A DNA stretch of 36,180 nucleotides from Sulfurovum sp. (GTDB lineage: Bacteria > Campylobacterota > Campylobacteria > Campylobacterales > Sulfurovaceae), in the NCBI GenBank assembly GCA_027065815.1, contig JAMONL010000153.1, positions 1 through 36,180 on the forward strand, read 5' to 3'. The position numbers and the translations under genes were made by a program. How positions within the stretch are numbered: the stretch's first letter is position 1; every line of letters begins with the position of its first letter. A model generated the notes under the pieces. That model was not told where the DNA came from and searched no databases. It saw only the letters and a program-made list of their open reading frames with translations. This document shows, one piece after another, positions 1 through 36,180 of the stretch.

Positions 1-531
1 TGAAATATCCAACTTTCCTCCGGGATCCCGTCCGGGGTCTTTTGAATAGAGAAAAACTGTAAGATAAGCCGGTTCTACAGAAGTTTCAAAAGAGGGAGTC
101 ATATAGTAAAATTCTATATGATCCACAAAATCTATGTTCACATCCCCATACAGCATCAATCCACTTCCCATCCATCCCTGGGTGATCTCTACACCATCTA
201 CATACAGACGGATAAAATTACTTCGGTAAGGTTCAAATGCTCCAGAGGTTAAAGGGTCAGGTAAGGCATATCTGTCTTCATGATAATAGATGATAGGTGT
301 TGTTTTAAACACATCTTTCAGTGTTTTTGCATGCATTTTTTCCAGTGTATCTCTACTGTAAAGTACCAAGTGCCCTTTGTTTTTATCAATGGTTTTTTGA
401 CTTAAAGCGTTTTTTTGATTATACTCTTGCAGAATACTGTCTACATTCTCCGCATAGATAGCCCCTGAAGTGAGCAAACAAAAAATAATAAAACTTTTCT
501 GTATCACCTTCTGTCCAAAAAAATATCTCAT
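1..531 (-). CDS. N-terminal part of a TonB-dependent receptor plug-like outer membrane protein (truncated by the window edge)
   Basis: Own translation of the minus strand from ATG at 531, open to base 1: MRYFFGQKVIQKSFIIFCLLTSGAIYAENVDSILQEYNQKNALSQ...KTLKDVFKTTPIIYYHEDRYALPDPL...RLYVDGVEITQGWMGSGLMLYGDVNIDFVDHIEFYYM... Signal peptide followed by a plug-like arrangement (TLKDVFK..., VDGVEI, IDFVDHIEFYYM). Confidence 0.65.
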   Translation of the reverse strand, partial: MRYFFGQKVIQKSFIIFCLLTSGAIYAENVDSILQEYNQKNALSQKTIDKNKGHLVLYSRDTLEKMHAKTLKDVFKTTPIIYYHEDRYALPDPLTSGAFEPYRSNFIRLYVDGVEITQGWMGSGLMLYGDVNIDFVDHIEFYYMTPSFETSVEPAYLTVFLYSKDPGRDPGGKLDIS

Positions 532-633
532 ATTTTTATCTTTCCCCTCAAATTCCTTTTTTAATTATAGCTAAAAATTATCTAAAAAACTATTACTTTT
601 TTAGTAAACTATAACAAAAAGCATTCTATACTA

Positions 634-639
634 TATAAT
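634..639 (+). promoter_or_regulatory. candidate -10 box TATAAT upstream of the CDS at 664
   Basis: Exact TATAAT about 25 nt upstream of the start codon, in an AT-rich intergenic region; no clear -35. Confidence 0.4.
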
Positions 640-663
640 TCTTATAAATCAAAGGTTATTTCA

Positions 664-1482
664 ATGTTCACAAAAGTTATTCATCTATTAACCAAAGAAT
701 ATTCTATTGTCCTTGCAAGTAGTGAAGAAGATATTGCTGAAGTTAAAAAGATCCGTAAAGAAATTTTATTGCCCAAATACCAAAACTTTGCGAGTATAGA
801 AGATGAAGATCTCTTTCTTTTTAACCAAGATGATGAACAATCTTTTATTTATCTTTTGCGTCATAATCCTACGCAAACCTTCGTTGGAACAATAAGAGTC
901 TTTTTCATTAACGATTCCACCCCCATACAGGCATTGCCTATGCAAAAAGACGGGCATGTTGAAGATATTCATTATTTGACAAAAAGTTTGCCTATTTGTG
1001 AAGTTTCCCGTTTAGCTTTATCTGGAAATCTTAGTACCTATGAAGGTTTTTCTGCTATACAATTACGCACTTATCTCAGTATGGGACTGATGGCCGCAAC
1101 AAGAACCAATTTTTTCCTTTATCATTACTCTAAAATTTTTGCAATTATGGAGCGGTCATTACAACGCATTTTAAAAAGGCAAAATGTCTGTTTTGAACAA
1201 ATAGGTGATGCTGTTGATTATTATGGAATGAGATTCCCTTTTGTCATTCAAAAAGAGGATTTCCTGGTTGCCGGAGAGAAAACCGAAGGCCCGATGGGCA
1301 TGATCACAAGATACAGCCTTAAAGAGCTTTGTAAAAACCCGGAATCCCTGTGGAAATTTATAGATAACAATCCCTATCTGGAGCGTTCCGATATTCATCT
1401 TGACAGGATCTGCCAACTCTTTGAAGAGCATGGAGGAGATGTAGATCTGGCTCTTTTACTTCAAGATCAAAAAGTAGATTAG
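664..1482 (+). CDS. GNAT-fold acyltransferase resembling N-acyl amino acid synthase / PEP-CTERM-exosortase-associated acyltransferase (autoinducer-synthase-like)
   Basis: 272 aa; IRKEILLPKYQ N-terminus, GTIRVFF strand and CEVSRLALS motif comparable to the E-[IL]-SR-[LF]-A-[VL] motif of LuxI/FeeM-like acyltransferases, followed by a conserved helix and YYGMRFPF. Confidence 0.55.
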   Translation: MFTKVIHLLTKEYSIVLASSEEDIAEVKKIRKEILLPKYQNFASIEDEDLFLFNQDDEQSFIYLLRHNPTQTFVGTIRVFFINDSTPIQALPMQKDGHVEDIHYLTKSLPICEVSRLALSGNLSTYEGFSAIQLRTYLSMGLMAATRTNFFLYHYSKIFAIMERSLQRILKRQNVCFEQIGDAVDYYGMRFPFVIQKEDFLVAGEKTEGPMGMITRYSLKELCKNPESLWKFIDNNPYLERSDIHLDRICQLFEEHGGDVDLALLLQDQKVD

Positions 1483-1491
1483 AATTTCTCT

Positions 1492-4400
1492 TTATTTTTC
1501 CTTTACCTTATAGATCACCGCATACAGTAACGGTACATAATAAAGGTTAAGTACCGTCGCCCATGCGATCCCAAAACCAAGGGAGATCGCCATTGGCTGA
1601 ATAATGAGTGCCTGTCCGCTTGCAAAAAATATCATGGAAGAGAGCCCCAATACGGTTGTCACGGAAGTAAGAAGAATAGGTCTGAGTCTATAACCTGCAT
1701 TTTTCATCATCTCTGTTTGCTCTTTTGAACCTTTAATGAAACTCAGCATGATCAATCCGTCATTCACCACCACCCCTGTAAGACCGATCATTCCCATCAC
1801 ACCCGGCATGGTAAGATTGATGCCCATAATATAAGTACCGACCAGTGCCCCTACAATGGACAGAGGGATTGTTGAGATAATAATAAGCGGTAATATCAGA
1901 GAGTTGAACATCCATACCAAAGAGATGAAAATAAGGAAAATAGCGATGAGTGCAGCCTCGGACATCTCTTTTTTCATCTGCTTGTTCTCTTTCTCTTCCC
2001 CTTTGATGATCACTTTGATCCCCTCTTTTTCAAAGCTTGCCAGCAATGGTTTTATCTGCTGCATCACTTCCGTGGCCAAAATAGTTTTACTGTCCACTCT
2101 GGCAATCACTGTCCGTACCCTTTCACCATCCTCTTTAAAAATCTTTACATAAGACTTTTTATAGACAAAATCACATATCTCGTCCAATCTTACCACCTTG
2201 TTACCGTCAGGGGTAGTAAGCTTGACAGAGTTGATATCAAGCGCTTCATCTTTATCAGGATCTTCTATACGTACACGGATCAGTCCTTTTTCATCAAACA
2301 TCTTTCCATATTCACCTTTGAGGAAAGTACCTTTAAGTACTGAAGTGACATACGCTTCCGAAAAACCCAACATCTGTCCATACTCATTGACACGCAGTTT
2401 TAACTCTTTTACTCCCTCGGTTGCATTGTCTGTCACATCAAATACACCGTCTATGGATAAAAGTGCTTTTTTCAGTTTTTCTATGGCTTTAAGCTGTTTT
2501 TTTTCATCCAATACATTCAATCCTATCTCGATATCGTGCCCGACGATCCCGGTCTGGGGTACAAAAAGGTTGATCTCTGAAAAAACCTTTTTCCCGTTCG
2601 GTAAAGTTAACTTTTTAAACGCTTCCAGAACCTCTTCCTGTGTGATTTTGGCAAGTGCCTGGGCTTTGTGTTCTCTGATCATATCCGACCCGTCATACTC
2701 CAGTGAAAAGATAGGATTCAGATAGGTGTCGAAAAAATTCTCCGGTGCTTTTTCATGCAGGTTGATGAAGATATGAAAGAGGTTGTCTCCGGTTTCAAAG
2801 GTCTGGTCGGAATTGAACAATATACCGATCACAGAAGTGATGGAAGAGACTTCTCCTTCTCCTTCATTTTTTTTATAATAATCCAATAGTGCTTTTTCTA
2901 TTTTGCTGACCATTTTTTCCGTATCTTCAAGTTTGGAATTGACATCGATCTTCCCGTTCAGATAAATCTGTGTAGAGTCAAAATCAGGGAAAAGTTTAAA
3001 CTTTGTCAACCCCAGCATACCGATAGTTGACAAAATGATAAATGTGACCAGAAAAAAGAGAGAACGTTTTTTCTTTTTTAACAGTCTGCCCAGTAGTTTT
3101 TCATACAAGACATCCATTCTGATCCAAAAATCATTTCTGTCATGCTCACCTTTGGTATTTTTCATAGAAAAGAGCTCTTTGGAGTGAAGCGGTAAAAAAT
3201 AAAAGGCTTCAAAAAGAGAAGAGATCAGCAGAATGGAGATCATCACAGGCAAGACTTTCATGAACATACCCATCTCGCCGGAAAGGATCAAGAGTGGTAA
3301 AAAAGCAAACACCGTTGTCAGTGTCGCGGTCAGTACTGCAGGGAACATTTCAATCGCACCATCTATGGCAGCTTCACGCGGTGTTTTACCCATTTCCATA
3401 TGCCGGTAAATATTTTCTGCTACGACAATGGCTTCATCCACCAGCATTCCCAGGGCAATCAATGCACCCAGAAGAGTCAGCATATTCAAAGAGTAGCCTA
3501 TCATATCTGCAGCGATCAGAGTGATCATAAAACTCGCTGGGATCCCAATAGCGACCACCAGTGCGATCTTGTAATTCACGGACATAAAAAGTGCCAAAAA
3601 TACCAGTATCAATCCAAACAGGATATTGGAAGAGACAAGATTCAGTCTGTTCTTGATCCAGATAGAGGTATCGGTATAAGCTTCAAAAACAACATCTTTA
3701 TACTCTTTCTGCACCTCGGTAAGCATCTGTTTGATCTCTCTACTCAGAGCGATCGCATTACCCTCTTTGGTTTTGTTGATATTGATGGAAATATTACGTA
3801 CTCCATTGAAATGAGAGATCTCTTTACCTTCACTCAAGCCAAAGCTCACTTTGGCAATATCTCCCAGACGTACCCGCTTACCCGAAACGCTGATCAGTGT
3901 TGATTTCAGGGATTCAACACTTTTTTCTCCATTGATCGTAGAAAGGTAGAGGTGATTGCCTTTTTGCTCTATAGTACCTATGGGGAAAATGGAAGAGAGA
4001 GAAGAAATGGCTCGGTAGACACTCTCTTTGGAGAGTTCATACGCTGTCAGCTTCGTATTGTCTATGCTTATCAGTACTTCATCATCGGCATCTCCGCGGA
4101 TAGTGATGCCACTGAGGTCTTTGTAGGAACTCAGCCTGCTTTTGAGATCTTCTGCAATAGTCAGCAGTCTTTTGGTAGGTACATCTCCCGAGATTGCGAC
4201 CAGAAGCAAAGGAAAATCATGTACCGTGATCTTTGCGATCGGTTCATCCATATCTGCAGGCAGATCCCGTCTGACATTGGCAATGACATCTTTGACATCG
4301 GAAAGCACCAACTGGTTATCACTCCCCACTTTCACATCAGCTCTAATAGAAAAGAACCCGTTCTGTATGACTGTATCGATATTTTCCACTTCTGAAATAC

Positions 4401-4623
4401 TTTTAAGATCATCTTCAATATTTCTTACTGCCATTTTATCCAGAACATCTGCTGATGCACCGGGGTAACCGCCTGTAATAGTGATCTGGTCAAGGGTGGA
4501 CGGAGGAAATATTTCTTTAGGGATATCCTGATAGGCAAAAATAGAAAGTACCAGCATAAAGACCATCAGAATATGGTTGATGATCGGTTTGTCCACTGCA
4601 AAAGTGATAAATTTTCTTATCAT
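1492..4623 (-). CDS. RND-family efflux transporter permease (AcrB/HAE-like)
   Basis: 1043 aa; KFITFAVDKPIINHILMVFMLVLSIFAYQDIPKEIFPP start, GYPGASADVLDKMAVRNIEDDL, GMLVDEAIVVAENI in TM4, GVVVNDGLIMLSFIKG in TM10, RLRPILLTSVTTVLGL. Confidence 0.93.
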   Translation of the reverse strand: MIRKFITFAVDKPIINHILMVFMLVLSIFAYQDIPKEIFPPSTLDQITITGGYPGASADVLDKMAVRNIEDDLKSISEVENIDTVIQNGFFSIRADVKVGSDNQLVLSDVKDVIANVRRDLPADMDEPIAKITVHDFPLLLVAISGDVPTKRLLTIAEDLKSRLSSYKDLSGITIRGDADDEVLISIDNTKLTAYELSKESVYRAISSLSSIFPIGTIEQKGNHLYLSTINGEKSVESLKSTLISVSGKRVRLGDIAKVSFGLSEGKEISHFNGVRNISININKTKEGNAIALSREIKQMLTEVQKEYKDVVFEAYTDTSIWIKNRLNLVSSNILFGLILVFLALFMSVNYKIALVVAIGIPASFMITLIAADMIGYSLNMLTLLGALIALGMLVDEAIVVAENIYRHMEMGKTPREAAIDGAIEMFPAVLTATLTTVFAFLPLLILSGEMGMFMKVLPVMISILLISSLFEAFYFLPLHSKELFSMKNTKGEHDRNDFWIRMDVLYEKLLGRLLKKKKRSLFFLVTFIILSTIGMLGLTKFKLFPDFDSTQIYLNGKIDVNSKLEDTEKMVSKIEKALLDYYKKNEGEGEVSSITSVIGILFNSDQTFETGDNLFHIFINLHEKAPENFFDTYLNPIFSLEYDGSDMIREHKAQALAKITQEEVLEAFKKLTLPNGKKVFSEINLFVPQTGIVGHDIEIGLNVLDEKKQLKAIEKLKKALLSIDGVFDVTDNATEGVKELKLRVNEYGQMLGFSEAYVTSVLKGTFLKGEYGKMFDEKGLIRVRIEDPDKDEALDINSVKLTTPDGNKVVRLDEICDFVYKKSYVKIFKEDGERVRTVIARVDSKTILATEVMQQIKPLLASFEKEGIKVIIKGEEKENKQMKKEMSEAALIAIFLIFISLVWMFNSLILPLIIISTIPLSIVGALVGTYIMGINLTMPGVMGMIGLTGVVVNDGLIMLSFIKGSKEQTEMMKNAGYRLRPILLTSVTTVLGLSSMIFFASGQALIIQPMAISLGFGIAWATVLNLYYVPLLYAVIYKVKEK

Positions 4624-4901
4624 TCCTGCTCCGAATCATTGATAACAAAAATCGTATCCGTAACCCTATTCTTAAATTTCAAAGCTTCAACATTTTGTTT
4701 CAGTATCATATTTTCCGCTTTGAGTGCTTCGACTTCTCTTTGGATCTTATTGACATTTTTACTTTCATAATAAATTTGATTACTCAGGTAGATCTTCACC
4801 ATCGTCAGGATAAGCACAATGCTCACGATCATCAATATAACAGACATCATACCAAGAGTAATCCCGTTGGGTGCTGTTCTTTTTTTCTTATTTACCGTCA
4901 T
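4620..4901 (-). CDS. ftsL: FtsL-like cell division protein (small bitopic coiled-coil protein)
   Basis: 93 aa; short cytoplasmic N-terminus, one TM segment (ITLGMMSVILMIVSIVLILTMVKIYL), then a coiled coil (NKIQREVEALKAENMILKQNVEALK); directly downstream of and overlapping rsmH. Confidence 0.65.
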   Translation of the reverse strand: MTVNKKKRTAPNGITLGMMSVILMIVSIVLILTMVKIYLSNQIYYESKNVNKIQREVEALKAENMILKQNVEALKFKNRVTDTIFVINDSEQE

Positions 4902-5857
4902 TAGTCCGTACCCGAAGATCTTTTAAATTTAAAACTTCGTAATTTTGCAGAACGGCTTCGGGGGTTGGTCTTCAACTCCTCTTTGCCGGCAATGACCGGT
5001 TTTCGGGAAAGAGCCTTACCGATATCATGGTTTTTACCACAGGTACAGCGCATTGCCTGGGGGTCACAGATACATGCCGTACTCCATTTTTTAAAACGTT
5101 TCTTGACCAATCTATCTTCCAGAGAATGAAAAGTGATCAACGAAACCACTTCACCTTTATAATGTTTGGCTTCTATTGCATCAAGCAAGCCTTCTATCTC
5201 GCCAAGCTCATTATTGACCTCTATACGGATCGCCTGGAACATCAGTGTGGCAGAATGTATTTTACCGCCTGGGGGAATGACCTGTTTGGCGATCTCCGAA
5301 AGTTCTTTGGCACTCTCTATATCTTTTTTAGCTCTGGCTTCCACCACTGCTCCTGCCAGTTTGCGGTAAGAACGTATCTCCCCGTAACTGTCAAAAATAT
5401 ATTCCAGTTTTTCTTTGCTGTAGGTATTGACCACTTCATAGGCACTTAACGCAGCCGTAGCATCCATGCGCATATCAAGGGTGTCTGATGTAAAAGAGAA
5501 CCCCCGCTCTTTTTTGTCAAGCTGTAAAGAGGAGACCCCGAAATCTGCAAGTAATGCAGTAATGGGTGCCTCTTTTAAAGTGGGGAGTACCGTTGCAAAT
5601 GTTCCCTTGTACAAGGTACTTCTTTCTGTAAAAGGCTTCAAACGTTCTTTTGAAAAGACCAATGCTTCATTGTCTCTGTCAATGCCAATATGTTTAAGCT
5701 GCGCATACCTCTTCAGTATTTCATAACTATGCCCTGCATAGCCGAGCGTACAGTCTACAAAATACCCTTCTCCCACCGTAGTGAAACTCTCTAATACTTC
5801 ATCTAAAAGTACCGGTATATGTGGCGTTTCCAACAGCATCCCCTGTTCATTTTTCAT
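4901..5857 (-). CDS. rsmH: 16S rRNA (cytosine(1402)-N(4))-methyltransferase RsmH (MraW)
   Basis: 318 aa; HIPVLLDEVLESF, VDCTLGYAGHS, GIDRDNEAL, DFGVSSLQLDKKERGFSF, LDMRMD, ISFHSLEDR-type motif LITFHSLEDRLVK, NPRSRSAKLR. Confidence 0.96.
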   Translation of the reverse strand: MKNEQGMLLETPHIPVLLDEVLESFTTVGEGYFVDCTLGYAGHSYEILKRYAQLKHIGIDRDNEALVFSKERLKPFTERSTLYKGTFATVLPTLKEAPITALLADFGVSSLQLDKKERGFSFTSDTLDMRMDATAALSAYEVVNTYSKEKLEYIFDSYGEIRSYRKLAGAVVEARAKKDIESAKELSEIAKQVIPPGGKIHSATLMFQAIRIEVNNELGEIEGLLDAIEAKHYKGEVVSLITFHSLEDRLVKKRFKKWSTACICDPQAMRCTCGKNHDIGKALSRKPVIAGKEELKTNPRSRSAKLRSFKFKRSSGTD

Positions 5858-5883
5858 TTCTAATTTCTATTTTCTACTTTTGC

Positions 5884-5892
5884 TGTTATAAT
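5884..5892 (+). promoter_or_regulatory. extended -10 promoter TGTTATAAT upstream of 5921 CDS
   Basis: TGnTATAAT motif about 29 nt upstream of the start codon. Confidence 0.45.
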
Positions 5893-5920
5893 ACCAAAAT
5901 AATACAAAAGGCTCAGCATC

Positions 5921-6496
5921 ATGATAGACAAACATCTGATAAACGACATCAAACATGTCTCACTCTCACTTTTCAACAAAAACTTTTTCTCTGTCTATCA
6001 CGGTTCCATCTCTGCCCGTATCTCTGCCAGTGCTTTCGTCATCAATTCACAAGATACGATACTGGATGAATTGACAGAAGACTCTCTGGTCAAACTTGAC
6101 TGTCAAAAAAGAGACTACCGCTGGAGTCTGGCAAACTCAGATGCACACATCCATGAACTTATCTACAAAACCATACCCAATGCCAAATACGTAAGTTACA
6201 CCATGCCGCCTTACGCAACTGCTTTCTCTTTGAAGCATGGAAAAGTAGCTCCCCAGGACTATTACGGCAAAAAGGTTTTAGGAAAAGTGATCGTGTATGA
6301 TCCCAAGAATATTGAAGACTGGATAGAACGGGCTCCTTATGAAATACACCAGTTCTTTCAGAAAAATGACACCCACCTGCTTCTCATTAAAGGTTTTGGA
6401 GTGATCTGTTATGATCGGGATATCATAGAGATGGCAAAAAAGATATCGATCCTGGAAAATTCATGCAGGCTGCTTGCATTGAGTGCCACCCTCTAA
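5921..6496 (+). CDS. class II aldolase/adducin-fold protein, predicted catalytically inactive
   Basis: 191 aa; overall FucA/adducin head pattern (GSISAR, NSDAHIHELIY, YVSYTMPPYATAFS, LLLIKGFGVICYD), but the metal-ligand His positions are substituted. Confidence 0.75.
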   Translation: MIDKHLINDIKHVSLSLFNKNFFSVYHGSISARISASAFVINSQDTILDELTEDSLVKLDCQKRDYRWSLANSDAHIHELIYKTIPNAKYVSYTMPPYATAFSLKHGKVAPQDYYGKKVLGKVIVYDPKNIEDWIERAPYEIHQFFQKNDTHLLLIKGFGVICYDRDIIEMAKKISILENSCRLLALSATL

Positions 6497-6509
6497 AGTG
6501 TATCTATAG

Positions 6510-8123
6510 ATGCTTGAAATCATTGTTCTTACTATATTTATTGCAACCATAACAAATCTTATTTTAATTCGTTTGCATATTCCGACAATCATAGGATATA
6601 TCACCACCGGTATTATCATTACATATATTCTACAACTCTCCCACTCCATTAACTCTGAAGAGTTACATATTATTGCCGAATTCGGGATTGTCTTTTTGAT
6701 GTTTACTATCGGTTTAGAGTTTTCCATACATCATATGGTTAAAATGCGTAAAGAAGTTTTTCTTTTTGGTTCCCTACAAGTCGGTCTCAGTATGCTTGTT
6801 TTTTATCTTTTGGCACATTATGCATTTGAACAAAATTTTCAGTCATCTATTATTATTTCTGCTGCACTTGCACTCTCGTCTACAGCCATTGTACTTAAAA
6901 TACTCAATTCAAACAGGGAGATAAGCAAAGAGTATGGTAAACGCTCACTGGGAATCTTGATCTTCCAAGATATTATGGTGGTACCTATCTTGCTCATGAT
7001 TACGATTCTCTCTTCCGAGAGTGTCTCCATGCAAGGACTTCTCATACAAACTGCCTTAGATGCCACTTTGCTGTTTGTCGTACTTTGGGCATTTGGAAAA
7101 TTTATTCTGGATCCTTTTTTTAAAGAGGTAGTCAAAAGTGATTCCAATGAAATTTTCATAGGGTCTGTTCTTTTTGTGGTTATCGGTGCATCTACTCTGG
7201 CACATTTTTTTGGTTTCTCTTACTCTTTAGGTGCCTTAATTGCAGGTATGATTCTTGCTGAGACACGCTATAAATATCAAGTTGAAGCAGACCTCATCCC
7301 TTTTCGAGATCTTCTACTTGGTATTTTCTTTATTACGGTAGGGATGCAGATTGATTTTTCTGTTATTGGCAGCTACTACCTGATCATCATTGGATTGTTG
7401 CTTCTTTTTACCATTATAAAAATTACCATTATCTTTTTACTTGTTTTCCTCTCGGCACAAAAGCGTGTTGCACTCAAGACCGCTTTGGCACTCTTTCAAC
7501 TCGGGGAATTTGGTCTGGTCATTTTTGAGCTTGCCAGTACCAAAAACCTCATTGACCCTACAGTCTCACAAGTGCTCGTTGTGATCATTTCTATCTCTAT
7601 GATACTCACACCTTTTGTACTGCGCAATATCTCATCCATTGCCAACTTTATTTTACAAGATGAAGGCTTGAGTGATACCTGCCGCATAGAAAACACTACT
7701 TTGCAGGATCATGTAATTATTTTGGGTTTTGGACGTCTTGGCAGAGAAGTGTGCCAAACACTGGAGAGTTGCAATATCAAGTATATTGCTGTTGACAACA
7801 ATATACATAATGTACAAGAGGCACAAAAAAGTGCTCACAATGTCATCTTTGGAAATGCCGGAAACAAAACCATACTCGAAGCCCTTAATATCAAAGAAGC
7901 TGCTGTTGTCATAGTAGCACTGGACAATGCCGAAAAGCTTCATCTCGTCTGTGATGTACTCAGGAACATTGCCGTACGAGCTAAAGTTGTTGTAAAAGTG
8001 GACAGGTTTGTAGAAAAAGATGCACTTAAAGAGGAGTTTCCAAACTACAATGTTCTGGTAGCTACTGAACAGATGGCAAAGGGTATGGTAGATTCTGTCT
8101 TGACCTGTGAATTACCACAATAA
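6510..8123 (+). CDS. CPA2-family cation:proton antiporter with TrkA-N (RCK) domain, Kef-like
   Basis: 537 aa; multi-TM domain with GLEFSIHHMVKMRKEVFLFGSLQVGLS and ALALSSTAIVLKIL; C-terminal Rossmann domain DHVIILGFGRLGREVCQTLE. Confidence 0.93.
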   Translation: MLEIIVLTIFIATITNLILIRLHIPTIIGYITTGIIITYILQLSHSINSEELHIIAEFGIVFLMFTIGLEFSIHHMVKMRKEVFLFGSLQVGLSMLVFYLLAHYAFEQNFQSSIIISAALALSSTAIVLKILNSNREISKEYGKRSLGILIFQDIMVVPILLMITILSSESVSMQGLLIQTALDATLLFVVLWAFGKFILDPFFKEVVKSDSNEIFIGSVLFVVIGASTLAHFFGFSYSLGALIAGMILAETRYKYQVEADLIPFRDLLLGIFFITVGMQIDFSVIGSYYLIIIGLLLLFTIIKITIIFLLVFLSAQKRVALKTALALFQLGEFGLVIFELASTKNLIDPTVSQVLVVIISISMILTPFVLRNISSIANFILQDEGLSDTCRIENTTLQDHVIILGFGRLGREVCQTLESCNIKYIAVDNNIHNVQEAQKSAHNVIFGNAGNKTILEALNIKEAAVVIVALDNAEKLHLVCDVLRNIAVRAKVVVKVDRFVEKDALKEEFPNYNVLVATEQMAKGMVDSVLTCELPQ

Positions 8124-8207
8124 TTTACAGTTACCCTTGTCACTTTTGTAAAGTATCTTTAGTTATACTCTCATTATAAAACCATTCTTCCATGAGGATA
8201 TCACTCC

Positions 8208-9533
8208 ATGAATCAGACAAAAAAAAGACTCAGTATTATCAATCTTGCGATTTCAATTACCGATATTGAAACCATTCAGCTTCAGGTTCTCAAGCTCAGA
8301 CTCCTTAAGACCGATGAAAATATCCAGGAGATACTCTCCATGCTGCAAAATGAAAATTATGCCCAGGCACAGGCACTTATTACAACCTATATCGATACCC
8401 CCAGAAAAGAAGTCCTGCAAAGAACATTTCAAAAAGAAAAAGAAAAACGCCAGGCAAAAGAGAGCGCCGTTATCGATGAATTTGACCTCTTCAAAACAGA
8501 GGGGGAAAGTCATAAAAATACAGAGATCCGAACTTTGGATCTTGATGATATGCTGAGACTCGAATCAGAAGGAGAAGAAGCGCATTTTATGGCAGTGAAA
8601 GAAGCTCCTAAAGAAGAGAGCAGGTTACTTGATCTTGACGATATGTTACGCTTTGAAGAAGAAGTAAAAGAAAACAGACCAAGAGCAGTTCATGAAGAGA
8701 TAGATTTTGACAGCATACTCAATGTCAAGAATGAAGATATACTTCCGGACAACATTGACATAGATATAAGCCATTCGGCAAACAATGATTTTTGGTACCA
8801 GGAAGAGAGTCATACAGCACAGAGTAAATCTGTTCCCAGAGATACCTTTTTTGATGAAGTAGAGAATGATGAAACTCCAGAAACAGTGGAGAAAAAGAGT
8901 CCGATCATAGAATATCCTTTTCCTGAACATCAAAACGATACAGAAGAAGAGAAAAAAGAAGAAACAGAACTTCAAACCCTGCAGGAGACAAAGCCAGATA
9001 CGATCATCTATAAGTCCATACCGTACATAGATCAGAAATTTAAAAACATGCAAGTGCAATACCCGGTTCTCGAAACATCAGATGAGCACTTTACAAGTAT
9101 TGACACATGGTTGCTTAAGATCTCCAATGACGGCTATACAGAACAGGAAATTGAAGAGATGATCCAAACCATAGATGCACTTCGATCCGACAATAGTGCT
9201 GAAGCAGCACAACTCCTACTCATCTCTGCTGCAACAGAATCAAAATATGCACAGTTCAGACTTGCACGGACACTTTACAAGGGAGATATACTCCAAAAAA
9301 ATCTTCCTGAAGCATTTACCATTATCAACCGTTTGGCCACTTATGATGACTACCCTGAAGCCATTTGCGATCTGGCACAATTCTATGAATATGGCGTAGG
9401 TATTGAAAAAGACAAGGTTAAAGCAGAAGAACTTTACAAAGAAGCAAAAGATGCGGGCATCAAAAGAGCTACAGAGCATTTTGAACGACTGAAAAAAGGA
9501 AATAAAAGTTTCTTTACCTTTCTTACAAAATAA
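8208..9533 (+). CDS. Sel1/TPR-like repeat protein with a long acidic low-complexity middle region
   Basis: 441 aa; C-terminal AQFRLARTLYKGDILQKNLPEAFTIINRLA / PEAICDLAQFYEYGVGIEKDKVKAEELYKEAKDAG Sel1-like repeats; acidic middle with repeated LDLDDMLR. Confidence 0.7.
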   Translation: MNQTKKRLSIINLAISITDIETIQLQVLKLRLLKTDENIQEILSMLQNENYAQAQALITTYIDTPRKEVLQRTFQKEKEKRQAKESAVIDEFDLFKTEGESHKNTEIRTLDLDDMLRLESEGEEAHFMAVKEAPKEESRLLDLDDMLRFEEEVKENRPRAVHEEIDFDSILNVKNEDILPDNIDIDISHSANNDFWYQEESHTAQSKSVPRDTFFDEVENDETPETVEKKSPIIEYPFPEHQNDTEEEKKEETELQTLQETKPDTIIYKSIPYIDQKFKNMQVQYPVLETSDEHFTSIDTWLLKISNDGYTEQEIEEMIQTIDALRSDNSAEAAQLLLISAATESKYAQFRLARTLYKGDILQKNLPEAFTIINRLATYDDYPEAICDLAQFYEYGVGIEKDKVKAEELYKEAKDAGIKRATEHFERLKKGNKSFFTFLTK

Positions 9534-9553
9534 AATATATCCTGTACAATAAA

Positions 9554-9573
9554 AAAGCGTCTGGACACGCTTT
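9554..9573. terminator. bidirectional hairpin between convergent genes
   Basis: AAAGCGT-CTGGAC-ACGCTTT (7 bp stem) flanked by an A-run on the left and TTTATTT on the right, between CDS ending at 9533 (+) and 9576 (-). Confidence 0.65.
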
Positions 9574-9575
9574 AT

Positions 9576-10889
9576 TTATACCTTCTTTTCCAGTTTTTCG
9601 ATCCCGGCATAGGCAACATCCATCATTTTGTCTATCTCCTCATAGGTGATGATATAGGGTGGCATAAAATAGATAATATGTCCAAGAGGACGCAGCAGTA
9701 CACCTTGTGTTAAAGCATATTCATACAGTTTCAAGCCTATACGTTCTCTGGCATCATAGCCTTGAAGTTCTATGGCGGCTACCATCCCCTGCTGTCTCAC
9801 CTCTTTTACATTGGGTAATGCTTCAAAGCTTTTCAATCTTTTCTTTATATAGGCAGCCTTCTTCTCATTCTCCGCCAACACATCATTCTGTTCAAATATC
9901 TCAAGTGTTGCCAGCGCGGCAGCACAGGCTAAAGGATTACCGGTATAACTGTGCGAATGCAAAAATGCTTTATATTCATTATAGTCACAATAAAACGCAG
10001 CATATACATCCTCTGTGGTCATCACCACAGAGAGAGGCAGGTATCCACCTGTCAAGCCTTTTGAAAGCGTCATGAAATCCGGGGAAACATCGGTATGGTC
10101 AAATGCAAACATTTTACCGGTGCGCCCAAAACCCGTCATGATCTCATCTGCGATCAGATGCACATCATATTTTTGTGTCAACACTCTGGCTCCGGTCAGA
10201 TAATCTGGATGATACATATGCATACCGCCTGCTCCCTGAATAAGTGGTTCAAGTATAAAGGCTGCGATCTCATCCGATCTTTCTATCAGTACCTGTTCTA
10301 GAAGACCCAAAGCTTCCACTGCTGCTTCCTGACTTTGATCTTTTGGCACAGCTACCTGCATATTGGAGATCAGGAGTGGTTCATAGGTTGTTTTATAAAG
10401 CGCAACATCCCCCACGGAAAGTGCACCGATCGTTTCACCATGATAGGAGTTTGTCAATGATAGAAAAACAGGTTTACGTTTACCCGAATTAAGATGATAA
10501 TGATAACTCATTTTTAATGCCGCTTCAACAGCAGAAGAACCATTGTCAACGTAAAATACTTTTTTCAAAACCTCCGGTGTGATGTTGACAAGTTTATGTG
10601 CCAGTTCAACAGCCGGTTCATGGGTAAATCCTGCCAAAAGCACATGTTCAAGTGTATCAAGCTGTGTTTTGATCTTTGCATTGATCTGCGGATTGGCATG
10701 ACCAAAAAGGTTGACCCACCAGGAAGAGACTGCATCTATATAGCTGTTACCTTCAAAATCATAAAGATACACACCTTTCCCTGATTGAATGGGAATAAGC
10801 GGTAAAGTTTCATGGTCTTTCATTTGCGTACAGGGATGCCATATGACTTCCAGGTCACGCTGCATCATCATAGCGTTTGTATTTGTCAT
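9576..10889 (-). CDS. bioA: adenosylmethionine-8-amino-7-oxononanoate aminotransferase
   Basis: 437 aa; WHPCTQMKDHE, DAVSSWWVNLFGHANP, YHGETIGALSVGD, IADEIMTGFGRTG, LSKGLTGGYLPLSVV. Confidence 0.95.
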   Translation of the reverse strand: MTNTNAMMMQRDLEVIWHPCTQMKDHETLPLIPIQSGKGVYLYDFEGNSYIDAVSSWWVNLFGHANPQINAKIKTQLDTLEHVLLAGFTHEPAVELAHKLVNITPEVLKKVFYVDNGSSAVEAALKMSYHYHLNSGKRKPVFLSLTNSYHGETIGALSVGDVALYKTTYEPLLISNMQVAVPKDQSQEAAVEALGLLEQVLIERSDEIAAFILEPLIQGAGGMHMYHPDYLTGARVLTQKYDVHLIADEIMTGFGRTGKMFAFDHTDVSPDFMTLSKGLTGGYLPLSVVMTTEDVYAAFYCDYNEYKAFLHSHSYTGNPLACAAALATLEIFEQNDVLAENEKKAAYIKKRLKSFEALPNVKEVRQQGMVAAIELQGYDARERIGLKLYEYALTQGVLLRPLGHIIYFMPPYIITYEEIDKMMDVAYAGIEKLEKKV

Positions 10890-11006
10890 TCTTTACTACC
10901 CCTTTTTTGAATTTACAACTTGTTATAAGGAGATCGTTCACTACCTTACCACAAGCTTATTTAGGTAAAATATTGTACAAATTTTTAGATTGAAGGTAGA
11001 TGAAAA

Positions 11007-12482
11007 ATGATTAGTTGGATGCAGAAGCACAATAAATACCTGGTGTGGACCATTTGGGTAGCAACCATTGCATTTATTGGTGCAGGTTTTGTAGGTTGGG
11101 GAAGTTATGATTTCGGTGCAAAAGCCGGTAATGTGGCAAAAGTAGGAAGCATTGAAATTCCACAGACAAAGCTCAATACAGTTTATTCAGACCTGTATGG
11201 ACAGGTCAATCAGCAGATGCAAGGGCAGCTCGATGATAAAAAAGCCAAAGAAATGGGTCTGGTAAAACAAGCATTCGCAAGGATCAATACGCAGACAAAA
11301 CTGCTTAACTTTGCCAAAGATGCGGGGATCATCGTTTCTGATGCAGAAGTTGCCAAAACACTTGGAAACATTAAAGCATTTCAAAAAGACGGCCAGTTTA
11401 ACAAAGATATCTATCAGAGTTTTCTGAACTCCAGACGGATGAAAGCCAAAGTATTTGAAGCACAATTGAGAGAAGAGATCATACTCGGCAAAACGATGGC
11501 TTTACTCAATGTTAATGCACTTCCATTAGAGATAGAAACGATCTCTTCTGCGATGAATGTGGCAGACAAGATCGCTTATCAGGTATTGACAACTGCTGAT
11601 GTGAATATTTCACTGGATGATGCTGCGATCAAATCTTTCTGGGAAACACAGAAAGAAAACTTCATGACACCCAAAACTTATGAACTTGCTCTTGTCTGGA
11701 CTGCAGGCAATGATGCAAAAGTGACAGAAGATGAATTAAAAGAATTTTACAATACCAACTCTTTCAATTATACAGATGCAAGCGGTAAACAATTGTCTTT
11801 TGAGGATGCAAAAGAGAAAGTATCTTCAGACCTTAAATTGAAAAAAAGCAAAAAAAGTGCACAGAAAAACTATATTGCTTTCAAAAAAGGAAAGCTTGAA
11901 AATTCTGAAACGGTCACACTTGCACTCAATGACCCCAAGTTGACAAAAGAAATTTGGGATGACATTCAACAAAAGAACATTTCCGATATCACTAAACCAA
12001 AAGTGGTGGCTGATCGATACGCCACAGTCAAGATCCTGAATATTAAAGAACCGCAGGTTAAAACTTTTGAAGAGGCAAAAAGTGAAGTGTCTGATATCTA
12101 TGCTTCCCAGGCAAAAAAAGAAGCACTTTTAAAACTTGCTGAATCAAGATTGAAAAATTTTGATAAGAGCCAAACGAATATCTCTGATTTTGTTACTTTA
12201 GAGAAACATGACAACCTGAAACCACTAAATTTACAAGAAAGTTTACAATTTTTACAAAAACTCTTTACATCTTCAGAAGAAAACGGTATTATAAGCGTAT
12301 TGGATAAAGTTATAGTTTACAATATTATAGAGCAAAAACTCTTACCGATGGACGGAAATAAGACAGATCTTGTAAAACAGACTGTCAATCAAGTAAAACA
12401 AAACATATTTGAATCTAATCTTATTAAGATGCTTGACGAAAAATATCCTACAGAAGTTTATATGGAAGGACTTACAAATTGA
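11007..12482 (+). CDS. PpiD/SurA-like periplasmic folding factor (peptidyl-prolyl isomerase family, SurA_N domain)
   Basis: 491 aa; N-terminal TM anchor (MISWMQKHNKYLVWTIWVATIAFIGAGFVGWG), SurA_N-like region (VAKTLGNIKAFQKDGQFNKDIYQSFLNSRRMKAKVFEAQLREEIILGK); located before ftsA-ftsZ. Confidence 0.85.
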   Translation: MISWMQKHNKYLVWTIWVATIAFIGAGFVGWGSYDFGAKAGNVAKVGSIEIPQTKLNTVYSDLYGQVNQQMQGQLDDKKAKEMGLVKQAFARINTQTKLLNFAKDAGIIVSDAEVAKTLGNIKAFQKDGQFNKDIYQSFLNSRRMKAKVFEAQLREEIILGKTMALLNVNALPLEIETISSAMNVADKIAYQVLTTADVNISLDDAAIKSFWETQKENFMTPKTYELALVWTAGNDAKVTEDELKEFYNTNSFNYTDASGKQLSFEDAKEKVSSDLKLKKSKKSAQKNYIAFKKGKLENSETVTLALNDPKLTKEIWDDIQQKNISDITKPKVVADRYATVKILNIKEPQVKTFEEAKSEVSDIYASQAKKEALLKLAESRLKNFDKSQTNISDFVTLEKHDNLKPLNLQESLQFLQKLFTSSEENGIISVLDKVIVYNIIEQKLLPMDGNKTDLVKQTVNQVKQNIFESNLIKMLDEKYPTEVYMEGLTN

Positions 12483-13852
12483 GTGACACAATTTTAGCTA
12501 TCGATATCGGTTCCACAAAAATATGTGCTATCATAGCTGAGATAAATGAGGGTAATATTCAGATACAAGGTCATGGTATCTCAAAATCACAGGGGATCAA
12601 AAAAGGTGCCATTACCAATATAGAACTTGCATCAAAATCGATTAAGAAAGCGATCGCGGATGCCAAGCGTATCTCTGGAAGCAATATTACTTCTGCTACC
12701 GTCTCCATCTCAAATGCCTATGCAAAAAGCCTCAACTCTACCGGTATCGTCAATATACCGCATAAAGATATTTCCATTAAAGAGATCACCCGCGTGATGC
12801 AAACAGCGCTGTATAATGCCAATGTACCTAATGAATATGAGGTCATTCACGTATTACCGTATAATTTCAGAGTAGATGATCAGGATTATATTGAAGATCC
12901 ATATGGTATGAATGCAAGCCGTATGGAAGTGGATGTCAACATCATTATGACACAGAAGTCTAACCTTTCAAATCTTAAAAAAGCTGTACGCTCTGCAGGT
13001 GTCGAGATAGACGGTATTGTACTGAGTGGCTATGCTTCAGCCATTGCTACCATGGATGAAGATGAAAAAGAGCTTGGTGTCACAGTGATCGATCTTGGTG
13101 GCCAGACAAGCAATCTTGTGGTTCATACAGGAAATTCCATACGATACAACGACTTCCTCGGTGTAGGGTCGAATCATATTACCAATGACCTTTCTATGGC
13201 ACTTCATACACCGTTGCAGATCGCTGAAGGTGTCAAGATACGCCATGGGAACCTTATTGAAACTTCAAATGAAGTGATCGAACTTCCTGTGATAGGAGAT
13301 GAAGAGAACCGTAATGGAGTCTCTCTGGAGATCGTACATTCAGTGATCTTTTCCCGTGTAGAAGAGGCACTGATGATCCTGGCTAAATCCCTTGAAAAGT
13401 CTGCCCTTAAAGAGCAGATCGGTGCAGGAGTCATTCTAACCGGAGGTATGACGAAACTCAAAGGTATCAGAGAGTTGGCACAATCTATCTTCTCTTCTAT
13501 GCCGGTACGTATTGCCTATCCGCGTGAAATTGACGGACTCTTTGATGAACTCAAAGACCCGGCATTTTCTACGGTCGTCGGTTTGTTACTTTACAAAGCA
13601 GGCGAACATACACAGTATGAGATCAATTTCCAGCAGAAGTTGATGCATTCTAAAGATATGTACACAGATGACCTTGATGATATCCGTATCAAAAATACCG
13701 TTGAAGAAGTAAGTAAACAAGAGGTGAAGAAAGAAAAACAAAAAAGTTCTGAAGATCTTGAACCGATCAGATTTGATGATCTGCCGGATATTGGGAAAGA
13801 GAATAGCAATCCATTTAAAAAACTGACAAACTGGGCAAAACAACTTTTTTAA
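12479..13852 (+). CDS. ftsA: cell division protein FtsA, TTG start
   Basis: 457 aa; LAIDIGSTKICAIIAEI, HVLPYNFRVDDQ.I.DPYGM, VIDLGGQTSNLVVHTG, GVILTGGMTKLKGI; directly before ftsZ. Start codon read as TTG overlapping the upstream TGA. Confidence 0.95.
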   Translation: MSDTILAIDIGSTKICAIIAEINEGNIQIQGHGISKSQGIKKGAITNIELASKSIKKAIADAKRISGSNITSATVSISNAYAKSLNSTGIVNIPHKDISIKEITRVMQTALYNANVPNEYEVIHVLPYNFRVDDQDYIEDPYGMNASRMEVDVNIIMTQKSNLSNLKKAVRSAGVEIDGIVLSGYASAIATMDEDEKELGVTVIDLGGQTSNLVVHTGNSIRYNDFLGVGSNHITNDLSMALHTPLQIAEGVKIRHGNLIETSNEVIELPVIGDEENRNGVSLEIVHSVIFSRVEEALMILAKSLEKSALKEQIGAGVILTGGMTKLKGIRELAQSIFSSMPVRIAYPREIDGLFDELKDPAFSTVVGLLLYKAGEHTQYEINFQQKLMHSKDMYTDDLDDIRIKNTVEEVSKQEVKKEKQKSSEDLEPIRFDDLPDIGKENSNPFKKLTNWAKQLF

Positions 13853-13890
13853 GTTGGCTTTTTTGGTAGATTTTAAATACACAACATATA

Positions 13891-13897
13891 AAGGAGG
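13891..13897 (+). promoter_or_regulatory. strong Shine-Dalgarno AAGGAGG for ftsZ
   Basis: AAGGAGG with 5 nt spacing to the ATG at 13903. Confidence 0.7.
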
Positions 13898-13902
13898 AAG
13901 AG

Positions 13903-15054
13903 ATGGAAGAGTTTGAAATAGATATAGTAGAAGCGAAGTGTACAACAAACGGTGCAAAAATAAAAGCAATCGGTGTAGGTGGTGGTGGTGGAAACATGAT
14001 CAACCATATGATACAGGAGGGAATCAACAGTATTGACCTTATTGTTGCCAATACAGATGCACAGGCATTGGATTCTTCACTTGCACCATTCAAAATGCAA
14101 TTGGGAATGAATGCAACCAGAGGTCTTGGTGCAGGAATGGTTCCAGACAAAGGTAGAGAAGCAGCCCTGGAAAGTTTTGAAGATATCAAAACGATGCTAG
14201 AGGGTTCTGACATTGTCTTTATCTCTGCCGGCCTTGGTGGCGGTACAGGTACAGGTGCTGCACCTATCATTGCACAGGCAGCAAAAGAAGTTGGTGCATT
14301 GACTGTTTCCATTGTCACCTCTCCTTTTAAATTTGAAGGTAGAAAAAGAACCAAGCTCGCCAAAGAAGGTTTGGAAGAACTTAAAAGAGAGAGTGACTCT
14401 ATTATCGTGGTTCCAAATGAAAAACTTCTTTCTATCGTTGAAAAAAATCTCGGTATCAAAGAGAGTTTCAGAATGGTAGATGATATTCTTGCGCAGGCAG
14501 TCGGCGGTATCTCAAAAGTGATCCTCTCTCATGGAGACAATGACATCAACCTTGACTTTGCCGATGTAAAGACCGTTATGGGTCACAGAGGTCTTGCACT
14601 AATGGGTGCGGGGTACAGTACAGGAACAAATGCAGCCTATGATGCAGCAAAAGCAGCGATTGAATCTCCACTGCTTGACAATATCTCTATTGACGGTGCG
14701 ATGGGTGTACTTGTACACTTTGACATTCACCCAGACTACCCTATTATGGAGATCGGTGAAGCAATGAATATCGTTGAAGAGTCAGCAGATGAAGATGCAT
14801 CTGTGATCTTTGGTACAACAACCAATGAGAACATGGATATTGATGAAGTCCGTATTACAATCGTTGCAACCGGATTTGAAGATAAAAATGCTATTGCAGA
14901 GCCTACGGTAAGAAAGCAGGCAACACTTCCTGACTCAAATACAACAACGATTAATACGCTTAGATCTGCGAACAGAATGGTTGTTGGCGGGTACAATGGG
15001 GATCATGAAGATATCCTTGATGTTCCTACTTTCCTCAGAAAGCAAATGGACTAA
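13903..15054 (+). CDS. ftsZ: cell division protein FtsZ
   Basis: 383 aa; KAIGVGGGGGNMINHMI, ANTDAQAL, GLGGGTGTGAAPIIAQAAKE, C-terminal DILDVPTFLRKQMD. Confidence 0.98.
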   Translation: MEEFEIDIVEAKCTTNGAKIKAIGVGGGGGNMINHMIQEGINSIDLIVANTDAQALDSSLAPFKMQLGMNATRGLGAGMVPDKGREAALESFEDIKTMLEGSDIVFISAGLGGGTGTGAAPIIAQAAKEVGALTVSIVTSPFKFEGRKRTKLAKEGLEELKRESDSIIVVPNEKLLSIVEKNLGIKESFRMVDDILAQAVGGISKVILSHGDNDINLDFADVKTVMGHRGLALMGAGYSTGTNAAYDAAKAAIESPLLDNISIDGAMGVLVHFDIHPDYPIMEIGEAMNIVEESADEDASVIFGTTTNENMDIDEVRITIVATGFEDKNAIAEPTVRKQATLPDSNTTTINTLRSANRMVVGGYNGDHEDILDVPTFLRKQMD

Positions 15055-15077
15055 AAAAACAAAACTCCTTTTTTATA

Positions 15078-15110
15078 AGACAAAGAGCTTCTTCCCTCTT
15101 TGTCTCTTTT
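15078..15110 (+). terminator. rho-independent terminator after ftsZ
   Basis: Perfect 10 bp stem AGACAAAGAG / CTCTTTGTCT with 8 nt loop CTTCTTCC, followed by a T-rich tract (CTTTTCTTAATTTTT). Confidence 0.8.
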
Positions 15111-15201
15111 CTTAATTTTTACTTTTTGTAACTTTTCCCCTATATCATATTTCTAGGATAATTTTGCTATGATAACGCAAATATTTTTTAGGAAACAGAC
15201 A

Positions 15202-15783
15202 ATGAAATACATTAAAAAATTCACTACTATTGCCACGGTAACAGGTCTTGGCGCACTCCTTGCCACAGGTATTACAGGATGTACCGGAAATTCGGGTCAG
15301 CAACAGGAAGAGGTACAGGCGAAAGGTGCCTTTGTCATCATAGAAGAAACAGCTCCCGGAAAATACAAGATCAAAGATGAATTCCCTGCAGATGAAACAC
15401 GTATCGTACTGAAGCAGCTTGATGGTGTGGAACGTGTCTTGACCAAAGAGGAGATGGACAAGCTTGTCAAAGAAGAAGAAGCAAAGATCGATAATGGCAC
15501 TTCACAGTTGACACAGAAGAACCCTGAAGTTTCACAAGGCATGGGCTTAGGCTCAGTCCTCCTTTCCAGTATTGCCGGTGCGATGATCGGTTCGTATATA
15601 GGAAACAAGCTTTTTGGAAACCAGAACTACCAAAACAACCGTAAAGCAGGATACAAATCTCCATCAACCTACTCTCGTTCTCAGAAAAGTTTTTCAAAAG
15701 CGAAAAAAACCACTTCAAAAAGATCCGGATTCTTTGGCAATAAAAAGAGTTCAGGGAAAAAAGGCGGATTCTTTGGAGGGTGA
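15202..15783 (+). CDS. UPF0323-type lipoprotein with a glycine-zipper segment and GFFGG-rich C-terminus
   Basis: ORF 15169..15783; the internal ATG at 15202 gives a better signal peptide: MKYIKKFTTIATVTGLGALLATGITGC (lipobox TGC). GSVLLSSIAGAMIGSYIGNKLFG is Gly-zipper-like; C-terminus is RSGFFGNKKSSGKKGGFFGG. Confidence 0.75.
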   Translation: MKYIKKFTTIATVTGLGALLATGITGCTGNSGQQQEEVQAKGAFVIIEETAPGKYKIKDEFPADETRIVLKQLDGVERVLTKEEMDKLVKEEEAKIDNGTSQLTQKNPEVSQGMGLGSVLLSSIAGAMIGSYIGNKLFGNQNYQNNRKAGYKSPSTYSRSQKSFSKAKKTTSKRSGFFGNKKSSGKKGGFFGG

Positions 15784-15786
15784 TGC

Positions 15787-16965
15787 ATGATACAGCTACA
15801 AAAAACTGCACCTCTTGACACTGACTATCTTGAATCCTTAGGCTTTGTCTGGCATACAGACTCTGATGACACTTCATATATTTCGGATGAACTTATTGTC
15901 ATTTCTGAAGCAGAAGCGGAAGCCTACTATAAAGCAACAAACGAACTTTATGATATGTTCGTGGAAGCTGCCGAACATGTGGTTGAAAACAATCTCTTTC
16001 ATGAAATAGGCATCCCGTTTAATCTGGTTGATGTCATTAAAGAGTCTTGGGAAAATGATGTACATTGGCATCTCTACGGACGTTTTGATCTTGCAGGCGG
16101 CATTGATAACAGACCCATCAAACTGCTTGAATTCAATGCAGATACACCTACAGCACTTTTTGAAACTGCCATTGTACAATGGGCAATTTTAAAACAAAAC
16201 AATTTGGAAGAAGAGAGTCAATTTAATGCACTCTATGAAGTACTTGTTGACAACTTTAAAAGACTGGTCACACTTGAAGAGGATGTCTCTACCTTTGAAG
16301 AACATTATGACGGTTGGAATTTCCTCTTTACTTCTGTACGTGGAAACTCTGAAGAAGAGAATACAGTCAGACTGCTTCAACACATTGCGGAGGAAGCAGG
16401 ATACAACACTGAATTCGCATATATTGATGACATCGAATTTGATGCCAATGAGGGTATCTTCTATAACGATACCAACTATGAACTCTGGTTCAAACTCATC
16501 CCCTGGGAAGATATTGCTCTGGAAGAATCCGATCTGGCAATGTTGTTGACAACTATCATCAAAAATAAGAAAGCGATCATTTTCAATCCGGCATACACCC
16601 TACTCTTCCAGAGTAAAGGAATATTGAAAATATTATGGGATCTTTATCCGGATCACCCACTTCTGCTTGAAACTTCTTTTGAACCGTTAGAGGGTCAAAA
16701 ACAGGTAGAAAAACCTATATTCGGTAGAGAAGGCGGTTCAGTCACGATAGTAGATGAGAATAACCAGAAAATACTTTCCATAGAAGGTGACTACGACAGC
16801 CATAAAATGGTCTATCAGGCCTATACGGAACTTCCTACAGACAATGAAGACCAAAGCTATCAGGCTGGTGTTTTTTATGCCTATGAGGCTTGTGGACTTG
16901 GCTTTAGAAAAGGTGGGAAGATCTTAGATAATATGTCTAAATTTGTAGGGCATATCGTTAAGTAA
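15787..16965 (+). CDS. glutathionylspermidine synthase-like ATP-grasp protein (YgiC/YjfC family)
   Basis: 392 aa; YGRFDLAGGIDNRPIKLLEFNADTPTALFETAIVQW, LLETSF, KPIFGREGGSVTIVDE typical of the GSP_synth family. Confidence 0.88.
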   Translation: MIQLQKTAPLDTDYLESLGFVWHTDSDDTSYISDELIVISEAEAEAYYKATNELYDMFVEAAEHVVENNLFHEIGIPFNLVDVIKESWENDVHWHLYGRFDLAGGIDNRPIKLLEFNADTPTALFETAIVQWAILKQNNLEEESQFNALYEVLVDNFKRLVTLEEDVSTFEEHYDGWNFLFTSVRGNSEEENTVRLLQHIAEEAGYNTEFAYIDDIEFDANEGIFYNDTNYELWFKLIPWEDIALEESDLAMLLTTIIKNKKAIIFNPAYTLLFQSKGILKILWDLYPDHPLLLETSFEPLEGQKQVEKPIFGREGGSVTIVDENNQKILSIEGDYDSHKMVYQAYTELPTDNEDQSYQAGVFYAYEACGLGFRKGGKILDNMSKFVGHIVK

Positions 16966-16974
16966 ATAGATGAA

Positions 16975-17006
16975 TTCTAGGGACAAGGTATGCCTTGTCC
17001 CTAGAA
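16975..17006. terminator. perfect 14 bp hairpin between convergent genes, probable bidirectional terminator
   Basis: TTCTAGGGACAAGG-TATG-CCTTGTCCCTAGAA; lies between the CDS end at 16965 (+) and 17020 (-). No long T-run follows. Confidence 0.6.
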
Positions 17007-17019
17007 AGCAGAAGTAGAT

Positions 17020-17940
17020 TTAAAACTGCTTCTCCAAAAATGGAATGATCTGCTTCTTACGGCTCATCACACCTTTTAACCAAACCTGAGGAGCATCTTC
17101 CAGTGTTACATCAAATGCATTTTCAATCTTACTCACATCATCAGAAAGTACAAGCAGTTGTGATCCCTCTTGCATAATATCTGTCAAAAGAAGAAGTACC
17201 GTATGTCTATTCCCCTCTTCTTTCAGTTCTTTCATCGCAGCAAAAAGGTCTTCTTTCATGGTATCAAATACAGAAAGGTCAACCACTTCAAGCTGTCCGA
17301 CACCGATCTTGTTTCCACCCATATTGAAGTCTTTGAAATCTCTCAGTACCAACTCTCTTGGCGTAGCATTAAGCACATTTGATTTGACAATGAACATTTC
17401 CATTCCCAATGCTTTGTAATCCTCAATACCGGCGATCTCTGCCAACTCTTTACAGGCTTTGGTATCTTCTTTGGTACAGGTCGGTGATTTGAAAATGACC
17501 GTATCACTCAATATCGCACACATCATCATGCCTGCAAGTGCTTTAGGTATCTCAACATCATAGTAATCGAACATCTGTTTGACGATCGTGTTGGAACAGC
17601 CAACAGGACGTACCCACATTTCCAAAGGTGCATTGGTTTTAAGGTCCCCAAGTTTATGGTGATCTACGATCCCCAGGATCGTTGCTTCAGCAATATCTTC
17701 AGGACTCTGTGAACTCTCCATAAAGTCAATAAGATACACATTTTCACCTGCATATGAGGTTTTCAAAAGTGGTGCTTCATACCCAAACTTTTCAAGTATC
17801 CATTGTGTTTCAGGATTGAGCTCACCCTGTCTGGCAGGGATACACTCTTCACCCAGTTTGTTTTTCAAATATGAAAGCGAAATCGCACCTACGATCGAAT
17901 CTGTATCAGGAGTCGTGTGTCCAAATATATATGTTGCCAT
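17020..17940 (-). CDS. ppaC: manganese-dependent (family II) inorganic pyrophosphatase
   Basis: 306 aa; FGHTTPDTDSIVGAISL, GIVDHHKLGDL, RPVGCSNTIVKQMF, SDTVIFKSPTCT, C-terminal SRKKQIIPFLEK. Confidence 0.94.
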   Translation of the reverse strand: MATYIFGHTTPDTDSIVGAISLSYLKNKLGEECIPARQGELNPETQWILEKFGYEAPLLKTSYAGENVYLIDFMESSQSPEDIAEATILGIVDHHKLGDLKTNAPLEMWVRPVGCSNTIVKQMFDYYDVEIPKALAGMMMCAILSDTVIFKSPTCTKEDTKACKELAEIAGIEDYKALGMEMFIVKSNVLNATPRELVLRDFKDFNMGGNKIGVGQLEVVDLSVFDTMKEDLFAAMKELKEEGNRHTVLLLLTDIMQEGSQLLVLSDDVSKIENAFDVTLEDAPQVWLKGVMSRKKQIIPFLEKQF

Positions 17941-17970
17941 CTGTTTTCCTATCTTGGTTTTATTTGCGGG

Positions 17971-17979
17971 ATTATATCA
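17971..17979 (-). promoter_or_regulatory. extended -10 promoter TGATATAAT for ppaC
   Basis: Minus-strand TGATATAAT about 30 nt upstream of the ppaC start. Confidence 0.45.
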
Positions 17980-18795
17980 TACTTTAGAGCAATCTACAGA
18001 TACGATCTTTACCTCATCACGGTCTATACGTGCAGCAGTTAATTCTCCACCCCACAGGCAGCCGGTATCTAAGCCCAGTACGTTATCATCCTGGTACAGA
18101 CCCAATGTTGACCAGTGGCCAAAAATGATCTTCAGGTCAATATCTTTTCTGTGATGACACTCAAACCAGGGTTTTAACCCTTTCTCTTTCAATGCTTTGG
18201 TAGGCGGACCTTTTTGGTCAAAATCCAAACGATGATCTTTGTAACAGAAACGCATGCGTATAAAAGAACTGACAATATAGCGGTCGATATCAATATGACT
18301 GGCATTTCTGTCAAAACGCTCCACTCCGTGTTTGAACATCTGTGTTAACCATATCTCGACATCATCACGACTCAATCTCTCTTCGATTCGTTTGCTGTAT
18401 TCCAGTGCCATACCGAGATCGAACTCTGGAGAGATCCCCGCATGTGACATACAATACCCCAAAGCATAATCCACATGCAGAAACTTTTGATGGCAAAGCC
18501 ACGCAATAAGTGTTTTGGCTTTTGGAGACTGAAGTATAGGATCAATGGTTTCATTAGATTTTTTCACACCATAATAAGCTGCTATCAGTGCAAGGTCATG
18601 GTTTCCCAGGACAATGATCACTGACTCTTTAATACTATAAAGATATTCCAATACTTCTAAAGATTTTGGTCCACGGTTCACAAGATCCCCTGCGACCCAC
18701 AAGGTATCTTTAGCCGGGTCAAACTCAACTTTAGTGAGTAGTCTCTGTAGAGAGTCATAGCATCCTTGAATATCTCCTATAGCCCAAACTGCCAT
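17977..18795 (-). CDS. apaH: bis(5'-nucleosyl)-tetraphosphatase, symmetrical
   Basis: 272 aa; WAIGDIQGCYDSLQRLL, GDLVNRGPKSLEVLEYL, LGNHDLALIA, CMSHAGISPEFDL, FGHWSTLGLY, GLDTGCLWGGELTA. Confidence 0.95.
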   Translation of the reverse strand: MAVWAIGDIQGCYDSLQRLLTKVEFDPAKDTLWVAGDLVNRGPKSLEVLEYLYSIKESVIIVLGNHDLALIAAYYGVKKSNETIDPILQSPKAKTLIAWLCHQKFLHVDYALGYCMSHAGISPEFDLGMALEYSKRIEERLSRDDVEIWLTQMFKHGVERFDRNASHIDIDRYIVSSFIRMRFCYKDHRLDFDQKGPPTKALKEKGLKPWFECHHRKDIDLKIIFGHWSTLGLYQDDNVLGLDTGCLWGGELTAARIDRDEVKIVSVDCSKV

Positions 18796-19277
18796 TACAA
18801 TAACTCCTTATAGATTTTACATTTCTCATTAAAAGACATTTTTGCATAGGCAGATGAAGGAGAAGGCAGATACACCCTCTCTATTTCCAAATAGCCAAAA
18901 TGAGTTTCAAAAAGTGCCTGTGATTTTTTCCCTGTAAATGCCAGCTTTTTTATAGTTGGGTTCTCTTCTAAAAATACAGCGATGTTATTCACCTCTTCAT
19001 TTTCTAAGGAACTATCCAATGAGTTATCGCGTGAGCAAGCTTTTATCATATCCCAAAGACCATATTTGCACTCTTTTAAGAGCCAGATCTTTTGATCACG
19101 GTTATTGACAGGGTATGAGGTTATCGTTTCCAAAATCTTCCAGAACTGATTACGCGGATGTGCATAATAGAAATTGTTTTCAAAAGATTTAATACTCGGA
19201 AAAGAACCCAGTATCAAGATCTCTGTATCTTTGAAAACGATAGGCTTAAAAGGATGTTCCAAAATTTTATCTTCCAT
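18795..19277 (-). CDS. DNA-deoxyinosine (hypoxanthine-DNA) glycosylase, uracil-DNA glycosylase superfamily
   Basis: 160 aa; HPFKPI, ILILGSFPSIKSFENNFYYAHPRNQFWKIL, YGLWDMIKACSRDNSLDSSL, LAFTGKKSQALF, LPSPSSAYA. Start overlaps apaH as TAATG. Confidence 0.85.
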   Translation of the reverse strand: MEDKILEHPFKPIVFKDTEILILGSFPSIKSFENNFYYAHPRNQFWKILETITSYPVNNRDQKIWLLKECKYGLWDMIKACSRDNSLDSSLENEEVNNIAVFLEENPTIKKLAFTGKKSQALFETHFGYLEIERVYLPSPSSAYAKMSFNEKCKIYKELL

Positions 19278-19299
19278 ACTGCCTGATCCTTATTTTATC

Positions 19300-19381
19300 T
19301 CGCCTACACGGCTACACTTCGTTCCGACCGTTTCGGTTCCAAAGCTACAAACGACAAGCAGTTGTCGTTTGCTTACGCTTC
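19300..19381. repeat. structured intergenic element with nested inverted repeats
   Basis: Contains a perfect 10 bp stem CAAACGACAA-GCAG-TTGTCGTTTG (19348..19371) and ACCG-TTT-CGGT (19327..19337), between two same-strand genes. Confidence 0.45.
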
Positions 19382-19861
19382 TCATTTACAAGCTTTCTGC
19401 ATATTTCTCACCATCAGAACCAATAATGCTAAAGAGAAGATCTTAAAATTGATCTCTGATCCTTTATGGGTATTGATGAAAGCTGCTGATTTTGTCATCT
19501 CTTCACCTGCCAACTGCATGGTCAGGATATCTGGGATGTAGTATTGTGAAAAAAGCAGACCGGTTGTAAATACGAAAAAGGTTGCTACCTGCGTGATGGT
19601 ATCTCTCTCAAATTTTTTGTATTTGTACCCTTCATAAAGTGCGACCATGATCAACATGAAGTTCACTAAATAAGAGAGCCTTACAAAGTTCTGTGTCATG
19701 ATTAGTCCTTCCTGATAGTGACTTAACACTTCAGATCCTAACCATTGTTCCGTATGAAAAGTCACGGGTGCTACGACAATACCTGCGTAGAGTCCTGCAC
19801 CCAGTACAGCACCTAAAAGTGTCAAATAAGCCATTGTTGCCATTCTAAAATATTTATTCAT
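19382..19861 (-). CDS. DUF4149-like four-TM membrane protein
   Basis: 159 aa; GAVLGAGLYAGIVVAPVTFHTEQWLGSEVLSHYQEGLIMTQNFVRLSY followed by three further hydrophobic segments. Confidence 0.65.
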   Translation of the reverse strand: MNKYFRMATMAYLTLLGAVLGAGLYAGIVVAPVTFHTEQWLGSEVLSHYQEGLIMTQNFVRLSYLVNFMLIMVALYEGYKYKKFERDTITQVATFFVFTTGLLFSQYYIPDILTMQLAGEEMTKSAAFINTHKGSEINFKIFSLALLVLMVRNMQKACK

Positions 19862-19878
19862 TTTTCATTTTCCTTATG

Positions 19879-20700
19879 CTAGTAAAACTCTATTACAAAT
19901 CCGCGATCAAAACCTGCAAGATCTTTATAGAATTGAACGGATTTTACTCCAACTTCTTTAACAAAAGCTTGTATCGGCTCTTTTTGATCATAACCCATTT
20001 CACATGCAAGGTATTTTGTGCCTTTTACTTGTGTATTAACGATAATTTGTTTTAAAAGTTCATCACCGACTCGACCTCCGAACAATGCCTCTTTAGGCTC
20101 ATAATCCACCACATTGGATTTCAACAAAAAATCTTCAGCAATATAGGGAGGATTGGAAACGACCAGTTCCAAAGTTTCAGGGACTTCATCGATCAGGTTG
20201 GATCTTCTTAATTCAATCTGATCTTTCAATCCGAAAGTATCTCTGTTTCTCCCTGCCACTTTCAAAGGCGTATCACAAATATCAGTGGCAATGATCTTTA
20301 ATTGAGGAAACATACGTGCCAAGACCACAGAGATAGCGCCGGAACCTATACCTATTTCAGCCATACGTGTGATCTTCTCTTTTTCAATGATCTCTGCTAC
20401 CAGATCTATCAGTATCTCCGTTTCCGGCCGGGGGATCAGTACTCCAGGTTCTACAGCCAAATGAATATCATAAAAACTGGCAGATCCTACGATATATTCA
20501 TACGGTTCATGTTTGACTCTGCGTAGTACAAGCTTCTTAAAACCGTCAAGATCTTCAAGCTCATCCGAAGCATGAATGATCAAAAACATACGGTCTCTGT
20601 TCAGATGATATGCCAAAAGCAGTTCTGCTTCATACAAAGGCCGTTCGCAACTCTCTTCAAGTTGAGAAGCTGCCCATTTAATACTTTCATTGATTGTCAT
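19879..20700 (-). CDS. prmC: peptide chain release factor N(5)-glutamine methyltransferase
   Basis: 273 aa; PYEYIVGSASFYDIHLAVEPGVLIPRPETEILID, IGIGSGAISVVLA, VSNPPYIAE. Confidence 0.95.
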   Translation of the reverse strand: MTINESIKWAASQLEESCERPLYEAELLLAYHLNRDRMFLIIHASDELEDLDGFKKLVLRRVKHEPYEYIVGSASFYDIHLAVEPGVLIPRPETEILIDLVAEIIEKEKITRMAEIGIGSGAISVVLARMFPQLKIIATDICDTPLKVAGRNRDTFGLKDQIELRRSNLIDEVPETLELVVSNPPYIAEDFLLKSNVVDYEPKEALFGGRVGDELLKQIIVNTQVKGTKYLACEMGYDQKEPIQAFVKEVGVKSVQFYKDLAGFDRGFVIEFY

Positions 20701-20803
20701 TGTCTATTTATTTCCAAAAATTATATTAATTTACTTTAATACTGTATACTTGTAGTAATTATAGCGAAGTATTTCTCACTATTTCAATCCAAAAAGGCAC
20801 TCA

Positions 20804-21340
20804 ATGGTTTCCAACTACCAGTTCCCCCAATTCCCCAAAAGCAAAATATTTGAAAAGATGAAAAACTCTTTTGTCAAAAGATTTTTAACGGACAAAGCAA
20901 GTATCCGCTATCTCGAAGAGGGATTCATTAAAGCCACTGATATACCTTTTGTCAAATATATCGGAATGAAAGAAAATAATGAACAACTCTCTTTGGATCT
21001 TAAAAAAACCGTCTGTAACCATGTTGAGACCATTCATGCCGCTGCTCAGTTCACTTTAGCAGAAACAGAGAGTGGGATGCGTTTACAGAGCCTTTTCCCG
21101 GAACTTGAACAAAAAGTCATCCCTCTAGTGAGGGAGGCACAGATCAAATATAAAAAGCCTGCCACACAAAAGATCATTGCTTACTCATTTGTTGAAGATG
21201 AAGCAGTGGAGAAATTTAAACAGCAGTTCGCCAAAAAAGGCAGAGCATTGCTTCAGATCAGAGTGGAGATCCGTGATATTGATGATGTACTGACTTCTGA
21301 AGCACGCTATACCTGGTATGTACAGGCACGTGTTGATTGA
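20804..21340 (+). CDS. DUF4442/PaaI-like hotdog-fold protein
   Basis: 178 aa; VKYIGMKENNEQLSLDLKKTVCNHVETIHAAAQFTLAETESGMRLQSLFP, typical of hotdog thioesterase-like DUF4442. An internal start at MKNSFVKRFL is possible. Confidence 0.65.
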   Translation: MVSNYQFPQFPKSKIFEKMKNSFVKRFLTDKASIRYLEEGFIKATDIPFVKYIGMKENNEQLSLDLKKTVCNHVETIHAAAQFTLAETESGMRLQSLFPELEQKVIPLVREAQIKYKKPATQKIIAYSFVEDEAVEKFKQQFAKKGRALLQIRVEIRDIDDVLTSEARYTWYVQARVD

Positions 21341-21343
21341 TTC

Positions 21344-22630
21344 TTACTCTTTATCTATATAGGCAAAAATACCATCATTCGGTAATGCCGGTTCTTCAAG
21401 TTTCTCCTCTTCCCCTATGATCACATTGCTCGCATCATAACCCAATTCTTTAAGTCTCTCAAGTACCGGGGGATGAGTATAATAGAAGAAGATCACCAAA
21501 GGATGAGATTTTGGAAATGCTTTATTCTCTGTGACAAGTTTCATAAGGGCTGAGACCAAATTCTCTTTCCCTCCCATTTTTGAACCAAATTCATCCGCTG
21601 CATATTCATTGTGACGGCTGACATATGACATGACCGGAGTAAAGACAAAACTCACAAGAGGTAAAAGTAGCATCAGCATCGCTATCTTGACACCTGCTTC
21701 AGGAGAAACGCCCATGGCAATAAAAAGGTCATCCGGCAAATGTCCAAAAAGATAAAAAGAGATGAAAAGTAAAACACCCATCAGAGCGATATTCTTCCAA
21801 ATATCTCCATGAGAGAAATGTCCCAATTCATGTCCCAATACAGCCAAAAGTTCCTTTTGGTTCAGTTTTTCAACCAAAGTATCAAAAAGAACCACCCTTT
21901 TACTTTTTCCTAAACCACCGAAAAATGCATTCAAACGGCTATCACGCTTGGAAGCGTCCATGATGAAAATACCGTCACTTTTCAATCCTGCCTGCTCCAT
22001 CAGCCTGATAATGGCATCTCTGAGTTCCCCCTCTTCCAACGGAGAGAATTTATTGAAAAGGCTCATGAAGAACGGCATAAGAACATTGGCCATGACTGCA
22101 ATAGAGAACATAAGGATAAAGCCCAGGAGCCACCAATTCGCATAATTTGAAATGATCCATGCCAAAAGTGAAAAGATCACACCGCCGATCACAAAGAAAA
22201 GCAGTGCGGATTTTAGGTTGTCCATAATAAACATCTTCGGAGTCATTTTGTTAAATCCGAAATCTTCATCGATCTTGAATGTCTGGTAAAGCTGAAAAGG
22301 AAGCCCTACCACATAGTTAATAGCGATAAATCCAAAGAGAAAGAGGACTGCCTGTATAATCGCATTTTCTGCATGTATAAGGGAAGACAAAAAGACAAAC
22401 CCGGCAAGTACCCACCATACGAACATCAGGTAATCCACAAACATTTCAACCAGTGAAAGTTTCTCTTTGGCAACGGCATAGTTGGCAGCAACCGTATATT
22501 TTCCTTTAGGCATTAAGACAGGGTCTTTCCGTTTCTCGTCATTGATATATCCTATCTGCATGACTGAAATGTATATTCTCATAAATGTATAAATGGTGTA
22601 TAAAGCAAGTATTATTTCCAACATTAGCAT
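21344..22630 (-). CDS. M48-family metallopeptidase (Ste24/CAAX prenyl protease-like)
   Basis: 428 aa; GLPFQLYQTFKIDEDFGFNKMTPKMF, LAVLGHELGHFSHGDIWKN, RHNEYAADEFGSKMG. Confidence 0.93.
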   Translation of the reverse strand: MLMLEIILALYTIYTFMRIYISVMQIGYINDEKRKDPVLMPKGKYTVAANYAVAKEKLSLVEMFVDYLMFVWWVLAGFVFLSSLIHAENAIIQAVLFLFGFIAINYVVGLPFQLYQTFKIDEDFGFNKMTPKMFIMDNLKSALLFFVIGGVIFSLLAWIISNYANWWLLGFILMFSIAVMANVLMPFFMSLFNKFSPLEEGELRDAIIRLMEQAGLKSDGIFIMDASKRDSRLNAFFGGLGKSKRVVLFDTLVEKLNQKELLAVLGHELGHFSHGDIWKNIALMGVLLFISFYLFGHLPDDLFIAMGVSPEAGVKIAMLMLLLPLVSFVFTPVMSYVSRHNEYAADEFGSKMGGKENLVSALMKLVTENKAFPKSHPLVIFFYYTHPPVLERLKELGYDASNVIIGEEEKLEEPALPNDGIFAYIDKE

Positions 22631-22696
22631 TCCTTATTAATTCGTTAGTGAAATATATCAGGATGAACTTTATCAAGCCTTAAAATTGACTCTCTT

Positions 22697-22705
22697 TGCT
22701 ATAAT
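22697..22705 (+). promoter_or_regulatory. extended -10 promoter TGCTATAAT for the ABC-F gene
   Basis: Exact TGnTATAAT about 28 nt upstream of the GTG start. Confidence 0.5.
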
Positions 22706-22732
22706 TACAGCAATAATAACCAAGGAACAAAT

Positions 22733-24670
22733 GTGGCACTTATTGACCTCTTCGACATTAAAAAACAGTATGACATTAAAGTACTTCTGAAGCATGTAGA
22801 TTTTCATCTCAATGAAGGGGAACGCATTGCCGTAGTCGGGCAGAACGGATGTGGAAAATCGACGCTGATGAAGATAGTGCTGGGCACAGAAGAACCTACA
22901 GAGGGTAAACGTGTTGTAGGGAACAATATACATATAGAGATGCTTGCGCAGCAACCGCATTTTTCGACGACCTTAAATGTAAGAGATGCCATCCTGAATG
23001 AGCTTAGTGAACTTAAGGAGGCACAGGAGAAGCACAGTGAACTCAGCTCTGCAGTGGCTCAAGATTTTGAGAACAAAGACCTTTTGGCCAAACTCGAAGA
23101 AGTTTCGGCCTACCTTGACCACCACAATGCCTGGAACCTCGATGACAAAATAGAACGTATCTTGCAGGAATTCAAACTCAAAGAGTATGAAGATCGTCTG
23201 GTCATCTCCCTCTCAGGTGGGGAACAGCGACGTGTAGCACTGGCTTCTCTCGTGCTTAAAAAACCGGACGTTCTGCTCCTGGATGAGCCCACCAACCACC
23301 TGGATGTCTATATGGTTGAGTTTTTGGAAGAGATACTGCTTAAAGAAAAATTTACCCTGCTCTTCATCTCACATGACAGACACTTCATTGATACCATTGC
23401 CACTTCAGTCGTAGAAGTGGAAAATCAGAAACTTGTCTCTTACAAGGGTGGCTACCGTGACTATCTGCATCTCAAAGAAGAGCGTATGAAATCCCTTGCC
23501 AAAACCCACGATACACTCACCAAATTCCTCAAGCGTGAAGAGGAATGGCTTGGTAAAAGTGTCCGAGCCAGAGAGAAACGTAACCAGGGACGGAAGGCAA
23601 GGGTCTTTGAACTTAGAGAGCAGGCACAGAAGAACCCCACACTTATACGCAAAATGCAGGTCGAACTTGAACGTGAGAAAAAAAGCTGGAAAGGAGAAAA
23701 GACCCTAAGCAAAAGAAAAATGCTTTTTGATGTGGAAAATCTTCGCTACAGTATTGCCGGGAAACTGCTCATAGAAGACTTCTCCACCAGGATCCTGCAA
23801 AAAGACAAAATAGCCATTGTGGGAGTGAACGGTGCGGGAAAATCTACGCTTCTAAAACTCCTGCTTGAACGTCTGAAACCTGATGCTGGAAGCATTAAAA
23901 AAGGAGAATTCTCCATAGGCTACTTTGACCAGCACAGAGAGATGCTCGATGATGAGCACACCCTCATTGAAACTTTTTGTCCAGACGGGGGTGACCATGT
24001 CGATGTACAGGGTGCACATATGCATGTTTTTGCCTACCTTAAAACCTTTCTCTTTCCTGAAGAGTATATGAGTAAAAAAGTAGGTCAGCTCAGTGGCGGT
24101 GAAAAGAACCGTGTGGCACTAGCACTGCTCTTTACCAAAAATGTAGAATGCCTGATACTCGATGAGCCTACCAATGATCTGGATATCCAGACCATTAATA
24201 TTCTCGAAGACAAACTCATCAGCTTTCAGGGTGCCCTGCTCTTTGTTTCCCATGACCGCTACTTCATAGATAAGATCGCCTCCAAACTTTTTATTTTCAA
24301 AGGCAACGGGTTGGTTGAAGAGTCTTACCAAAGCTACACAGAGTACCTGGAGATAGAGAAAGAGATGAAAGAACTTTCTGCTCTTGCGCAGGAAGTACAA
24401 AGTACTGTTAAAAAAGAAGAGAAGCCTAAAAACAAAACACAGACCAAATTGAGCTACAAAGAGCAAAAAGACCTGGATACCCTGCCCGATGAGATAGAAG
24501 CTATGGAAAATGAAATAGAAGCGTTAAATCACTGCCTTAGTGATCCAAAGTGCTATCAGAAAAAAGGACTTACTGCCATTTCAGAAGAGCTGGCAATACT
24601 GGAAAGGGTCTATGAAGAAAAAAGTGATCGTTATCTGGAAGTGCTGGATATCTATGAAAGTCTGCAATAA
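22733..24670 (+). CDS. ABC-F family ATP-binding protein (Uup-like), GTG start
   Basis: 645 aa; two ABC domains: GQNGCGKST...LSGGEQRRVALASL...LLLDEPTNHLD and GVNGAGKST...LSGGEKNRVALALL...LILDEPTNDLD; C-terminal coiled coil. Confidence 0.94.
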   Translation: MALIDLFDIKKQYDIKVLLKHVDFHLNEGERIAVVGQNGCGKSTLMKIVLGTEEPTEGKRVVGNNIHIEMLAQQPHFSTTLNVRDAILNELSELKEAQEKHSELSSAVAQDFENKDLLAKLEEVSAYLDHHNAWNLDDKIERILQEFKLKEYEDRLVISLSGGEQRRVALASLVLKKPDVLLLDEPTNHLDVYMVEFLEEILLKEKFTLLFISHDRHFIDTIATSVVEVENQKLVSYKGGYRDYLHLKEERMKSLAKTHDTLTKFLKREEEWLGKSVRAREKRNQGRKARVFELREQAQKNPTLIRKMQVELEREKKSWKGEKTLSKRKMLFDVENLRYSIAGKLLIEDFSTRILQKDKIAIVGVNGAGKSTLLKLLLERLKPDAGSIKKGEFSIGYFDQHREMLDDEHTLIETFCPDGGDHVDVQGAHMHVFAYLKTFLFPEEYMSKKVGQLSGGEKNRVALALLFTKNVECLILDEPTNDLDIQTINILEDKLISFQGALLFVSHDRYFIDKIASKLFIFKGNGLVEESYQSYTEYLEIEKEMKELSALAQEVQSTVKKEEKPKNKTQTKLSYKEQKDLDTLPDEIEAMENEIEALNHCLSDPKCYQKKGLTAISEELAILERVYEEKSDRYLEVLDIYESLQ

Positions 24671-24679
24671 GCCGCTAGA

Positions 24680-25924
24680 TCAATAATAGATCACGACAGA
24701 GCGTCTTCCCCATCGTAGTGCTCTTCTCCTGTTAGTTCCCATATAGATATCAATACGTTTACGGTATCTTTTATTCATTTTATCTCGTACGGTATAAAGC
24801 CCCGAAAGTCCTCCGATCCTTACTTTTGAACCGTTTCGTAACCCATATCTCGTAAGCATATCTCTTGATACCGCTATAATCTTCATTCCCGGACGAATAC
24901 GGTTATTCCATGCAGCCAGGAAAGGTGTTTTATCGGTCTGCCCACGATGTGAGCTATAAGCAGTTGCAGTGACACGAAGTTTTCTTTTACCAAAACCTCT
25001 GATCATTTTTGATTTCTTGGCTTCTGCTCTCTTCTTCGCTTCCCGTGCCTTTCTCTCTTTTTCCAATTGGGCGATCTTATAGGGAAACGGCAAAACAAGT
25101 TTTTTACCTATACAGATAACAGAGCTTTTTTTCAACTGATTGTATTTCAAAATGTCTTTGCTTGAAAGATTAAAATCCTGTGCAATCGATCCCACATTGT
25201 CTCCAGGCTGAATGGTATACTCTGCTTTTGCAATAATGTCTACCATCTCCTGTTTCATAGGTATGATCAGTTTTTTTCCGATCTTGAGTGGCTCAGCTTT
25301 TTTAAGCTGATTTAATTCTCTGAGTTCAGCTGTTTTCAAACGGAATTTTCTTGCGATCGTACTCAGAGTATCTCCACGTTCAACCGTATAAAAACTTTTT
25401 AATTTTTCTTTTTCTTTTTCTTTTTCCTTTTGTTCTTCTGGTGGTTTGATCTTCTCAACAATTTCATCACTAGGAACACATACAGTCTCTTTTTGTTTTT
25501 TGGCATAAGATTCTTCTGCCATTTTTAGTATCTTTGCCAAGGTTGCTGCTCTGCGTATCTCCAACTCTTTTGAGAAAGATTGTTCATTATCATTAGGTGC
25601 GCTCTCTATATTCAAGCTTTCAAGTTGTCGCTCCTGGCTTCCTTCATAACGTATGGGTTTTTCGATCTTGACATATTTTTCTATCATATCAACAACAGAA
25701 ATAACTTTTACAGAGGTTTTTTTAGGAACAGGCAGTGTTTTATCAATGATCAGTTTTGTTTCATCTTTCTGATACTCTATCTCTTTTGCTATCAAGAACT
25801 TTGTACTGTAAGGATTACACTTTGACATTCCTCCTGTAGCGACTCTACACTCCAGAGACCCTTTGGCAGAAGCTGCAGTGATGATAAAAGGAAAGAGGCA
25901 AAGTATAAAATATTTTCTGGACAT
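24680..25924 (-). CDS. secreted protein with two LysM domains and a C-terminal 3D domain
   Basis: 414 aa; signal peptide, YTVERGDTLSTIARKFRL...IGKKLIIP, YTIQPGDNVGSIAQDFNL...IGKKLVLPFP, then RVTATAYSSHRGQTDKTP...VRDKMNKRYRKRIDIYMG. Confidence 0.85.
   Translation of the reverse strand: MSRKYFILCLFPFIITAASAKGSLECRVATGGMSKCNPYSTKFLIAKEIEYQKDETKLIIDKTLPVPKKTSVKVISVVDMIEKYVKIEKPIRYEGSQERQLESLNIESAPNDNEQSFSKELEIRRAATLAKILKMAEESYAKKQKETVCVPSDEIVEKIKPPEEQKEKEKEKEKLKSFYTVERGDTLSTIARKFRLKTAELRELNQLKKAEPLKIGKKLIIPMKQEMVDIIAKAEYTIQPGDNVGSIAQDFNLSSKDILKYNQLKKSSVICIGKKLVLPFPYKIAQLEKERKAREAKKRAEAKKSKMIRGFGKRKLRVTATAYSSHRGQTDKTPFLAAWNNRIRPGMKIIAVSRDMLTRYGLRNGSKVRIGGLSGLYTVRDKMNKRYRKRIDIYMGTNRRRALRWGRRSVVIYY
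25402..25427. repeat. hexanucleotide simple-sequence tract (CTTTTT/AAAAAG) inside the LysM/3D CDS
   Basis: TTTTTCTTTTTCTTTTTCTTTTTCC, encoding KEKEKEKEK. Confidence 0.7.
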
Positions 25925-25944
25925 TACGTGATGCTAAACTTAAA

Positions 25945-27411
25945 CTACAGAAAGTTTAACATTTCTCCTTTAATAGATTCTTTTTCTACGACAATAGTGT
26001 GTTTCACTTCTTTGTCAAACAGACCTTCGATCATCGACGGTATCGAAACATTTGCATGTGTTCGTACCCACTGTAAAGCTTCTTTGTCATCTTTAACTCC
26101 ATGACCAAGTGCCTTGGACACAGTTGTAGAGAATTTGGTCCACTCAGCTGTTGAATAGATCACGCTTGGAAGTTTTTCTTCTCTGAGTAGATCATACGCT
26201 TTCATACATGTGGCAGTATGTGGATCCATAATATACCCTTTTTTGGCATATTTCGCAATGACTGCTTCCCCCTCTTCATCATTGGAGAATGTCGCAGAAA
26301 AGTCTTCCTGCAAAGAAGCCAACTCTGCTGCTGTCAACGTATATTTACCTTCATTCGTCAAAGCATCCATTAATTCTTTGGTTCTTTGGGCACCAAATTT
26401 GTCAAACATCACACGTTCAATATTCGAAGATTTCAAAATATCCATTGCCGGTGATTCTGTTAGGATCAATTCTCTGTCAGTAAGATCATAAGTACCCATT
26501 GTGATCCAGTCTGTCAGTATATTGTTGATATTGGATGCGATCAGGATCTTTTCAACAGGCAGACCTGCTTTTTTTGCATAATATCCGCCCAAAGCATTAC
26601 CAAAGTTTCCGGAAGGTACGATCAGATAGATCTTATCACCCATTGCAATTTTACCGCTGCGTACCATTTCAAGGTAAGAATGAATGTGGTAAATGATCTG
26701 AAAAATGATACGCCCGAAATTTACCGAGTTTGCAGCAGAGAGTTTAATGTTCCGATCTTTCAGTTCTGCTTTGAAATCTTCTGAAGCAAGCAATTCTTTC
26801 AGGGCATGCTGCGTATCGTCAAAGTTTCCTTTGACTCCTATAACCTTAAGATTATCCGCATTTTCTGTCACCATTTGAAGTTTTTGAACGTCAGAAGTTC
26901 CCCCGTCAGGATAAAGGCAGGCAACTTTTACATTAGGCTGATCTTTGAATGTTTCAAGTGTTGCAGGTCCGGTATCACCGCTTGTTGCTGCCATAATAAG
27001 ATAGTTCTCATCTCTTTCTTGTGCCAGTTTGCTTAAAATATAGCCAAAAGGCTGTAACGCCATATCTTTAAAGGCACGTGTCGGCCCATGGTAGAGTTCA
27101 GAGACAAGGCAATCTTCTTCTATCTCTACGAGCGGAACCGGATTTGAAGGATCATCAAACGCATCATATCGGCTAAGTGCTTTTTCCAGAATTTCTGTTT
27201 CTATATCGATATTAAATGATTGTAATACATCCAAAGCAAGTGTTTTGTAGTCACTTGAGAGGTGTTGTATTAAAAACTCTTCACCCATAGCAGGCAATGC
27301 TTCCGGGACATATAGTCCGCCGTAACTGGCACTTGGAGAGAGTATAGCTTCCGAAAATGCTACGGAAGAAGACTTCTTTCCGTCATTTCCACGTGTTTCG
27401 ATAAATTGCAT
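25945..27411 (-). CDS. thrC: threonine synthase
   Basis: 488 aa; FIETRGNDGKKSSSVAFSEAILSPSASYGGLYVPE, ELYHGPTRAFKDMALQPFG, AATSGDTGPATLE, VPSGNFGNALGGYYAKK. Confidence 0.95.
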   Translation of the reverse strand: MQFIETRGNDGKKSSSVAFSEAILSPSASYGGLYVPEALPAMGEEFLIQHLSSDYKTLALDVLQSFNIDIETEILEKALSRYDAFDDPSNPVPLVEIEEDCLVSELYHGPTRAFKDMALQPFGYILSKLAQERDENYLIMAATSGDTGPATLETFKDQPNVKVACLYPDGGTSDVQKLQMVTENADNLKVIGVKGNFDDTQHALKELLASEDFKAELKDRNIKLSAANSVNFGRIIFQIIYHIHSYLEMVRSGKIAMGDKIYLIVPSGNFGNALGGYYAKKAGLPVEKILIASNINNILTDWITMGTYDLTDRELILTESPAMDILKSSNIERVMFDKFGAQRTKELMDALTNEGKYTLTAAELASLQEDFSATFSNDEEGEAVIAKYAKKGYIMDPHTATCMKAYDLLREEKLPSVIYSTAEWTKFSTTVSKALGHGVKDDKEALQWVRTHANVSIPSMIEGLFDKEVKHTIVVEKESIKGEMLNFL

Positions 27412-27441
27412 CTATTATCCTGTATTATTTATAGTGTTGCG

Positions 27442-27450
27442 ATTATATCA
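27442..27450 (-). promoter_or_regulatory. extended -10 promoter TGATATAAT for thrC
   Basis: Minus-strand TGATATAAT about 31 nt upstream of the thrC ATG. Confidence 0.45.
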
Positions 27451-27458
27451 AAAACTGT

Positions 27459-28655
27459 TTAATGTCTTTTAACCAACTTGATCATGTAAAAGTTTTTTTC
27501 CCTCCTGAAAGAGTTGGATTCTCCTACAACGATCACTGATCCATCACTCATACGCGCTGCACCGTGTGCGATATCTTTTCTCTCGCCTCCATAGACATGG
27601 GACCAGATCAATTCTCCGGCTCTATTGAGTGCCAGAATGTAGACACTGTGATTCCCCTCACCCAGAGAGTTTGTACCTCCGGCCAAAATGAACCCGCCGT
27701 CACGTGTGGTTGCTACGGCATTTCCGTAATCATAATATTTAAATCCGTAGATCTTGTGCCAGATCAGTTTCCCTTTGGCATCATATTTCATGACTGTAAG
27801 ATCCGACTGTTCACTTCCATATGAACGTGTTTTACCAATGGCGACAATACCCCCGTCCACTGTTGCGGTCACACCGTCAAGCATATCTTCATACTCTCCG
27901 CCATAGGTTTCTGCCCAAATCTGCTTACCATTCTGATCCATTTTCATTACAAAAAAGTCTGCATCTCCGGCACGCTCGATCTCTCGATATCCAACCATCA
28001 CGAACTGACCGTCACGCGTACGTGTCAATGCTTTCGCCACATCATCCTTGATACCGCCAACCGTATGTGCCGAGACCAGTTTACCATTCTTGTCAAGTTT
28101 TGCGATATAGACATTTTTATCGCCTTCACCGTAGGATTCACTGGATCCTACCACTAAGGCACCGCCATCATCCGTACCGGCAATACCACCGGCAAACTCA
28201 TCACGATCTCCGCCAATATTTGTTTCCCAAACAAGCTTGCCTTCAAGAGAGATCTTTGCAATATGCAGGTCATAATCATAGTTATCAGAGAAAGAATTTG
28301 AATGTCCCAGTACCAATATACTGCCATCTGCCGCACGGGAGATCGCTTTTCCTTCCTCTTTTTTCTTTCCGCCAAGCCATAAACGCCATTTCATCTCACC
28401 TTTTGAATTCATGCGTGTTACACAGATATCTGTACGTTTTGCTCCAAACGATTTACAAGTACCGACAATGGCAGAGTCACCATTTTCAAGGGCAACGATC
28501 CCATAGGCGATATCATCTTCTTTCCCTCCGTAAATCGTCTGCCACACTGCTTTGTATGCATCCTTTTTTACGACTTCATCAGGCCTTGCATCTGCTAAGC
28601 TTTGCAATGAAAGTGCCATGACAGCACAATATATAATAAATGATTTTTTTAACAT
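27459..28655 (-). CDS. secreted protein of about seven ~52-aa beta-propeller-like repeats
   Basis: 398 aa; signal peptide MLKKSFIIYCAVMALSLQSLADA; repeating W..xYGGxxxDxAxGIxxxxDGGxxVVGxSxSFG.....D.yv.K.D..GKLIW. Confidence 0.75.
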   Translation of the reverse strand: MLKKSFIIYCAVMALSLQSLADARPDEVVKKDAYKAVWQTIYGGKEDDIAYGIVALENGDSAIVGTCKSFGAKRTDICVTRMNSKGEMKWRLWLGGKKKEEGKAISRAADGSILVLGHSNSFSDNYDYDLHIAKISLEGKLVWETNIGGDRDEFAGGIAGTDDGGALVVGSSESYGEGDKNVYIAKLDKNGKLVSAHTVGGIKDDVAKALTRTRDGQFVMVGYREIERAGDADFFVMKMDQNGKQIWAETYGGEYEDMLDGVTATVDGGIVAIGKTRSYGSEQSDLTVMKYDAKGKLIWHKIYGFKYYDYGNAVATTRDGGFILAGGTNSLGEGNHSVYILALNRAGELIWSHVYGGERKDIAHGAARMSDGSVIVVGESNSFRREKNFYMIKLVKRH

Positions 28656-28718
28656 ATTTGATCCTTGACTTTTACAATTTATTTATTGATTATACTACAA
28701 GATGATCCATTTAAGTCT

Positions 28719-31589
28719 TTATTCTTCATTTTTATTCTGTTCTTGTACAAAAGTAATAAACCTTTCGCTGTCCATAGGTCTTGCAAAATAATATCCCTGC
28801 CCAATATCACATTCATGTTTACGTAAGAACATTTCCTGTTCCTGCGTTTCAATACCTTCAGCGATTACCTGGTATCCCAGGCTTTTAGACAAAGCAATAA
28901 TTGCTTTGGAGACTTCTGCATCATGTGAATCACCTGGTAGATCCTTGATAAATGATTTATCTATTTTGATCGTATCCAAAGCAAGACTTTTCATATAACT
29001 CATGGAAGAGTATCCTGTACCAAAATCATCAATAGATATACGACAGCCGATATTGCGGAGATCTTCAAGAATGGTAAGATTGGTTATTGAATATTCCATA
29101 ATAAAACGCTCCGTGATCTCCAGCTCTATTTTATGGGCAGGAATACCTACTTTTAAGATGATCTTCTTAAGTTGCTCAAAAATATCATCTTCTCTGAACT
29201 GAATACTTGAAATATTGATAGCAATACTCTCTATATTCAGTCCCATTTCCTGCCATCGCATATACTCTTTACATGCTTCTTCAAAAACATAATATCCTAT
29301 CTTAACGATAATGCCGGTCTCTTCTGCGACTGAAATAAAATCATTCGGAGAGATCCATCCGAGATTTTCATTATGCCATCTTAATAATGCTTCAGCACCA
29401 CATATTTTTCGGTTATTCAAAGAGTACTGTGGCTGATAATAGAGTATGAATTCGTTTCTTTCAATCGCATGGAGAAGTTCTTGTTCCATATTAAGACGCT
29501 CTTTTACATCCAAAGAAAGTTGTTTGGTATAGAACTGGTAATTGTCTTTTCCTTTGTCTTTTGCATGATACATTGCAGAATCTGCATGCTTGATGATCTC
29601 ATTTCTGTCATCACCATCGTCAGGATAGATCGCTATACCAATACTTGCAGTAGTATAGAGATGGTAGTCTTGTACTTCTATCACTTCTCTGATGACCGAA
29701 AGTATTGCATCTGCCAATCTGCCTATATATTTCTTTTCCTGTACAGAATTGACAATTACAACAAATTCATCACCCCCGATCCGTGCCAACAGATCATTTT
29801 TACCCAGGACTTTTTTAATACGCATGGAAAGTTCGATCAATATTGCATCTCCGACATGATGCCCCAATGTATCATTGATCACTTTAAATCTATCCAGATC
29901 AATAAAGAGAATAGACACTTTGACACAGCTGATCTTTGCAATATCCAAGATATCAGAGATCTTTCTTTCAAAATCTGCGCGATTTGGAAGATGTGTCAAA
30001 CTGTCATGATAAGCAAGATATTCTGCCCTCGCCTCCATCTCAATGATCTCTTCAAGATTGGTATAAATAGCAACAAAGTTCTGGATCTCCTCATTCTCAT
30101 TCTTCACCACTGCAATGGTAAGCCATATGGGAATATTCTTTCCACTCTTTGCTCTATTTTCAACCCTGCCGGACCATCTTCCTTTTGACAATAGTTGATA
30201 CCACATTTTTTTATAAAAAACTTCATCTTCTTTCAAAGACATGATCACCGTCGGTTCTTGACCCCGCAGCTCTTCTTCACTGTAACCGAAAAGATCAGAA
30301 AAAGCAGGATTGACAGAAACGATCTTTTTGTTTTCATCGGTAATGATAATACCATCCCCGATACTCTCATAAACCGTAGCAGCTTGCTGTAAAATTTTTT
30401 GCTGTTTTATATATTCCGTAACATCCAGCTTGATAGCCAGATACTGTACCAATTCACCATCCATGAATATGGGCACGATGGAAGCTCTTTCATAAAGCAG
30501 AGAACCATCTTTTCTCCTATTTATCAATTCTCCCTGCCACTTCTCTCCCCGATCCAGGGTTTCATTCAGATTTTTATACACCTCCGGATTGACTAGGTTG
30601 GATTTAAGGATATTGGGGTTCTCTCCATAAACTTCTTCTTTTGTATACCCGGATTGCACTTCAAATGCATCATTGACATACTGAATATGCCGATCTGTAT
30701 CGGTAATGACAATAGCATTGGCACTGTTTTCAATCGCATAACGGAAAGCAAGTAGCTCTTTTGCTGCCTTTTTAACACGGGCATAACTGAAGATCAGAAG
30801 AAGCAAAATGAAAAACGCCAATGCAAAGAAACCTATACCGATCATTTTTTGCTCTTCACGAACATTATTGTAAAGCAGGCTCATCTCATTGGACAGATGG
30901 GTGATCATATCAGCAAGTTTTATATTTGAATTTTCTTCTATAAGCGCTTTCAACTCTTTGACATTAACAGCAAAGTTTTCAAGATGCAAAAAGAGATACT
31001 GAAAGAGTTTATTCTCACGCATATATACTTTAAGTGAGCCAATCAACCTGTAGAACTCTGCTTTGTCATAAGGCATATCCATATAGATCTGCCCCACATT
31101 AAAAAAGAGTGCATTGACCAGATCAAGTTTTTCAGGATCATCTTTATAATGCAATGTGATCGTTTTTTTAAGATCATACATCGTATGCAGGGAATTGGTC
31201 AGATTCGCATTGAGTGCTTCAAAACGTATCAAGAGATCTTTTTTTTTGGCATAAGCATCTTCCAACGTTATGAAATCATCATAGATATGTTCCCCGAATT
31301 CATCTCTCAATGCACTCTTTTTGAGAAATTTTATCATCTCATCCAATGCTTTGGAAATACGGCTTGTCTCATCATGGTCAATATAGCGGTATTCTTGAAA
31401 AAAGATGGTATCCCACTGATGTTCCAATGTATTCATTTCCTGGAGAGTTTGGCGGTACTCATCATAATGACGTATGTTCCGATCCCCCTGAATCAGATAA
31501 TAAAAGAGGAAAGAGAGGATGATGGCAAAGAACGCAAAAAACAGATAAAAGTTATCTATTTTGGTTCGCATTCTTTTTATTGTTTTCAT
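28719..31589 (-). CDS. membrane-bound PAS-PAS-GGDEF-EAL protein (c-di-GMP cyclase/phosphodiesterase)
   Basis: 956 aa; two TM segments flanking a helical sensor region, PAS pattern ANAIVITDTDRHIQYVNDAFEVQSGYTKEE and second PAS, ARIGGDEFVVIV, GAEALLRWHN, ISIDDFGTGYSSMSYMK, VIAEGIET. Confidence 0.95.
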   Translation of the reverse strand: MKTIKRMRTKIDNFYLFFAFFAIILSFLFYYLIQGDRNIRHYDEYRQTLQEMNTLEHQWDTIFFQEYRYIDHDETSRISKALDEMIKFLKKSALRDEFGEHIYDDFITLEDAYAKKKDLLIRFEALNANLTNSLHTMYDLKKTITLHYKDDPEKLDLVNALFFNVGQIYMDMPYDKAEFYRLIGSLKVYMRENKLFQYLFLHLENFAVNVKELKALIEENSNIKLADMITHLSNEMSLLYNNVREEQKMIGIGFFALAFFILLLLIFSYARVKKAAKELLAFRYAIENSANAIVITDTDRHIQYVNDAFEVQSGYTKEEVYGENPNILKSNLVNPEVYKNLNETLDRGEKWQGELINRRKDGSLLYERASIVPIFMDGELVQYLAIKLDVTEYIKQQKILQQAATVYESIGDGIIITDENKKIVSVNPAFSDLFGYSEEELRGQEPTVIMSLKEDEVFYKKMWYQLLSKGRWSGRVENRAKSGKNIPIWLTIAVVKNENEEIQNFVAIYTNLEEIIEMEARAEYLAYHDSLTHLPNRADFERKISDILDIAKISCVKVSILFIDLDRFKVINDTLGHHVGDAILIELSMRIKKVLGKNDLLARIGGDEFVVIVNSVQEKKYIGRLADAILSVIREVIEVQDYHLYTTASIGIAIYPDDGDDRNEIIKHADSAMYHAKDKGKDNYQFYTKQLSLDVKERLNMEQELLHAIERNEFILYYQPQYSLNNRKICGAEALLRWHNENLGWISPNDFISVAEETGIIVKIGYYVFEEACKEYMRWQEMGLNIESIAINISSIQFREDDIFEQLKKIILKVGIPAHKIELEITERFIMEYSITNLTILEDLRNIGCRISIDDFGTGYSSMSYMKSLALDTIKIDKSFIKDLPGDSHDAEVSKAIIALSKSLGYQVIAEGIETQEQEMFLRKHECDIGQGYYFARPMDSERFITFVQEQNKNEE

Positions 31590-32518
31590 AATCGATTCTT
31601 CTTGACACTCTGAGGTAATTCTCCGGTTAACGACTTAAGGAAAGCCACGATCTTTTCGATCTCTTCCTCAGACATATATCTGCCAAGTTGATGTTCTGAC
31701 ATTATCTCTACTGCCTCTTTAAGCGTATCCGCACGGCCATCATGCATATACGGAGCGGTCAATGCTACATTTCTCAGTGACGGCACTTTAAAAACAAATT
31801 TGTCTTCTTCCTGTTTGGTAATATTATAACGTCCCAACGCACTGCTGTTGGCATCTTTAAAAATACCGAATTTGTTATAAAAATTCCCTCCTACATTGAC
31901 ACCATTATGACAGACGATACAGCCCTTGGATTTAAAAAGTCCGTACCCCTCTTCTGCCTCCGAACCGATCGCATTCTTTTCTCCCTTAAGATAACGGTCA
32001 AAAGGTGCATTAGGCGTAATGAGTGTCTTTTCATACTCTGCAATGGCATCAGCAACATTCTCTTCAGTGATACCATCGGCATATACAGCTGCAAAATCTG
32101 AAAGATACATTGTATTCTGTTTCAGTTTTTCTACAGTCTGTGCCATGGTCATGTTCATTTCCACCGGATTCTCTATTGGTCCAAAGACCTGTGCTTTCAG
32201 ATCTTCGGCACGACCATCCCAGAATTGACGAAAATTAAAGACGGCATTATAAACGGTTGGCGCATTAATATTCCCTTCCTTACCATTGACTCCAATAGAA
32301 AACTTCCGACCGTCATCTCCTCCATTTTCAAGATCATGGCAACTGGCACAAGAAATTGTACCATCTGCAGATAGCTGAGGATCAAAAAAAAGTTTCTGCC
32401 CCAGTGCTGTTTTTTCCTGGTCTACATTCATACTTTGGGGAATCGGTTTGATAGGAGCAGATAAAACCGTACTGAAAAATACAGAAAGCAGCAAAATGAT
32501 CTTTCCAAACAGATTCAT
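31586..32518 (-). CDS. di-haem cytochrome c peroxidase family protein
   Basis: 310 aa; signal peptide, ALGQKLFFDPQLSADGTISCASCHDLENGG, NAPTVYNAVFNFRQFWDGRAEDL, SKGCIVCHNG, VPSLRNVALTAPYMHDGRADTLKEAVEIM. Confidence 0.95.
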   Translation of the reverse strand: MNLFGKIILLLSVFFSTVLSAPIKPIPQSMNVDQEKTALGQKLFFDPQLSADGTISCASCHDLENGGDDGRKFSIGVNGKEGNINAPTVYNAVFNFRQFWDGRAEDLKAQVFGPIENPVEMNMTMAQTVEKLKQNTMYLSDFAAVYADGITEENVADAIAEYEKTLITPNAPFDRYLKGEKNAIGSEAEEGYGLFKSKGCIVCHNGVNVGGNFYNKFGIFKDANSSALGRYNITKQEEDKFVFKVPSLRNVALTAPYMHDGRADTLKEAVEIMSEHQLGRYMSEEEIEKIVAFLKSLTGELPQSVKKNRL

Positions 32519-32535
32519 ACTTTCTCCCCACTTTT

Positions 32536-33387
32536 TTAAAGTTCTATACAGGTTCCGACACCTGAGCTTGTCAGTATTTCCAGTAACAAGGAGTGTTCCA
32601 CTCTTCCGTCAATAATGTGTGCTTTTTTCACACCGCCTCTCAAGGCTTCAATACAGGCGTCTACTTTGGGTACCATGCCACCCTGGATCGTCCCGTCCTC
32701 TTTCAGAGCTTCTGTTGTTGAAATATCGAGATTGGTAATGAGTGCCATCTCTTTATCCAGTACCCCAGCCGTATCGGTCAGAAAAAGCACTTTCCTTGCT
32801 TCCAGTGCTACAGCGATCTGGGAAGCAGCAAGATCCGCATTGATGTTAAACCCAGGATGTCCCACACTTGAACTTGAAGCAATAGGTGCGATGACCGGGA
32901 CGAACCCATCATTGATAATATTATTTACAATTTCCGGATTCACATTCTCTATGATCCCGGTATACCCAAAATTATTAAAATCTTTAGCTCTTGCTTCAAG
33001 AAATTTTCCGTCTTTCCCTGAAATACCGATCGCTTTGGCACCATGGTTGTTCAGTAAGGAGACAATCTCTTTATTGATCTCTCCACTGAGTACCATTTCT
33101 GCAATACGCATGACCTCTTTGGTTGTGACACGCTGACCATCCACGAATTTCGTATCCACACCAAGATCAGAAAGCAGATCCGTAATACTTTTCCCACCAC
33201 CATGCACAATGATCGGTTTCATACCCACAAGGTGAAGCAAAACAATATCCTGAGCGAACTGCTCTTTTAAAGCATTGCTGGTCTGCGCAGAACCACCGTA
33301 TTTTATAACGATCTTTTCATTTGAGAATTTTTTGATGAAGGGAAGGGCATCAAGAAGTGTTTTAACGACATCTATTTTGGCTTGCAT
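32536..33387 (-). CDS. argB: acetylglutamate kinase
   Basis: 283 aa; IVIKYGGSAQ, LLHLVGMKPIIVHGGGKSI, GHPGFNINADLAASQIA, FLTDTAGVLD, GGMVPKVDACIEALRGGVKKAHIIDGRVEHSLLLE. Confidence 0.96.
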   Translation of the reverse strand: MQAKIDVVKTLLDALPFIKKFSNEKIVIKYGGSAQTSNALKEQFAQDIVLLHLVGMKPIIVHGGGKSITDLLSDLGVDTKFVDGQRVTTKEVMRIAEMVLSGEINKEIVSLLNNHGAKAIGISGKDGKFLEARAKDFNNFGYTGIIENVNPEIVNNIINDGFVPVIAPIASSSSVGHPGFNINADLAASQIAVALEARKVLFLTDTAGVLDKEMALITNLDISTTEALKEDGTIQGGMVPKVDACIEALRGGVKKAHIIDGRVEHSLLLEILTSSGVGTCIEL

Positions 33388-34310
33388 TATTTTGAACCTT
33401 TGTTTCTATATGTTTGAATATATTGATCAATGAGAGCAAATACCTCATCTTTGATCTCTAATTTTAACTTCATTTTTGAGAGGGGCAACTTAAAGCCTTT
33501 CATTTTGACCCTGTCTTTCTCCGTAACAAGCAGCGTTTCGGCACCATACTCCTGCATTTGACGCCTCAGCTGTTCTTTGTCAAAATAGGCATGGTCTTCC
33601 AGATACACTTTCCCGACAACATTTTTTGGCAAATACGGGTCAAGCCTCTGCGGATTTGAGATCGCTGTAACCAAGAGCATTTTGCTACTGAGATCTTCCA
33701 AAGTTATTTTTCGAATAAAATCCTTCTCTTCTTTCAAAACAAGATCTGCATACACATTCATGAACCAGAACTCTCTGAAGGCACCTGAGGGGAAAGGAAA
33801 ATAGTTCTTGACCTCCTTGGGCTCCAGAAGTATTTCAAACTTTTCTATGTCAACACGGTTAAATCCGTCATCGAGGATGATGAGTTCAGCACCCTGCTCT
33901 TTTGCCAGTGTAATGGCTTTTGAGCGGTTCTCACTGACGATCACGGAAGCTTTGGGAAGAGAGATCGCCATCAGCATCGCTTCATCCCCACTATCTTTTA
34001 CTGTACACAGAATGTCACCTTTACTACTGACCTGAACCAGGTTTTTACTCTGTCTGCCGTATCCTCTGGAAACAACTGCAACCTTTTCATACCGAGAAGC
34101 CAATGCAATGACAAAAGGGGTTTTACCGCTGCCGCCTACTACAAGATTACCAATACTGATGATAGGCAGGCCAAAAGACTTTTTCACCACGAACAGACGT
34201 CTGAAATACATGACAAGTCCATAAACCAGAGAGAGCGGTGAGAGGAGTATGATAATGATATAGTGATACCATTTTGGATCAAACATCATTTTTTCTATAA
34301 AACTATTCAT
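33387..34310 (-). CDS. lpxK: tetraacyldisaccharide 4'-kinase; likely start is the internal ATG (MNSFIEKMMF)
   Basis: ORF 33387..34376; LPIISIGNLVVGGSGKTPFVIALA, VAVVSRGYGRQSK, GDEAMLMA, LIILDDGFN. The first 22 codons of the ORF overlap the upstream gene and do not resemble LpxK. Confidence 0.92.
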   Translation of the reverse strand: MNSFIEKMMFDPKWYHYIIIILLSPLSLVYGLVMYFRRLFVVKKSFGLPIISIGNLVVGGSGKTPFVIALASRYEKVAVVSRGYGRQSKNLVQVSSKGDILCTVKDSGDEAMLMAISLPKASVIVSENRSKAITLAKEQGAELIILDDGFNRVDIEKFEILLEPKEVKNYFPFPSGAFREFWFMNVYADLVLKEEKDFIRKITLEDLSSKMLLVTAISNPQRLDPYLPKNVVGKVYLEDHAYFDKEQLRRQMQEYGAETLLVTEKDRVKMKGFKLPLSKMKLKLEIKDEVFALIDQYIQTYRNKGSK

Positions 34311-35121
34311 CACAAACCTTTGCACCCAGTTTTTTGATCTCGATACAGTTAAACCCTGCCTCTTTTCTTGCTTCAACGTTAATATGCGGACGGTGCTTTG
34401 ACATCAGTTTATAACGCTTAAGTATTTCGAAATAGACGGAAGTATCCAATCCCTCTTTCTCACAGAGATATTTGAACCATTTATCACCTTTATGCACATG
34501 CCCAATCTCTTCATCATAAATGATGTTCAAAGTATCTATCAGCTTTTTAACCACAGGATTTTTACGTTTATTATCCAGTTTTTTGATGATCTGAGGATTC
34601 ACATCCAACCCGGAAGCTTCATAATAACGCGGTATGATCGCCATACGGTCAAGAATACTGTGTGCCGTATGTTCTGCTGCATCAAAAAGCCCGCAATGCA
34701 CAGGAAAATCTCCGTAACTGTAATCCAACTCTGTCAACAGCGTAGAGAGCATCTTATAGTGACGTATCTCATCTGAAGCCACTTCCAGCCAATCGATCTT
34801 ATATGCCACAGGCATATCTGGGAAACGGTACACAGCATCCAAGGCAAGATCGATCGCAGAGTATTCTATATGTGCAATAGCATGCACAAGTGTGGCAAGG
34901 CCTTCAGGATTGTCAAAATCTTTTCTTGCCGGTAATTGTCTAGGATCGACAATGCGACACTTTGAAGCATAGGAAGGTTTTTCAAAATGAAGAGGAATAA
35001 AGCCTTCCTCACAACTAACCTGATTTTGGTTACAATACTGCAAACATTGAAGTGTCATTTTTTCTTTGAAAACAATATCATCAGAAAGAATCACTTCTTC
35101 CAATACTTTGTAAAAATTCAT
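34303..35121 (-). CDS. DUF455 family ferritin-like di-iron protein
   Basis: 272 aa; ATLVHAIAHIEYSAIDLALDAVYRFPDMP, DWLEVASDEIRHYKMLSTLL, HTAHSILDRMAIIPRYYEASGLDVNP, IYDEEIGHVHKGDKWF. Confidence 0.88.
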   Translation of the reverse strand: MNFYKVLEEVILSDDIVFKEKMTLQCLQYCNQNQVSCEEGFIPLHFEKPSYASKCRIVDPRQLPARKDFDNPEGLATLVHAIAHIEYSAIDLALDAVYRFPDMPVAYKIDWLEVASDEIRHYKMLSTLLTELDYSYGDFPVHCGLFDAAEHTAHSILDRMAIIPRYYEASGLDVNPQIIKKLDNKRKNPVVKKLIDTLNIIYDEEIGHVHKGDKWFKYLCEKEGLDTSVYFEILKRYKLMSKHRPHINVEARKEAGFNCIEIKKLGAKVCDE

Positions 35122-35134
35122 AAGGAATTATATC

Positions 35135-35740
35135 ATGCAAATCAAAATACAACCTATGGGTGCCTATCAGACAAACTGCTACATTGTTACAGTTGACGGG
35201 AAAGACCTCATCATCGATCCGGGGATAGATGCAACCCAGTGGGTAGTGAACAATGTCAGCAACCCTGTTGCTATACTAAACACTCACGGCCACTTCGACC
35301 ATGTCTGGTCCAATGCAGCCGTAAAAGAAGCTTTGAAGATACCTATTTACTGCCCTGAAGGTGATGTCTTCATGCTGACAGATGACCCACTTGGACAAGG
35401 TACACCCAAAAGTATCCCGGATCATATCATTCATGGAGACCAGGAAGTGAATATAGAAGGGATCAAGATAAAATACAGACATTTCCCAGGACATACACCG
35501 GGCTGTTCCGTCATAGAAATAGACGATGTGTGGTTCTCGGGTGACTTCCTTTTCCAGCAATCCATAGGAAGATGGGATTTCCCCTCATCAAGCGGAGAAG
35601 ATATGATAAAAAGTCTGGAGAAAGCCTTGACCATAGAGGGAGACTATACAATCTACCCGGGACATGGTTTGAGTACAACACTCAAAGCTGAACAGAAGGT
35701 CATACCTTTTTGGATAGATCAAGTTAGAAGTACATTGTAA
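35135..35740 (+). CDS. metallo-beta-lactamase-fold hydrolase (glyoxalase II-like)
   Basis: 201 aa; PMGAYQTNCYIVTVDGKDLIIDPG, LNTHGHFDHVWSNAAV, FPGHTPGCSVIEIDDVWFSGDFLFQQSIGRWDFP, IYPGHG. Confidence 0.94.
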   Translation: MQIKIQPMGAYQTNCYIVTVDGKDLIIDPGIDATQWVVNNVSNPVAILNTHGHFDHVWSNAAVKEALKIPIYCPEGDVFMLTDDPLGQGTPKSIPDHIIHGDQEVNIEGIKIKYRHFPGHTPGCSVIEIDDVWFSGDFLFQQSIGRWDFPSSSGEDMIKSLEKALTIEGDYTIYPGHGLSTTLKAEQKVIPFWIDQVRSTL

Positions 35741-35862
35741 ATGCTGTAGAGGTATTATCTTTCGACAATACTAAAATATACAAAAAATAGAGTTAGAATA
35801 AGACAACAAGTTGCTGAAGACCTAAGCAAAGCACGGTATTATCGTGAGGTAAAAAAGGATTG

Positions 35863-35945
35863 ATCACGCGATAAGCGTGCCTGTCATGGCGAACGCCCTT
35901 GAAAGCGCAGCGATTCGAGAGCCATGACGATTTTTTGCTTCGTTT
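35863..35945. repeat. REP/MITE-like imperfect palindromic intergenic element
   Basis: CACGC-GATAA-GCGTG (35865..35879), then GTCATGGC (35883..35890) ... GCCATGAC (35921..35928) around a GC-rich core GAACGCCCTTGAAAGCGCAGCGATTCGAGA, followed by TTTTTT; strong GC contrast with its surroundings. Confidence 0.5.
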
Positions 35946-36033
35946 TTTCTAAAAAAATGAAGAGAGAAACAACACCGCAGTTAAAATAAGAGGGAATAGT
36001 ATTAAATGATAATTAAAAAAAGATTAAATTATC

Positions 36034-36055
36034 TGTTCCCATACAGGTGGGAACA
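36034..36055 (-). terminator. hairpin downstream of the response regulator gene
   Basis: TGTTCCCA-TACAGG-TGGGAACA (8 bp stem); a T-rich tract follows on the minus strand after a short gap. Confidence 0.5.
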
Positions 36056-36066
36056 AGAGGAAAAGA

Positions 36067-36180
36067 TTAATACGAGAATTTATACCCACGTCTACGTACA
36101 GTATGGATCACCTGGAATCCAAGAATACTCTTCAAACGCTTACGTATCTGATTGATCGCAACCTCAACCGTATTGTCAGA
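36067..36180 (-). CDS. C-terminus of an OmpR/PhoB-type response regulator (winged-helix DNA-binding domain; truncated by the window edge)
   Basis: Own translation: SDNTVEVAINQIRKRLKSILGFQVIHTVRRRGYKFSY*, matching the V.V.I..LRKKL......I.TVRG.GY.F pattern of Trans_reg_C. Confidence 0.85.
   Translation of the reverse strand, partial: SDNTVEVAINQIRKRLKSILGFQVIHTVRRRGYKFSY

Follow-up and report, generated by a model that had tools for sequence, protein, structure and literature searches.

The locus considered here raises the question of what a stand-alone ligase of the GSP_synth family acts upon when its gene lies directly behind that of a small lipoprotein with a glycine-rich tail. The window is the whole stretch of DNA analysed, 36,180 nucleotides from Sulfurovum sp. 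(contig JAMONL010000153.1). The original prediction described a lipobox protein with a GGFFGG tail and, four nucleotides after its stop, an ATP-grasp protein of the GSP_synth family lacking an amidase half, and both genes were confirmed by profile searches (NF003146, 275.6 bits, for the product of 15202–15783; PF03738, 430 bits, for that of the gene behind it). The features of the locus are as follows:

15078–15105, + strand: terminator-like stem-loop 3' of ftsZ (13903–15054), between ftsZ and the pair (10 pairs, 4 of them G-C, with a T-rich tail; a weak candidate, the stem-loop count being close to that of shuffled sequences)
15202–15783, + strand: UPF0323 (NF003146/PRK04081) lipoprotein of 193 aa, with ATG at 15202 and stop codon TGA at 15781–15783
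15202–15282, + strand: signal peptide and lipobox (...TGITGC) read from the sequence, the lipidated Cys being residue 27 (C27, invariant in alignment A3)
15547–15618, + strand: glycine-zipper-like hydrophobic segment LGSVLLSSIAGAMIGSYIGNKLFG, read from the sequence and kept in alignment A3 as LGExILASAAGAIIGSWIGNKLFN
15721–15780, + strand: C-terminal tail RSGFFGNKKSSGKKGGFFGG, with an internal [RK]SGFF motif, a linker and GG-COOH; candidate ligase substrate, on the basis of 90 distinct Campylobacterota homologues and of the cross-phylum tail
15787–16965, + strand: stand-alone GSP_synth ATP-grasp ligase of the YgiC/YjfC type, 392 aa (PF03738, AlphaFold model, invariant active-site residues)

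The lipoprotein and its ligase as a pair

Three bases separate the stop codon of the lipoprotein from the ATG of the ligase, which thus starts four bases past the stop. The match of the lipoprotein to NF003146/PRK04081 covers residues 1–192 against a cut-off of 194 bits, and the lipobox residue C27 and the zipper residues G126 and G130 are invariant across alignment A3, placing the protein in this family, the name of which we take to be UPF0323. A segment of the protein reads GSVLLSSIAGAMIGSYIGNKLFG, and its sequence ends in GGFFGG. No family was matched by the window lipoprotein in a Pfam search, and single-sequence structure prediction gave a pLDDT of 41, too low to be informative. The location just after ftsZ had been read as a sign of an envelope role, an argument that has to be abandoned: in a survey in which many other loci had too little upstream sequence to reveal ftsZ, this neighbourhood was confined to the family of the window (4/5 relatives), and it therefore carries no weight for such a role.

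The ligase matches Pfam PF03738 (GSP_synth) with an E value of 9.6e-129 (cut-off 29.3 bits), its residues 13–391 aligning with positions 3–371 of the 371-position profile. Against PRK10507, the bifunctional glutathionylspermidine synthetase/amidase, it scored 120 bits for a threshold of 882 and aligned with profile positions 228–586 only, with no amidase half. Among solved structures, E. coli YjfC (7uk6/7uk7) and YgiC (7uk8/7uka) are the closest to the window ligase, whose AlphaFold model (pLDDT 88.3) has 7uk6 (YjfC) as its best PDB match, with a TM-score of 0.88. Residues R316, D318, E330, N332, K498, K533, R538 and R598 of E. coli Gss, which we take to be its ATP, magnesium and substrate residues, have equivalents in the window ligase, YgiC and YjfC; in the window ligase, R99, D101, E115, N117, K277, K309, R314 and R374 are invariant across 76 diverse ligases. 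Gss thus shares the ATP-grasp fold and catalytic residues with the window ligase but differs in possessing an amidase half. The resemblance to the E. coli pairs YgiB-YgiC and YjfM-YjfC is closer, extending to gene order, tight spacing, ligase family and catalytic residues (about 32% identity), although YjfM lies in a PspA operon and the window pair does not. The RefSeq name for both YgiC and YjfC is peptide--spermidine ligase, following Pederick et al. (2023), and in vitro peptide-spermidine ligase activity is announced for them in the title of that paper, as cited in PMC12568646. Fold and catalytic residues suggest that the window ligase is a stand-alone enzyme of the YgiC/YjfC type, for which peptide-spermidine ligation is predicted.

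Both genes were found in 134 of 150 Campylobacteria genomes and neither in the other 16, a split not equivalent to 150 independent observations, as the sampled genomes are related. The lipoprotein gene lies directly upstream of the ligase gene on the same strand in 123 of the 134; the remaining 11 keep both genes without tight adjacency, and the tails are intact in the seven of these examined. One genome (G086) initially counted as having a lipoprotein without a ligase proved to be a spurious match to an unrelated coiled-coil protein with no tail. The absences are spread over seven taxonomic groups, several of them nested in families whose other members retain the pair, which makes repeated joint loss probable. 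Co-occurrence, co-loss and adjacency show the lipoprotein and the ligase to be a unit. A gene-neighbourhood survey had been proposed as a check on conserved linkage, and the linkage holds both in these 123 genomes and well outside Campylobacterota. In one genome (G113; locus L051:1474-2821), two tandem UPF0323 copies, both with the GG tail, precede a single ligase gene.

Cj0371-Cj0372 of Campylobacter jejuni is presumably an orthologous pair of the same class. In published work, Cj0371 figures as a factor in virulence and in chemotaxis (PMC4944492, PMC6104132), with no mention of a lipoprotein or a ligase in PMC4944492. The lipoprotein might, accordingly, be a chemotaxis regulator acting on CheV, given the pull-down of Cj0371 with the receiver domain of CheV and its effect on the activity of CheA (PMC6104132), together with the hypermotility of the C. 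jejuni mutant (PMC4944492). However, no CheW-domain protein was found in the window's genome, which is 86% complete, or in nine of the ten other family members sampled (the exception being G154); flagellin is likewise missing from the window's genome and from the five members in which both were sought, yet all of these carry the pair. As a lipoprotein, the protein would, moreover, be mostly outside the cytoplasm. A role in CheV regulation cannot, therefore, be the core function and was rejected as such, this explanation of the pair being extremely improbable, whereas a secondary effect on chemotaxis in C. jejuni could still occur.

A tail common to unrelated lipoproteins

Tails of the Campylobacterota homologues consist of an [RK]SGFF-like motif, a variable Ser-rich linker and a small end residue, which is Gly (46), Ser (39) or Ala (4) in 89 of 90 distinct proteins. 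In Helicobacter-like genomes (L031-L041), the tails terminate in GFNS or GFNA in place of GG or GS, and keep the SGFFGSS motif; it is thus the end residue that has drifted. The UPF0323 tail of genome G122 (L044), SGFFWRRKFF, has no G/S end and looks like a frameshift or an assembly error. In E. coli, YgiB, encoded directly upstream of YgiC, ends in SSRSMGG, and YjfM, directly upstream of YjfC, has the tail SRGGYGRSSSARGHWGG, ending in RGHWGG, so that both share the tail architecture of the window protein (RGGFG/RGGYG followed by GG). The two E. coli pairs and the Gly end of YgiB had been part of the original prediction, and the sequences and gene order proved it correct on these points. Plasmid- and phage-borne partners from Vibrio, Rhizobium, Sulfitobacter, Pseudomonas, Acinetobacter, Deinococcus, Bacillus, Arthrobacter, Achromobacter, Sinorhizobium and Aeromonas follow the same tail design.

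The generality of the tail was examined in a held-out set of 80 viral and 80 genome contigs, fetched with the ligase only, after the tails had been seen. A viral scan with a single E. coli protein as the query found nothing, and the viral loci were obtained with an alignment-based scan. A strict tail pattern, fixed after the plasmid and phage examples, was searched for in same-strand ORFs within 1.5 kb; it was found at 68/80 genome loci against 5/2240 other ORFs, and at 61/80 viral loci against 8/1926 (a background of 0.2–0.4%). The pattern was broadened only for a second count, in which the core motif, whatever the end residue, occurred within 450 nt upstream at 76/80 genome loci, compared with 48/4536 far ORFs; the strict 1.5-kb scan is thus the cleaner test. 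It left 12/80 genome and 19/80 viral loci with no tail ORF; most of the 12 do have the core motif, with a different final residue, whereas about ten viral loci show none. Among same-strand genes immediately upstream of the ligase, a G, S or A end is seen in 40/46, against 5/41 one position further away, and 17 of the 19 GG-ending neighbours at any position lie there. The tail consensus is R-G-G-F-G, a median of 10 residues and then [G/S], and the ORFs bearing it are mostly lipoprotein-like. The 80 genome loci cover 15 phyla, and partners are known besides from Campylobacterota, Deinococcota and Bacillota; at least 17 phyla have the pair. Jumbo phages often carry the lipoprotein–ligase pair (viral loci L121-L200), and a DUF350/YjfL-like gene lies near it in 19/80 viral loci.

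The suspicion that unrelated lipoproteins share this ligase partner was well founded, and they share the tail too, across phyla. The window lipoprotein has no Pfam match to DUF1190 (PF06693), the family of the E. coli partners, at E <= 1. Alignment of the UPF0323 and DUF1190 profiles with hhalign, a comparison that the original prediction had called for, extended over the signal peptide only; UPF0323 as a distant DUF1190 was accordingly ruled out. DUF1190 has four conserved cysteines and UPF0323 none beyond the lipobox. Both families nevertheless end in a [RK][GS]GF tail, which is therefore common to lipoproteins with no detectable relationship between their bodies.

A Gly-Gly end might also arise as a by-product of the Shine-Dalgarno sequence of the ligase gene. 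Such an origin is plausible in the window, where the last tail codons, GGA GGG, overlap a possible ligase ribosome-binding site. For the class as a whole, it was rejected, because the tails persist where the lipoprotein gene is downstream of the ligase (12 loci), more than 60 nt away (29) or not tightly linked (7 Campylobacterota genes), and because the GG codons are mostly GGC GGC or GGT GGT.

The emphasis on Gly-Gly itself was only partly right: GG ends are real, but the description was too narrow, the end being Gly or Ser and sometimes Ala or Glu, and the internal RGGFG/RSGFF motif some ten residues upstream, which the original prediction had treated just as a repeat, being better conserved. 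A variable C-terminus without Gly-Gly had been named as evidence against a ligase system; the end does vary, as stated, but within Campylobacterota it is almost always G, S or A. RGGFG tails ending in Glu (-GGE, -AGE or -VGE) occur at six genome loci, mostly of Acidobacteriota with one of Bacteroidota (L227, L232, L234, L237, L244 and L256), and at four phage loci (L136, L149, L162 and L163). On the ligase tree, E-ending tails require 6 changes over 10 rows, indicating only partial clustering.

Greater conservation of the internal motif than of the end residue is often seen in docking motifs, and the tail could be a non-covalent docking or regulatory element by which the lipoprotein binds the ligase, or another common partner, with no ligation of its own, while the ligase acts on a small peptide; the literature on Gsp and YgiC/YjfC indicates that enzymes of this family accept small peptides. 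Docking alone, however, would not require a small residue at the extreme C-terminus, yet one is kept across phyla although the linker varies, and a partner that ends up outside the cytoplasm is poorly sited to regulate a cytosolic enzyme. This explanation is unlikely.

Proposed modification of the tail

A recognition motif followed by a small, flexible, free C-terminus suits a carboxyl-activating enzyme, and action of the ligase on the tail is thus the simplest reading of the data. Glutathione, the substrate of the related Gss, likewise ends in Gly, and the Gss product is an amide with spermidine. On balance, it is somewhat more likely than not that the ligase binds this tail specifically and, ahead of export, amidates the carboxyl group at its end, in all likelihood with a polyamine, which would make the lipoprotein the physiological substrate of the enzyme. 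The cytosolic ATP-grasp ligase would bind the flexible C-terminal tail of its partner via the internal [R/K]-[G/S]-G-F-[G/F] motif, activate the terminal Gly or Ser carboxylate as an acyl-phosphate and couple it to a primary amine, for which spermidine or another polyamine is the likeliest candidate. Export and lipidation would follow, and the lipoprotein, its tail now capped and charged, would be anchored in the envelope, where it may have a maintenance role. With a cytosolic ligase and an exported lipoprotein, any such modification would have to precede the passage of the tail across the membrane, which appears feasible for proteins of 100–200 residues. The window pair, with its RSGFFG...GG tail, [RK][GS]GF motif and small end residue, fits this proposed class of a ligase with a tail-bearing partner. 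The lack of a strictly Gly end (Ser is common, GFNS is found in H. pylori-like genomes and GGE elsewhere) would fit a single chemistry poorly unless small residues are tolerated.

A polyamine is the most likely amine given the use of spermidine by the E. coli homologues, the presence of nspC in 150/150 Campylobacteria genomes and a gene neighbouring the pair in Achromobacter phage Motura, and it would probably serve in Sulfurovum too; being universal in the class, nspC does not discriminate in favour of this reading. In Motura (L117:1294-4119), a saccharopine-dehydrogenase-type gene annotated as a homospermidine synthase precedes the tail lipoprotein gene and the ligase gene in one operon, and relatives of the first gene occur at one viral locus (L141) and three bacterial loci (L201-L203). 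An NCBIfam check of the Motura gene did not confirm the exact name homospermidine synthase.

The activated end might instead be joined to another macromolecule, such as a protein lysine, a peptidoglycan amine or an aminolipid. Ubiquitin-like proteins and Pup have a flexible tail whose GG (or GGE) terminus may be what is activated, and the GG and -GGE ends described above resemble these. The ATP-grasp fold also includes ligases of protein C-termini: tubulin tyrosine ligase and RimK activate a C-terminal carboxyl and add an amine. These two enzymes add amino acids, however, and belong to other ATP-grasp families, so they provide a functional analogy from general knowledge; unlike the ubiquitin-like and Pup systems, the pairs displayed no E1 or PafA homologue, and the partner is a lipoprotein rather than a ubiquitin fold. 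The closest homologues of the ligase use spermidine, its fold match is to Gsp/YjfC, and peptidoglycan lies across the membrane from the enzyme. Conjugation to a macromolecule is, thus, very unlikely.

Another explanation leaves the tail unmodified: the ligase would make a soluble glutathionylspermidine-like peptide-polyamine conjugate that the lipoprotein senses or handles, the tail and ligase being linked only through the pathway. True glutathionylspermidine synthetases do belong to the ligase family, and DUF1190 operons carry PspA, DUF350 and ion-channel genes, hinting at a stress pathway (PMC11237479). It would not explain, though, why a single C-terminal tail is found on unrelated lipoproteins, and the amidase-fused Gss loci examined, which make glutathionylspermidine, had no credible tail lipoprotein. 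A soluble product is distinctly less probable than docking, if rather less remote than conjugation to a macromolecule.

Relation to earlier work and significance

The DUF1190/GSP-ATP-grasp operon has already been described, and a link between polyamines and membrane dynamics proposed for it (PMC11237479). The pair cannot, therefore, be called an undescribed ligase system in full, as first suggested, the operon and the in vitro activity (the latter from a title cited in PMC12568646) being known; the suggestion stands for conjugation to the tail, itself a conditional reading, which is not described in the literature found. The tail signature, UPF0323 as an equivalent partner and the modification of the lipoprotein appear to be new, as far as the literature found extends, key subscription papers lying outside the search, such that earlier suggestions are possible. 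The same literature names no physiological substrate of YgiC/YjfC.

More broadly, C-terminal polyamine ligation of envelope lipoproteins by stand-alone GSP_synth ligases may be a general bacterial post-translational modification, directed by a portable tail (RGGFG-x~10-[G/S]-COOH) that unrelated lipoproteins carry in at least 17 phyla, E. coli K-12 being one of the hosts, and jumbo phages may have adopted the modification as well; to this tentative generalisation we give slightly less than even chances. The tail on otherwise unrelated lipoproteins names a candidate substrate for YgiC/YjfC that can be tested in E. coli K-12. If the reading is true, it would account for the presence of both genes in large phages, and a widespread, unrecognised protein modification would tie polyamines to the bacterial envelope.
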